From a virus: a stretch of DNA of 43,316 bases. The number at the start of each line of letters is the position of its first letter. Position 1 is the first letter of the stretch. Both the position numbers and the translations under genes were made by a program. This document shows positions 1 through 43,316 of the stretch, one piece after another. The notes below the pieces were generated by a model. The model was not told the DNA's origin and made no database searches. It was given only the letters and a program-made list of their open reading frames with translations. The DNA is taken from IMG/VR virus record IMGVR_UViG_3300008107_000723, positions 629 through 43,944 of that record; one strand, written 5' to 3'.

Positions 1-468
1 TTTTCTTTTTATATTTTCCCGTCGCCATCTGGTTGCCTGTTGTTTCTTCTGTTCTTGGCGTTGGATTTCAGCACGTTCTTCCTTGATCCTTTCACGCATC
101 ACTTCAAACTCAGACCATACAGCACCTAATTCTGGCGGGGCTTGATATACCAGCATCTCACGTAACTCTGTCTCTAACCGCAGCATTTCCTTTTGAGCCA
201 ATACTCGGTTAAACGCTTCTTGGTTTAACGATGTGTCCGATGCTTTACTACTCTTTAGTTCTTGCTCATGTACATGTTTCTCAAGCGTCTCATGCGCGTT
301 AAAGAAGTTTCCAAGGTGTTTACTTAGGTCTGCAACAACATCCTTGGCTTGACCGTAAGCATCGACCAACTCCATACCCTGCGCTTTGTACTCTTGGTAA
401 AGCTCGCAGCCTTTACGTACAGCAGCGGCAGCAGTTTTAGCAGCAGCAAGCAGGGTAAGGGGGTCAAT
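1..468 (-). CDS. Alpha-helical, coiled-coil-like phage protein, partial at left edge, AUU start
   Basis: An open frame of 156 codons runs off the left edge without a stop. It reads as a natural protein: an Ala-rich N-terminus (IDPLTLLAAAKTAAAAV), then long charged helices rich in Glu, Lys and Gln (for example LRLETELREML and RIKEERAEIQRQEQKKQQ), as in coiled coils. The frame opens right after the stop of the gene at 472-744. The only start placed correctly behind the GGAG ribosome-binding site (6-nt spacer) is ATT at 468-466. The next ATG lies about 31 codons in and would discard the conserved-looking N-terminus. No signal peptide or membrane segment is visible. The function is unknown; being last in the tail-fibre transcript, it may be a virion-associated or lysis-accessory protein. 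Confidence 0.75.
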   Translation of the reverse strand, partial: MDPLTLLAAAKTAAAAVRKGCELYQEYKAQGMELVDAYGQAKDVVADLSKHLGNFFNAHETLEKHVHEQELKSSKASDTSLNQEAFNRVLAQKEMLRLETELREMLVYQAPPELGAVWSEFEVMRERIKEERAEIQRQEQKKQQATRWRRENIKRK

Positions 469-471
469 GGT

Positions 472-744
472 TTACTCCGGTACTGGAAGCGTAGGTGCTA
501 CGGGTGGGACAAATTCAACGTAGTTAGGGTCAACTGACCAGTCTGTACCATTAAATAAATACTTGCACCCAAACCAATCACTAGGCGGCGTTACATTCTC
601 AAATAACGTGGTGTTTGAAATATTGCAGTCAGAAATAAAAAATTTAGGTGGGTATCCAACTTGGATAAAGCTGTCCTCCATTTTTACATATTCGTTATCT
701 TCAAACACATACAAAGAAACGCCGTTTTTTATTAAAGTTTTCAC
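472..744 (-). CDS. Small tail-fibre-associated protein, 90 aa
   Basis: A 90-residue protein lying directly downstream of the large fibre gene at 741-2411, with a 4-bp stop/start overlap that suggests translational coupling. It starts with a short beta-like segment (MKTLIKNGVSLYVFEDNEYVK) and ends in a Pro/Val-rich tail (VPPVAPTLPVPE). Its size and place match the two accessory proteins at 2415-2660 and 3726-3968, although the sequence is different. Small genes placed after fibre genes are often fibre-assembly chaperones or cap subunits. That role is inferred from position only; I do not recognise the family. Confidence 0.7.
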   Translation of the reverse strand: MKTLIKNGVSLYVFEDNEYVKMEDSFIQVGYPPKFFISDCNISNTTLFENVTPPSDWFGCKYLFNGTDWSVDPNYVEFVPPVAPTLPVPE

Positions 745-2411
745 GCTGCATTTCCTTCCGTAATAAGTAATGATGTGGCTGATAAAGCTTTACCTAGCTT
801 ATAACCTGTTGCCGATGAAGATGTAGTTAATGCGCCAGTTGACGTTAAGTAATATGTTGTACCTGTAGTTAAACCCGTTTGGTTAGTTACTACAGAACCT
901 TGCATAGCAACGTTTACCGACGCACCATTAAGTGCGCTATTAGTAGCAACACCTACCCAATTTGTTACTGTTGTGTATCCCGGTTCAAACACTTGGGAGG
1001 CTCCATAGCCTGCGAAAGCAACTTTATAACTTGTACTGTCATAAGCGACAGCGCCGCCCATATTATTAGTACTTACTACTGGCGATTGAAAGCTTAGTGT
1101 TGTTCCTGACAAACTTGCGCTAATTGAAAAACCTTGCCAAATAATTGCAATACGTTTTTGAAACGAACAGTACACAGCACCAATGTACAGCGTTGATGCA
1201 GAATTAAAAGTTTGTGCAGTACCAAAAGAAATAGCGGTGCTAGTTGCAGTTCCAACAATAGCCGTTCCGTACCCGGTTGAATTTTGATAGCAGATAACGG
1301 ATTTATTATTTACTGGGTCAAAACAACCAGATATGTAGTTAGTAGCCGCCGAATTAAAAACAGTTTTTGCTCCTACTACTGGGCTTGATGGCTGACAATT
1401 TACTACCTGAGCGGTTCCATAGCCGTTATTAGTCCTGTCGGAATACATTATAATCATTCTTGCAACACTACTGTCGTAAACCATATTTAACATTGAAGAA
1501 GTAGTGACAGGCGAAGTTGTTGCAGCAAGAATAACAACGCCTCCTTTTTGCGTTAATGTAGTTCCGCTATAAGTAAATGTTTGTAGATAGACTTGTTGCG
1601 CACCACTACTTGCAGTTAAAACTACTACGTTATCATTCCCAGCATCGTAACGAACACGCATACCTGTTACGTTAGCTATACCCGGAGAAAAAACAGGCCC
1701 CCAATTAATACTTGTTCCGCTAATTGTCCCAACCCTTACTTGAGACGAAATATTGCCATCATTATACGTATAGGTAACTGCGACTTTCCCATTCCCAAGT
1801 GAACAGCATGATATAGCGTCATTACCGATGATAAAACCTGAGAAATTTTCCTGTGCTCCCCATGTAATAGTTGTTCCGCTAACAGTACCCACAAGAGATG
1901 ATGCGGTTAATACGCCATAGCTATAGTTATTACTACGGAACACAACTACTACTTTGTTTGTTGTTGGATCATAGCAGCCGTCATTATTTACTTCCATTCC
2001 ATACGGATAAGTAACAACGGCTCCGACTGCCGGAACTGTTCCTGAAACAATACTAACCGTACCGTCTGTATTTAAAACAACCACATCCCCGTTACTTAAA
2101 GCACCCGATGCAACAAATGATCTTGTTGGGTACCCTGTAGCTGCTGATGTCCACGCGGTTCCATTTGATATAAGCACGTTGCCCGCTGCGCCGGGTGAAG
2201 TGATACCTGTCCCGCCATTTGCCGCAGGTAGGGTGCCTGTAACATTAGTTGCAAGATTGATGTTCGACCCTACTAACGTTGGGATGCTTACCCCAGCAGA
2301 ACTAACGGTAAGTTTAGTAACGCCAGCGGCCTGTAGTGCAAGCTGCCCCGAAGCATCACCAGTTATAACCGCGCCGCCAGTTACGGTATCGGCATTAAGA
2401 ATTGTTGGCAT
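741..2411 (-). CDS. Tail fibre / receptor-binding protein with propeller-like repeats, 556 aa
   Basis: The N-terminal 90 residues carry low-complexity fibre signatures (ITGDASGQLALQAAG, NGGTGITSPGAAGN) shared with neighbouring fibre proteins. From about residue 130 to 470 there are five or six irregular repeats of about 55 residues, each with a strand of the type YDxxxxKVVVxF followed by Gly/Thr/Ser turns and SGTTIxWG. This is what beta-propeller or sialidase-like domains look like. The C-terminal 80 residues (TTYYLTSTGALT, GYKLGKALSATSLLI) resemble a phage fibre tip domain. It probably binds a host surface glycan or protein. No catalytic residues can be assigned. It is followed by a coupled 90-aa protein. 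Confidence 0.8.
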   Translation of the reverse strand: MPTILNADTVTGGAVITGDASGQLALQAAGVTKLTVSSAGVSIPTLVGSNINLATNVTGTLPAANGGTGITSPGAAGNVLISNGTAWTSAATGYPTRSFVASGALSNGDVVVLNTDGTVSIVSGTVPAVGAVVTYPYGMEVNNDGCYDPTTNKVVVVFRSNNYSYGVLTASSLVGTVSGTTITWGAQENFSGFIIGNDAISCCSLGNGKVAVTYTYNDGNISSQVRVGTISGTSINWGPVFSPGIANVTGMRVRYDAGNDNVVVLTASSGAQQVYLQTFTYSGTTLTQKGGVVILAATTSPVTTSSMLNMVYDSSVARMIIMYSDRTNNGYGTAQVVNCQPSSPVVGAKTVFNSAATNYISGCFDPVNNKSVICYQNSTGYGTAIVGTATSTAISFGTAQTFNSASTLYIGAVYCSFQKRIAIIWQGFSISASLSGTTLSFQSPVVSTNNMGGAVAYDSTSYKVAFAGYGASQVFEPGYTTVTNWVGVATNSALNGASVNVAMQGSVVTNQTGLTTGTTYYLTSTGALTTSSSATGYKLGKALSATSLLITEGNAA

Positions 2412-2414
2412 GTC

Positions 2415-2660
2415 TTACTCCAGTGCTTGTATTTGTGCAGATAACGCAGCAAGTTGCGCCATCAGTTGTTCTTTGGTTGGGGCTGGGATTGGTTCAGGTT
2501 CTGGAAGTGGATCGGGTTCGGTAAAGTTTGTACCGTCATACTTCCAACCGGGGCCAGCCTTTTCGCAAGCAACCCATCCGTTTTGCGCAGCGTATTCAGC
2601 ATCAGCCACCACGACATTGACTGCTATACCGTTTTCTATTATTGCGTATCTGTTAGTCAT
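2415..2660 (-). CDS. Fibre accessory protein, paralogue of 3726-3968, 81 aa
   Basis: This 81-residue protein opens with MTNRYAIIENGIAVNVVVAD and ends with PAPTKEQLMAQLAALSAQIQ. Both ends match the protein at 3726-3968 (YAIIENGKVINTVVAEADYA and PAPTKEQLLAELQALTAKI), so the two are paralogues. The pattern is a small beta domain, a Pro/Glu linker (DPLPEPEPIP) and a C-terminal heptad-like helix that could trimerise. It sits 9 bp downstream of the glycine-rich fibre at 2670-3722. Similar short proteins occur next to fibre genes in other phages and are thought to help fibre assembly or form a fibre piece. The exact role is unknown. Confidence 0.8.
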   Translation of the reverse strand: MTNRYAIIENGIAVNVVVADAEYAAQNGWVACEKAGPGWKYDGTNFTEPDPLPEPEPIPAPTKEQLMAQLAALSAQIQALE

Positions 2661-2669
2661 ATTTGCCTC

Positions 2670-3722
2670 TTACCAAGAATAGACGCGGATCAGTCCTGCA
2701 CCGCCAACACCGCCAGCACCGGAGTTAAATCCATTAGTGGAACCACCGCCACCACCACCGCCTCCAGCAGGTTGAGCACCAGCACCACCAGCACCAGCGG
2801 CTGCCGTATTACCCCAAGCACCACCACCACCGCCAAATCTTGCACTACCAGTTGTTCCAGCAGTTCCTTGCGTAGTGCCACCTACACCACCGCCGCCAGT
2901 AAACCCAGCAATAGCCCCCCCATCTGAACCCGCTTTTGTGGTTCCTCCGGAGCTTATACCACCTCCAGAACCACCTCCGGCTCCACCTTGGTACGAGCAA
3001 CCACCAGCATAACTATCGGCATCGCCTGACATTCCCCCTCCAGACCCGCCGCCAAAACCAGAATTTCTTCCAAAACTTGAAGATACGCCCTGTGCGCCAC
3101 CTAGATGACCATAAGATGAAGCACCTCCAGATACGTTTGAATAAGGTTGCCCAGCAGTCCCGCCGCTTGCTGCTCCTAAAACACCTCCGCCAGCACCTCC
3201 CGGGTATGCGTTTCCAGCACCACCACCTGTCCCATTGCCGCCACCATAAGAAGTTAAATATGCGCCAAATGTGGTATTCCCGCCAACAACTCCATCAACG
3301 CCTACGGTACCGTTTGTTGTTATCGCCGCACCACCTGTACCTCCAGCACCGACAGTTGCAGTTACTGTGCTTGTTAAATCTGAGGCTTTAAAAAGGCGGT
3401 AGGCATACGCGCCTCCACCACCTGCTGTGCCACCATCTCTTACGCCGCCAGAAGTATTGCGGCAACCACTGCCCCCACCACCTCCACCACCCCATACTTC
3501 AACCATCACAAACGTAGCGCCGGAAGGTTTTGTCCAAGTACCTGAAGATGTGAACTCTTGAAAACTAGCACCGGGAGCAGCGCCCCACGTAGGCGCACTA
3601 GAACCTGCTGATAACAATACCTGCCCAGCCGTACCTGCCGCAGTAGAAGCATAGTTAGCGCCGTCACCATAGACGACACCGCCAGCGGTGGGTGTGTTAT
3701 TTCCTACAATCGTTACTGGCAT
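2670..3722 (-). CDS. Glycine-rich tail fibre adhesin, 350 aa
   Basis: The first 60 residues are a fibre-type leader (GDGANYASTAAGTAGQVLLSAGSSA is split by turns), followed by an immunoglobulin-like strand set ending VMVEVWGGGGGGG. From about residue 75 to the end the protein is dominated by glycine blocks separated by aromatic and Ser/Thr residues. This resembles the glycine-rich distal adhesins of T-even-like phages, where stacked polyglycine type II helices form the receptor tip. Glycine exceeds a third of the residues in this half. It ends GGVGGAGLIRVYSW. It shares its design with 3979-4800, and the two probably arose by duplication and exchange. Confidence 0.8.
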   Translation of the reverse strand: MPVTIVGNNTPTAGGVVYGDGANYASTAAGTAGQVLLSAGSSAPTWGAAPGASFQEFTSSGTWTKPSGATFVMVEVWGGGGGGGSGCRNTSGGVRDGGTAGGGGAYAYRLFKASDLTSTVTATVGAGGTGGAAITTNGTVGVDGVVGGNTTFGAYLTSYGGGNGTGGGAGNAYPGGAGGGVLGAASGGTAGQPYSNVSGGASSYGHLGGAQGVSSSFGRNSGFGGGSGGGMSGDADSYAGGCSYQGGAGGGSGGGISSGGTTKAGSDGGAIAGFTGGGGVGGTTQGTAGTTGSARFGGGGGAWGNTAAAGAGGAGAQPAGGGGGGGGSTNGFNSGAGGVGGAGLIRVYSW

Positions 3723-3725
3723 GAT

Positions 3726-3968
3726 TTACTCCATTGCGTTAATTTTAGCCGTCAGAGCCTGTAGCTCTGCAAGCAGTTGTTCTTTGGTTGGGGCTGGTGG
3801 TGTTACCACTACAGGCACAGGGCGGTTGTCAACAAACTGACCATTAACGTAATCCCAGTCAATGCCTCCGCTTGTGAGTTCTACCCAGCCTTTTGTGGCA
3901 GCGTAGTCTGCTTCGGCTACTACTGTATTGATTACTTTACCGTTTTCTATGATTGCGTAGTTTGGCAT
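3726..3968 (-). CDS. Fibre accessory protein, paralogue of 2415-2660, 80 aa
   Basis: The start is placed at the ATG giving MPNYAIIENGKVIN, because AAGG lies 8 nt upstream and this matches the start of its paralogue at 2415-2660. An in-frame start 21 nt further upstream exists but would overlap the previous gene. It has the same three parts: an N-terminal YAIIENG domain, a Pro-rich linker (VPVVVTPPAPTKEQ) and a C-terminal short helix with hydrophobic heptads. It lies just downstream of the glycine-rich fibre at 3979-4800, so the order glycine-rich fibre plus accessory protein occurs twice in a row. Confidence 0.8.
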   Translation of the reverse strand: MPNYAIIENGKVINTVVAEADYAATKGWVELTSGGIDWDYVNGQFVDNRPVPVVVTPPAPTKEQLLAELQALTAKINAME

Positions 3969-3978
3969 TAGCTTCACC

Positions 3979-4800
3979 TTAATATTCAAAAATCACTACA
4001 CCAGCGGCACCAGCCCCGCCAGTTACACCACCAGAACTAGCTCCAGTACCACCTGCGCCGATAGTTACCGTCAAAGTATTGCCGGGAGTAAGACCCGTTA
4101 GATATTTAATAGACGCACCACCAGCGCCACCGCCACCAGCGCCTAAACCATCATTGACACCGCCGCCGCCGCCACCGCCATAAACATTTCCATTAGAGCC
4201 ATTTTGATTAGCGCCTATAGCACTACCTTGAGCGCCTTTACCCCCGCCGCCTAAGAATGACGCGCCGCCATTTCCTGCGAGAACGCCACTAGGCGATCCA
4301 GTTTGACCCGCTGACCCATAAAAATTTATATCCCCACCAGAGCCAACACCGCCAGCACCGCCCGGATAAATTGCTGAAACAGCACCGCCTGTAGCTGAGA
4401 TTGTAGAAATTGTCTGTGTGCCAGAAGCAACACTAGAAGTGCCTCCACCTGTGCCGCCAGTGAAGTTACCTATCGTAGCGCCACCACCACCACCAACAAC
4501 AGTTATTTTTAACACTGTCTTTCCGGATGGAATAGTAAATGTACCTGACGCAGTTGAAACAGACATAGCAGAAAAACCACCCGCAGGAGTTGTCCAACTC
4601 GGCGCAGAGCCTGTACCCGCACTTGTCAGCACCTGCCCGCTAGTACCGTAGCCCGGCGTAGAGCCAACACCTATTGAGCCGTTTGCGGCTAAAGTAACAG
4701 AAGGCGTTGTGCCGTTTACTTGTAGTTGCAGTGTGCCGTCTGTATTGCCAGTGCTAACTAGCGCGGTTCCTGATGATGTGCCTGCTGAAATAGTACTCAT
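3979..4800 (-). CDS. Glycine-rich tail fibre adhesin, 273 aa
   Basis: The N-terminus (residues 1-70) is a fibre leader with LQVNGTTPSVTLAANGS and TSGQVLTSAGTGSAPSW, seen in many phage fibres and partly shared with 2670-3722. A strand region ends in VLKITVVGGGGG. The rest (about residues 110-273) is built from glycine blocks with Ala/Ser and scattered aromatics, ending GAAGVVIFEY. It is shorter than its neighbour, but the Gly-rich part is organised alike. The likely role is a receptor-contacting adhesin. Whether both glycine-rich fibres are on one virion or are alternatives cannot be told from sequence. Confidence 0.8.
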   Translation of the reverse strand: MSTISAGTSSGTALVSTGNTDGTLQLQVNGTTPSVTLAANGSIGVGSTPGYGTSGQVLTSAGTGSAPSWTTPAGGFSAMSVSTASGTFTIPSGKTVLKITVVGGGGGATIGNFTGGTGGGTSSVASGTQTISTISATGGAVSAIYPGGAGGVGSGGDINFYGSAGQTGSPSGVLAGNGGASFLGGGGKGAQGSAIGANQNGSNGNVYGGGGGGGVNDGLGAGGGGAGGASIKYLTGLTPGNTLTVTIGAGGTGASSGGVTGGAGAAGVVIFEY

Positions 4801-4809
4801 TGTCGTTCC

Positions 4810-5745
4810 TTATAAAACAATCCAACGTTGCCCAGAACTCACTGTCACACTTTGCCCCGAAGCAACTGTAATCGGGCCAACGCACATCGCATTAGTGCCT
4901 GTGGCTATCGTATAGCTAGACGTTATCTGATCTGAATTTACTACTAAGCCGTTACTAGCTACAACCTGCGAAGCTTGGAAGTCTCCCGTGCTTGGCTTAT
5001 ACAATAGCTTGGAGTTGCTGGTAAATAAGTTAGCTACCGTACCGGATGTTGCGTTTGCAAATGCTGGGAATAAATTAGTCGCTGTCGCCGTGTCATTTAC
5101 TAAAGTAACCGCACCCCCCGCTGCCGATGGTGACCACTTCAAACCCGTAGCAGTTGTAGAATCTGTAGTTAGGACGTAGTTATTATTTGGATCAGCAGCA
5201 AACCGTACATTGTCTGTACCGTTGTTGACAATCAAATCGCCTTTGGTTGTCGTAGGCGCTAACGCATTAAATGCGTCTGTCTGCGTTGTCTCACCTGTAC
5301 CACCATCAGCAATTGCTAACGGGATATTTAAGCTCAACGAGTCAAGATTATTAATGGCATCAACTACATCCGTGCCATCGTTATAGACTACCGTGCTCTT
5401 ACCTGCGGCAACGGTAACAGCTCCGCCTGTGGCGTTCCTAACAAGAACTTCATCAGCCAGATTATTGTTGATGATGTAGAACTTTTGAATCGCTGGAACA
5501 TACAAGTTACGTACGCCACCGGAAGTTCCAATCAAGTTTAGCCGTAAGTTTCTAGCAGTTTGACTAAGATTAGAATTTGTAAGCGTTAGGGTTACATCCG
5601 CGCTGGTAAACGTCACATTAGCGGAACCAACAATAGCTTGTTCTAAAGCAAACTGTAGATTGTTATTTGTTGTAAAGCCCCAAGCACCGGCTTGGTCGCC
5701 CGTACCAATTAGCTCTATTTTTAGGTTACTGTACGTACTCGCCAT
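4810..5745 (-). CDS. Tail fibre protein with C-terminal module shared with 5755-7053, 311 aa
   Basis: The N-terminal half (MASTYSNLKIELIGTGDQAGAWG) matches a common phage fibre/baseplate-attachment N-domain in which a fibre describes a time-like grid of strands. Residues about 140-200 contain the fibre linker ADGGTGETTQTDAFNAL. The last 50 residues (ITSSYTIATGTNAMCVGPIT to GQRWIVL) are nearly the same as the end of the next gene upstream, 5755-7053. This indicates a duplicated or exchanged C-terminal cap domain. The likely role is fibre shaft or side fibre. Confidence 0.78.
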   Translation of the reverse strand: MASTYSNLKIELIGTGDQAGAWGFTTNNNLQFALEQAIVGSANVTFTSADVTLTLTNSNLSQTARNLRLNLIGTSGGVRNLYVPAIQKFYIINNNLADEVLVRNATGGAVTVAAGKSTVVYNDGTDVVDAINNLDSLSLNIPLAIADGGTGETTQTDAFNALAPTTTKGDLIVNNGTDNVRFAADPNNNYVLTTDSTTATGLKWSPSAAGGAVTLVNDTATATNLFPAFANATSGTVANLFTSNSKLLYKPSTGDFQASQVVASNGLVVNSDQITSSYTIATGTNAMCVGPITVASGQSVTVSSGQRWIVL

Positions 5746-5754
5746 AGTTAGTCC

Positions 5755-7053
5755 TTAGAGCACCACCCACCGTTGCCCAGATGATACTGTAATTGATACC
5801 CCAGATGCTATAGTTACCGGCCCTATAGACTGCCCATTTGTTCCTGTAGCTATCGTGTAACTTGAGGATATTGCCGTATTATTAACGTATATCCCGTTAG
5901 TAGCTTGAAACACTGGAGCTAAAACAGCATTATCAGTATCCTGATAAACAGCTTTTCCAGCAGGATAATCAACCCAAACTTCTTTTGTTCCTGCGCTAAA
6001 TGTTGTTTTGGTTGGTGCGCCTGCGCTAGAAGACAACACCGTATCACGCGATAAAGTAGTGCCTGAAGAAGTATAGGTACCGATCCCAACTTCCCACTCG
6101 TTCGTGCCTTGTCCAGCGATTACATAGTACGTAGTATTTGCGTTACCAACAAAATTTACATTAGTGCTACTTACCCCTGCAACCGATACGTTTTCTGACA
6201 GAGCGGCTACGAAATCTACTTGCCCTAAAACTTGTTCTATACCACGCACCGTTTCCGCAATATTTACTTGGAAATCAACTTGCGCTGCATTTGCATCCGA
6301 AGCAGAAGCAGACTCACTTAGCACTGCATCCGTAAAATACTGCCTATCAAATGCGGCTGAAACATTTACCAACTCAGACTGCGTAGCTACAAATACTGTT
6401 TGCGTCTGCCACGCACCAACAAACTGTGCAATCTCGCTTATGTTTGTTACAAAGTCTGCTTGTGCTGCATTTACAGCTAACGTATTCACCGCTTCATTTA
6501 CGTTTTGACTGGTTGTATAAACCGCTGCATTTGTGTCTGTTGCGCTTACTGTCTCATCTCGTGACGCTAGTATGGTTGCAGTACTGCCTATTTCCAAATC
6601 TACTAGGCTTACAGATTCATTTACTGCGTATGCAAATTGAGCTGCAACTTCTTCTATACTTGATCCACGTGCCGTTTCAGCTACATCTGAATCAAAAGCA
6701 AAAACTGCGTAGTTATCATCCAGCAAGTTTACTGTTTCATTTTGCGACGAAATAAAATTAGCTTGTGCTGCTTGGTTAGCAATTGCTTGTACAGTTTCAC
6801 TGACGTTTTGATCCGTCTGATACACCGCACTTTGATTTGCATCTGCATTTACTGTTTCATTAGCTATCGCCTGAAAAGCAATCTGCGTAACCCAAGCACC
6901 AACAAACTGACCAATCTCTGACACAGAAACTGCGTAATCAACACTTCCTGCATTTTCTGCAAAAACGTTAATTGATTCTGCTACGCTTACAGGAAAGACG
7001 GAACTACCTAAAGAAGCAAAAGGCGCTTGTGAGAATGTAGTGATACCAAACAT
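5755..7053 (-). CDS. Repeat-containing tail fibre/appendage protein, 432 aa
   Basis: Residues about 20-300 consist of roughly ten degenerate repeats of about 30 residues, with core pattern ETVxAxDxNxAVYxTxQNVxE. Two of them share the longer element QFVGAWxTQ (near residues 50 and 210). Residues 300-370 form a separate domain (TTYYVIAGQGTNEWEVGIGT) of the type seen in phage proteins with a GQGTxEWE motif. The last 50 residues duplicate the C-terminus of 4810-5745. It starts MFGITTFSQAPFASLG, as other phage appendage proteins do. The repeats probably make a fibrous shaft. The gene is first of the fibre array in transcription order. Confidence 0.78.
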   Translation of the reverse strand: MFGITTFSQAPFASLGSSVFPVSVAESINVFAENAGSVDYAVSVSEIGQFVGAWVTQIAFQAIANETVNADANQSAVYQTDQNVSETVQAIANQAAQANFISSQNETVNLLDDNYAVFAFDSDVAETARGSSIEEVAAQFAYAVNESVSLVDLEIGSTATILASRDETVSATDTNAAVYTTSQNVNEAVNTLAVNAAQADFVTNISEIAQFVGAWQTQTVFVATQSELVNVSAAFDRQYFTDAVLSESASASDANAAQVDFQVNIAETVRGIEQVLGQVDFVAALSENVSVAGVSSTNVNFVGNANTTYYVIAGQGTNEWEVGIGTYTSSGTTLSRDTVLSSSAGAPTKTTFSAGTKEVWVDYPAGKAVYQDTDNAVLAPVFQATNGIYVNNTAISSSYTIATGTNGQSIGPVTIASGVSITVSSGQRWVVL

Positions 7054-7065
7054 GCGCCTTAGCCT

Positions 7066-7245
7066 TTACTTGACAGTAACAAGCTGATCTTCATCAAACC
7101 AACGGTTGTGTGTCACACCATTTGAATCAGTCCAAGAAACCAAATACTGAACGACACCATCTTCGTCCATACGTAAGGATTCTATTGGACCCTGTGGCAC
7201 AGCCATTACTAATTTGACGGTATCGCCTTTTTTAAAAGTAGCCAT
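7066..7245 (-). CDS. YodC/DUF2158-like small protein, 59 aa
   Basis: A complete 59-codon frame starts at ATG 7245 behind a strong GGAGG (5-nt spacer) and ends with TAA at 7066. The protein begins MATFKKGDTVKLV and continues with VQYLVSWTDSNGVTHNRWFD and EDQLVTVK. This matches the pattern of small YodC-like proteins (GDxVxL, then W-x-D...G...H-R-W-F). They fold as one small SH3/KOW-like barrel. It sits between the tail protein at 7256-7828 and the fibre array. The role in phage is unknown. Confidence 0.8.
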   Translation of the reverse strand: MATFKKGDTVKLVMAVPQGPIESLRMDEDGVVQYLVSWTDSNGVTHNRWFDEDQLVTVK

Positions 7246-7255
7246 AATTCCTCCG

Positions 7256-7828
7256 TTATACCGCGTCGGCGTTAAAAGTGTAAGTCACATTCAGCGTATC
7301 ACCTGATGCAACAATCTTGTCGCCGCCAGTGAAGTTACCTTCTGAGAACAATACGCCAGACGTACCAGAAGCTACGGTAGTCAAAAATGCTCCAGCAACT
7401 GTGCCGCCAGCACCAGATATTGCGAAAGGTGAAGGTGAAGCTGAGTTTGAAATGACCGATGGGTCTGCTGTGGTAGCCGTACCAAACGTCACTGCTTTAC
7501 GAGTGCCCACATAATTTGTGAACTCTGTCCAAGCTTTAGATGCCAATGTGTCAGCAGCGGCGTATGTAACACCAGAGCCGGGGCCGGTTACCAAACCAAG
7601 GTACCAAGCTGCAACGTAACCAGAACCTTTAAAGAACTCTGTGTTTAAGTTTTGCAGACCCTGATTAACTACTAAATTATGGAAAGAATCTTCCCACTTT
7701 TTATTGCCATCAGAATCAAAGCAAGTAACTGTAAATACACCACCAAAACTGCCGCTCTCTTGCTCTTGCGAGGACTTGCCTACGCCAGCATGAACAGTTT
7801 CACCCAATGTTGATTTTGCAATAGGCAT
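7256..7828 (-). CDS. Beta-rich virion/tail protein, 190 aa
   Basis: The protein has a 25-residue leader (VHAGVGKSSQEQESGSFGG), then a beta-rich domain with NLVVNQGLQNLNTEFFKGS and VAAWYLGLV. These are elements seen in a widespread family of phage structural proteins found beside tail genes. The second half is Ser/Thr/Ala/Gly-rich with alternating strands and ends TLNVTYTFNADAV. It has no Cys pairs, signal peptide or membrane segment. By position it is likely to be a tail or neck-associated structural protein. Exact function is not known. Confidence 0.7.
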   Translation of the reverse strand: MPIAKSTLGETVHAGVGKSSQEQESGSFGGVFTVTCFDSDGNKKWEDSFHNLVVNQGLQNLNTEFFKGSGYVAAWYLGLVTGPGSGVTYAAADTLASKAWTEFTNYVGTRKAVTFGTATTADPSVISNSASPSPFAISGAGGTVAGAFLTTVASGTSGVLFSEGNFTGGDKIVASGDTLNVTYTFNADAV

Positions 7829-7837
7829 AATGACCTC

Positions 7838-8151
7838 TCAAGGAAAACGAATTAGTGCCGTAGTAGCCGTATTAACGGGCATAACGACAGTATTACTGGT
7901 TGAAGAAAAAATTTTATCTGAGCCAAAATCAAGCACGGCCACAGATACATTACCACGCGTAACATTGTAAATCAAAGCACCTCGGGCAACAAAGCTTGCA
8001 CCGGGGAAAGACACATTATTAAAGTTAACGTAGACCGTTCCGGTATTGGTATTCGTACTTAAAGTAGCTACAACGTGTCTGTTAACAAGTTCTGCCCAGC
8101 TTGGAGCATCTCTTGTTTGAAGCTGTTTGTCAGGCCCTGTTGAATACTCAC
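7838..8151 (-). pseudogene. Frame-split phage tail-associated protein; middle seems missing
   Basis: A GTG at 8151 overlaps the stop of the upstream gene and follows AAGG. It opens a 27-codon frame, VSIQQGLTNSFKQEMLQAG and then QNLLTDTL, that ends with TAG at 8070-8068. This looks like the N-terminus of a widespread small phage structural family (LTNSFKxExL...DTLKxALYT). The C-terminal half of the same family (FVARGALIYNVTRGNVSVAV, LDFGSDK, TALIRFP) follows in the -1 frame and ends with TGA at 7838. The family's usual central segment (ALYT...GTGYTAGG) is absent; family features are from memory. Either an internal deletion broke the gene, or a -1 shift joins the two parts into a short product. 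No obvious slippery heptamer was found. Confidence 0.6.
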
Positions 8152-8822
8152 GGCATTACCTTAATTTTTGCCTGCCCATCACGGTAAGCATCACCGCGCT
8201 CCAGACCTGTACCCAGACGATTCAGTTGTCCCATAGCTTCTTGGTACTTAGCTTCTACGTTAGCTATTAAATCTGCTTCGCCCTTCATAAACAGATAAGC
8301 CTCACGCAATGATCCGTAAAGAAGAACAGGATCATAATTATCACCAAGCCATGTACGGCCATCTGTAGCTGTAGTTATTGACTCAGGGTAATAGTAATAA
8401 TGCAACTCAACATCGTAGTTTGCATCTGGCATGGGGCCAAGAATAAAACTCAGCTCGTCAGTAATTATGTTGCTCGATACCGTAGGACCAAACAACGCGT
8501 AGTACTTGGGTAAGCCCACGTCACTTGCTGACGGGTACGCCGCACGAATAAAGTTAACGTCTTTATTAAGCAGATACTCGTAGTTATCGTCTGCATCAAT
8601 TACCGCAAGTGAGAACACAGATAAGAAATCAGCCGGAGCGGATAAATACTTATTGTTGTTTGTAAGGATTCCCGTTACGTTTTTACGTAACGCCGGAATC
8701 TGCACTGAGTTGTACGTACGTGTTTCTGTCTGCGTAATGAACGTGTCAATATACGCTTCAAAATCCGTATCGTAGTTCTCAGTGTAGGCTTTAATAGCCG
8801 ATACAAGTTCTGTGTAGGTCAC
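8148..8822 (-). CDS. Head-tail adaptor protein, SU10-adaptor-like, 224 aa
   Basis: The start is GTG at 8822 behind AAGGG. The protein begins MTYTELVSAIKAYTENYDTD, then has FEAYIDTFITQTETRTYNSV. This is a helical N-terminus typical of phage adaptor proteins (HK97 gp6 / SU10 adaptor type) that dock under the portal. The middle part holds strands (FLSVFSLAVIDADDNYEYL, ELHYYYYPESI). The C-terminus is helical and charged (AYLFMKGEADLIANVEAKYQ). Length fits the family (about 200-230). It belongs to the neck, between capsid genes and tail fibres, and its stop overlaps the GTG of the broken gene that follows. Confidence 0.72.
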   Translation of the reverse strand: MTYTELVSAIKAYTENYDTDFEAYIDTFITQTETRTYNSVQIPALRKNVTGILTNNNKYLSAPADFLSVFSLAVIDADDNYEYLLNKDVNFIRAAYPSASDVGLPKYYALFGPTVSSNIITDELSFILGPMPDANYDVELHYYYYPESITTATDGRTWLGDNYDPVLLYGSLREAYLFMKGEADLIANVEAKYQEAMGQLNRLGTGLERGDAYRDGQAKIKVMP

Positions 8823-8831
8823 AGCTATCCC

Positions 8832-9116
8832 TTAACCCATTGGGCCACGGCACATAAAACCTTTAGTTGCGGCACCTGCACCGCGCATCTTGATCTCACC
8901 GTTTTTATTAACTTGGTCAGATGCAGGATTACCGCCGCTAACGCGACGTGCAGGCATACCGGGCGCAGACTCTATGGCAGACATAGAATTTGGGTCTGTC
9001 TGATACTTACCCATCTTATTTATGTTTGTTTTCTCGCCACTCATCGTATGGGGTTCGGCATAAACACTAGCATCGCCCACTTCTTTACCCATTAGTTTTT
9101 CGCTGTACTTAGCCAT
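8832..9116 (-). CDS. Small Lys/Gly-rich virion-associated protein, 94 aa
   Basis: A 94-residue hydrophilic protein with few hydrophobic residues, ending in GEIKMRGAGAATKGFMCRGP. Such K-M-R-G-x-G-A-A-T-K-G endings recur in small proteins of podovirus-like marine and freshwater phages. It is probably intrinsically disordered and basic at the C-terminus. It belongs to a run of five to six small basic proteins between the neck genes and the capsid genes, with a 10-bp gap to its upstream neighbour. Binding to packaged DNA or the capsid interior is possible but not shown. Confidence 0.65.
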   Translation of the reverse strand: MAKYSEKLMGKEVGDASVYAEPHTMSGEKTNINKMGKYQTDPNSMSAIESAPGMPARRVSGGNPASDQVNKNGEIKMRGAGAATKGFMCRGPMG

Positions 9117-9126
9117 GCCGTACTCC

Positions 9127-9312
9127 TTAACCTGTTTTTTGGTTAGCTACACGTGCCATATTACGGCCTAGTGTTTTCATTTGTTCTGTAGTTACGCCGC
9201 CTTTAGCCATTTTCTTGGCACCGTGCATTTTTTTCTCATGCGCTTTGACTTCCGTTTTTGCAATTTTTTTCATTAACGGTTTGTCTTGCGCTACGTCTTC
9301 ATGTTTTGCCAT
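9127..9312 (-). CDS. Small basic virion-associated protein, 61 aa
   Basis: A 61-residue protein with a very lysine-rich N-terminal half (KKIAKTEVKAHEKKMHGAKK) and the C-terminal motif GGVTTEQMKTLGRNMARVAN. This combination is often seen in small genes next to neck genes of aquatic phages. A ribosome-binding site GGAG lies just upstream (AGGAGTAAAAC before the ATG). It is predicted to be helical and DNA-binding or capsid-associated on charge alone. No enzyme motif is present. Confidence 0.65.
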   Translation of the reverse strand: MAKHEDVAQDKPLMKKIAKTEVKAHEKKMHGAKKMAKGGVTTEQMKTLGRNMARVANQKTG

Positions 9313-9321
9313 GTTTTACTC

Positions 9322-9744
9322 CTACGAAATTGTTACGTTGCCCACTATGCCTGCTGATGTCAGGTAGTTGGGCGTTAACCCTGCATCATTTGCGCTCGCA
9401 CCGCCAACAGGTGCCCAACCCCACTGAAACACCCGACTACCCCCGCTAGGCTCACCATTTTGATCTAAAGTATCGCCTACTGTATCGGTTATTTGCAAGC
9501 CCGTATATCCCGCTTGGTAATAACTCAAATCTGGCCGTGGATCACGAATACCCTGCGGATCATCTACTGGGTACATACCCAACTGCAACTGCGGCTGATC
9601 TGGGTCCCAGCATGTCGGACAGACCAAAAGGTTATATGTCTTGGTCTTAATTACTTCTTTTTTCAGTTGCGTCAGTTTATAGCGCATCCCACAGCGATCA
9701 CACTCCGCAATCGCATTCTTGCCTGACGCAAACCTATTACCCAT
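9322..9744 (-). CDS. Virion protein with N-terminal zinc ribbon, 140 aa
   Basis: Residues 13-45 contain a zinc-ribbon motif: CDRCG at one end and CPTCWDPDQPQLQLG at the other, 26 residues apart. The rest is Gly/Asp/Tyr-rich with no clear domain. The CDRCGxxY...CPxCxDPxxPQL pattern is common in small structural genes of podovirus-like phages beside the adaptor. The start codon shares its A with the stop of the gene at 9744-10694 (TAATG). The likely role is a neck or head-completion protein that needs zinc. This is inferred from motif and place. Confidence 0.7.
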   Translation of the reverse strand: MGNRFASGKNAIAECDRCGMRYKLTQLKKEVIKTKTYNLLVCPTCWDPDQPQLQLGMYPVDDPQGIRDPRPDLSYYQAGYTGLQITDTVGDTLDQNGEPSGGSRVFQWGWAPVGGASANDAGLTPNYLTSAGIVGNVTIS

Positions 9745-10694
9745 TACGTACCGCCCCCTATGAACATCTGACGCGGCACGAATCTAACCGCTGCACGTTC
9801 TTGATCCTCATTGGCTGCTGTCTGCCAAGCTTCGTCGTACTGTTGTTTCAGTATTTCTAACCGCGAGATACCTTCTGGAATTTTAAGTGCTATGTAATAC
9901 GCCAAGCCTGCTACCAAGCAAGGCATAAACCTAAACGGCACATCCATAGTCTTGGTACCACCCGCGCCTGCATCCTGAATACGGCGCATGCGCCAGTAAA
10001 CAAACTGATACGTATACGCAGAATCTGGCGTAGGCCAGACAGTTATGCTTTGTTTCTGTACGTACTTAATAGTGTCGCCTGCCGAATGCCCTGCTGCCGT
10101 AGTGCCGTCTTGTGCTCGAACGCAGTTTAAAAGGTAGGCTGGAGTAGCTCCGCTGGCTGCTTGCACTTCGTTAAACACAATTAATTCGGCACCAATTTGC
10201 ACAAAGCCTGCGTTGGGGACGCCTGCCAAACTAGAAATTGGAATGCTTGTGGCCGCAGAAGTTATATTAGCCGCTACTGTTCCTGCTAGTGTTGAAACCC
10301 CGCCTGTCAATCGCTGCACCCAAACTTGGATTGGACGGCCTTGAGTTAACTTATTTGGGATCGTGGCATACGTAGGCATGCTGATCCGGGTAATCGTTAA
10401 ATCCGCTTGGTTATTGGGGACGTTGGCATTAGTACGAATAACATGATCGAGTAAATCAACAGTATCGTCAGGAAGTGCATAAGTTGGTTGCCCCTGTACT
10501 AAAGTAATGGTGTTCTGTTCGAACGTCCACATGTTGACGCCACGATTAGCCCAATCCGCAAACAGCAAGTTCATCGACCTACGGGCTGTACGCAAATGGT
10601 AGCCAGTGCGCAGCTCTCCCCCAGCACGTTCGAAAGCTTCTTCTACGTACTCGTTGAGGTCAAGATTAAACGAAGCTGTTCCTGATGTGGTCAT
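9744..10694 (-). CDS. Neck / tail-nozzle-like connector protein, 316 aa
   Basis: The N-terminus (FNLDLNEYVEEAFERAGGEL, then RTGYHLRTARRSMNLLFADW) is a helical connector domain known from many podovirus-like phages. The centre (about 100-215) is beta-rich with the fibre-like insert AANITSAATSIPISSLAG. The C-terminal third (VYWRMRRIQDAG, PCLVAGLAYYIALKIPEGIS, QQYDEAWQTA) is helical again. This order resembles head-tail connector or nozzle proteins such as those of SU10- and P22-like phages. It is followed by the zinc-ribbon protein, coupled by TAATG. Confidence 0.68.
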   Translation of the reverse strand: MTTSGTASFNLDLNEYVEEAFERAGGELRTGYHLRTARRSMNLLFADWANRGVNMWTFEQNTITLVQGQPTYALPDDTVDLLDHVIRTNANVPNNQADLTITRISMPTYATIPNKLTQGRPIQVWVQRLTGGVSTLAGTVAANITSAATSIPISSLAGVPNAGFVQIGAELIVFNEVQAASGATPAYLLNCVRAQDGTTAAGHSAGDTIKYVQKQSITVWPTPDSAYTYQFVYWRMRRIQDAGAGGTKTMDVPFRFMPCLVAGLAYYIALKIPEGISRLEILKQQYDEAWQTAANEDQERAAVRFVPRQMFIGGGT

Positions 10695-10697
10695 CTG

Positions 10698-10931
10698 TTA
10701 TCTAAACCCTGCGGTTTTCTTAGCTATGGTTTTAGGTTGTGCTACAAACTGCTTTCCTGCTGCTTTCCCTGCCCGCTTTGCCTTCGTAGTGGCAGCATAC
10801 TCGGCTGGGCTTAACGCCTTGATCGCCTTTTCTGGGAGATACCGCTCTCCTGTCTTTGACGATGGCTTTCCGCTTTTGGTTCGCCATTTCTGATCCCCCC
10901 AAGCTTTCAAGCTTTGCTGTGGCGCTTTCAA
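10698..10931 (-). CDS. Small basic phage protein, 77 aa
   Basis: A 77-residue, strongly basic protein. It contains QSLKAWGDQKWRTKSGKPSS, then TGERYLPEKAIKALSPAEYA and a lysine-rich end (AAGKQFVAQPKTIAKKTAGF). I recognise the W-x-x-Q-K-W-R-T-K-S-G-K-P-S pattern from phage small genes often lying beside portal/capsid genes, but it has no firm function. It overlaps its upstream neighbour by 4 bp (ATGA), so the pair is translated together. It could bind DNA or stabilise the capsid interior. Confidence 0.72.
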   Translation of the reverse strand: MKAPQQSLKAWGDQKWRTKSGKPSSKTGERYLPEKAIKALSPAEYAATTKAKRAGKAAGKQFVAQPKTIAKKTAGFR

Positions 10932-11203
10932 TCTTTGTAGCCCCCGCCTGCTGCTTTGTACTTCTTAGCCACAAGCTGTGCTTTACGCGCTGACCATTGA
11001 CCTGCACCGGTGCCATGAGTTGCTGCGGCTTTTACCTGAGAAACAATCTTCTTACGAAGACTAGGTTTCGTGTAATTACCTGCTGCATTAACCTTCCCAC
11101 CTTCTTTATACTGAGTAAAGTCGGTGTCATCCCGACGGGCTTTCTTCTTCCCGCCGGGCATTTTGGAAGGGTTAATTGCCCCCATACCACGCGAGGCTCT
11201 CAT
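10928..11203 (-). CDS. Small basic phage protein, 91 aa
   Basis: A 91-residue basic protein beginning MRASRGMGAINPSKMPGGKK and ending QWSARKAQLVAKKYKAAGGG. The motif GNYTKPSLRKKI plus GQWSARKAQ is widespread among small proteins of marine podovirus-like genomes. It overlaps the genes on both sides by 4 bp, which marks it as part of one translationally coupled string. It is Gly/Lys-rich with no zinc or catalytic motif. The role is unknown and probably virion-associated. Confidence 0.72.
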   Translation of the reverse strand: MRASRGMGAINPSKMPGGKKKARRDDTDFTQYKEGGKVNAAGNYTKPSLRKKIVSQVKAAATHGTGAGQWSARKAQLVAKKYKAAGGGYKD

Positions 11204-11433
11204 GCTCTAGTTTTCCCACGTTGGGCGACACCGTCTGCACGTTGCGAAGCAGAACGTACCTTACCGCCTTTTTTTAAATGCGGAGGAGCTTTTGGAGTTA
11301 CTCTACCCCCCGAAGTAACCGGTTCTGATTTTGAGTACCTTTTTTCTTCTTTCTCGCGTTGGGTATCTTTAGGCTTACCCATATAAGGTAATTGTTCGAT
11401 CTCAACCACTGGGTCTTTATTTCTATCCCCCAT
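11200..11433 (-). CDS. Small charged phage protein, 77 aa
   Basis: A 77-residue hydrophilic protein. The first part is acidic (MGDRNKDPVVEIEQLPYMGK), the middle is rich in Arg/Lys/Glu, and the end reads GGKVRSASQRADGVAQRGKT. The tail KRADGxAxRGKTR-like ending is shared in style with the end of 11446-11787 (SRDGIAEKGKTKGK), which hints at a common ancestor or a common binding role. It is coupled to the next gene by a 4-bp overlap. Function unknown. Confidence 0.68.
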   Translation of the reverse strand: MGDRNKDPVVEIEQLPYMGKPKDTQREKEEKRYSKSEPVTSGGRVTPKAPPHLKKGGKVRSASQRADGVAQRGKTRA

Positions 11434-11445
11434 AACAATCTCCTA

Positions 11446-11787
11446 TTAGCACTTACCGCCGTACTTCATGCCTTTGCTTGATCCAGCCATAGTAATCATC
11501 TTACCTTTGGTTTTGCCTTTTTCTGCAATACCGTCACGGCTAGGAGCAGCAGTTTTAACTTTGCCCATTGCGGTCATGCCGCCAGCAGCCATTTTTTTCA
11601 TAGGCTTGTCGCCTGCTTTTTTCTTCATCATTGCCATGAAGCCGGGATTCATTTTCGAAGCCATACCACCTCCTGATTTAGTAAATTCTTTACCTACACT
11701 TGTAGGCACACCTACTTTTTTTGCAAATTTAGGATTGTTAGCCACGGCTTGCATAAACCGTTCTTGCTTTGCACTAACTGTTGGCAT
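11446..11787 (-). CDS. Small Lys/Met/Gly-rich phage protein, 113 aa
   Basis: A 113-residue protein that begins MPTVSAKQERFMQAVANNPK and FAKKVGVPTSVGKEF, a well-known opening in small phage proteins next to structural genes. The rest is rich in Lys, Met and Gly (NPGFMAMMKKKAGDKP, KKMAAGGMTAMGK), ending KGMKYGGKC. It is strongly basic and probably disordered after residue 35. Its start shares a base with the stop of 11787-12197. A DNA-compaction or ejection-related role is possible, but nothing in the sequence proves it. Confidence 0.72.
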   Translation of the reverse strand: MPTVSAKQERFMQAVANNPKFAKKVGVPTSVGKEFTKSGGGMASKMNPGFMAMMKKKAGDKPMKKMAAGGMTAMGKVKTAAPSRDGIAEKGKTKGKMITMAGSSKGMKYGGKC

Positions 11788-12197
11788 TAGCTAGTCATCT
11801 TTCCTGTAAAGAAACCAACGATAGCCGTGATAGCACTTATAGCTCCGCCTGCCATCATCAAGACTTTCCAACCGCCTTTAGCTTCAGAGAGTGTTTTGTT
11901 TATGCTTTCCAAAGACGCACGAATAGCTGCAATATCTTCCTTCATTGCATCCATATCATCTTGCAAATGCTTTATGTCGTTAGCATGCGTTGCAAGCTCT
12001 CTAGCAGTTTGTATCTCGTCTACCATGTCAGCACTTCGGGCACAGAATGATTTCTTCCGTGAACCACCTTCTGGTTGAGGGGCTTTCAAACCGGGTTTCC
12101 CCGGATTGGCTGCGTTGTAAGACGCCCGTCCTTTGGCGTTTAAGCCACCCTTTGGGTTCTTGCCTTCTTTCCTCTGCCATGCTGGTGATTTAGCCAT
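11787..12197 (-). CDS. Fusion of a small basic phage protein (N-term) with a holin-like coiled-coil/TM protein (C-term), 136 aa
   Basis: Residues 1-55 (MAKSPAWQRKEGKNPKGGLN, then KPGLKAP and KKSFCAR) match a small DUF6321-like protein common beside phage capsid genes. There it normally continues about 25-30 residues further. Here it is cut after SFCAR and runs in frame into a different protein from residue 58: a heptad-rich helix (ARELATHANDIKHLQDDMDA to KTLSEAK) and one membrane helix (residues 111-131, VLMMAGGAISAITAIVGFF). This is the layout of XhlA-like or single-TM holin/pinholin accessory proteins. An internal ATG at 12026 could start the 79-aa holin-like part alone, though its upstream GAAG is weak. 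This is the only lysis candidate in the window. Confidence 0.7.
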   Translation of the reverse strand: MAKSPAWQRKEGKNPKGGLNAKGRASYNAANPGKPGLKAPQPEGGSRKKSFCARSADMVDEIQTARELATHANDIKHLQDDMDAMKEDIAAIRASLESINKTLSEAKGGWKVLMMAGGAISAITAIVGFFTGKMTS

Positions 12198-12202
12198 AGT
12201 TA

Positions 12203-12871
12203 TTAAGGAGTAATAGTTGCACCATTAACAGCCAAAATTGCCCAAGCAGCGCCTGTGTATTGCAATGTCGCCGTGTCACCAATCGCGTTAAACGTAATTG
12301 ATGCGTACCCCAAACGATTGGTTGGCGTTAATACCCCTGTATCTCCGCCAGCAGCTTCAGCTATATAAATGACTGTTTTAACTTGCCCCGTAGAACCATT
12401 AGCCAGTGTTAATGCGTTACCCGTAGCAGTACTCGTAAAGTTTGTTGTCAGCGTTGTTATATTAACTGCGCCGGGGCCGGATAAAGATTGAATACCTCCT
12501 GCCAAACCACCAGTCAACGTTGTTAGTCCTGTTACGCCAAACGTACCGGCAGCCGTAGTATCTCCAGTGGCTGCCGCGACATTAAACTTATTAGTTGATA
12601 CCGAAAAGTCATCATCACAATCAAAAGTGCCTGCTGTAGCCGTATCGCCTGTAGATGCAATAATTGCAAATTTGTTAGTTGCAACTACAAAATTTCCGCT
12701 TACGTTAGCGGTACCCGTAACAATAAGATTGCCAGTATCTACCGTACGCCCAAGGGTTAAATTGGCTACAGAAACTTTATCTGTAACCCCGCTTTGAACA
12801 ATAGGAAGTACTTCGGTTCCGGCTAGTGGGGTAGCCGCTGCTGGTAAAGCAGAGATTTTTGCATTAGCCAT
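12203..12871 (-). CDS. Beta-helical fibre-like virion protein, 222 aa
   Basis: The N-terminal 40 residues (MANAKISALPAAATPLAGTE, VLPIVQSG) form a common phage fibre/head-fibre anchor. Residues about 45-115 carry two or three copies of a 25-30 residue repeat with the core TNKFxxxAxTGDTxxAGTF. The C-terminal domain (TVIYIAEAAGGDTG to WAILAVNG) is the small jelly-roll-like module found at the end of many such proteins. It lies among the capsid-proximal genes rather than the fibre array, so it may be a head fibre. The length is typical. Confidence 0.75.
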   Translation of the reverse strand: MANAKISALPAAATPLAGTEVLPIVQSGVTDKVSVANLTLGRTVDTGNLIVTGTANVSGNFVVATNKFAIIASTGDTATAGTFDCDDDFSVSTNKFNVAAATGDTTAAGTFGVTGLTTLTGGLAGGIQSLSGPGAVNITTLTTNFTSTATGNALTLANGSTGQVKTVIYIAEAAGGDTGVLTPTNRLGYASITFNAIGDTATLQYTGAAWAILAVNGATITP

Positions 12872-13148
12872 AGAACACCGTTATGCCAGTAATGTTAGTT
12901 AATGTTTTAACGTACACACTTGTACTAAAGCGAATACCTTCTCCGGGGATTGGCACATATACAGGGTTTTGTGTTGGTGTAGCTGCGGTAGTTAACTTCA
13001 AGAGCACAGCTCCAGAAGCGCCATCCGACAGCTCAAGAACGCCTGCACCGGACAAGTCCATGTAGACGCCCTTAACCCGCGTAGGAGCAGCATACGCATT
13101 GGCTGCTGCCCCTGTAGCATAAACACTCTTAACGTCTGTTTGCATCAT
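12864..13148 (-). CDS. Small beta-rich virion protein, 94 aa
   Basis: A 94-residue protein behind GGAGG with a 7-nt spacer. The sequence (VYATGAAANAYAAPTRVKGV, DLSGAGVLELSDGASG, IRFSTSVYVKTLTNITGITV) alternates strands and turns as in small head-decoration or tail-plug proteins. It overlaps the gene that follows by 8 bp. It is found just after the 166-aa protein at 13164-13664 and has similar composition. I do not recognise a named family; a virion location is inferred from neighbours. Confidence 0.7.
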   Translation of the reverse strand: MMQTDVKSVYATGAAANAYAAPTRVKGVYMDLSGAGVLELSDGASGAVLLKLTTAATPTQNPVYVPIPGEGIRFSTSVYVKTLTNITGITVFYG

Positions 13149-13163
13149 GGTGATGCCTCCTTA

Positions 13164-13664
13164 TTAGACGTTTTGCTGACCAACCAGCGGATCGGTAACG
13201 TAGTACAGAACACGACCAGAAACAGTACCGCCAGTAGGCGCATCGCCAGTATTAGCGCCGCCAGTGATATAGACCAACTCAGTAGCTGACATAATAGTGC
13301 CCAACGAAGTACCAGCACCACTGTCGCCCCATACAACTTGTTTCTTGCCAGCATCGGCAGCGTAGTTATCAATCAGTGCGGTTGGAGATGCTGTGCCAGT
13401 GGTATAGAGCGTAAAGCCCATGTCCATTGTTGGGGTTGTCCCACCAGTGCCTAAAGCATTAAATTGGATAGCTGTAATTACCGCTCCAGCAGGAAGAATA
13501 AGCGCAGGTGCGCCAGCAGCCGAAGAAACTTTTGCGGTTGTGGTATTTACAAGTGTTGGGTCAAAATAAAATTCAGCAGCCATGACGCCAGAACCACAAT
13601 AAGCAGTGCGAGTGTTGTCGCCGCCGCCCGAGCGCCAGATGCTTTGGGTAGTTGATAATGCCAT
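13164..13664 (-). CDS. Beta-rich virion protein, 166 aa
   Basis: The start is placed at ATG 13664 (MALSTTQSIWRSGGGDNTRT), behind GAGG 9 nt upstream, rather than the GTG 15 nt further out. The N-terminus matches small structural proteins of podovirus-like phages. The rest is Thr/Gly/Ala-rich with strands (GAVITAIQFNALGTG, MGFTLYTTGTASPTALID, VSGRVLYYVTDPLVGQQNV). Single Cys, no membrane segment. It is the first gene after the terminator that follows the capsid gene, so it may be read from its own promoter in the 13680-13770 gap. Confidence 0.7.
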   Translation of the reverse strand: MALSTTQSIWRSGGGDNTRTAYCGSGVMAAEFYFDPTLVNTTTAKVSSAAGAPALILPAGAVITAIQFNALGTGGTTPTMDMGFTLYTTGTASPTALIDNYAADAGKKQVVWGDSGAGTSLGTIMSATELVYITGGANTGDAPTGGTVSGRVLYYVTDPLVGQQNV

Positions 13665-13775
13665 TTGAGTTGTCCTCACATGCGAGTTAAGCGCAAACGA
13701 TCTGCATGTCGTCAGGCGGGGGGCCTGTTCGTAAGCGCCGGGAAACCCCCGGATTTAATACTTTATATAGTAAAA

Positions 13776-13799
13776 AAGAGGGGCTGTAAAGCCCCTCTT
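13776..13799 (-). terminator. Rho-independent terminator after the major capsid gene
   Basis: A 9-bp perfect stem, AAGAGGGGC / GCCCCTCTT, with a 6-nt loop. Read on the minus strand it is followed by TTTTTT, so it ends transcripts that come leftward through the capsid gene at 13804-14718. The rest of this 124-bp gap (13680-13803) holds AT-rich sequence (TATATAAAGTATTAAAT on the minus strand) and a GC-rich CCGGG/CCCGG repeat. A new promoter for the next genes may lie there, but I could not assign one. Confidence 0.75.
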
Positions 13800-13803
13800 C
13801 TTA

Positions 13804-14718
13804 TTACGCGCCTTGTGAGCCGTACATGCCCAAAGGATCAGACCAACCAAACGAATAACGCTCACGAGCCTTGTAACGTACGTTACCGGTATCGAAGTCG
13901 CCATCCATTGATTGCCCTAAAGGTGAACGGATAAAGTGCTTCATGCCGTTTGGAACGTCAGTGGTCAGGAACCATGCGTTTGTGTCGGTCAAGAAGTGGT
14001 TAATCGCGTAGCCTTCTGGGATCGAGCCATTGTTCTTAATGGCGTTGATGTCATTGTCGTTAGTGCCGACACGCAGGCTGGTTTCCAACAGACGGGTTGC
14101 AACGAATTGCAGTGCTGGTGGGATAATCAGTTTACGTGGACGAGCAGCAATCAACAGACCGCGTTCATCAGTCCAAGCTGCAATTTGAATAACTGCGTTT
14201 TCCAACGAAGTTTCATTCAAGTCAGCAGGAGTTGATGGGATGTTGCTGTTGGTGCCACCAGAAACCAAAGGATGGCTAGCCGAGAACAGAGGTACACCGT
14301 CGCCGCCGTAGTATGCAGCGGAATTAGTGAAGCCGTTGTTCAGGATAGACGCACCTTTAACTTGCTTGGTGTAAGCCATCGAACGAGCCAGACCCTTGGT
14401 ATAACGCTGTGACAGTGAGTCGTACAGGTTATCTTCAATCGCTTCTTCAGTGATTGAAAAGCCTTGGGCAATAGTCTCGTGGTTGTATCGTGCAGTCCAA
14501 GCTTCTTGCGCGTTGTCATAAGCAATTGCGCTACCCTCGTTTTTAACGGGAGCGGCACTAAAGCCAGACAGCTTGGTTTCTTCTTCAAACGAACGCTCGG
14601 AAGTCTCTGTTTCGTAGATTTCCTTGTGCTCTTCGCCGTAACGGGCATACTCCAGACCGAACAAGGCGTTCAGGCCGGGGAGCAGCTCTTTCAGTAGTTG
14701 TGCGCGTGAAATAGCCAT
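13804..14718 (-). CDS. Major capsid protein, HK97-fold (gpT/SU10-like), 304 aa
   Basis: A 304-residue protein with the order expected for an HK97-fold major capsid protein of the Mu gpT/SU10 kind. It has a helical N-arm (RAQLLKELLPGLNALFGLEY), an E-loop region rich in Glu (SERSFEEETKLSGFSAAP), the central spine helix segment (ETIAQGFSITEEAIEDNLYD), the P-domain (AAWTDERGLLIAARPRKLII) and a C-terminal A-domain (HFIRSPLGQSMDGDFDTGNV, RYSFGWSDPLGMYG). It lies after scaffold and decoration genes and is followed by a terminator, as for a highly expressed capsid gene. About 60 copies per T=1 unit and more in larger shells would be usual, but size cannot be inferred here. Confidence 0.85.
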   Translation of the reverse strand: MAISRAQLLKELLPGLNALFGLEYARYGEEHKEIYETETSERSFEEETKLSGFSAAPVKNEGSAIAYDNAQEAWTARYNHETIAQGFSITEEAIEDNLYDSLSQRYTKGLARSMAYTKQVKGASILNNGFTNSAAYYGGDGVPLFSASHPLVSGGTNSNIPSTPADLNETSLENAVIQIAAWTDERGLLIAARPRKLIIPPALQFVATRLLETSLRVGTNDNDINAIKNNGSIPEGYAINHFLTDTNAWFLTTDVPNGMKHFIRSPLGQSMDGDFDTGNVRYKARERYSFGWSDPLGMYGSQGA

Positions 14719-14730
14719 TATTTAACTCCA

Positions 14731-15411
14731 TTAAACATTGAACTGACCGTTCGGGTTTAGATACGAATGACCACCGTTATACGACACGACGTTCGGAGTG
14801 CCCGCAGCCAAAGTGATGTATGGCATATTCCATTTAACAATAACTTCGCTGTAGTTACCAGACGAATTAGTTGTTTCATAAACGAGGCTAACGACACGCA
14901 AAGGCAGTGTAAATACAGTGCTGTCTGCTGCGTTGAACGCACCAATATTCGAATTACCCGAAATAGAGGTGTTTGTAGAAGGTTGCGAAATACCCATGTT
15001 GCTGCCAAGAATCGTGCCCGCAATCGGAGTAATGGTGGACGAAGTCGAACCACCAGTTACAGCAACCTTGAACAATTGGTCAGGATCATCAGCTACATAA
15101 GCCTCAATATCCGAAGCCACTACGCCGCCCGATGGGTACGATTGAGCGAACAGCTTCTGACCAGTCGAAGGATTGGTGTAAGTACAGCCAAGAAACACAC
15201 CAACAACACCATTTGCGGAAACAGTAGACGTACCTGTTTCTTTAACAATAGTGCCGTCAGTGGTATTAAATTTGACTATGTCACCGTAAAAAATAGCGGT
15301 GCTGTAGCCACTTGCAATCGGGAGGTGCCGGTTTGCGCCAGCAAACACCTGACCGCCGATCAAATTGATCGGTATTAGCCCGTAGGGGGCGTTTACAGTC
15401 GGATAAGCCAT
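14731..15411 (-). CDS. Capsid decoration/stabilisation protein, 226 aa
   Basis: The protein begins MAYPTVNAPYGLIPINLIGG and QVFAGANRHLPI, a recognisable opening of phage head proteins that lie directly next to the major capsid gene. It is beta-rich throughout (VGVFLGCTYTNPSTGQKLFA, ADDPDQLFKVAVTGG, FTLPLRVVSLVYETTN) with no helices of note. It has no signal peptide. It sits 12 bp before the capsid gene and behind AGGAG. The most likely role is a decoration or cement protein on the capsid outside. Confidence 0.72.
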   Translation of the reverse strand: MAYPTVNAPYGLIPINLIGGQVFAGANRHLPIASGYSTAIFYGDIVKFNTTDGTIVKETGTSTVSANGVVGVFLGCTYTNPSTGQKLFAQSYPSGGVVASDIEAYVADDPDQLFKVAVTGGSTSSTITPIAGTILGSNMGISQPSTNTSISGNSNIGAFNAADSTVFTLPLRVVSLVYETTNSSGNYSEVIVKWNMPYITLAAGTPNVVSYNGGHSYLNPNGQFNV

Positions 15412-15435
15412 GTTTACTCCTAGTTAATAAAGATA

Positions 15436-15870
15436 CTACTTGTTACCTTTACCAAACGATGTTGTAGACTTTCGTTCATTAAACAAAGGCATACGAGCAT
15501 CACTTTGGCGCATTAAAGTATTGTCAACGGCTTCAATGTTGCTTTCTGACTGCCGCTGATAATGCTCATTACGTACAACAACTTTTTCTTCGGGCATTTT
15601 GCAAAGCATCAGCCCGCCATGTTCGACATTACCGTTAGCATTAGCCGGGAGCATTAGCTCCGGGTGATCTTCTGCCTTAACTGGCACCCAACCTTCACGC
15701 ATACGCAGTGAATAATGTGGATTCGGATGTCCGTTAATGTGTGTTGCTACCCAACGGTACGACCAGCCCGGCTCAGGAGTCGGATCAGGTAATGCTGACG
15801 GTGGAACATATACAGCGCGTGAGAGGGTATCCCGTGATGCTAAATCACGAGGGGTACGATTATTAGCCAT
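15436..15870 (-). CDS. Head-assembly-associated protein, 144 aa
   Basis: The start is set at ATG 15870 (MANNRTPRDLASRDTLSRA) because GGAG lies 7 nt before it. It overlaps the end of the scaffold gene by 8 bp. The core WSYRWVATHINGHPNPHYSL, REGWVPVKAEDHPELML is a recognisable phage motif (Y-R-W-V...R-E-G-W-x-P-V-x-A-E-D-H-P) present next to scaffold genes in many podovirus-like phages. The C-terminal half is hydrophilic (EHYQRQSESNIEAVDN). It may assist capsid assembly or be a minor head protein. No enzyme motif. Confidence 0.72.
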   Translation of the reverse strand: MANNRTPRDLASRDTLSRAVYVPPSALPDPTPEPGWSYRWVATHINGHPNPHYSLRMREGWVPVKAEDHPELMLPANANGNVEHGGLMLCKMPEEKVVVRNEHYQRQSESNIEAVDNTLMRQSDARMPLFNERKSTTSFGKGNK

Positions 15871-16828
15871 TTTGTTTCTCCAATTTAGCAACTTCGGCAG
15901 CATACTGCTGCAAGGTCAATCCATACTTACGAGCTAGCTCCATTTGTCTAGGCGTAAGCTGAATCTTCTTTGTTCCAGTCGAACGAGTCGCTGGCGCAAC
16001 AATAGATGCAGGTTTGCTTCTCGAAGGTTCTGACGAAGAATCACCGCTCGCGCCGAATAGTTCGGGGAACGTCTTTTTTAGGCGAGCGTCTATTTGCTCG
16101 AAATATGTGCCTGTGCGCGGGTCAACCCCTGCGTTGACTAGTTTGTGGTGCAGCCCTAGTGCGTAGCTGGTGTACTCTTCAAAACCCGGTTGCCCATACC
16201 ACTGGTTTTTTGCCTGCCAGCGCAGGGTTCTTTCGTCGGCAACTGGTTCGGGTTGTTGGTATTGCTGTAATTGTTGTCTTTGTACCGGTTCCTCATCTTC
16301 TTGTAAAGGGGTAGGCCGGTAGTTATGGACTTGTTGCAGCCGCATTTTTGCATCAGTAAGGGCTTCTTGGGCAGCAATAATGGCATCAGTGTCAAATGAC
16401 TCCTGCGCATCCTTTAATTGCCTCCGTGCAGCTTGAAGCTGTGCATCGGCGGAGTCTTTTGCCGAAGAAATAACGTATTCTTGGCCTGTATTGACGGTCT
16501 GCTTGAGCTTTTTGTTCTCATCCGCCATGTATTGGAGCAGTCGCTCCATCTCTTGTCTTTCCCGCAACAAGTTTTCTTTAGCTCTGCGCTCATCATGCCG
16601 CGCATGCGTCAGTTCTTTGATGCGAGCCTGTACTTTATCCGAGTAATTCTCGATCTCGTCGTCAGTTGGGTCAGCAATATCCTTGTCCAAAGGCTTACGG
16701 CCTCTGTCTTTTTCAGGGGTATCGTCAACTATTTCAACTTCAACATCATCTGAAACGGCTATGACGCCATCGTCCTGTGAAGCTTTGACATCATCGTCTT
16801 GTTCATCAGGAAATTTATAATCACTCAT
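15863..16828 (-). CDS. Scaffolding protein, 321 aa
   Basis: A 321-residue acidic protein. The N-terminus is Asp/Glu-rich (DEQDDDVKASQDDGVIAVSD). Residues 65-170 form a long coiled coil (ARIKELTHARHDERRAKENL, MERLLQYMADENKKLKQ), and a Gln-rich linker follows (RQQLQQYQQPEP). The C-terminus has a conserved-looking helical segment (YFEQIDARLKKTFPELFG) and a Lys-containing tail (QMELARKYGLTLQQYAAEVA). That is the architecture of phage scaffolds: disordered acidic front, helical rod, C-terminal capsid-binding hook. Its place between portal and capsid fits. It would be expelled before DNA packaging. Confidence 0.82.
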   Translation of the reverse strand: MSDYKFPDEQDDDVKASQDDGVIAVSDDVEVEIVDDTPEKDRGRKPLDKDIADPTDDEIENYSDKVQARIKELTHARHDERRAKENLLRERQEMERLLQYMADENKKLKQTVNTGQEYVISSAKDSADAQLQAARRQLKDAQESFDTDAIIAAQEALTDAKMRLQQVHNYRPTPLQEDEEPVQRQQLQQYQQPEPVADERTLRWQAKNQWYGQPGFEEYTSYALGLHHKLVNAGVDPRTGTYFEQIDARLKKTFPELFGASGDSSSEPSRSKPASIVAPATRSTGTKKIQLTPRQMELARKYGLTLQQYAAEVAKLEKQNG

Positions 16829-16840
16829 GTATATCTCCTA

Positions 16841-17269
16841 TTAAGCGCGGGTAATTCCGCGTGGGTCATCTACGACGGCATCAATCTGATCGTCGTTTAG
16901 CAGTCGGAACTCCCGACCGTAAATTTTGAACCTTGTGCCAGAATATGCACGAGTCAAAACAAAATCGCCTTCTTTGCACCAAGGCACCCCATTAAATTTG
17001 GCTTCGTCTTTATATGCCAAAGGGCCAACTTTCAGCACAAACAGCACCGTTGTGGTGTGTTCTTCTGCCCTAATAAGTGCTTGTGCTTTGATAAGCTCGG
17101 AATTTTCAAACTTATCCGATACTTCAGGAACGCCGCAAAGAATTTTCCACCCAGTAGGGTGTGGGAGCATGCGGCCACGTTCTTCAATAGAGATTTCCTC
17201 GTTGGGTTCGTCGAGCTGCTGAATTGGTTCCGGCATTTGAACCCCCGGAGGTAAAAGTAGATCGCTCAT
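16841..17269 (-). CDS. GroES-like co-chaperonin, 142 aa
   Basis: After a 35-residue disordered leader the protein has the co-chaperonin barrel: GWKILCGVPEVSDKFENSEL, then ALIRAEEHTTTVLFVLKVGP, WCKEGDFVLTRAYSGTRFKI and YGREFRLLNDDQIDAVV. These match the GroES order (K-x-L-x-x-P, mobile loop, G-x-V-x-x-V-G-P, K-x-G-D-x-V, G-x-x-x-x-I-x-x-x-x-Y). Residues 49-65 would be the mobile loop that contacts GroEL. Phage co-chaperonins (T4 gp31 is the classic) adapt the host GroEL chamber for the large capsid protein. Its place between portal and scaffold supports that. Its first 86 bases overlap the gene at 17184-17465. Confidence 0.82.
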   Translation of the reverse strand: MSDLLLPPGVQMPEPIQQLDEPNEEISIEERGRMLPHPTGWKILCGVPEVSDKFENSELIKAQALIRAEEHTTTVLFVLKVGPLAYKDEAKFNGVPWCKEGDFVLTRAYSGTRFKIYGREFRLLNDDQIDAVVDDPRGITRA

Positions 17270-17465
17270 CGTCTTCGTCGCCTTTCTGTTGTGCTTCTAC
17301 AAGGTCAAGTAAATGTCGCTCTGCAAGGGCAAGACCTTGTATAACCCCACAGAGTTTTTGATACGTGGCGTAGTCACTACAGATGCCGCCTGCCATGTCA
17401 TCTGTGTACTCGTTCATGTCTTTGCGTATTTTGTCGCGCAGTACGCTTGCGAAGTTGTCCGTCAT
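17184..17465 (-). CDS. Small helical phage protein with extended C-terminus, 93 aa
   Basis: The first 65 residues (MTDNFASVLRDKIRKDMNEY, DMAGGICSDYATYQKLCGVI, AERHLLDLVEA) match a small helical protein that often lies between portal and scaffold in podovirus-like phages. After KGDEDDE the frame continues 26 more residues (STFTSGGSNAGTNSAARRTQ) that coincide with the start of the GroES-like gene in another frame. This tail has no relation to the family as I remember it and looks like stop-codon loss. Start overlaps the portal stop by 4 bp. Function unknown. Confidence 0.68.
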   Translation of the reverse strand: MTDNFASVLRDKIRKDMNEYTDDMAGGICSDYATYQKLCGVIQGLALAERHLLDLVEAQQKGDEDDERSTFTSGGSNAGTNSAARRTQRGNLY

Positions 17466-19951
17466 TTTTCAGGGTTTCCCTTCGGTTGATTTTTTCCGCT
17501 TGATTGGCGAATACTCTGGATGTGTTGTACCGATGCTTGTCTGCGTTGTAGTTCAATTCGTTCTTTTTCCCGCATTAGCTCAATACCCATACGAGCGCCT
17601 TCACGCTCATCTTGCGCTTCCAATTTGGCTTTGGATTCTTGCGCTTGTAGTTGCAGACGTTGTTTCTCCAAGTCCAATCTGTCGGCTTGGGCTGTTGCAT
17701 CAACAGCGAGCTTCTTCTCTTTAATAGCAAGTTCAGCTTGTTTCAACTGCATCTCTTGTTGCTGCAACTGTACTAACGGGTCTTGTGCTTGTTGTTGTGC
17801 TTGTTGCTGCGCAACTTGTGCTTGATTCTGCTGTAGTACTTGTTGTGCGGCTTGAGCCATCATGCCTGATAAGGCTGTTTCCATTTCTGGAGATAGCTCT
17901 TCTGCTTCAGGAGGTAATGGCATACCCAACTGCTGCTCGATCTTCTGACGATACGCATACGCTACGTGTTCTGAAACGTGCGCTGCTAATGCCGCCATAA
18001 TTTGCTGTGCTTTGGGGTTTTGTCCTACCAACTGTTGAATTACTGGGTCTTGTGCTGCGGTCATGTGCACCTTAATGTGCGATTCATGATCTTGATAAAA
18101 GAACGCTTTCACTGGCTCACAGCGCAAAAGCGACATGTTCTCAGACACAGGGTCTTTTGGTTTCATATCATCTTCTAGCGGTACAAGCTTTTCTGCGTTC
18201 TTAATACCCAGCACATTTAACATCGAGCGGTGTAGTTCTGGCAGGTTGTAGATGTCTGGTGCCATCTGTGCCATTTGAATGACTGCCTGATACTGAACAA
18301 CACGCTGCGACATCGTGGCCGCATTCGGGTCCGACACGGGGATTAAATCAACCTTGTCGTAATCCTCCTGCTTGGCTTTCTTTGTGCCGTACTCTGGATC
18401 GTATTCGTACTTAGGGTCTGTGTAATCACGAATAATTTCTTTAATTAATTTGAACTCACGCTTTAGCGTGTAGTGCATACGTGCTTGCACTGCCGTCATT
18501 ACTTTAAGCTGACGTTCAAGAATAGCTAGTGTAGAACCCACAGGCGCATTTGCCGACATATCGGATACTTTCATATCCGCAGTCGCTGCAAACCGACGGC
18601 CTTCGTCAACAATTGTATTGAGTAAGTTATATAGCGTGGTGCTTGGTTCTTTGTATGGCAGCGGAAGTATAGAGTCCCGTATGCTGCCTGACGCTACATC
18701 AACGTCTCGCCATTCACCCGGAGCAATCGGAGTATCGTCGCCTTTGATCCTAAGTCCGCGTGATTTAAGACCGCCGGGTAGATTGGACAGTGTGCCTGCA
18801 TCAACGAGTTGCCTCATCAGGCTCGTCGCATTTTTTGCAAAACCGCCTATTAAGTGAAACAAACCAAAGCCATACGCACCAAAGCCGGGGATGTACTGGT
18901 AGTGCACGAAGTGATGACGCTTGAGTTTTAACTTGTCGTCTTCTCTCCAGTTTCTACGGATAGACAGTATGGTGTTTGTGCCTTTAATTAAAGTCACCAC
19001 GTACGGCAGCGCAATCCCTGTAGGCTCGCCATCGTCATCTTTATCGCAGTACTTATCTTCTTCAATGACCAAGTCAGCGTGGCACTCATATAACGTGTAA
19101 CGGTCGTCGTTTAAGTCCGAGAACCCACTTTCTTTATCTTTGGCTTTCTGAATTTCTTCGGTTGCTTTGGATGGGTCTGGCAACTCCATGTCGATATAAA
19201 ACCCACCCTGCTGCAACTTAATAATGTCGTTCTTGGTTTTGCGCATGACGTGCGTTAAGCGGTAGCACGTATCTAAGTCCGTAGTGCCATAAGGCAAAAT
19301 CACATCTTCTGCTGGCACGAACATCGCCACTTGACGGCCAATGTTTGGATCAAAATACACTTTCTTAAAGGCTGAACCTGTAGCTGGCAAACTCCACAAC
19401 ATGCGCTCATGTTCTGGGCGATACTCCGTCATGACTTCAGTAAGCTCAAAGTTCATGTCTTCTTCTACGCGTATCGCGGCTTCTTTTACCTCTGGCGTTT
19501 CTTTACCAATAATTTTGGTACGCACCGGCCCTTGGGCTGGGAATGTCTCAGTTATCGACTCAGATTGAAAGCGCACAACTGCTTCGGTTAACATCGGATG
19601 GAACACGCCACACGCACCAGACCACGGCTCGGTTCGTTCCTCAATCTGCAAACCTAAAAGCTTTAAGCCATTAACATAGGCTTTCTCCCATTCTTTACGG
19701 GAGCCTTTGTCGTTAGTAATATCAAAATCCAACTCGCCAGCAAGCTCCGACAAAAAGCCATCTTCAAGCGTTTCTGCCAAATTTTCGTTAAATTCTTCCG
19801 AAGCTTCGGTTTTGGCAAGTTCTATTTCAAACCCCGGACCCGAGATGCTTACCGCTTCGGGATCAACAATCTCGATCTCAATTGCTTCTTCCCCGTCTGG
19901 TATTGATGCTAATCCTTGGGGGGCTTGATATAGCCCTTTGTCGATAGCCAT
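17462..19951 (-). CDS. Portal protein, 829 aa
   Basis: An 829-residue portal of the large podovirus (P22/SU10) kind. Features in order: an acidic front (DGEEAIEIEIVDPEAVSI); the wing start (SRKEWEKAYVNGLKLLGLQI, EERTEPWSGACGVFHPML); the AIRVEEDMNFELTEVM helix; the crown/stem parts (PATGSAFKKVYFDPNIGRQV, AMFVPAEDVILPYG); the HHFVHYQYIPGFGAYGFGLF stretch; and a long Gln-rich helical C-terminus (QNQAQVAQQQAQQQAQDPLV, LDLEKQRLQLQAQESKAKLE) that would form the barrel. It forms the dodecameric DNA channel and docks the terminase. It stands directly after the large terminase, as usual. Confidence 0.88.
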   Translation of the reverse strand: MAIDKGLYQAPQGLASIPDGEEAIEIEIVDPEAVSISGPGFEIELAKTEASEEFNENLAETLEDGFLSELAGELDFDITNDKGSRKEWEKAYVNGLKLLGLQIEERTEPWSGACGVFHPMLTEAVVRFQSESITETFPAQGPVRTKIIGKETPEVKEAAIRVEEDMNFELTEVMTEYRPEHERMLWSLPATGSAFKKVYFDPNIGRQVAMFVPAEDVILPYGTTDLDTCYRLTHVMRKTKNDIIKLQQGGFYIDMELPDPSKATEEIQKAKDKESGFSDLNDDRYTLYECHADLVIEEDKYCDKDDDGEPTGIALPYVVTLIKGTNTILSIRRNWREDDKLKLKRHHFVHYQYIPGFGAYGFGLFHLIGGFAKNATSLMRQLVDAGTLSNLPGGLKSRGLRIKGDDTPIAPGEWRDVDVASGSIRDSILPLPYKEPSTTLYNLLNTIVDEGRRFAATADMKVSDMSANAPVGSTLAILERQLKVMTAVQARMHYTLKREFKLIKEIIRDYTDPKYEYDPEYGTKKAKQEDYDKVDLIPVSDPNAATMSQRVVQYQAVIQMAQMAPDIYNLPELHRSMLNVLGIKNAEKLVPLEDDMKPKDPVSENMSLLRCEPVKAFFYQDHESHIKVHMTAAQDPVIQQLVGQNPKAQQIMAALAAHVSEHVAYAYRQKIEQQLGMPLPPEAEELSPEMETALSGMMAQAAQQVLQQNQAQVAQQQAQQQAQDPLVQLQQQEMQLKQAELAIKEKKLAVDATAQADRLDLEKQRLQLQAQESKAKLEAQDEREGARMGIELMREKERIELQRRQASVQHIQSIRQSSGKNQPKGNPEK

Positions 19952-19960
19952 GTTGGCTCC

Positions 19961-21487
19961 TTAATAGTAAGCCGCTCTGCGCGGTGAATAAATTTTGTCG
20001 TCCCGATCATCTGATTCAAGCGAAATAAAGCCCCCTTGCCTAAAGCGCAGGAGTGCTTGAGAAGTCGTGTCTACGTAATCGTCGTGTTCGCCAACCGGGA
20101 AGGCTGCTACTTCCTCAATTACTTCTCGTGCCCATCGGGTGTCTGGTGCCCAGACTTTACCAGAAGTAAATAGGTCTGCAATAGCGTTGACTCGGACGAT
20201 TTTGTCGTTTCCTCTACTGGGGGAGAACTCTTGGACGGGGATGCCCATTGCTCTGATTTCTTGGATGAGGGGTGCGCCTGCGGCCTTTTTCTCCACAACG
20301 AAGGCATCCGGTTCCCACTCCTTATAGTGTCGTAGCGCAACTTGTTTTAATTCTGGAAAGTCCATACGGTCTTTAAACGCGTCCAGCAGAATCACTTGCG
20401 GCTCGTCCCGTTCTTCCTCATTGTAAAACACTCCCCACGTTGTGCAAGCAGAATAGTCAGCGGTAGTCTTAGCCTCAAACGCCGTATCCCAACTCTGGAT
20501 GATGTACTCACATTTCGGTGGATCGTCTTTCTCCCAGATGCGCCAGTGCCGTCTGGCAATAATTGCCGAGGCTTCCGAGGTAGGCTGCTGCATGTACTGG
20601 GCGTTCCAGTACCTAGGGTCAATCGACGCTTTGGTTTTCTTTAAGGCTTCCAACGGCCACTGCTCCGGCCAGAGCGACTTCTCGTTCTCTTCGTCCTGAT
20701 TAAGGATGGCTGGCAGTTCAACGATTTCCCACGGTATAGCTTCGGGGTTTCGCGTTTGGTAATCTACTAAGCGCCCCGTTAGGTCGAGCAACGACCACCT
20801 AGTCATAATAACTATGATTGCCCCGCCGGGCATGAGACGCTGCAATGGGCCGGTTTGAAACCAAGACCACGCTGTATCGAAGGCCAATCGTGAATTTGAC
20901 TTAACGTCCTGCTCAGAGTGAGGATCATCAATAACAAAAAGATCAGCACCACGACCGGCAAGAGCACCGCCAACACCTGCGGCATAATATTGCCCCCCTG
21001 CGCCCGTAGACCATTTACCTGCTGCCTTCTGATCGTCGGCAATGCGTGTGTGGGGAAATAAATCGTGGTACTCATCGGACTCAATTAAGTTACGGACTCG
21101 TCGTCCAAAATCTTCGGAAAGGCTGGCCGTGTGCGTTCCCATGATGATCTTCTTGTCTGGAAACTTGCCAAGGAAATACGCTGGGAACAGGTAAGAGGAA
21201 AACTCCGACTTACCCATACGCGGTGCAATATTAATAATTACCCGCTTCTTCTCTCCCGCAATCACCGACTCAAATATCTTGGAGAGCTTCTTGTGGTGGG
21301 GGCCAATTTTAAATCCCGGATACACATGCGTTGCAAACCCAAGCATGGAATCTTGCCCAATGATCTTACTGGCTCTGGCTGCGCGTTCTTCCAAATCGGC
21401 CAGTAGTTCGGCTTTCTCTCTAGGGTTTAGGCTAGGCAATACGCGTTGAAGGGCTTTGATTTCTTCAGGACTCAGGACTGCTTTCAT
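19961..21487 (-). CDS. terL: Terminase large subunit, 508 aa
   Basis: ATPase and nuclease that packages DNA. Walker A is at residues 88-95 (APRMGKSE), Walker B at 183-188 (LFVIDD) and the coupling motif at 228-231 (MTRW). In the C-terminal RNase H-like nuclease, D334 (QSWDTA) and D344 (TTADYSA) are the first acidic pair. Further acidic residues sit in FVVEKKAAG and near the end in GEHDDYVD. Length is normal. Its first codons overlap the last 23 bp of the small subunit gene. The spacing to the portal gene is 9 bp. Packaging mode (pac or cos) cannot be decided from the sequence alone. Confidence 0.9.
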   Translation of the reverse strand: MKAVLSPEEIKALQRVLPSLNPREKAELLADLEERAARASKIIGQDSMLGFATHVYPGFKIGPHHKKLSKIFESVIAGEKKRVIINIAPRMGKSEFSSYLFPAYFLGKFPDKKIIMGTHTASLSEDFGRRVRNLIESDEYHDLFPHTRIADDQKAAGKWSTGAGGQYYAAGVGGALAGRGADLFVIDDPHSEQDVKSNSRLAFDTAWSWFQTGPLQRLMPGGAIIVIMTRWSLLDLTGRLVDYQTRNPEAIPWEIVELPAILNQDEENEKSLWPEQWPLEALKKTKASIDPRYWNAQYMQQPTSEASAIIARRHWRIWEKDDPPKCEYIIQSWDTAFEAKTTADYSACTTWGVFYNEEERDEPQVILLDAFKDRMDFPELKQVALRHYKEWEPDAFVVEKKAAGAPLIQEIRAMGIPVQEFSPSRGNDKIVRVNAIADLFTSGKVWAPDTRWAREVIEEVAAFPVGEHDDYVDTTSQALLRFRQGGFISLESDDRDDKIYSPRRAAYY

Positions 21488-22094
21488 GCTCCTCCTGATC
21501 CATGTCTAAAGTTTGACCAGTGTCTTTTACATTCTCAATAATGTCTGTGACATCAGTAATCTCCACGATCTTAGCCATTTTCCCCAGCTTCTCTTTGATC
21601 CTAGCGTCCAGTTCTGAATCGGACAGCTCTGTCTTTTTGATCTCGATCTTCTCGGTGAACAAGCCAACCTCTGTGACCTTACCCAAAAGGGCCAAGGCTT
21701 TTAGTCTGACGGACGCGGTGGGATGCGTTGTCTCTTCCAAAATTTTAGCTACCGTGTAACCACGGAGTTCTTTAGCGCGTTCTACGAATTCCCAATCGTA
21801 CGCGGTTAACATGCCTACCAGATGTTGTACTGCTGCCGGAGTTTTTACTTGGGCAAGCGCAGCATGGGTATGATCTGGGTTTTGTGCAGTTATTAAACTA
21901 CTAAATGTTTCACGTGAAGCTTTAGCGTCTAGCTCGGTTGCTACTTCGTCGCCTACAGCGCCGAGTTCTTTAAGCCAGTCGGTCGTACTTATCTTAGCGT
22001 CCACGGCAGTAGCCGGGTCGGATTTTTCAAGCGAGACAAAGCCCGAGGATGTGCCCTCGACTTCGGGTTCAAAATCAATCAGGTGTTCTAACAT
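21465..22094 (-). CDS. Probable terminase small subunit, 209 aa
   Basis: It lies immediately upstream of terL with a 23-bp overlap. I placed the start at ATG 22094 (MLEHLIDFEPEVEG), with AAGG 9 nt ahead; a GTG at 22115 would add 7 residues. The core (EFVERAKELRGYTVAKILEE, TTHPTASVRLKALALLGKVT, EVGLFTEKIEIKK) is helical and resembles small terminase/DNA-recognition proteins of podovirus-like phages. The C-terminal tail is acidic (DTGQTLDMDQEEHESSPES). It should bind the packaging site and regulate the large subunit. The identification relies on neighbourhood plus pattern and is not certain. Confidence 0.72.
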   Translation of the reverse strand: MLEHLIDFEPEVEGTSSGFVSLEKSDPATAVDAKISTTDWLKELGAVGDEVATELDAKASRETFSSLITAQNPDHTHAALAQVKTPAAVQHLVGMLTAYDWEFVERAKELRGYTVAKILEETTHPTASVRLKALALLGKVTEVGLFTEKIEIKKTELSDSELDARIKEKLGKMAKIVEITDVTDIIENVKDTGQTLDMDQEEHESSPES

Positions 22095-22105
22095 CGCGTT
22101 GGCCC

Positions 22106-22134
22106 TTGCAACCACGTTGGACGCAGTGTATATT
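22106..22134 (+). promoter_or_regulatory. Sigma70-type promoter for the small RNA
   Basis: TTGCAA at 22106-22111 (4 of 6 consensus) and TATATT at 22129-22134 (5 of 6) are separated by exactly 17 bp. Transcription would begin at about 22140-22142, which is the foot of the first stem-loop of the small RNA that follows. It points rightward, away from the terminase genes. It overlaps the terS 5' end only if the alternative GTG start at 22115 is used. Confidence 0.6.
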
Positions 22135-22140
22135 TAACTT

Positions 22141-22227
22141 TGCAAGTGTGCAAGCGGCAACGCTTACATTTGCTTCTCCTTCGCGTCAGCGAACTTTGTC
22201 CCTCAGTCACGGCTGGGGGATTTTTTT
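22141..22227 (+). ncRNA. Candidate phage small RNA with anti-Shine-Dalgarno seed
   Basis: About 87 nt folding into three stem-loops. SL1 (22142-22173): an 8-bp stem, GCAAGTGT with ACATTTGC (one G-U pair), a 2-nt bulge, a 5-bp stem AAGCG/CGCTT, and a GCAA tetraloop (GNRA type). A linker TTCTCC follows (22174-22179). SL2 (22180-22193): TTCGC/GCGAA with loop GTCA. SL3 (22199-22220): an 8-bp stem followed by TTTTTTT. A good promoter sits exactly upstream. Bases 22167-22181 are the reverse complement of AAGGAGAAGCAAATG, the ribosome-binding site plus start codon of early genes in this phage. The free linker covers the Shine-Dalgarno part; the start-codon part would need SL1 to open. No coding frame fits here. 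Confidence 0.62.
22199..22227 (+). terminator. Rho-independent terminator of the small RNA
   Basis: Stem TCCCTCAG / CTGGGGGA (8 bp with one G-U pair), loop TCACGG, then seven T. The T-run makes it specific for the plus strand; on the minus strand the hairpin is followed by CAAAG and should not terminate. No plus-strand protein gene lies to its left, so it only makes sense as the end of a short transcript. Confidence 0.75.
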
Positions 22228-22236
22228 GTCTGTGTA

Positions 22237-22252
22237 TGTCTAAGTTTAGACA
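22237..22252. promoter_or_regulatory. Palindromic operator candidate TGTC-N8-GACA, copy 1
   Basis: TGTCTAAGTTTAGACA: 7-bp arms around a 2-nt centre. Its right half contains TAGACA (22247-22252), which lies 17 bp upstream of TAGAAA (22270-22275) and could be a -35/-10 pair for rightward transcription. The same TGTC-N8-GACA layout recurs at 29687-29702 and 37990-38005. A dimeric helix-turn-helix repressor, possibly one of the phage's own small HTH proteins, could bind here. That is inference. Confidence 0.45.
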
Positions 22253-22374
22253 AGGTGTTTGAGATTTTGTAGAAAATAATGTGGGGTAGGGCATATTGTA
22301 TAAGTGATAACTGAAGTATTGAGCATGGTTGTGAAACAGTGTTCAGTATGGACGACCCCCCCTGTCTTCTATTT

Positions 22375-22405
22375 GGGTGGGTGGGGGTAGGGTGGGGGTC
22401 AGGGG
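22375..22405 (+). other. G-quadruplex-prone tract in divergent region
   Basis: A G-run array: GGGTGGGTGGGGGTAGGG, then T, GGGGG and GGGG with short 1-3 nt spacers. That gives six runs of three or more G within 31 bp. It is preceded by a run of seven C at 22356-22362. The region between terS and the first early gene otherwise has average composition. Such tracts can fold as G4 DNA or RNA and stall polymerases or mark an origin. Other content of 22253-22489: a GGGTC/GACCC hairpin at 22429-22443; I see no gene. Confidence 0.5.
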
Positions 22406-22489
22406 ATAGCCAAATCAGGTCAGAAATAGGGTCGAAATGACCCGAATATGGCTTAGATACTAGGGTTTAAGCCGATCAAAAAGGGGTAA

Positions 22490-22498
22490 TGCTATAGT
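22490..22498 (+). promoter_or_regulatory. Extended -10 promoter for the early operon
   Basis: TGCTATAGT is an extended -10 element (TGn followed by TATAGT, 5 of 6 consensus). No good -35 lies 16-18 bp upstream, which is tolerated in extended -10 promoters. It would start transcripts at about 22505, 40 nt before the first early start codon at 22545. It is the best candidate for the main early promoter. Confidence 0.5.
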
Positions 22499-22544
22499 GA
22501 AATTGTGCTGATTCGGCACATAACTAACCCAAAGGAGCTACACC

Positions 22545-22928
22545 ATGACTACATCAACACAATCCAAAGTTAATACCATCGTTGCTGCATATCTCAAGCA
22601 ATCAGACACGTTAGTCATCGAGCTACACTCGCTCGGATTAGATACGGCAGAGCTACAGCGCCCCTACGTCATTAAAGCGGTATGCCAAGCCACCACGAAC
22701 GGCAAAGGATGGTCGGATGAATGGCGCGGCGTTGTTGCGCTTGACTCGAAGCATCCACAGTACGAACTACTGAAAACCAAAGTGCGCCGAGTAATGGCTG
22801 CATTGAAGGGCGACGAACCGGCAGCGTCGAGCGGCAAGAAGGAAGTCGATGCCGTTGCGAAGCTATTGGCTGCATTCAACAAAATGTCGAAAGCCGAGCA
22901 AAAGAAGTTTTTGAAAGCTGTAGCGTAA
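22545..22928 (+). CDS. First early protein, unknown, 127 aa
   Basis: A 127-residue protein led by ACCCAAAGGAGC. Residues 1-85 look folded (LIVELHSLGLDTAELQR-like helices, then WSDEWRGVVALDSKHPQYEL). The linker DEPAASSGKKEVDAV is flexible, and the C-terminal helix (AKLLAAFNKMSKAEQKKFLK) is amphipathic. It is basic at the end. First genes of early operons often encode host-takeover proteins; that is only positional inference. No known motif. A hairpin of the repeated GGGTCA type follows its stop. Confidence 0.75.
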   Translation: MTTSTQSKVNTIVAAYLKQSDTLVIELHSLGLDTAELQRPYVIKAVCQATTNGKGWSDEWRGVVALDSKHPQYELLKTKVRRVMAALKGDEPAASSGKKEVDAVAKLLAAFNKMSKAEQKKFLKAVA

Positions 22929-22929
22929 T

Positions 22930-22952
22930 CATCGGGTCACGTTGACCCGATG
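22930..22952 (+). repeat. GGGTCA/TGACCC hairpin, copy 1
   Basis: CATCGGGTCA CGT TGACCCGATG: 10-bp arms and a 3-nt spacer, 1 bp past the stop codon of 22545-22928. It has no T-run, so it is either a weak terminator, an mRNA end-protecting hairpin or a DNA-binding palindrome. It is one of six related elements in 22.9-28.6 kb. Confidence 0.75.
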
Positions 22953-23024
22953 GAATTTCAAGGCGGTGCAAGCGGGGAGCCGAGCCGTTGTTTCATTCCA
23001 TGTCTAACCAAAGGAGATTTATCC

Positions 23025-23207
23025 ATGAATAGCCAAAAAATCATAGAGTTACTGCTAAACGGCGCGTATCACGAAGGAAACAAGTTCTTTCACCCAAGTT
23101 TTCGCAGAGGCTACCGAACAATGCGCGTCTCTGACATTTCATTCCAAGCGGCACTAAAGAAACTCGGAGCGCAAGTAAAACTCAACAACGGCAAGTACTC
23201 AATCTAA
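23025..23207 (+). CDS. Small early protein, 60 aa
   Basis: The start is set at ATG 23025 because it follows the standard early leader AACCAAAGGAG; the longer frame upstream would run through the hairpin and leader. The protein is MNSQKIIELLLNGAYHEGNK, FFHPSFRRGYRTMRVSDISF and a final AALKKLGAQVKLNNGKYSI. It is basic with two short helices and ends in a strand pair, like small winged-helix or DNA-binding domains. No family recognised. Confidence 0.65.
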   Translation: MNSQKIIELLLNGAYHEGNKFFHPSFRRGYRTMRVSDISFQAALKKLGAQVKLNNGKYSI

Positions 23208-23223
23208 CCAAAGGAAAATCACC

Positions 23224-23493
23224 ATGCAAAACACAAAATCAATCTTCTTTGTTGAAGTAACCGACACCTACGCAGGTGAAGCAAACTACTGCTGGGTGAA
23301 ACGCTTCAAAGTTCATGCGTCTAGCTTCAAAGGCGCAATACGAAAAGTCAGTAGCGAAATGGGCTTATCCGCCCGCATCAACGGTGACTACGGTGACATG
23401 GCGCGTTATGACTTCAAAGGAACCGCGATCTGCGCTTTCGTTATGCCCTACGAAGATCAAGCCGAGCACTACTTAAACGTCAAATCAATCTAA
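23224..23493 (+). CDS. Small early protein, 89 aa
   Basis: An 89-residue alpha/beta protein with early leader AACCAAAGGAAAA. It contains FFVEVTDTYAGEANYCWVKR, FKVHASSFKGAIRKVSSEMG, and ends CAFVMPYEDQAEHYLNVKSI. The pattern (sensor-like strand, helix with a basic face, two strands) resembles small RNA- or nucleotide-binding folds, but I cannot name it. It lies 16 bp downstream of the previous gene. Confidence 0.68.
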   Translation: MQNTKSIFFVEVTDTYAGEANYCWVKRFKVHASSFKGAIRKVSSEMGLSARINGDYGDMARYDFKGTAICAFVMPYEDQAEHYLNVKSI

Positions 23494-23509
23494 CCAAAGG
23501 AGAATCATC

Positions 23510-23689
23510 ATGACCGAAAACCAAAAGCAATACATAGCCGATATCGTTGGCTCAATAGTGGCAGGCATACTGCTAACCATCGCCCTAATCCATCTCATAC
23601 CCGAAGGGATGTGGCTGTATCTCATCTGCCTTGTGTTCGGAACCGTCATCATCACCAACAAAATCAACCGCGCATTGAGAGGGAACTAA
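23510..23689 (+). CDS. Small two-helix membrane protein, 59 aa
   Basis: A complete 59-codon frame behind AACCAAAGGAGAATCATC. The protein MTENQKQYIADIVGSIVAGI continues with a first membrane helix (residues about 12-30, VGSIVAGILLTIALIHLI) and a second (about 35-50, LYLICLVFGTVIITN), then a basic tail NKINRALRGN. It would sit in the inner membrane as a hairpin. Early phage membrane proteins of this size often act in superinfection exclusion or membrane takeover; this is inferred only from size and timing. Confidence 0.7.
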   Translation: MTENQKQYIADIVGSIVAGILLTIALIHLIPEGMWLYLICLVFGTVIITNKINRALRGN

Positions 23690-23691
23690 TC

Positions 23692-23910
23692 ATGCTCAAA
23701 CTAATCAGCAAAACCACAGGCAAAGAACTGCGCGTAGGTGAGGTAGTGCATGACTTCAGAAACGATGCGCACATACTGGTCGATGCCAGACCGCCGCACA
23801 AGCCAAGCAGCGAAGGCTTTGTAACCTTGCGTTCAATGAACGAACACGCCTTCACACATGAGTACTACGCAGGGGTGATCGACGCGAAGTGGGAAAGCGG
23901 GTCAAGCTGA
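23692..23910 (+). CDS. Small conserved phage protein, 72 aa
   Basis: The start is ATG 23692, behind AGGG (9-nt spacer), giving MLKLISKTTGKELRVGEVVH. The motif LISKTTGKELRVGxVVxDFR and later ARPPHKPSSEGFV are recognisable from small proteins of many proteobacterial phages and prophages. They form a small beta-barrel-like domain of unknown role. It ends AGVIDAKWESGSS; the stop lies inside the terminator hairpin that follows. Confidence 0.72.
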   Translation: MLKLISKTTGKELRVGEVVHDFRNDAHILVDARPPHKPSSEGFVTLRSMNEHAFTHEYYAGVIDAKWESGSS

Positions 23911-23920
23911 CCCGTTTTTT
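23898..23920 (+). terminator. GGGTCA hairpin copy 2, rho-independent terminator
   Basis: CGGGTCA AGC TGACCCG (7-bp arms) followed directly by six T. It overlaps the last codons of 23692-23910. Among the six hairpins of this family this copy and the one at 28571 have a T-run, so they should stop transcription, while the others should not. Confidence 0.75.
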
Positions 23921-23930
23921 ACAAAATCTC

Positions 23931-24222
23931 GAGGTATCCAAGACTACACGCCTTGGCCCGTTTTTTGGACAGTCGAAACCCGCGCCAGTCCTAGAATCCA
24001 GCACTGGTATCCGTTTTATATATCTTTTTAAATAAATATATATATAGGGAAATATTTATATATAAGGGTGGGCAGTCGGCTGTCCGTAAGACAAGGTTGG
24101 CAGGTTTGTGCTTTAGTATTTTTTAAAAAAGATATATAAACCGGATACCACCCCTAAAACCTATGCTATGCTTGGCTTTTAGCTGTCCAAAAAACTGCCC
24201 GAAACGTGTAGTCATGGATACT
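23931..24222. repeat. Nested inverted repeat around AT-rich core, candidate origin or MITE-like element
   Basis: A non-coding stretch between early genes. Inner arms: 24005-24032 (TGGTATCCGTTTTATATATC and on to TTTTTAAA) and 24122-24150 (its reverse complement with one mismatch and one extra base). Outer arms: 23931-23974 and 24181-24222 share GTATCCA, GACTACACG and TTTTTTGGACAG in inverted order. The core 24033-24121 is A/T-rich at its left (TAAATATATATATAGGG) and has CAGTCGGCTGTCC at its right. Near-repeats TTACAAAAT (23919) and TTACAAGAT (24222) flank it, which could be a degenerate target duplication. No ORF fits. Both a replication origin and a MITE-like insertion explain the symmetry. 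Confidence 0.65.
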
Positions 24223-24256
24223 TACAAGATAGTTAACAGCAGAAAGGCGTGTAATC

Positions 24257-24976
24257 ATGTACAAATATTTAGCCACCGCACGAGTGAGCAAACTTGACAG
24301 TGTATTGAAACAAAAGTTCCCTAATAAAAAGCTGCGTGATTCTGAGCGCGACCGCATCATGGCTGCAAAAAAATCTAATCGCTCAGAAAAAATAAGGCGT
24401 ACGCACCACAAAAAATTGTGGCAAGCGTTAGTGCGTGACTTGGTTTACGAAAAGAACAACGTGCGCATGGGTATGCGGTATCAATCCGTACAAAATCTCG
24501 AGTCCAGACAGTTTGCCTTTGAAGCGTACCTCGCAGTGATCGAGAAGGTAGAGACGTTAATCAAAGATCACGCCGAGAGTGGCGTCACACCCAGCGAGTA
24601 CGCCCGAAAGAAAGACCTGCCCAACAACGGGCTGCATTGGACGGATTGGGTTCCTGCCCATATCAAAACCAAGATCATTACCCTATTCAACGCCATCCCA
24701 CATACGCCGAGGGCTAAACGCAAGCTACCTTTCCCACGAACGAGGCGACCGGACAAAGGCAACCCGTTAGTCAACCGCTTACGCCAGCGCACCGAGAAGG
24801 AGTTAGCGTTTGAAGTGCGTGACCTACGGGCAGACCCAGCCAACCCCGTGAGATTGAAACGGGTAGCCCAGATGCGCGAGGCACTGCGAATCATGGAGAC
24901 AATGAAACCGAACGACGTCATACCGCACACATGGCACGGGTTATTTATACAAGGGGCAATTACACGAGTTACTTAA
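24257..24976 (+). CDS. Basic helical early protein, unknown, 239 aa
   Basis: A 239-residue, strongly basic protein. It is helical for most of its length (LATARVSKLDSVLKQKFPNK, SEKIRRTHHKKLWQALVRDL) with a middle helix pair (AFEAYLAVIEKVETLIKDHA) and an Arg/Pro-rich stretch (PRAKRKLPFPRTRRPDKGNP) before a C-terminal helix (RVAQMREALRIMETMKPND). Charge and shape suggest nucleic-acid binding. It lies right next to the inverted-repeat element, so an origin-binding role is conceivable. I recognise no family and see no catalytic motif. The start has no strong Shine-Dalgarno (AGAAAGG 10 nt upstream). Confidence 0.72.
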   Translation: MYKYLATARVSKLDSVLKQKFPNKKLRDSERDRIMAAKKSNRSEKIRRTHHKKLWQALVRDLVYEKNNVRMGMRYQSVQNLESRQFAFEAYLAVIEKVETLIKDHAESGVTPSEYARKKDLPNNGLHWTDWVPAHIKTKIITLFNAIPHTPRAKRKLPFPRTRRPDKGNPLVNRLRQRTEKELAFEVRDLRADPANPVRLKRVAQMREALRIMETMKPNDVIPHTWHGLFIQGAITRVT

Positions 24977-24979
24977 AAA

Positions 24980-24996
24980 CGGGTCAGCCTGACCCG
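24980..24996 (+). repeat. GGGTCA/TGACCC hairpin, copy 3
   Basis: CGGGTCAGCCTGACCCG, 7-bp arms and GCC centre, 3 bp after the stop of 24257-24976. It is base-for-base the same as the copies at 25375 and 26075. Confidence 0.75.
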
Positions 24997-25028
24997 CTAA
25001 TCAGGCACAACAACCAAAGGAGAAGTAA

Positions 25029-25214
25029 ATGAACCAAGACCAACAACACGCAGCAGCAATACACATGAAGAAAGTAGGCGGCGGGTTTGCAAGCCGTCTA
25101 GCCGAAGCGTACCTGTACGCTGACTCATGGAACCAGCGCCGTATCTATGAGGCGTTCGAGGATTTGTTTGAGAGGCACTTACCAACCAAAGGAGAAGCAA
25201 ATGAAGTCATGTAG
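25029..25214 (+). CDS. Small early protein, 61 aa
   Basis: A 61-residue protein led by AACCAAAGGAGAAGTAA. It reads MNQDQQHAAAIHMKKVGGGF, ASRLAEAYLYADSWNQRRIY and EAFEDLFERHLPTKGEANEV. It is helical with a Lys/Arg face and aromatic residues. The pattern FA-x-x-L-A-E-A-Y-x-x-A-D-x-x-N is known from small phage proteins but without function. Its leader can pair with the small RNA (one G-U). Its end overlaps the next gene by 14 bp, so its last codons contain the next ribosome-binding site. Confidence 0.7.
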   Translation: MNQDQQHAAAIHMKKVGGGFASRLAEAYLYADSWNQRRIYEAFEDLFERHLPTKGEANEVM

Positions 25215-25395
25215 AAATTGCGAACGGTCTGTGCATGATGGGTATTTCCATGTGCGTTTGCTATGCAACGCCAAAAGCATGGTAGTCGTGCCGTTTCAAT
25301 CTGGGGTAGCAGAAGAAAACAAAACGCATGACAGGCAAGCCCAGATGTATGCGGCAACGTGTGAATACTATGAACGGGTCAGCCTGACCCGATAA
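25201..25395 (+). CDS. Small Cys-containing early protein, 64 aa
   Basis: The start at ATG 25201 follows AAGGAGAAGCAA, which is a perfect 15-nt match to the small-RNA seed. The protein starts MKSCRNCERSVHDGYFHVRL and has further Cys at LCNAK and ATCEYYERVSLTR. The C-x-x-C...C...C spacing suggests a small zinc-binding domain. The last six codons are made by one arm of the repeated hairpin, so the C-terminus RVSLTR is set by that element. Function unknown. Confidence 0.68.
   Translation: MKSCRNCERSVHDGYFHVRLLCNAKSMVVVPFQSGVAEENKTHDRQAQMYAATCEYYERVSLTR
25375..25391 (+). repeat. GGGTCA/TGACCC hairpin, copy 4 (inside gene end)
   Basis: Same 17-bp palindrome as copies 3 and 5, but here it lies within the final codons of 25201-25395 and encodes RVSLTR before the stop TAA. 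Confidence 0.75.
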
Positions 25396-25411
25396 CCAAA
25401 GGAGAAAAAGA

Positions 25412-25663
25412 ATGAAATATTACATAGGCAAGATCGAGGAATTCAACGACGGTTTTGAGTACTCGACAGAGTACGTATTCAAAACCGAAGGCGACCCACA
25501 TGAGTACGCCGACGAGACAGCAAGGGGATGGCGTGGTGAGGGTAATTGGGACGCTGACCAAGAAGGTTGGTGGTGTGAGCACACGCTGATCTTTAACGAT
25601 GGGTATGAAGAAGTATCAGAAGAAGAGTTTGAAGTGTTGTCCAAGTACATAGTCGTTCTATAA
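25412..25663 (+). CDS. Small acidic early protein, 83 aa
   Basis: An acidic 83-residue protein (MKYYIGKIEEFNDGFEYSTE, YVFKTEGDPHEYADETARGW, REGNWDADQE-like centre, EEVSEEEFEVLSKYIVVL). Many Tyr/Trp and acidic residues suggest a small beta/alpha fold that could mimic nucleic acid, but this is weak. The K-T-x-G-D-P...Y-A...A-x-x-W arrangement occurs in small proteins of many phages. Led by AACCAAAGGAGAAAAAG. Confidence 0.68.
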   Translation: MKYYIGKIEEFNDGFEYSTEYVFKTEGDPHEYADETARGWRGEGNWDADQEGWWCEHTLIFNDGYEEVSEEEFEVLSKYIVVL

Positions 25664-25677
25664 CTAAGGAGAAGCAA

Positions 25678-26073
25678 ATGAAAACCAATGAACTAACAGG
25701 CGCTGCCCTTGACTGGGCAGTCGCGCAATGCGAGGGGTTAAACCCAATACTAGGCAGTTCGTTTGAGCGTGGTCATGCAGACGGGCTTGATCGGTATCCG
25801 TTCGTGTACTTACATGAGCCAATGAAACACAACATCGCAGCACCTGCGTTTTATACAGGGTACACGCCATCAGTAAGTTGGTGGATAGGCGGGGAGATCA
25901 TCGAGCGCGAACGCATAGAGCTTGTGCCTGATGAGATATGGAACGCATACAAACAAGATCAACACATACCCAACACCGGCATGACCCCATTGATTGCAGC
26001 CATGCGCTGCTACGTGGCAAGCAAACTAGGTGACGATGTGGAAGTACCAGAAGAAGTAGTACTTGATAAATAA
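25678..26073 (+). CDS. DUF2591-like (phage ABA-sandwich) protein, 131 aa
   Basis: It starts MKTNELTGAALDWAVAQCEG, the hallmark of DUF2591 (phage ABA sandwich) proteins. It continues with YTGYTPSVSWWIGGEIIERE and has the usual end GMTPLIAAMRCYVASKLGDD plus VEVPEEV. Length is typical. These proteins are widespread in phages and prophages of Proteobacteria; no biochemical role is settled. The leader AAGGAGAAGCAAATG is a perfect small-RNA match. Confidence 0.82.
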   Translation: MKTNELTGAALDWAVAQCEGLNPILGSSFERGHADGLDRYPFVYLHEPMKHNIAAPAFYTGYTPSVSWWIGGEIIERERIELVPDEIWNAYKQDQHIPNTGMTPLIAAMRCYVASKLGDDVEVPEEVVLDK

Positions 26074-26074
26074 A

Positions 26075-26091
26075 CGGGTCAGCCTGACCCG
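26075..26091 (+). repeat. GGGTCA/TGACCC hairpin, copy 5
   Basis: CGGGTCAGCCTGACCCG directly after the stop of 25678-26073 and directly before the leader ATAACCAAAGGAGAAGC of the next gene. Hairpin plus leader therefore form one repeated junction unit. Confidence 0.75.
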
Positions 26092-26110
26092 ATAACCAAA
26101 GGAGAAGCAC

Positions 26111-27520
26111 ATGAACACATACGAATACAACGGCGTTGACCGTTGGGATTGGATGATGGCAGCAGCCCAAGCGATACAGCGTGTGTACTACACCCATCTA
26201 TCAGAAAAGCATCATCGCAGTTGGCACGTCAGGGAACAGGAACGCTACAGCATGCACCCCGTCATTCAGAAAGCAGTCATGCTTGCACCGCCAGCCGACT
26301 GGCATCAGTTAGTTCTTGAGTGGCCGCATGTCAGCGTATCAAACGACACAAGCAAGATCGCCTACACCCGCAACGAGCAGCATGGCATCGACAACAGGCA
26401 GACGGCAACGTCAGTCGGTAAGTACATAACGCGACACTTCCCTACCCTTAAAGACCATGAGGTACGTGACTTGTGCGGTATGTACGGCGCGTCAACGTTC
26501 AAGATCACACATGACATGGAGCAGATGATCGACCTGCTACAGCGCGGCCCGAAGTCGTGCATGGTGTTTGACGAGAATGATTCCGACGATAGATGCGACG
26601 AGGGACATCCGTATCGGGTCTATGCGCCAGGTCTGGGCTGGGGTCTGGCAGTGCGCATGGTAGGCAATGGCGTCGATGGTCGGGCATTGGTCAACGAGAA
26701 TGACAAGTCGTTCGTGCGTAGCTATCGGCGTAATGAGAACGGCTACTCAGGGGCAGACGAGGACTTGCAGTCATGGCTCAACGATCAGGGGTACAGGCAC
26801 GTCAGGGGTTGGCAGTTAGGCACACGCTTGCGCTACATACCGTTCAGAAAGTACGGGCAAGACATACCCACCGCACCATATATCGACGGACAGAATCGCA
26901 GCGTCAGGGTTGACGAGTACACCAAGACGCTAATCATTGACGACGATGGTGAGTGGTTGTGTGACATGACCAACGGCGAGGCGCAAGAACAAAACGCATG
27001 TGTATGTCCTGACTGTAATGATCGTGTCCATGAGGATGAGATGAACTCTACGTATGACGGCAACGGCGAGTCGGTATGTAACTCATGCCTTGAGAACGAC
27101 TACTACTACGTGCATGGGCGTAATGAATACGAGTATTACGTACACCGCGATGATATGGTCGAGGTCAATGGCAACTACTACCACGATGAGTTCTTAGCAG
27201 ACAACGACATCGTTGAGCTGTATGACGGTGAGTATGAGGAGCGTGACAACACCGTGTGTATTGACGGCGACTACTACATGCACGACGACGAGCGGATTGT
27301 GCATTGCGAGGACACCGATGATTACGCGTTGATCGATGACTGCTGGCAATGCTTTGTGTCTGACAAGTGGTATGCAAGTGACGATCCGATACGCTTGTGC
27401 TGCATCGACAGCCAAGACGAGATCACCGTACACGAGGATGAGATACACCGCTACGAGTCCGACATTGCTTCATACGACCCCATCATTGACGCTTGCCTTT
27501 TCCAAACTGAAGGAGAATAA
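26111..27520 (+). CDS. Cys/Tyr/Asp-rich protein with zinc-ribbon-like and YYHDD-type repeats, 469 aa
   Basis: Residues 1-285 hold no named domain (WMMAAAQAIQRVYYTHLSEK, RHFPTLKDHEVRDLCGMYGA, HVRGWQLGTRLRYIPFRK). From residue about 297 a zinc-ribbon-like pair appears: CVCPDCNDRVHEDE and VCNSCLENDYYYVH. It is followed by five or six short units of about 20-25 residues with hydrophobic-acidic cores (YYVHRDDMVEVNGNYYHDEF, VCIDGDYYMHDDERIVHCED, CWQCFVSDKWYASDD, ITVHEDEIH). The C-terminal 170 residues are very rich in Asp, Glu, Tyr, His and Cys, a good metal-binding composition. It may be a DNA-mimic or multi-zinc scaffold; neither is shown. It is the largest early gene and its leader pairs with the small RNA with one mismatch. 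Confidence 0.75.
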   Translation: MNTYEYNGVDRWDWMMAAAQAIQRVYYTHLSEKHHRSWHVREQERYSMHPVIQKAVMLAPPADWHQLVLEWPHVSVSNDTSKIAYTRNEQHGIDNRQTATSVGKYITRHFPTLKDHEVRDLCGMYGASTFKITHDMEQMIDLLQRGPKSCMVFDENDSDDRCDEGHPYRVYAPGLGWGLAVRMVGNGVDGRALVNENDKSFVRSYRRNENGYSGADEDLQSWLNDQGYRHVRGWQLGTRLRYIPFRKYGQDIPTAPYIDGQNRSVRVDEYTKTLIIDDDGEWLCDMTNGEAQEQNACVCPDCNDRVHEDEMNSTYDGNGESVCNSCLENDYYYVHGRNEYEYYVHRDDMVEVNGNYYHDEFLADNDIVELYDGEYEERDNTVCIDGDYYMHDDERIVHCEDTDDYALIDDCWQCFVSDKWYASDDPIRLCCIDSQDEITVHEDEIHRYESDIASYDPIIDACLFQTEGE

Positions 27521-27523
27521 ACC

Positions 27524-28414
27524 ATGACTAACCAACCAGTACTCATGCACGTATTACACACCGCCCTATCAGTCAAGCGCCCACACAAGGGCAAGGGCGT
27601 GTGTGACTTCATGCTGTTTTTGATCGACACACTACCTAAACCCCTGCTACACACCACACACTTGGATGAGTGCGGCAACCTGCACGTTGATGCGCGTGGC
27701 AAGGGGAGTAAGACTTTGTTCGTAGCCCACATAGATACGGTACACAGACAAGACGGCAAGAACAAGATACGCAAAACCAAACATATGTGGTACGCCAAGG
27801 GCGACGTGCTGGGTGCGGATGACGGTGCGGGTGTTGCGTTGCTCATGCACATGATCTGCGCAGGGGTGGCGGGGTACTACGTGTTCACGCAGGGCGAGGA
27901 GAAGGGCGGCATCGGGGCTAAACACTTGCGCGATAAGCACCAAGACCTATTGAAACAGTTTGATCGGGCGATAGCGTTCGATAGGCGTGGGCTTGACAGC
28001 GTCATCACGCATCAGGGGTGGGGTAGGTGCTGCTCTGATGCGTTCGGTGAAGCGTTATGTCTGGAGTTGGGCAAAGCCAACGACAACCTGATGCACTTAA
28101 ATGATGACACAGGCGTGTACACCGACACCGCTGAGTTCGTTGACTATATCCCTGAGTGTACCAACATCAGCGTAGGGTATGACCACGAGCACAGTCAGCA
28201 GGAGAGTCTCAACATCTCTCACTATCAACAGCTTTCTTCGGCGGTTTTGTTGGTGGATTGGGAGTCCCTGCCAGTGTCGCGTGACCCCACGCAGCCTGAC
28301 CCGAAAGATAGGTACGCAGGGTTTGGGTTTGATTGGAAACCCACGACAACCAAAAAGAAAAGCTACGGTGCATACGTCTCTACTACGCCGCGTCGCTGCC
28401 GTAGCCTACCCTGA
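27524..28414 (+). CDS. M20/M28-like zinc aminopeptidase/deacylase, 296 aa (C-terminus frame-shifted)
   Basis: It has the di-zinc peptidase motifs in order: H69-x-D71 (LFVAHIDTVH), the bridging Asp in GADDGAGVA (99-100), E125/E126 (TQGEEKGGIGA), D153 (AIAFDRRG), and the late His in GYDHEHSQQE (about 221-223). This is the M20/M28/M42 metallopeptidase pattern. It lacks a dimerisation insert and is shorter than cellular enzymes. No signal peptide, so it acts in the cytoplasm. After residue about 285 the frame ends (RRCRSLP), while the +1 frame continues with AAVAYPDDPELAIRHMNPRM up to 28562, which looks like its lost C-terminus. A phage copy might process peptides or small conjugates during infection; the substrate is unknown. 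Confidence 0.78.
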   Translation: MTNQPVLMHVLHTALSVKRPHKGKGVCDFMLFLIDTLPKPLLHTTHLDECGNLHVDARGKGSKTLFVAHIDTVHRQDGKNKIRKTKHMWYAKGDVLGADDGAGVALLMHMICAGVAGYYVFTQGEEKGGIGAKHLRDKHQDLLKQFDRAIAFDRRGLDSVITHQGWGRCCSDAFGEALCLELGKANDNLMHLNDDTGVYTDTAEFVDYIPECTNISVGYDHEHSQQESLNISHYQQLSSAVLLVDWESLPVSRDPTQPDPKDRYAGFGFDWKPTTTKKKSYGAYVSTTPRRCRSLP

Positions 28415-28562
28415 CGACCCTGAGTTAGCTATACGGCATATGAACCCGCGCATGATTGACGACGAAACGCTGGACGAATTGTTACTTGATATTGATGGGA
28501 TAGATTCACAAGACTTCGATGATGTCATGCTGGACTTGTTTGATTTGATGCACGTAGCGTAA
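28397..28562 (+). pseudogene. Out-of-frame C-terminal part of the peptidase gene
   Basis: Codons in the +1 frame relative to 27524-28414 encode VAAVAYPDDPELAIRHMNPR, then MIDDETLDELLLDIDGIDSQ and DFDDVMLDLFDLMHVA before a TAA at 28560-28562. An ATG at 28440 could start a 40-aa protein but has no ribosome-binding site. The acidic helix at the end is plausible as a protein tail. A one-base change or a +1 shift near 28395 would restore a protein of about 345 residues. Confidence 0.5.
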
Positions 28563-28570
28563 ACAATAAT

Positions 28571-28592
28571 GGGGTCAGGTTGACCCCTTTTT
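28571..28592 (+). terminator. GGGTCA hairpin copy 6, rho-independent terminator
   Basis: GGGGTCA GGT TGACCCC (7-bp arms) followed by five T, 9 bp after the TAA at 28560-28562. The outer base pair is G-C in place of C-G seen in other copies, so the pairing was kept while the sequence changed. It is followed at once by AAGGAGAAGCAAATG of the next gene. Confidence 0.75.
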
Positions 28593-28604
28593 AAGGAGAA
28601 GCAA

Positions 28605-28841
28605 ATGACTAGAAAGAAATCACGTTACACAGAAGCAGCCATAACCAAACGTCGGCTTGAGGATATACGAGCAGGCGAGGTACATGAGGCACTACACGCA
28701 GCGTTTTTTAATAGGTCGCCCGTGAACGTGAGAGAGGTACGCGACCGCTTAGACCCCGCGTTGAAAGCAATGGAGATACGGGAGATATTAAAAGTAGACT
28801 TAACCAACGGCGGAGACGGTGATGACCCCACTTATAACTGA
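28605..28841 (+). CDS. Small basic early protein, 78 aa
   Basis: A 78-residue protein starting MTRKKSRYTEAAITKRRLED with helices (VHEALHAAFFNRSPVNVREV, RDRLDPALKAMEIREILKVD). It is basic at the front and acidic at the end. The leader is a perfect match to the small-RNA seed and lies right after a terminator, so expression would depend on read-through or an unseen promoter. Overlaps the next gene by 20 bp. No family recognised. Confidence 0.68.
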   Translation: MTRKKSRYTEAAITKRRLEDIRAGEVHEALHAAFFNRSPVNVREVRDRLDPALKAMEIREILKVDLTNGGDGDDPTYN

Positions 28842-29598
28842 GATGTCCGGTGCGATAAAAGAAGATGCGTTGAACTATAAATGGTTTGATGTATCTGAAG
28901 CAAAAAGAGAGGAACTAGTAGAAGACACCGCGCTTGATTTATTGCGACAACCTTTTCCGTTCGAGCAGTGTGCTGTTGTGGGGTTGGATGTAGATGGAAA
29001 TAAGTATGCGTTCTTTGTGCACAAAGCAATGGCAGAGGTGGAGAACGGCACTACGCAAGAGTGCATTCGCATGAGAAGTTTTTGTAAATTTATGAATGAC
29101 CACTTATTTCAACTCAACCCCTCACTAACGATTGACATATCAGGAGGGCACCTAAACAAAAGCGAAGCAACCATTGATGATGTGCGGGTAGCCATTGATG
29201 GGAAGTTTCTTAGTGAGCACCCAGAGTTTCTTAATAACCAAGAGATGATGAACGAAGCTGTTACCGTCTCTATGAACCTATTAGTTGAATGGTTGCAGGT
29301 ATTGGATAAGAAAAATATAGAGGTGCACACGCCTATTAAACGATCTAACCATGCCAAGCGTATAAGGCAGGGAAAGAAACCGTTCTATGATTGGCACACG
29401 GTAACTATTGAACCATCTAAGCCAGCAGCACCACACAAGGGCGGTACACACGCAAGCCCCAGACTACATGAGGTACGTGGGCATTGGGTAGTCAACCGCA
29501 ACGGCAAACGCTTTTGGAGACGACCGCATGAACGCGGGGATGCGGCACTAGGTATTTCGTTCCACGACTATAAAATTAAAGGAGAAGCACATGGATGA
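28822..29598 (+). CDS. Early protein with basic C-terminus, 258 aa
   Basis: The start is ATG 28822, 6 nt after GGAG; a GTG directly before it is possible. Residues 1-170 form an alpha/beta domain (CAVVGLDVDGNKYAFFVHKA, VTVSMNLLVEWLQVLDKKNI). The C-terminal 90 residues (IKRSNHAKRIRQGKKPFYDW, HTVTIEPSKP, LHEVRGHWVVNRNGKRFWRR) are the conserved part known from phage proteins of unknown function, with the H-x-V-R-G-H-W-x-x-x-x-x-G-K-R-x-W motif. It could bind RNA or DNA with this tail. It overlaps the next small gene by 8 bp. Confidence 0.7.
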   Translation: MTPLITEMSGAIKEDALNYKWFDVSEAKREELVEDTALDLLRQPFPFEQCAVVGLDVDGNKYAFFVHKAMAEVENGTTQECIRMRSFCKFMNDHLFQLNPSLTIDISGGHLNKSEATIDDVRVAIDGKFLSEHPEFLNNQEMMNEAVTVSMNLLVEWLQVLDKKNIEVHTPIKRSNHAKRIRQGKKPFYDWHTVTIEPSKPAAPHKGGTHASPRLHEVRGHWVVNRNGKRFWRRPHERGDAALGISFHDYKIKGEAHG

Positions 29599-29683
29599 CT
29601 GGGATGTTGACGAGGCATTGGGCATATTCTGTGCGCTAGTGTTAGCTGCGTTGTTGGTATTGTTGTATCTTGAACTCTTGTGA
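29591..29683 (+). CDS. Tiny single-TM protein, 30 aa
   Basis: A 30-codon frame behind AAGGAGAAGCAC. It reads MDDWDVDEALGIFCALVLAA and LLVLLYLELL: an acidic N-terminus and one membrane helix (residues about 10-29). It overlaps the previous stop by 8 bp. Size and shape fit small inner-membrane effector proteins of phages. The leader would pair with the small RNA with one mismatch. Confidence 0.55.
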   Translation: MDDWDVDEALGIFCALVLAALLVLLYLELL

Positions 29684-29686
29684 GTT

Positions 29687-29725
29687 TGTCAAGAGCTTGA
29701 CAATCTAGCTGGTCTGTTTTACTGT
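29687..29725 (+). promoter_or_regulatory. Palindromic operator (copy 2) overlapping a promoter
   Basis: TGTCAAGAGCTTGACA (29687-29702), 7-bp arms around AG. Its right half is a full consensus -35 (TTGACA, 29697-29702); TACTGT at 29720-29725 lies exactly 17 bp downstream as a weak -10. A half-site TGTCTAA follows at 29723. A repressor bound here would cover the -35. It would drive 29748 and the genes beyond. Confidence 0.55.
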
Positions 29726-29747
29726 CTAATTTAAAGGAGGGAATACT

Positions 29748-29948
29748 ATGGATGGAACAGTCATATCCAAGGCATCAATGCGTCCTACGCCGTACGATAC
29801 AGGCAAGGTAAAGATTGGTAGGTTTTATGAACCACCTAAACCACCATTAGAACCCGATGAACTAGCACTACAACACGCACTATTAGGTATCGCACCACCC
29901 AAAGAAACATTTTTTCAACGTCTAATCTCTCGCTTAATAAGGGGGTAG
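29748..29948 (+). CDS. Small Pro-rich protein, 66 aa
   Basis: A 66-residue protein behind AAAGGAGGG, the first gene after the operator-promoter at 29687-29725. It starts MDGTVISKASMRPTPYDTGK, followed by VKIGRFYEPPKPPLEPDELA and ends ETFFQRLISRLIRG. The middle matches a pattern I know from small phage proteins (Y-D-T-G-K-V-x-I-G-x-x-Y-x-P-P). It ends with an amphipathic basic helix. Function unknown. Confidence 0.7.
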   Translation: MDGTVISKASMRPTPYDTGKVKIGRFYEPPKPPLEPDELALQHALLGIAPPKETFFQRLISRLIRG

Positions 29949-29950
29949 TC

Positions 29951-30550
29951 ATGAGTGATTTGCGCACAGCAATAGTAAACGCACTAAACAAAATAGAAAC
30001 GGAGAAGCAGATGCAGAACAACGAATTGAAAGACACCATCACCGAGTGGGCGAACGACGATAAACAAGAACCAGATGTACGCTCCACTACATTCAAGCCA
30101 ACCAACAACGTAACACGCGAAACGTTTAACGCAGTGCGAGACAATCCGGGTAAAACAAACGGGCAGCTAGTACGCTTAATGCAAGCTAGAGGATTCAACC
30201 CGTCATCCGTTGGCTCACTACTAACGCAGATGGTACGGCAAGGATTGATACGTCGTGATGACGAAGGGAAGTTCTCAGCGCAGGTAGCAGAGTACGCCCC
30301 ATTAAAAAGTCCAGCAGCTATAGCAAAGCAGAAGAAAATCGTACACCTTAATCGGTCCAAGCGCCCCTACGTGAAAGCAGCTAGGCAGAGCACCAAGGAA
30401 GGCATCGCAGCGTTGGGTACGCATACTACCGCGCCTGTGGCTACCCCTGTCGCTGCCTTTGACCCAGAGCAAGTGCTGTCAACACTTTCTTTCCCGCAGG
30501 TGTTGACGTTGTATAAAAAAATTAAAACTCTTTTGGGAGAAGCCGCATGA
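29951..30550 (+). CDS. Winged-helix DNA-binding protein, 199 aa
   Basis: Residues about 55-105 form a winged helix-turn-helix: TRETFNAVRDNPGKTNGQLV, RLMQARGFNPSSVGSLLTQM, VRQGLIRRDDEGKFSA. The C-terminal part is basic (QKKIVHLNRSKRPYVKAARQ) and ends in a helix (PQVLTLYKKIKTLLGEAA). It probably regulates phage or host transcription or replication. An internal ATG at 30011 in frame has its own GGAGAAGCAG leader, so a shorter 179-aa form may be made; that leader resembles the small-RNA target. Confidence 0.72.
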   Translation: MSDLRTAIVNALNKIETEKQMQNNELKDTITEWANDDKQEPDVRSTTFKPTNNVTRETFNAVRDNPGKTNGQLVRLMQARGFNPSSVGSLLTQMVRQGLIRRDDEGKFSAQVAEYAPLKSPAAIAKQKKIVHLNRSKRPYVKAARQSTKEGIAALGTHTTAPVATPVAAFDPEQVLSTLSFPQVLTLYKKIKTLLGEAA

Positions 30551-30753
30551 TTGTTGATGAAGCAAACAAACTCGCAGACTATTTGTCTGGTATGCCACGT
30601 CACCAAAAAGATTTAGACGCGGCCATTATGTTGCGCTTACTTGCGCGTGTGTATCAGGTAGCCAAAGAAATGCTGGATGCCAAGACGATAGACACCAGCA
30701 TGGCAGCGCATGATGAACTGATTGACTTAATCAAAGGGAAGCCAGACTCATGA
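30547..30753 (+). CDS. Small helical protein, 68 aa
   Basis: A 68-residue all-helical protein (DEANKLADYLSGMPRHQKDL, DAAIMLRLLARVYQVAKEML, AAHDELIDLIKGKPDS). It overlaps its neighbours by 4 bp on each side (ATGA), so it is translated as part of a coupled run. No motif of known function. Confidence 0.68.
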   Translation: MIVDEANKLADYLSGMPRHQKDLDAAIMLRLLARVYQVAKEMLDAKTIDTSMAAHDELIDLIKGKPDS

Positions 30754-30983
30754 ATTTCGTGCGCAACATAGCTAAAGAACTAAAAATGTTTCAGTACTTG
30801 ACGGATAACTACAAATTAAAAACAGACGCTGACTTAGCTGATTTTATGTTGTGTTCCAAGACAGTAGTGAGCATGACGCGACGAGGCCAACGAGCACTGA
30901 GTGCTCGATTAATTTTAACCATCTACGACAGAACCCCGCTATCTATTGAAGAGATCAGGGATATGTTAAAGGAGTATGTGTAA
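30750..30983 (+). CDS. Small HTH regulator-like protein, 77 aa
   Basis: Residues 20-55 look like a Cro/CI-type helix-turn-helix: NYKLKTDADLADFMLCSKTV, VSMTRRGQRALSARLILTIY, then DRTPLSIEEIRDMLKEY. This arrangement is common in small regulators of proteobacterial phages. It is a candidate for the protein that binds the TGTC-N8-GACA palindromes. It ends with TAATG shared with the next start. Confidence 0.72.
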   Translation: MNFVRNIAKELKMFQYLTDNYKLKTDADLADFMLCSKTVVSMTRRGQRALSARLILTIYDRTPLSIEEIRDMLKEYV

Positions 30984-31096
30984 TGGAGACGTATGCGTTT
31001 CTTACGTTTATAGGGGGCGTCCTTGTAGGTATGGGCACGGCAATACTACTAATTTGTTTAGCTATGATTATATGGAGCAAGCGTGGCAACTCCTGA
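30983..31096 (+). CDS. Tiny single-TM protein, 37 aa
   Basis: A 37-codon frame starting in the TAATG overlap and ending inside the next gene. It reads METYAFLTFIGGVLVGMGTA then ILLICLAMIIWSKRGNS: one membrane helix (residues about 5-31) and a short basic cytoplasmic tail. The GGAGTATGTGTA in front gives a workable ribosome-binding site. Its final codons carry the GGAG used by the nuclease gene. Confidence 0.6.
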   Translation: METYAFLTFIGGVLVGMGTAILLICLAMIIWSKRGNS

Positions 31097-31394
31097 AGCT
31101 AAAGTAAAATTGAAGGTTAGAAAATTACTTGATGAACTGCACGTTTATTATTTCTTTCCCCCAGCTAACGGTTACGGGCGTGCCGGTATCCCTGATGTCG
31201 TTGGCTGTGTTCATGGTTGTTTCGTAGCTATTGAATGTAAGGCAGGTCGCGGTGTACTCACTGCGCTACAAGAACGAGAGCTTGCAAAAATCAACGACGC
31301 GGGAGGATTTACTTTTGTCGCCAGAGAAACCAACATCGACGAACTAAAGGAGAAACTTGTATGTCTGATCCAAAAGAATTTGCCAAGCGTATAG
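31083..31394 (+). CDS. VRR-NUC domain nuclease, 103 aa
   Basis: A stand-alone VRR-NUC (PD-(D/E)XK superfamily) nuclease of usual length. Motifs: G35-x-P37-D38 (GRAGIPDVVG) supplies the first acid, E51-C52-K53 (FVAIECKAG) the second acid and lysine, and Q63 (LTALQERELAKI) the conserved glutamine. The start is GTG at 31083, six nt after GGAG. Phage VRR-NUC proteins cut branched DNA (Holliday-like) or act in packaging/recombination. It overlaps the genes on both sides. Confidence 0.85.
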   Translation: MATPEAKVKLKVRKLLDELHVYYFFPPANGYGRAGIPDVVGCVHGCFVAIECKAGRGVLTALQERELAKINDAGGFTFVARETNIDELKEKLVCLIQKNLPSV

Positions 31395-31633
31395 AAGAGA
31401 TGGATGAAGATGACCGCAATAACTTCCGCGACATCATTGAAAAACTTTCGCACTGCTATGTTAAAGATGCAGCGCAAGCTGTGATTTTGTACGCGCACAT
31501 TGACGCACCCATGACAGAAGCACTGACTATTAATTGCAATGACATGGAGACGTACGACATTATTCAAGGAGCGTTAGGGTACTTTGAGTTTTTAAACATG
31601 CGCGATGCACCACCAAAGGAGAACTTTAATTGA
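31361..31633 (+). CDS. Small acidic protein, 90 aa
   Basis: A 90-residue acidic helical protein (EFAKRIEEMDEDDRNNFRDI, QAVILYAHIDAPMTEALTIN, DMETYDIIQGALGYFEFLNM). It overlaps the nuclease gene by 34 bp, and its GGAG lies inside that gene. The start was kept at ATG 31361, which is 9 nt after GGAG. The pattern is shared by small phage proteins without function. Confidence 0.68.
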   Translation: MSDPKEFAKRIEEMDEDDRNNFRDIIEKLSHCYVKDAAQAVILYAHIDAPMTEALTINCNDMETYDIIQGALGYFEFLNMRDAPPKENFN

Positions 31634-31833
31634 TGATTGAGACGATAGACCATAAGAAAATCTTTGCTTGGATTAATGCAGTATGGGCAAAGTCATTAGC
31701 CGCAGTAGTTATGTTTGTACTAGGAATATGGATAGGACAAGTACAAACAGAGAGCCGCGTAATTGGTGACTGTAAATACTCAGGAGCCTTTCGCGTAGAT
31801 CATCAAGCGTTCATGTGCCAGAGGAGAATATGA
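31633..31833 (+). CDS. Small membrane-anchored protein, 66 aa
   Basis: ATG 31633 overlaps the previous stop (TGATG). The protein is MIETIDHKKIFAWINAVWAK followed by a membrane helix (residues about 20-38, LAAVVMFVLGIWIGQV) and a short periplasmic tail with two Cys (DCKYSGAFRVDHQAFMCQRR). Two Cys outside could form a disulfide. Function unknown; small phage membrane proteins of this kind are common. Confidence 0.65.
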   Translation: MIETIDHKKIFAWINAVWAKSLAAVVMFVLGIWIGQVQTESRVIGDCKYSGAFRVDHQAFMCQRRI

Positions 31834-32039
31834 TGAGAGCATTTCCAAATTTTAGAAGCGACGGTATGGAGTTACGTGATTACTTTGCGGCGAAAGCTAT
31901 GACAGGCGCGCAAATTTGGGACGCGGTTTTAAACGGCACACATCCAGTTTTTGAAGGTAGTGATGGCCCAACAAAATTAGCGGAAGTGGCGTATGCAGTA
32001 GCAGACGCAATGATGAAGGCGAGAGAGGTGAAGGGATGA
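31833..32039 (+). CDS. Small conserved phage protein, 68 aa
   Basis: ATG 31833 is set in the TGATG overlap with GGAG 6 nt upstream. It reads MRAFPNFRSDGMELRDYFAA, then TGAQIWDAVLNGTHPVF and VADAMMKAREVKG. The G-M-x-L-R-D-Y-F-A-A motif is common to small phage/prophage proteins (DUF-like) of unknown function. It is coupled to the next gene by a 4-bp overlap. Confidence 0.7.
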   Translation: MRAFPNFRSDGMELRDYFAAKAMTGAQIWDAVLNGTHPVFEGSDGPTKLAEVAYAVADAMMKAREVKG

Positions 32040-32353
32040 CTAGAGATGACATTATCCGCATGGCGCATGAGGCTGGATGGTCTGGCATTTATTCGCAGTG
32101 GGTCAGCCCTATTGAGCGTGAGCACCTGACTGTGCCTGTGACGATGGGGCAAATTGAACGTTTTGCCACCTTAGTCGCAGCAGCAGAGCGCGAGGCGTGT
32201 ATCAAACTGATAGAAGACTTTTCAAAGACTACGATGGTTCCTGTTAGAGATACATGGGTCATGGGTTTGATTGCAGGAGCTAACGCGCTACGCGCAAGGG
32301 GGCAGCATAGGGGATTAGGTTTCATCTTGAGAAGCGGGGGCAGGGATGACTGA
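32036..32353 (+). CDS. Small conserved phage protein, 105 aa
   Basis: A 105-residue protein with the recognisable phage pattern MTRDDIIRMAHEAGWSGIYS, ERFATLVAAAEREACIKLIE, LIAGANALRARGQ. The centre is helical with the A-A-A-E-R-E-A-C motif. The last 20 residues (GFILRSGGRDD) overlap the start of the next gene. Widespread, function unknown; it may be a small adaptor. Confidence 0.72.
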   Translation: MTRDDIIRMAHEAGWSGIYSQWVSPIEREHLTVPVTMGQIERFATLVAAAEREACIKLIEDFSKTTMVPVRDTWVMGLIAGANALRARGQHRGLGFILRSGGRDD

Positions 32354-32579
32354 ACCGGAGCCGCAGGAAACAATAGCTAAATGGATAAAAGCAAACACTG
32401 AACACAGGCAGTGGTACATCTGCCCCAAGTGTAGCTACCAAGCGCCGCGATTTAAAGATGAATGGGTTGGGCTGACGGATGATGAGATATACGAAGCTGT
32501 TGAAAATTCAAACAGTGTACTTGTTAAGGATATGGCTCGTGCCATCGAAGCCAAGCTAAAGGAGAAGAACGGTGGATAA
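32346..32579 (+). CDS. Small Cys-containing protein, 77 aa
   Basis: A 77-residue protein with MTEPEPQETIAKWIKANTEH, one CPKC motif (WYICPKCSYQAPRF) and then the helical module WVGLTDDEIYEAVENSNSVL, seen as W-x-G-L-T-D-E-E-I in many phage proteins. The W-x-G-L-x-D-D-E-I repeat usually marks uncharacterised phage genes. A single CxxC is not enough for a zinc site alone. Confidence 0.65.
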   Translation: MTEPEPQETIAKWIKANTEHRQWYICPKCSYQAPRFKDEWVGLTDDEIYEAVENSNSVLVKDMARAIEAKLKEKNGG

Positions 32580-32781
32580 GTTTCAACAGGCCACCACCGA
32601 TCAACTGTACTTCCGCGATCCGGACATCGATCCACCGCCACGGGGTACAAGCATGTTGTTATTGAATCCGGGTGGGGTATGTGTGATTGGTGTATGGGAT
32701 GACACGTGTATAGGTTGGTGCCCAAAGCCAAAGGTTCCTAAAGAGTTGAAAGCTAAACATGCCCAAACAAAAGAAAGCTGA
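32572..32781 (+). CDS. Small phage protein, 69 aa
   Basis: The start is GTG at 32572 behind GGAGAAGAAC. The protein MDKFQQATTDQLYFRDPDID, PPPRGTSMLLLNPGGVCVIG, VWDDTCIGWCPKPKVPKELK matches a common phage pattern (D-P-x-x-x-P-P-P-x-G-T-x-x-L-L-L...G-x-x-x-x-G-x-W...W-x-P-K-P-K-x-P). It has a small beta barrel look. Overlaps its neighbours at both ends. Confidence 0.72.
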   Translation: MDKFQQATTDQLYFRDPDIDPPPRGTSMLLLNPGGVCVIGVWDDTCIGWCPKPKVPKELKAKHAQTKES

Positions 32782-32887
32782 CTTCGATTGGGAAGCAGTC
32801 ATTAACGGCAACCGCATTGGTATAGGGAAGTGGGCGCAGGCGAAGATGAACGCGGAGATGATGAGTTACTTAAAGGAGAAGAAGTGA
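32759..32887 (+). CDS. Tiny basic protein, 42 aa
   Basis: A 42-codon frame starting in the end of the previous gene and ending with TGA that overlaps the GTG of the DNA polymerase. It reads MPKQKKADFDWEAVINGNRI and GIGKWAQAKMNAEMMSYLKE, then KK. The K-W-A-Q-A-K-M phrase looks natural, and the last codons contain the polymerase ribosome-binding site, so its translation would be coupled to the polymerase. No family known. Confidence 0.55.
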   Translation: MPKQKKADFDWEAVINGNRIGIGKWAQAKMNAEMMSYLKEKK

Positions 32888-34863
32888 GTAAGCCGTTTGA
32901 AAAAATCTTGACCATTGATTTCGAGACGCGATGGTCGAGCAAGGAGTACACGCTCTCGCGTATGACAACTGAGGAATATATCCGTGACCCACGATTCAAA
33001 GCATTTGGTGCCTGTATACATGAGTACGGCACAGACGAACCAACCCAATGGTTCAATCATGAAGACCTACCTGCGGTTCTCGCTGAGTATGATTGGTGTC
33101 GTGTTGCCGTACTTGCTCATAACGCTCAGTTTGATGTATCTATCTTGGACTGGATTTACGGTGCTCGTCCTAGCTTTATTTTTGATTCTCTCAGTATGGC
33201 CCGTGCTCTACGAGGTGTGGAAGTTGGAAATAGCCTTGCTAAACTCGCAGCAGACTTCGGATTACCAGAGAAGGGTCGAGCCGTACATTCCACGGACGGA
33301 CTGTCCGAGATTTCTAAAGAAGTCGAAGCAGAACTTGCGGCGTACTGTAAGCACGACGTCTTCCTCTGCGAAGAAATATTCACGCGTCTATCGGTAGGCT
33401 ACCCCAAGTCAGAGCTGCGCCTAATTGATATGACGTTAAGGATGTACACCGAACCCACACTGATCTTAGATCAGGAATTATTAACGCAGGCTATTGATGA
33501 AGAGAGGATTATTCGTGAGGATTTATTGGAGCGCCTTGGTGTGGATGATTCAACGCTGGCAAGTAACCCTAAGTTTGCGGATTTATTGGTGGCGATGGGT
33601 TGCCCTGCACCATACAAGACAAGTAAGACGACAGGCAAGCAAACACTGGCACTGGCTAAGAATGACGCGCTCTTCCAAGCACTACTCAACGGCTCCAACG
33701 ACGACGTTAAACTGCTTTGTGAAGCACGACTGCGAGTCAAGTCTACAACTGAGCGAACACGAGCGCAGCGTTTTCTTGACATCGCAAAGCGAGGCACACT
33801 TCCAGTACCACTCAGCTACTACGGCGCAGGCACAGGGCGGTGGACGGCCTCCAAGGGGAGTGCCATCAATATGCAGAACCTCAAACGCGCAAGTGCATCA
33901 CGCCGATCACTACTAAGAGAAGCGATCATGGCTCCCGAAGGGCACGTCGTGGTGGCTGGTGACTTGTCTCAGATCGAGCCGAGAGTGTTGGCGTGGCTGT
34001 CTGACTATGAGGACTTGTTAAATATCTTTCGCTCCGGTGAGGATGCCTACGCACAGTTCGGGTCCCAGATGTTTAACATCCCCGGCATGACTAAGAACAG
34101 CCACCCAGACCTACGACAGAGTGCCAAGTCGGCGTTGCTGGGGGCAGGCTATGGGTTGGGTTGGGCATCGTTTGCCAGCCAGTTGTTGACAGGCTTTCTG
34201 GGGGCACCTCCTGTGCGGTACGACATAGCGTTTGCTAAGAAGTTGGGTGTCACTAAAGAGTACATCGAGAAGTTTCTGGAGTGGGATGACAACGTTATTA
34301 AGCTAGAAGAAATCCCCCACACCTGCACAAAAAAGGAACTCTTGATACATGCAGCAGCATCCAAGAAGATCATCGACATCTACCGAGCCACTGCGCATCC
34401 GGTTGTTTCCTTTTGGGAAATGTGTTCTGACCTGATTGGCCGTAGTCTTTACGGTGGTGAGGAGTTCGTGTATAAATGTCTAATCTTCCGTAAGGGCGAA
34501 ATAGAATTGCCTAACGGGATGAAGCTACTTTATCCAGACTTACGCGTTGTAAAAGACGATAGAGGTAGGAGCCAGTGGGTATACGGGCCAGACGCTACCA
34601 AGCTGTATGCAGGGAAGATAACAAACAACGTGACACAAGGTGTTGCGCGTATCGTCATGACTGATGGAATGCTACGGGTAGCTAAAAAGTACCCTGTGGT
34701 AGGCACAGTGCACGATGAATTATGGGCGATAGCTTTAGATGAAGAAGCAGAAGACGCACAGAAGTGGGTGTGGGAGCAGATGGTTATGGAGCCAAAGTAT
34801 ATGCCGGGCATTCCATTGAACTCAGAAGTTGGGTATCACCGCCGTTACGGTTTGGCTAAATAA
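32884..34863 (+). CDS. DNA polymerase, family A with 3'-5' exonuclease, 659 aa
   Basis: I set the start at GTG 32884 (VSKPFEKILTIDFETRW), 5 nt after GGAG, because the exonuclease begins there; an upstream ATG would add 18 unrelated residues. Exo I is D12-x-E14, exo II is NAQFDVSILDW, and exo III is AYCKHDVFLC. Polymerase motif A is D360 (GDLSQIEPRVLAW), motif B R411 to Y423 (RQSAKSALLGAGYG), motif C H610-D611-E612 (TVHDELW). At the position equal to E. coli Phe762 it has leucine (L419). No 5'-3' exonuclease domain. It copies the phage genome with the primase-helicase at 40314-43205. Confidence 0.92.
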   Translation: MSKPFEKILTIDFETRWSSKEYTLSRMTTEEYIRDPRFKAFGACIHEYGTDEPTQWFNHEDLPAVLAEYDWCRVAVLAHNAQFDVSILDWIYGARPSFIFDSLSMARALRGVEVGNSLAKLAADFGLPEKGRAVHSTDGLSEISKEVEAELAAYCKHDVFLCEEIFTRLSVGYPKSELRLIDMTLRMYTEPTLILDQELLTQAIDEERIIREDLLERLGVDDSTLASNPKFADLLVAMGCPAPYKTSKTTGKQTLALAKNDALFQALLNGSNDDVKLLCEARLRVKSTTERTRAQRFLDIAKRGTLPVPLSYYGAGTGRWTASKGSAINMQNLKRASASRRSLLREAIMAPEGHVVVAGDLSQIEPRVLAWLSDYEDLLNIFRSGEDAYAQFGSQMFNIPGMTKNSHPDLRQSAKSALLGAGYGLGWASFASQLLTGFLGAPPVRYDIAFAKKLGVTKEYIEKFLEWDDNVIKLEEIPHTCTKKELLIHAAASKKIIDIYRATAHPVVSFWEMCSDLIGRSLYGGEEFVYKCLIFRKGEIELPNGMKLLYPDLRVVKDDRGRSQWVYGPDATKLYAGKITNNVTQGVARIVMTDGMLRVAKKYPVVGTVHDELWAIALDEEAEDAQKWVWEQMVMEPKYMPGIPLNSEVGYHRRYGLAK

Positions 34864-34876
34864 TAAGGAGAGGCAA

Positions 34877-35206
34877 ATGGAAAACATTAAAAAGAAACAA
34901 ACAGAATTCCCACGCAGTATTCGTGTGGGAAAGAAACGCTACTCAATTGACGTAGTGGAATCAATGATTCAGCGTGGCGATATGGCACGTGTGCACTACG
35001 ATAAAAACTCAATAGAGATAGGCAAGCGCAGTAACAAAACAGGACGTAAGTTTGGCAGGAAACAAATGCACGATTCGTTCTGGCATGAGCTGGTACACGC
35101 AATACTCTATGACATGGATGCCCATGCACTAAACAAGAACGAGAAGTTTGTAACTGAGTTTGCTTCCCGTCTATCAGAAGCAATTGACTCTGCGAGGTTT
35201 GAATAA
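34877..35206 (+). CDS. HExxH zincin-like protein, 109 aa
   Basis: The start ATG 34877 follows AAGGAGAGGCAA; the longer frame upstream is a shadow in the polymerase end. The helix FWHELVHAILYDM (residues 69-80) carries H70-E71-L-V-H74, the zinc-binding HExxH motif, followed by ALNKNEKFVTEFASRLSEAI where the glutamate could be a third ligand. Front half is a small beta region (FPRSIRVGKKRYSIDVVESM). This resembles small SprT-like/putative metalloprotease proteins of phages. The substrate is unknown. Leader can pair with the small RNA with one G-U. Confidence 0.75.
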   Translation: MENIKKKQTEFPRSIRVGKKRYSIDVVESMIQRGDMARVHYDKNSIEIGKRSNKTGRKFGRKQMHDSFWHELVHAILYDMDAHALNKNEKFVTEFASRLSEAIDSARFE

Positions 35207-35364
35207 TGGGAGCGGACACTCTGTACTACGTAAAAGTTCCGATCGTTAGTTATCGGTGGGAAAAGGTGTACGCACTAACAGAAGTAGACGCAAAGCTTAT
35301 GGTTCCGCAAGCCATTGAAATTCAACACTGGTCTGAGTTTGAAAAAGGGGAACAAAGTGAATAA
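35206..35364 (+). CDS. Small protein, 52 aa
   Basis: A 52-codon frame that starts in a TAATG overlap with the zincin gene and ends inside the Cas4-like gene. It reads MGADTLYYVKVPIVSYRWEK, VYALTEVDAKLMVPQAIEIQ, HWSEFEKGEQSE. It looks like a single beta-hairpin-plus-helix domain that is common in small phage genes (Y-x-V-x-V-x-x-Y-x-x...V-x-A-x-T-x-x-E-A). Its end provides the AAGGGG ribosome-binding site of the next gene. Confidence 0.6.
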   Translation: MGADTLYYVKVPIVSYRWEKVYALTEVDAKLMVPQAIEIQHWSEFEKGEQSE

Positions 35365-35902
35365 AGTTGTCTGGTCGCACAGTTCTCTGAAAGATTACGA
35401 GGGCTGTGCGCGTAGGTACTACGAAGTTAAAGTATTAAAGAATTACAAGTTCAAAGAAACACAGGCAACGATGTATGGAACTGAGCTACACAAAGCTGCG
35501 GAAGATTACAACCCGTGCGGCTGGAAAGATGAGGCTGTATGGGTAAGAGGTATCGCTGATTTATTAATTGTGGATGATGACAACCTTACTGCGTGGGTTG
35601 TTGACTACAAGACAGGTAACAACAAGTACCCAGACCGTGAGCAACTAAAGCTGATGGCCTTGATGGTGTTTGCGCACTTCCCGCACATTAGAAAAGTTAA
35701 TGCTGCGCTGTTGTTTGTGGTGAAGAATGATTTAGTTAAGTTCTCCATGACGGTGGATGAGAAAGACCCGGCATGGTGGGACTACAGAGAACGCATTGCA
35801 CGTATCGAGCAAGCGTATGACACAGGCGTGTGGAACCCAAGACCTTCTCCACTATGCCCGTGGTGTCCAGTAACTACGTGCGAATTTCAATCCAGAAAAT
35901 AG
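35357..35902 (+). CDS. Cas4/RecB-like PD-(D/E)XK exonuclease with Fe-S cysteines, 181 aa
   Basis: The start is GTG 35357 (VNKVVWSHSSLKDYEGCARR), 6 nt after AAGGGG; a longer upstream start would overlap 35206-35364. Catalytic motifs: H45 (YGTELHKAAED), D68 (RGIADLLIVD), D83-Y-K85 (WVVDYKTGNNK), then the motif QLKLMALMVF. Four cysteines fit an iron-sulphur cluster: C17 near the front and C167, C170, C175 at the end (LCPWCPVTTCEF). This is the Cas4/AddB layout. In phages such nucleases process DNA ends for recombination, and some have been linked to interference with CRISPR adaptation. No CRISPR array is in the window. Confidence 0.85.
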   Translation: MNKVVWSHSSLKDYEGCARRYYEVKVLKNYKFKETQATMYGTELHKAAEDYNPCGWKDEAVWVRGIADLLIVDDDNLTAWVVDYKTGNNKYPDREQLKLMALMVFAHFPHIRKVNAALLFVVKNDLVKFSMTVDEKDPAWWDYRERIARIEQAYDTGVWNPRPSPLCPWCPVTTCEFQSRK

Positions 35903-35911
35903 GAGAGGTGC

Positions 35912-36127
35912 ATGGACTGGAAACCTGAAGAGAGCGATTGGTTGTGCATTCACGCACCGCGTAAGGAATGGCGTAACCGTTTGCCAATAAAAATAACCGT
36001 TGTTCGCGCATTTGGGCGCAAAGCAGCGCTTGCAAAATTTATTCCGTTTCACCCTAACGATCCAGAAACAAAGCACTACAACAAACCGTACGCATTGTTG
36101 CACCACGGAACCCACTTTATAGGATAA
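35912..36127 (+). CDS. Small basic protein, 71 aa
   Basis: A 71-residue protein behind AGGAGAGGTGC. It reads MDWKPEESDWLCIHAPRKEW, RNRLPIKITVVRAFGRKAAL and AKFIPFHPNDPETKHYNKPY. It has mostly strands and a basic helix. It lies between the Cas4-like nuclease and the HNH gene, in what looks like a nuclease cluster. Not recognised. Confidence 0.65.
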   Translation: MDWKPEESDWLCIHAPRKEWRNRLPIKITVVRAFGRKAALAKFIPFHPNDPETKHYNKPYALLHHGTHFIG

Positions 36128-36132
36128 CTACT

Positions 36133-36363
36133 ATGCCACGAGACTACAAAGCTGAGTATCAGAATTTTCATGGTAAGCCAGAAGAAATTAAGAAACGAGG
36201 CGAGCGTGTAAAAGCACGACGCATGATGGAGAAGACAGGCGCAGTAACAAAAGGCGACGGTAAAGATGTAGATCACAAGACACCGCTGCGTTCAGGCGGC
36301 ACAACAACGAAGTCCAACTTACGAGTGCGTAGCGTCAAGGCCAATAGGGGTGATAACAAATGA
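36133..36363 (+). CDS. HNH endonuclease-like protein, 76 aa
   Basis: A 76-residue protein with the compact HNH core: D45-V-D47-H48 (GKDVDHKTPLRSGG) as the first half, N62 in TTTKSNLRVRSVKA, and the final basic N71-R. The front (MPRDYKAEYQNFHGKPEEIK, RGERVKARRMMEK) is a Lys/Arg-rich helix. It matches small HNH proteins common in podovirus-like phages, which have been linked to DNA cleavage during packaging or homing-type nicking. No second catalytic His is obvious beyond H48, so activity is uncertain. Confidence 0.8.
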   Translation: MPRDYKAEYQNFHGKPEEIKKRGERVKARRMMEKTGAVTKGDGKDVDHKTPLRSGGTTTKSNLRVRSVKANRGDNK

Positions 36364-36524
36364 CATTTGAACAGTGGTGGGAGTCCCTCAGTGAGTCAGA
36401 GAAAAAGTTTTTAGGTATCCACAACGCTCGCTATTGTTGGTTAGAGGGGCACAAGTGTGGATACAGTAAAGGATATAAAGATGCGAAAGACATCATAACT
36501 GGAGAAGTAGATGCAAATAATTGA
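36360..36524 (+). CDS. Small protein, 54 aa
   Basis: A 54-codon frame starting in the overlap with the HNH stop (AAATGA). It reads MTFEQWWESLSESEKKFLGI, HNARYCWLEGHKCGYSKGYK and DAKDIITGEVDANN. This F-x-x-W-W...A-x-x-W-x-x-G-x-x-x-G-x-x-x-G pattern is known from small phage helical-hairpin proteins. Its end overlaps the next start by 14 bp. Confidence 0.62.
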   Translation: MTFEQWWESLSESEKKFLGIHNARYCWLEGHKCGYSKGYKDAKDIITGEVDANN

Positions 36525-36657
36525 AAACAAAGCGTTGCTGTTTCGCACTCGCAACCCAGATAAGTATCGCGTAATTCCTAAACATAAGGTGGTGAACAGA
36601 CATGACGATGGCTCGACAGAGATTGCTGTCTATTGGGGACTCGACGACTCTCAATAA
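36511..36657 (+). pseudogene. N-terminal fragment of the SNF2-type helicase, 48 aa
   Basis: The 48-codon frame reads MQIIENKALLFRTRNPDKYR, VIPKHKVVNRHDDGSTEIAV and YWGLDDSQ before TAA. This is the usual N-terminal module of phage SNF2 helicases (K-A-L-x-x-x-x-R-N-P-x...V-I-P-K...V-x-W-G-L-D-E-x-Q). There it continues about 40 more residues to the AFxFxEPGTGKT block. Here the frame stops and the ATPase continues in another frame at 36602-37954. Likely an internal deletion that also moved the frame; family features are from memory. Confidence 0.6.
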
Positions 36658-37954
36658 GAAGGCTTTCGTTTTTTCGGAGCCGGGTACTGGTAAGACCCTC
36701 TCGGCGCTTTGGGCAGCAGACTACTTGATGACACGCGGCGATGTGCGCCGCTGTTTAATTCTTTGTCCGTTGTCGATCATGCAGTCAGCATGGATGGGTG
36801 ACTTGAACAGCAGCATCATTCATCGCTCTGCCGTTGTAGCGCACCACTCTCAAGCTAGTCGCCGCATCGAGATGGTTCAGCAAAGTTATGAGTTCGTCAT
36901 TACCAACTACGACGGGTTGAACTTAATTGCGGACGAAGTAGTCAATGACGGTAGGTTTGATCTCATCATTGTTGACGAAGCCAATGCGTACAAAACCATC
37001 ACAACGAAACGATGGAAGGCATTGAAGTCGTTAATAACACCAACGACACATCTGTGGATGATGACGGGTACGCCTGCATCACAGTCACCAGCAGACGCGT
37101 ATGGCTTGGCGCGTTTAGTTAATCCTGAAGGCATACCGAAGTTCTTCACAGGCTGGCGTGACAAGGTGATGCAGAAGCTCACGCAATTTAAATGGGTTGC
37201 CAAAGCATCAGCAGCAGACGAAGTACATCGCGCCTTACAGCCAGCGATACGGTTTACTAAAGCGCAGTGCCTTGATTTACCGCCCGTGCTGACAATGACG
37301 CGTGAGGTTCCGCTAACACCACAGCAAGCCAAGTACTACAACTTGTTGAAAGAACGCATGATGGTCAAGGCCGCAGGCGAAACAATCACTGCGGTGAATG
37401 CCGCTGCTGGAGTATCTAAACTGTTGCAAATATCGTGCGGCGCAGCATACACAGACGATAAAGAAATTGTGACGTTTGATTCAGCCCCACGACTAGCGGT
37501 GCTGGAAGAAATCCTTGAAGAAACTAGCCGCAAAGTTATTATCTTTGCTTTATTTAGAAGCACCATTGACAGCATACACACGCACTTACTAAAGAAAAAT
37601 GTGACTGCCGAATGTATCCACGGAGATGTACCGCCTAGTAAACGCGCAGATATTATTCGTCGCTTCCAAGTAGAGAAAGACCCACGCGTATTAGTTATGC
37701 AACCACAAGCGAGTGCGCATGGAATCACACTGACGGCGGCTGATACGGTTGTCTTCTATGGTCCATTGATGTCCGTTGAGCAGTACACACAGTGCATAGC
37801 CCGTGCAGATAGGAAGGGTCAAGACTCCGACAAAGTAACGGTTGTGCACATAGAAGGCTCACCGATTGAGAAGAAAATGTTTAAAGCTTTGCAACTAAAA
37901 GTGACCGACCACGCATTGCTTACGCAATTATTCAACACTGAAATAAATTCTTGA
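36602..37954 (+). CDS. SNF2/DEAD-like helicase, N-terminus missing, 450 aa
   Basis: ATPase/helicase motifs: Walker A S25-EPGTGK-T32, motif II VDEAN (124-128, DEAN instead of DEAH), motif III MTGTPA (154-159), and C-terminal motifs in KVIIFALFRSTIDSIH, RVLVMQPQASAHGITLTAAD and IARADRKGQDSDKVTV. That is a complete two-domain SF2 core. The first 16 residues (MTMARQRLLSIGDSTT) are out-of-frame sequence of the preceding fragment, and the normal N-module is absent, so the true start is unclear. It probably helps remodel DNA at replication or recombination. It lies before a coiled-coil gene and the ssDNA-binding protein. Confidence 0.82.
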   Translation: MTMARQRLLSIGDSTTLNKKAFVFSEPGTGKTLSALWAADYLMTRGDVRRCLILCPLSIMQSAWMGDLNSSIIHRSAVVAHHSQASRRIEMVQQSYEFVITNYDGLNLIADEVVNDGRFDLIIVDEANAYKTITTKRWKALKSLITPTTHLWMMTGTPASQSPADAYGLARLVNPEGIPKFFTGWRDKVMQKLTQFKWVAKASAADEVHRALQPAIRFTKAQCLDLPPVLTMTREVPLTPQQAKYYNLLKERMMVKAAGETITAVNAAAGVSKLLQISCGAAYTDDKEIVTFDSAPRLAVLEEILEETSRKVIIFALFRSTIDSIHTHLLKKNVTAECIHGDVPPSKRADIIRRFQVEKDPRVLVMQPQASAHGITLTAADTVVFYGPLMSVEQYTQCIARADRKGQDSDKVTVVHIEGSPIEKKMFKALQLKVTDHALLTQLFNTEINS

Positions 37955-37984
37955 AAGGGGGTTGCATTCAAATCCAAACCGCAG

Positions 37985-38005
37985 TAATCTGTCAAACGCT
38001 AGACA
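37985..38005 (+). promoter_or_regulatory. Palindromic operator candidate (copy 3) with weak promoter
   Basis: TGTCAAACGCTAGACA at 37990-38005 keeps TGTC-N8-GACA, though its inner arms match only partly. TTGCAT (37962-37967) and TAATCT (37985-37990) lie 17 bp apart just upstream and could be a weak promoter with its start in the palindrome. The gap 37955-38025 is the only clear intergenic gap in the replication block. Confidence 0.4.
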
Positions 38006-38025
38006 AACAATAATAGGAGAAGCAG

Positions 38026-38439
38026 ATGTCCGATACAGTCACAGAGCTTATTCCAATGGATAAGCTCGCAAAGATTTATCGCAAGATCAAGGAAGAAATT
38101 GATGTGCTGACAAAGGAGTACGACACCAAAGTCGAACTGCTCAAAGCACAGCAAGACGAACTTCGTTTTGCAATGAAAGACCAGATGAAAGCCCTCGGGG
38201 TCAAGTCTGTTAACACCACCTTCGGCACCGTGTCTATGATTAACAAGACGCGTTACAGCACAGATGATTGGGACTCGTTCAAGAAGTTTGTTGTTATGAA
38301 CGACGTTGTTGATCTTCTGGAAAAGCGTATTGCTCAAACCAATATGGCTCGGTTCCTCGAAGAAAATCCCGGCAGTGTACCGCCCGGATTAAATGCCTTT
38401 TCTGATTTTGAAATCAGAGTTACTAAACCCTCTAAGTGA
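38026..38439 (+). CDS. Coiled-coil protein before SSB, 137 aa
   Basis: A 137-residue protein with a long coiled coil (residues 10-60: MDKLAKIYRKIKEEIDVLTK, EYDTKVELLKAQQDELRFAM, KDQMKALG), a small conserved-looking middle (SVNTTFGTVSMINKTRYSTD, DWDSFKKFVVMND) and a helical end. It resembles Gp157-like phage proteins that occur near recombination genes. The leader AATAGGAGAAGCAGATG matches the small-RNA seed with one G-U pair. It may partner the ssDNA-binding protein that follows. Confidence 0.72.
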   Translation: MSDTVTELIPMDKLAKIYRKIKEEIDVLTKEYDTKVELLKAQQDELRFAMKDQMKALGVKSVNTTFGTVSMINKTRYSTDDWDSFKKFVVMNDVVDLLEKRIAQTNMARFLEENPGSVPPGLNAFSDFEIRVTKPSK

Positions 38440-38448
38440 GATTACGAT

Positions 38449-39393
38449 ATGTCAAATATAACGCTTTTTTCTTCCTCAAACGCTCCCGCATTTGCCCGCA
38501 ATAACGCACTGTCTGAAACCGCTTTAGCTTTAACTGGCGGTGGTACTGGCACCAGCACCAAGCGCATCTCCATTAAAGGCGGTGTGTTTCGTTTAGTAGC
38601 TGGCGGTAAAGAAGTTGCTGCGATTGATGATCGCCATCTGGACGTCATCATTGTTAAAGCTGCTCCCAAGGTCAGCCGTATTTTCTACGCTAAAGCGTAC
38701 GACTCCGAGAACATCACAGGACCAGACTGCTGGTCTAACGATGGCGAGAAGCCTGATGCCACAGCACAGAACAAACAGTCGCAGACGTGTATTTCGTGCG
38801 CACAGAATCAAGCAGGTTCGGGTCAGGGTAATAGCCGTGCGTGTCGTTATCAGCAGCGTTTGGCAGTCGTGTTGGAGAGTAATCCTAATGGGGATGTATT
38901 GCAGTTGACGCTGCCAGCAACATCGGTGTTCGGTAAAGAAGACGGTGACAAGCGTCCTCTGCAAGCCTATGCACGTCATCTGGCACTTTCAAACCCGCCT
39001 GTTAATCCTGAACAGATCGTAACCCGTATGCGCTTTGATACGAAGGCCGAGTCGCCTAAGTTATTTTTCCAACCCCTGCGTTGGTTGACTGAAGACGAGT
39101 ACGCCGTTGTGCAAGAGCAAGCTACCTCAACTGATGCGAGTCGTGCAGTGGTCATGACGGTTGCACAAACGGATGGCGTTAAGCAGTCTGCGCCTCTGTC
39201 GCTGCCCGGCAAGGCTCCTGTTGTTGAGGAAGAAGAGGAAGCACCGAAACCTAAAGCTGCGAAGAAGCCGAAGGTTGAAGTAGCCGACGCGGATGACGAG
39301 CCTGAAGTTCGCAAGGATTCAGCCAAGCCCACAGCCGTGCCAGAGAAGAAGTCGAAGCTGGCAGACATCGTGTCTGATTGGGACGACGAGTAA
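38449..39393 (+). CDS. Single-stranded DNA-binding protein, 314 aa
   Basis: The N-terminal 200 residues form an OB-fold-like domain with a zinc-like insert: DCWSNDGEKPDATAQ, then CISCAQNQAGSGQGNSRACR. Strands (LDVIIVKAAPKVSRIFYAKA, RLAVVLESNPNGDVLQLTLP) and the region QIVTRMRFDTKAESPKLFFQ follow. The C-terminus is Glu/Lys-rich (VEEEEEAPKPKAAKKPKVEV) and ends SDWDDE, the acidic tip used by T7 gp2.5- and T4 gp32-like proteins to contact polymerase and helicase. It coats ssDNA at the fork. Identification relies on the C-tail, length and neighbours. Confidence 0.8.
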   Translation: MSNITLFSSSNAPAFARNNALSETALALTGGGTGTSTKRISIKGGVFRLVAGGKEVAAIDDRHLDVIIVKAAPKVSRIFYAKAYDSENITGPDCWSNDGEKPDATAQNKQSQTCISCAQNQAGSGQGNSRACRYQQRLAVVLESNPNGDVLQLTLPATSVFGKEDGDKRPLQAYARHLALSNPPVNPEQIVTRMRFDTKAESPKLFFQPLRWLTEDEYAVVQEQATSTDASRAVVMTVAQTDGVKQSAPLSLPGKAPVVEEEEEAPKPKAAKKPKVEVADADDEPEVRKDSAKPTAVPEKKSKLADIVSDWDDE

Positions 39394-39583
39394 AGCTACG
39401 GGGGAAAGCGGATGCTGGTGACTGCACCTCCTATGCGGTTATGGCGTGCCAGACGCAGCGAGTACCCCACCAAACAGCCCAGCCGGAGGTGGCGCATATA
39501 ACACCGGCAGCGGGGGCTAGAGTTTCCTTTGGTTGTAGCTACACCTACTTTAGTGACCCCGCACCTTTTTATAGGAGAAGCAA
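39394..39583 (+). other. GC-rich non-coding gap, possible 29-aa ORF or structured RNA
   Basis: About 190 bp after the SSB stop has higher G+C than its neighbours and no long convincing frame. One small frame (ATG 39412 to TAA 39501, MLVTAPPMRLWRARRSEYPT and 9 more residues) follows GGGGGA and is very basic. GGTG/CACC and CCGG/CCGG pairs around 39485-39515 could fold. The remainder up to 39571 shows only the leader ATAGGAGAAGC of the next gene. Nothing firm. Confidence 0.35.
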
Positions 39584-39844
39584 ATGTTTGATGGAAAAAC
39601 ATACAACGCAGAACGCGACAAAGATCGCTTAAAGACACAACTGTTTAATGTCTGGCGGCTAATGAAAGACAGCCGTTGGAGAACGTTGGAGCAGATTTCA
39701 GAGAAGGTTGGTTGTCCTGAAGCAAGTGTAAGTGCAAGGCTTCGGGATTTCCGTAAACGCCAGTTCGGTAGCCATACAGTTGAACGCGAGTATGTGCGCC
39801 GAGGTTTATTCAAGTATCGACTTATACCCAATGAAGAACACTAA
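39584..39844 (+). CDS. Winged-helix protein, 86 aa
   Basis: An 86-residue wHTH: DRLKTQLFNVWRLMKDSRWR, TLEQISEKVGCPEASVSARL, RDFRKRQFGSHTVEREYVRR, ending GLFKYRLI. The L-x-x-I-x-x-x-x-G-x-x-E-A-S-V-S-A-R-L-R-D-x-R-K motif is frequent in small phage proteins beside replication genes. It probably binds DNA at the origin or a promoter. The leader AGGAGAAGCAAATG is a 14-nt exact match to the small-RNA seed. Stop and next start share TAATG. Confidence 0.78.
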   Translation: MFDGKTYNAERDKDRLKTQLFNVWRLMKDSRWRTLEQISEKVGCPEASVSARLRDFRKRQFGSHTVEREYVRRGLFKYRLIPNEEH

Positions 39845-40125
39845 TGGCCTATTCACAAAAAATAATTGATTCAATTGCCGCCGCGCCTAAATCGTTGGGA
39901 AACCAGCTTGGGCGATGGGCAGTGCATTTAGATTTCCCAGTGACGAAGATTGCTTACGCACTTGGGGTCACAAGGCAGACAGTTTACAACTGGTTCATAG
40001 GCAAGACCGATGTGTTTATTGCTTACGAAGAGCGTGTGGACTTTCTATTAAAAATAATGAAGGCATCTAAAAGTGCCGATGAAGCATGGAGAAAAATATG
40101 TCAAGCGTACGGCCTGAAACCCTAA
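39844..40125 (+). CDS. HTH protein, 93 aa
   Basis: Residues 20-60 form a helix-turn-helix (SLGNQLGRWAVHLDFPVTKI, AYALGVTRQTVYNWFIGKTD). This A-x-x-L-G-V-T-R-Q-T-V-Y-N-W-F pattern is shared with small phage regulators. C-terminal helices (RVDFLLKIMKASKSADEAWR) may dimerise. It is another candidate for binding the palindromes of this genome. Overlaps the next gene by 28 bp. Confidence 0.75.
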   Translation: MAYSQKIIDSIAAAPKSLGNQLGRWAVHLDFPVTKIAYALGVTRQTVYNWFIGKTDVFIAYEERVDFLLKIMKASKSADEAWRKICQAYGLKP

Positions 40126-40298
40126 CCGATAAAGAACTATTAAAAGCAGGCTACATACTGTGGAGTGATGAAGCAGGGATGCCCGTTTTGTTTCAGAAAG
40201 AATTGTTAAAACGTTGCGCTGGGCTGCTGGATAAACTTGAGTTTAGTGGACTTAACAAGCAACAAGAAGACCCCAAACAACTCCGCCTGTTCGATTAA
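40098..40298 (+). CDS. Small phage protein, 66 aa
   Basis: The start is set at ATG 40098, 6 nt after GGAG; ATG 40086 is possible. It reads MSSVRPETLTDKELLKAGYI, LWSDEAGMPVLFQKELLKRC, AGLLDKLEFSGLNKQQEDPK, QLRLFD. The T-L-x-x-x-E-L-x...Y...G-M-P-x-x-F-Q-x-E-L-L-x-R pattern is common for small phage helical proteins located just before primase/helicase genes. The ending QLRLFD is like the sliding-clamp-binding peptide QLxLF, a notable sign of a clamp partner. Confidence 0.72.
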   Translation: MSSVRPETLTDKELLKAGYILWSDEAGMPVLFQKELLKRCAGLLDKLEFSGLNKQQEDPKQLRLFD

Positions 40299-40313
40299 AT
40301 CCAAAGGAAGTAT

Positions 40314-43205
40314 ATGACTCCGCTTGAATTTCTAGCGGTTGTCTTGCCGTCTCCAGAGCACGGGTTGTATTGCGCTTGCGAATTGACGGACAAGAAAGAG
40401 CATATCTTTGTTGAAGACACCGCTGAGTTTTATCCCAAGGTTAATGCGTGGGTGGAGAATAAATGCAATGTGTACTTTGCATTGGCTACGTTTGACGAAA
40501 AAGTTGCGCAGATTAAAGGCAATAAGGACAGACGCACGATTCCTAACTCGCGCTTTATCAAGGCATTGTTTCTTGATCTGGATGGGTATGAGTCAAAGAA
40601 AGCTGCGGCACAAGCGTTAAATCAATTCATGGCAAAGACGGGGCTTGACTTGCTCGGTACGCCTTGGATCGTTGCGTCTGGTGGCGGCTTGCATTGCTAT
40701 TGGCCTTTGGAAGAAACCATCGAGGTCGCGGTGTGGAAGCCTGTTGCTGAAAACTTTAAGCGCCTGTGTGCGCAAGAAGAACTGCGCATTGATAATACCG
40801 TTACCGCAGACTCTGCAAGGGTGCTTCGTCTTCCTGAAACGTTTAACTTTAAAGAAAAGTATGGTGCGCCGCGTGAGGTGCGCATACTAACCGAAGGAGA
40901 CATATTTGATTTTGAAACGCTGGCCGAACACATCCGCAGTCAGTTAACAACACTACCACCAGTAACAACGAGCAACGTCATTGAGCTACCCGGAACGCGA
41001 CCCGCTGCACCGTCGGCTACTAGCGTCAAACTGTTTGAGAATTCAGTGACGAAGTTTCGCACCATCGTCGAAAAGACCAAGGCAGGTACAGGCTGCGGTC
41101 AACTTGCATACTACATAGAGAATGCACAAGAAGATGGTATGGAGCCGCTCTGGCGGGGGATGCTGTCGATTGCACAGAAGTGTGAAGAATCAGAGAAGGC
41201 GGTTGTGTGGCTGTCTCAGATGCACCCATACGATGAAGAGCGTATGCACACTAAGCTGCGGGAAATTAGAGGCCCTTACCCTTGCACTAAGTTCGACAGT
41301 GAGAATCCCGGCGTATGTACTAGCTGTCCTCACTGGGGCAAGATAACAAATCCGTTAGCGTTGGGCAGAGAGTACGCAGTCGAGACGCAAGAGAAGCACG
41401 TCGAGGTGCAGCTTGATAAGGAAATTAAAAAGATTCTGCGCCCTGAACCGCCACGGGGCTATGCCTATGGTCAGAACGGTGGAGTGTTTATTGAGCGTGA
41501 TGATGAGGATGCAGACGGCAATAAGATTAAGCGCCAGATAATGCTCTTGCCTTACGACTTGTTTCCTGTGGACATCTTAAATCAGAACGGCGAACACACT
41601 GTACACATGTTAGCTACTAGGAGAGAGGGTGCTCAGACCATAACGTTTCCACAGAAATGTGCAGTCAGTAAAGAAGAAACGTTGAAGCACTTAGCTACGC
41701 AGAACGTCATTGCATCTTTTGGGTCAGGCAACGATAAGAACTTGTTTGATTTTATTCGCGCTTGTGTAGAGAAGTTGTCGATGGATAAGGCCCCGATCAA
41801 AGTGCCGTCTAACTATGGTTGGCAGACTGATGATACGTATGTGTTTGCAGGCAAGATATTTTTCAAAGGCGGCAGCGTTGAAGTGCCTATGCCGGGGCTT
41901 GAGAATATTGTTATGCACACGAAGCCTACAGGTTCGTTGGATATATGGCGGCAGTTCGTCAACATGATGATCCGAAAGAAAATGTGGGATCACTTAACCG
42001 TCACGATGATGAGTATGGCTTCACCTTTGATGCGCTTTACAGGCATCTATGGCTTAACGGTGCACTTGGGTTCTACTGAGTCAGGCACAGGTAAGACACT
42101 GGCGTTAGAAGCTGCGGCTTCTGTATGGGGGCATCCTGTTCACTACCGCACAGGTAAGGGCACATCGCCTGTAGCTATGCAGCAGCGCATGGGTTTGTTA
42201 AACAGTCATCCGTTGGTAACAGACGAGATCACTGCTAAGAACCGTAAAGACTTTGAATGGTTCCCTGAGTTCTTGTTGGATAACACAGAGGGTCGTGGCA
42301 AGGAACGTATGGAGTCTGGGTCAAACAAAGAACGTTTGAACTTATCCACGTGGGCGTCCATGACGTTCATGTCATCCAACACCCATGCCGTAGACTACCT
42401 GACAGGGGGACGTAAGCACTCCTCTGAGGGCGAACTTAGACGTTTGCTTGAGTTCATCATGGATCAAGAACTTTCTTGGGAGCCACATGAGATTGAAATC
42501 ATTAAGTCGTTGGCGAATAATTACGCGGTGGCAGGAGAAGCGTTCGTCAAGTTTATGGTTGAGAATGTCGAACTTCTGTCGCGTCTTGTCCCAGAAGTGG
42601 TAGCTGAGATGTACAAGGAGTTCAACGCTACCAATGACGAACGTTTCTGGATGGCAGGTATTGGATGCACAGCAGCCGCGTGTGTTCTAACTTCGGATAA
42701 GCATGCAGGTATTGTGAATGTACCGATTGACCCTATCCTCAAGTCACTAAAGAAAGTCGTTGCATTCATGCGCTCTAGTATAAAAGCCGGAAGCCGCACA
42801 GCTGAGGATGTACTAAACAGCTTTACACGTGAGTACTACGGTAGTTTGATCGTGGTGAAGTTCAATGCTGCTGATGGCGTTTTAGCTGAGTTAGGTAATG
42901 GCGGTGCGATTGATGCGTCAACTACTCGGTCACACGTTATGGGGCGCATCGAGCACGGCATAACTCCGGGGTTCACTGATTACTTTATTGAGGAGCGTTT
43001 GCTAAAAGCATTCTGTTCTTCCATGAGTTTTGGTTACTCCGACTTTAAACGCCAGCTTGAGCTTATGTGTGCAGTTACGCATATGCCCAAGAAAGACATG
43101 ATGGCAAAAACCAAAGGCCCGCAGATGCGTGTTCCCGTGCTGAAAATAACCCGCCGTATAGATGAAGACGATCCTGAAAATCCGCTATCCTTGGTCGCAG
43201 CTTGA
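40314..43205 (+). CDS. PrimPol (AEP)-helicase fusion, 963 aa
   Basis: The N-terminal third is an archaeo-eukaryotic primase: D88-x-D90 (LFLDLDGY), S122-GGGLHCYW-P131, and R169-VLRLP-174. A middle part has CTSCPHWG (small PriCT/zinc-like patch). The C-terminal half is a DUF927-type P-loop helicase: Walker A G586-STESGTGKT-595, Walker B D637-E638 (LVTDEIT), and later NTHAVDYLTGGRKHSSEGEL, RRLLEFIMD. It unwinds and primes DNA at the fork, feeding the family A polymerase at 32884-34863. The fusion is common in podovirus-like and plasmid replicases. It overlaps the next start by 44 bp. Confidence 0.88.
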   Translation: MTPLEFLAVVLPSPEHGLYCACELTDKKEHIFVEDTAEFYPKVNAWVENKCNVYFALATFDEKVAQIKGNKDRRTIPNSRFIKALFLDLDGYESKKAAAQALNQFMAKTGLDLLGTPWIVASGGGLHCYWPLEETIEVAVWKPVAENFKRLCAQEELRIDNTVTADSARVLRLPETFNFKEKYGAPREVRILTEGDIFDFETLAEHIRSQLTTLPPVTTSNVIELPGTRPAAPSATSVKLFENSVTKFRTIVEKTKAGTGCGQLAYYIENAQEDGMEPLWRGMLSIAQKCEESEKAVVWLSQMHPYDEERMHTKLREIRGPYPCTKFDSENPGVCTSCPHWGKITNPLALGREYAVETQEKHVEVQLDKEIKKILRPEPPRGYAYGQNGGVFIERDDEDADGNKIKRQIMLLPYDLFPVDILNQNGEHTVHMLATRREGAQTITFPQKCAVSKEETLKHLATQNVIASFGSGNDKNLFDFIRACVEKLSMDKAPIKVPSNYGWQTDDTYVFAGKIFFKGGSVEVPMPGLENIVMHTKPTGSLDIWRQFVNMMIRKKMWDHLTVTMMSMASPLMRFTGIYGLTVHLGSTESGTGKTLALEAAASVWGHPVHYRTGKGTSPVAMQQRMGLLNSHPLVTDEITAKNRKDFEWFPEFLLDNTEGRGKERMESGSNKERLNLSTWASMTFMSSNTHAVDYLTGGRKHSSEGELRRLLEFIMDQELSWEPHEIEIIKSLANNYAVAGEAFVKFMVENVELLSRLVPEVVAEMYKEFNATNDERFWMAGIGCTAAACVLTSDKHAGIVNVPIDPILKSLKKVVAFMRSSIKAGSRTAEDVLNSFTREYYGSLIVVKFNAADGVLAELGNGGAIDASTTRSHVMGRIEHGITPGFTDYFIEERLLKAFCSSMSFGYSDFKRQLELMCAVTHMPKKDMMAKTKGPQMRVPVLKITRRIDEDDPENPLSLVAA

Positions 43206-43316
43206 ACGAGGGCAGGGGTTCTTTGTGCCTTGTTTAGATACGGAGGCCGTTAAATTAGACGGCCTCCGTAAGGCGTTGGGTCACAGACTGTTTGATGCCA
43301 AAGCCAAGATAGGTAT
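43162..43316 (+). CDS. Unknown protein, partial at right edge
   Basis: A frame starting at ATG 43162 in the end of the primase gene and running off the window after 51 codons: MKTILKIRYPWSQLERGQGF, FVPCLDTEAVKLDGLRKALG, HRLFDAKAKIG. The P-W-x-x-L-x-x-G-Q-G-F-F-V-P-C-L-D pattern is known from small phage proteins of unknown function that follow replication genes. There is no good Shine-Dalgarno, so it is probably coupled to the primase. Confidence 0.6.
   Translation, partial: MKTILKIRYPWSQLERGQGFFVPCLDTEAVKLDGLRKALGHRLFDAKAKIG
43240..43269 (+). repeat. Perfect 11-bp hairpin inside partial gene
   Basis: ACGGAGGCCGT and ACGGCCTCCGT are separated by TAAATTAG (8 nt). The stem is perfect and GC-rich, inside the coding part of the last gene (codons for TEAVKLDGLRK). 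No T-run follows, so it is not a typical terminator. Confidence 0.65.

Follow-up and report, generated by a model that had tools for sequence, protein, structure and literature searches.

The Candidate sRNA Locus

The window, by which we mean the whole 43,316-nucleotide stretch of viral DNA analyzed here, belongs to a 43,944-base IMG/VR record. Its terL gene is assigned to phrog_38 and has nearest named relatives that are ~50-53% identical, including the Pelagibacter phages HTVC027P and HTVC023P and the freshwater phage DSL-LC04. Upstream of terL, an ORF in the terS position opens the late strand, and between this minus-strand gene and the early module lies a candidate sRNA, which is read from the same strand as the early module. 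The locus contains the following features.

21465..22094, minus strand: ORF in the terS position, upstream of terL; first gene of the late strand, with the sRNA antisense to its 5' leader
22106..22134, plus strand: putative sigma-70-like sRNA promoter (TTGCAA, 17, TATATT)
22141..22227, plus strand: candidate sRNA, about 87 nt; fold z -4.6, architecture conserved in 62/64 distinct relatives
22142..22173, plus strand: stem-loop 1; the 5' half of the seed forms its 3' arm
22167..22181, plus strand: seed CATTTGCTTCTCCTT, complementary to a Shine-Dalgarno (SD) sequence plus start codon, with TTCTCC unpaired in the linker
22180..22193, plus strand: stem-loop 2, identified by fold and covariation
22198..22227, plus strand: intrinsic terminator (stem 22198-22221, then 7 T)

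The promoter, stem 1, the free TTCTCC linker, stem 2 and the seven-T terminator all lie where the original prediction, made by a model from the sequence alone, had placed them, and the seed was confirmed to be the exact reverse complement of AAGGAGAAGCAAATG. Folding of the RNA likewise bore out the proposed structure of three hairpins and a free linker, with an MFE of -37.2 (z = -4.6) that was equaled by 0 of 200 shuffled sequences. Taken alone, the window promoter is at chance level (1 found vs 0.9 expected); its position is kept in relatives, with -10 boxes of TATACT or TACACT. Opposite the seed, at 22164-22181, the minus strand reads as an SD-ATG-TAA start-stop mini-ORF within the late leader, the ATG of which is kept in only about half of the relatives.

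Conservation and Structure Across Relatives

A terL search of IMG/VR yielded 80 loci that are 75-100% identical, one of which (L005) has both a terL and an sRNA identical to those of the window. Of the 80 sequences long enough to judge, which comprise IMG/VR relatives and fragments of the window, 78 have the promoter, hairpin, TTCTCC linker, second hairpin and terminator. The sRNA is located 650-750 nt from terL on the opposite strand, and its recurring pattern consists of a TATACT/TACACT box, a GCAAG-type stem, TTCTCC, the second hairpin, and a G/C-rich terminator followed by T's, with a U-tail mostly of 7. A Chitinophagales MAG contig, the terL of which is 61% identical, also carries the sRNA. 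Among named phages, a DNA-level search gave no match, the sRNA pattern was not found near terL in HTVC027P, HTVC023P, DSL-LC04, 023Pt_psg01 (terL ~50%) or MinM2 (43%), and a search of the whole records of these phages with the Rfam model RF02278, discussed below, returned nothing above the cut-off. A match to the extra-T seed pattern in G028, which has neither promoter nor terminator, was dropped as a chance match.

The RNAs extracted from the 78 entries represent 64 distinct sequences. Nearly all of these (62/64) fold with at least three hairpins, 57/64 leave the seed core mostly free, and the median fold z is -4.0, or -2.9 when the terminator is removed. In a 28-sequence alignment, 83.9% of positions in stems 1 and 2 are paired, vs 68.5% after shuffling, and the covariation score of these stems is 0.499, vs 0.269 when shuffled and at most 0.208 when slid, with two-sided changes in 10 of their 13 pairs. 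Stem 1, for which a lack of covariation had been named as evidence against the element, is paired in 96% of cells and contains two-sided changes in 4 of 7 pairs; both stems thus covary. Stem 2 has 44 distinct outer arms among the 64 relatives. In L066, together with L018, L024, L037, L052 and L064, stem 2 carries a second CTCCTT in its 3' arm; this sequence is itself complementary to AAGGAG and is possibly a second pairing site.

Predicted Target Leaders

Sites of the AAGGAGAAGCAAATG type with two or fewer mismatches number 12 in the window, including the seed itself, vs 0.06 expected, and none of 100 shuffles reached this count. The predicted targets, all on the plus strand, are as follows.

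25017..25031: leader of ORF 25029 (61 aa), one G-U pair
25189..25203: leader of ORF 25201 (64 aa), exact
25666..25680: leader of ORF 25678 (131 aa, NinX-like, PF10765), exact
26099..26113: leader of ORF 26111 (469 aa, no family match), one mismatch
28593..28607: leader of ORF 28605 (78 aa), exact
34865..34879: leader of ORF 34877 (109 aa, contains HELVH), one G-U pair
36501..36513: leader of ORF 36511 (48 aa), weak predicted target, -8.0 kcal/mol
38014..38028: leader of ORF 38026 (137 aa, weak Mu Gam-like match), one G-U pair
39572..39586: leader of ORF 39584 (86 aa), 14 nt exact (39573-39586)

The coordinates originally given for these sites proved correct, i.e., exact matches at 25189, 25666 and 28593, a 14-nt match at 39573, matches with a G-U pair at 25017, 34865 and 38015, and one-mismatch sites at 26099 and 29579. 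Their description as early-gene targets holds for all sites except 29579, each immediately preceding a plausible early ORF; 29579 is doubtful as a target, as it precedes merely a 30-codon ORF. The shorter site proposed at 36501 does lie in the leader of ORF 36511, but its interaction is weak. When the cost of opening stem 1 is counted, the named targets account for eight of the nine strongest interactions between the sRNA and leaders of the window, at -11 to -13.8 kcal/mol.

Complementarity to the seed distinguishes early from late leaders. Uninterrupted complementarity to the phage's own seed over 9 nt or more occurs in 130 of 415 distinct early GGAG leaders vs 1 of 210 late ones (p = 1.6e-25), in line with the prediction that structural genes would be spared. 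AACCAAAGGAG is common to many early leaders, and GGAG sites outside leaders almost never match the seed. The first genes adjoining the sRNA have leaders without the GCAA part; matching leaders start 2.3-2.9 kb from the sRNA in the window and in five genomes with an extra T in the seed (L026, L044, G025, G026 and G032).

Among the predicted targets, the most consistent is the gene at 26111-27520, which encodes a 469-aa acidic protein without Pfam or PHROG match. The protein is conserved in many relatives, its family ranges from 469 to 582 aa, and the leaders of its orthologs still match their own seeds. The other conserved targets are the small protein encoded at 38026 and the HELVH-containing protein encoded at 34877. 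The latter (34877-35206) is a small conserved member of phrog_1233 (unknown), in which FWHELVHAI constitutes a zinc-metalloprotease-like HExxH motif.

Covariation of the Seed with Early Leaders

Early genes were read from long contigs of the relatives, the variant seeds of which include CTCCTG, CTCCTA, GCTATCTCC and TTTACTTCTCC. Phages with the seed GCTTCTCC have 41 GGAGAAGYA and 16 GGAGAAAGYA leaders, whereas those with one extra T (GCTTTCTCC) have 1 and 22, respectively (deduplicated Fisher p = 4e-6); the extra-T seed type is a single clade, and its 22 leaders are therefore not 22 independent events. Within this clade, the A-type L036 has one AAAG leader. The change can also be followed in individual orthologs. 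The leader of the 26111 gene reads GGAGAAGCA in the window and L013 and GGAGAAAGCA in six extra-T genomes, while for the 38026 gene four A-seed genomes have GGAGAAGCA, two extra-T genomes have GGAGAAAGCA and L072 has CATCAGGAG; the leader of the 34877 gene changes in parallel with these two across orthologs. Orthologs of the primase gene (40314) lack the motif throughout.

On the other side of the SD core, leader bases -2 and -3 before GGAG track the seed (p = 2e-9 and 4e-8, respectively), with the reservation that the covariation tests count related sequences and their p values therefore overstate independence. Thus, phages with the seed CTCCTGA have TCAGGAG leaders, and the seeds CTCCTGTG, CTCCTACT and CTCCTTGA are accompanied by ACAGGAG, GTAGGAG and CAAGGAG leaders, respectively. 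These seed types occupy separate branches of the terL tree.

The TTCTCC core matches any SD sequence, and part of the complementarity is therefore generic. In an energy-based seed-swapping test, the phage's own seed ranked first in just 3 of 27 genomes; this test is uninformative because the SD core dominates the energies, and contiguous matches anchored on GGAG were therefore used. By this measure, leaders are matched better by the seed of their own phage than by a swapped one (p <= 5e-5), also when swaps were restricted to within terL clades (p = 1.6e-4). A retention of leaders with loss of complementarity, which had been named as an outcome that would speak against the sRNA, was not seen overall. 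The poorer fits are L015, in which AAAG leaders predominate despite the seed AAGCAGAT, and L060 and the CTCCTC seeds, the leaders of which are without the matching G.

Relationship to Known Regulatory RNAs

The best Rfam matches, RF02278 (Betaproteobacteria toxic sRNA) and RF02837 (anti-hemB), fall exactly on the phage RNA. RF02278 includes ncS03, ncS05, ncS27 and ncS62 of Burkholderia cenocepacia and S17S of Bordetella pertussis. The B. cenocepacia RNAs contain a CU-rich region complementary to ribosome binding sites (RBSs), and growth is attenuated when ncS27 is overexpressed (PMC5688073). S17S has a related 5' end; of the genes that are more highly expressed when it is absent, 70 show complementarity near their RBS (PMC11722255). 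The phage RNA shares with this family an unpaired UCUCCU, a hairpin and a terminator hairpin with a U-tail, and its alignment spans the full model. Matches at E <= 0.5 were obtained in 32 of 46 records; none of the 46 reached the gathering score of 50 bits, the best having 28.7 bits and the window 19.7 bits. Unlike RF02278 RNAs, the phage RNA places half of its seed in an extra 5' stem, is phage-encoded, and has a variable seed that coevolves with the phage's own leaders. From its sequence, it appears to work like the RF02278 RNAs, yet it falls outside the family by the curated score.

Anti-hemB resembles the phage RNA in its CUUCUCCU motif and U-tailed terminator hairpin, and its weak match overlaps the phage RNA at 18.7-24.7 bits, below the gathering score of 49.5. 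The motif lies in a loop in anti-hemB, whereas it lies in the linker of the phage RNA. Among phage RNAs, the c4 antisense RNA of P1/P7 (RF01695) likewise covers an RBS by pairing (PMC12197685). Its role in immunity is to control a single linked gene, ant, whereas the sRNA described here would be free-standing, with many targets in trans. c4 RNA is cut from a longer transcript, and the Rfam search of the window gave no match to RF01695. VpdS of VP882 and PreS of lambda are Hfq-dependent sRNAs that are also phage-encoded and act by base pairing; PreS is directed at host dnaN and VpdS at RNAs of both host and phage, and the review that covers them describes no regulon defined by a common leader in which seed and targets covary (PMC12197685). 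In the literature searched, no phage RNA of this kind had been described.

The phages that bear the sRNA form a lake and river group. A GTDB scan for their host recovered only four MAG contigs, and the labels of these are mixed. A betaproteobacterial host is a candidate only, suggested by the resemblance to Rfam RNAs. A Rhodocyclaceae MAG (G034) encodes an RF02278 RNA at full score (C69:32339-32407, 55.3 bits), and its contig L124 has a terL that is 57% identical, which offers a hint of the host group.

Proposed Mechanism and Alternatives

The element combines a promoter and intrinsic terminator with structure, conservation, and a seed that complements the RBSs of unlinked targets and covaries with them, i.e., the properties by which trans-acting base-pairing sRNAs are recognized. 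We consider it probable that 22141-22227 specifies a phage sRNA acting in trans, which would mask the SD and start codon on a set of early mRNAs of the same phage. The RNA of this lytic-type phage would be made from its own host-type promoter and ended by its own terminator. The free UUCUCC linker would nucleate pairing with AGGAGAA of target SD sites, and pairing would then extend 5' into stem 1 across GCAAAUG and 3' toward stem 2. Since the duplex predicted in silico covers both the SD and the start codon, ribosomes should be unable to bind. The targets would be about eight of the phage's early genes past the first few, while late structural genes, having other leaders, would be spared. As the sRNA builds up, it would silence the early set at the level of translation, leaving more ribosomes for late mRNAs; repression of the 26111, 38026 and 34877 proteins once they have been made would aid the switch to late genes. 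Transcription of the sRNA, repression, its timing and help from Hfq are inferred, and a U7 tail suits Hfq binding.

The resemblance to toxic sRNAs raises the possibility that the RNA is mainly a general anti-SD RNA that slows host translation, the phage matches being a by-product. Its UUCUCC core could pair with any AGGAGAA, and ncS27 attenuates growth when overexpressed (PMC5688073), but seed bases outside this core change together with the leaders of the same phage and the match is found in early rather than late leaders, so that we regard this explanation as unlikely. The sequence evidence is shared by models in which the early leaders serve as a sponge that titrates the sRNA, about eight targets being able to absorb a modest amount of RNA, or in which pairing activates or stabilizes the mRNAs. 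Pairing over the SD and AUG normally blocks initiation, however, and the similar S17S represses via RBS pairing (PMC11722255), which makes these models unlikely, slightly more so than the anti-SD explanation.

The SD-ATG-stop of the minus strand and the antisense position of the sRNA relative to the leader of the terS-position gene could instead reflect a function on the other strand, as late-operon leader or mini-ORF (AAGGAGAAGCAAATG-TAA), or a purely cis-antisense role toward the late leader. We find this very improbable, given that CAT, the complement of the ATG, occurs in only 43 of 79 genomes, that a T-run follows the hairpin on the plus strand only, and that a cis role leaves the covariation with distant leaders unexplained. 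The occurrence of AACCAAAGGAG in so many early leaders might also suggest a house style, with the seed matching by chance or through a shared SD preference; against the shuffled site counts, the near absence of matches at GGAG sites outside leaders and the poorer fit of swapped seeds, this account is barely credible.

The timing of phage gene expression is usually attributed to promoters and proteins. If repression by the trans-acting sRNA is correct, the conserved RNA and the shared leader would form a compact RNA-based timing device that turns off early genes jointly, and seed-target covariation in these uncultivated phages would provide a natural data set on one seed evolving with many targets. 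More tentatively, and with the balance somewhat against it, these freshwater phages may have captured or copied a host double-hairpin anti-SD sRNA and retargeted it to their own early genes, creating a lineage-wide early-to-late translational switch in which the seed and about eight leaders coevolve. This would be a possible case of a phage adapting a host sRNA design for itself.

Immediately 3' of the sRNA terminator, at 22237-22252, lies a 16-bp palindrome, TGTCTAAGTTTAGACA, of which weaker versions occur at 21503 and 37990. In 50 of 79 relatives, a TGTC(N)GACA repeat is found near the corresponding position, and the palindrome is possibly an operator for a phage regulator acting between the early and late modules.
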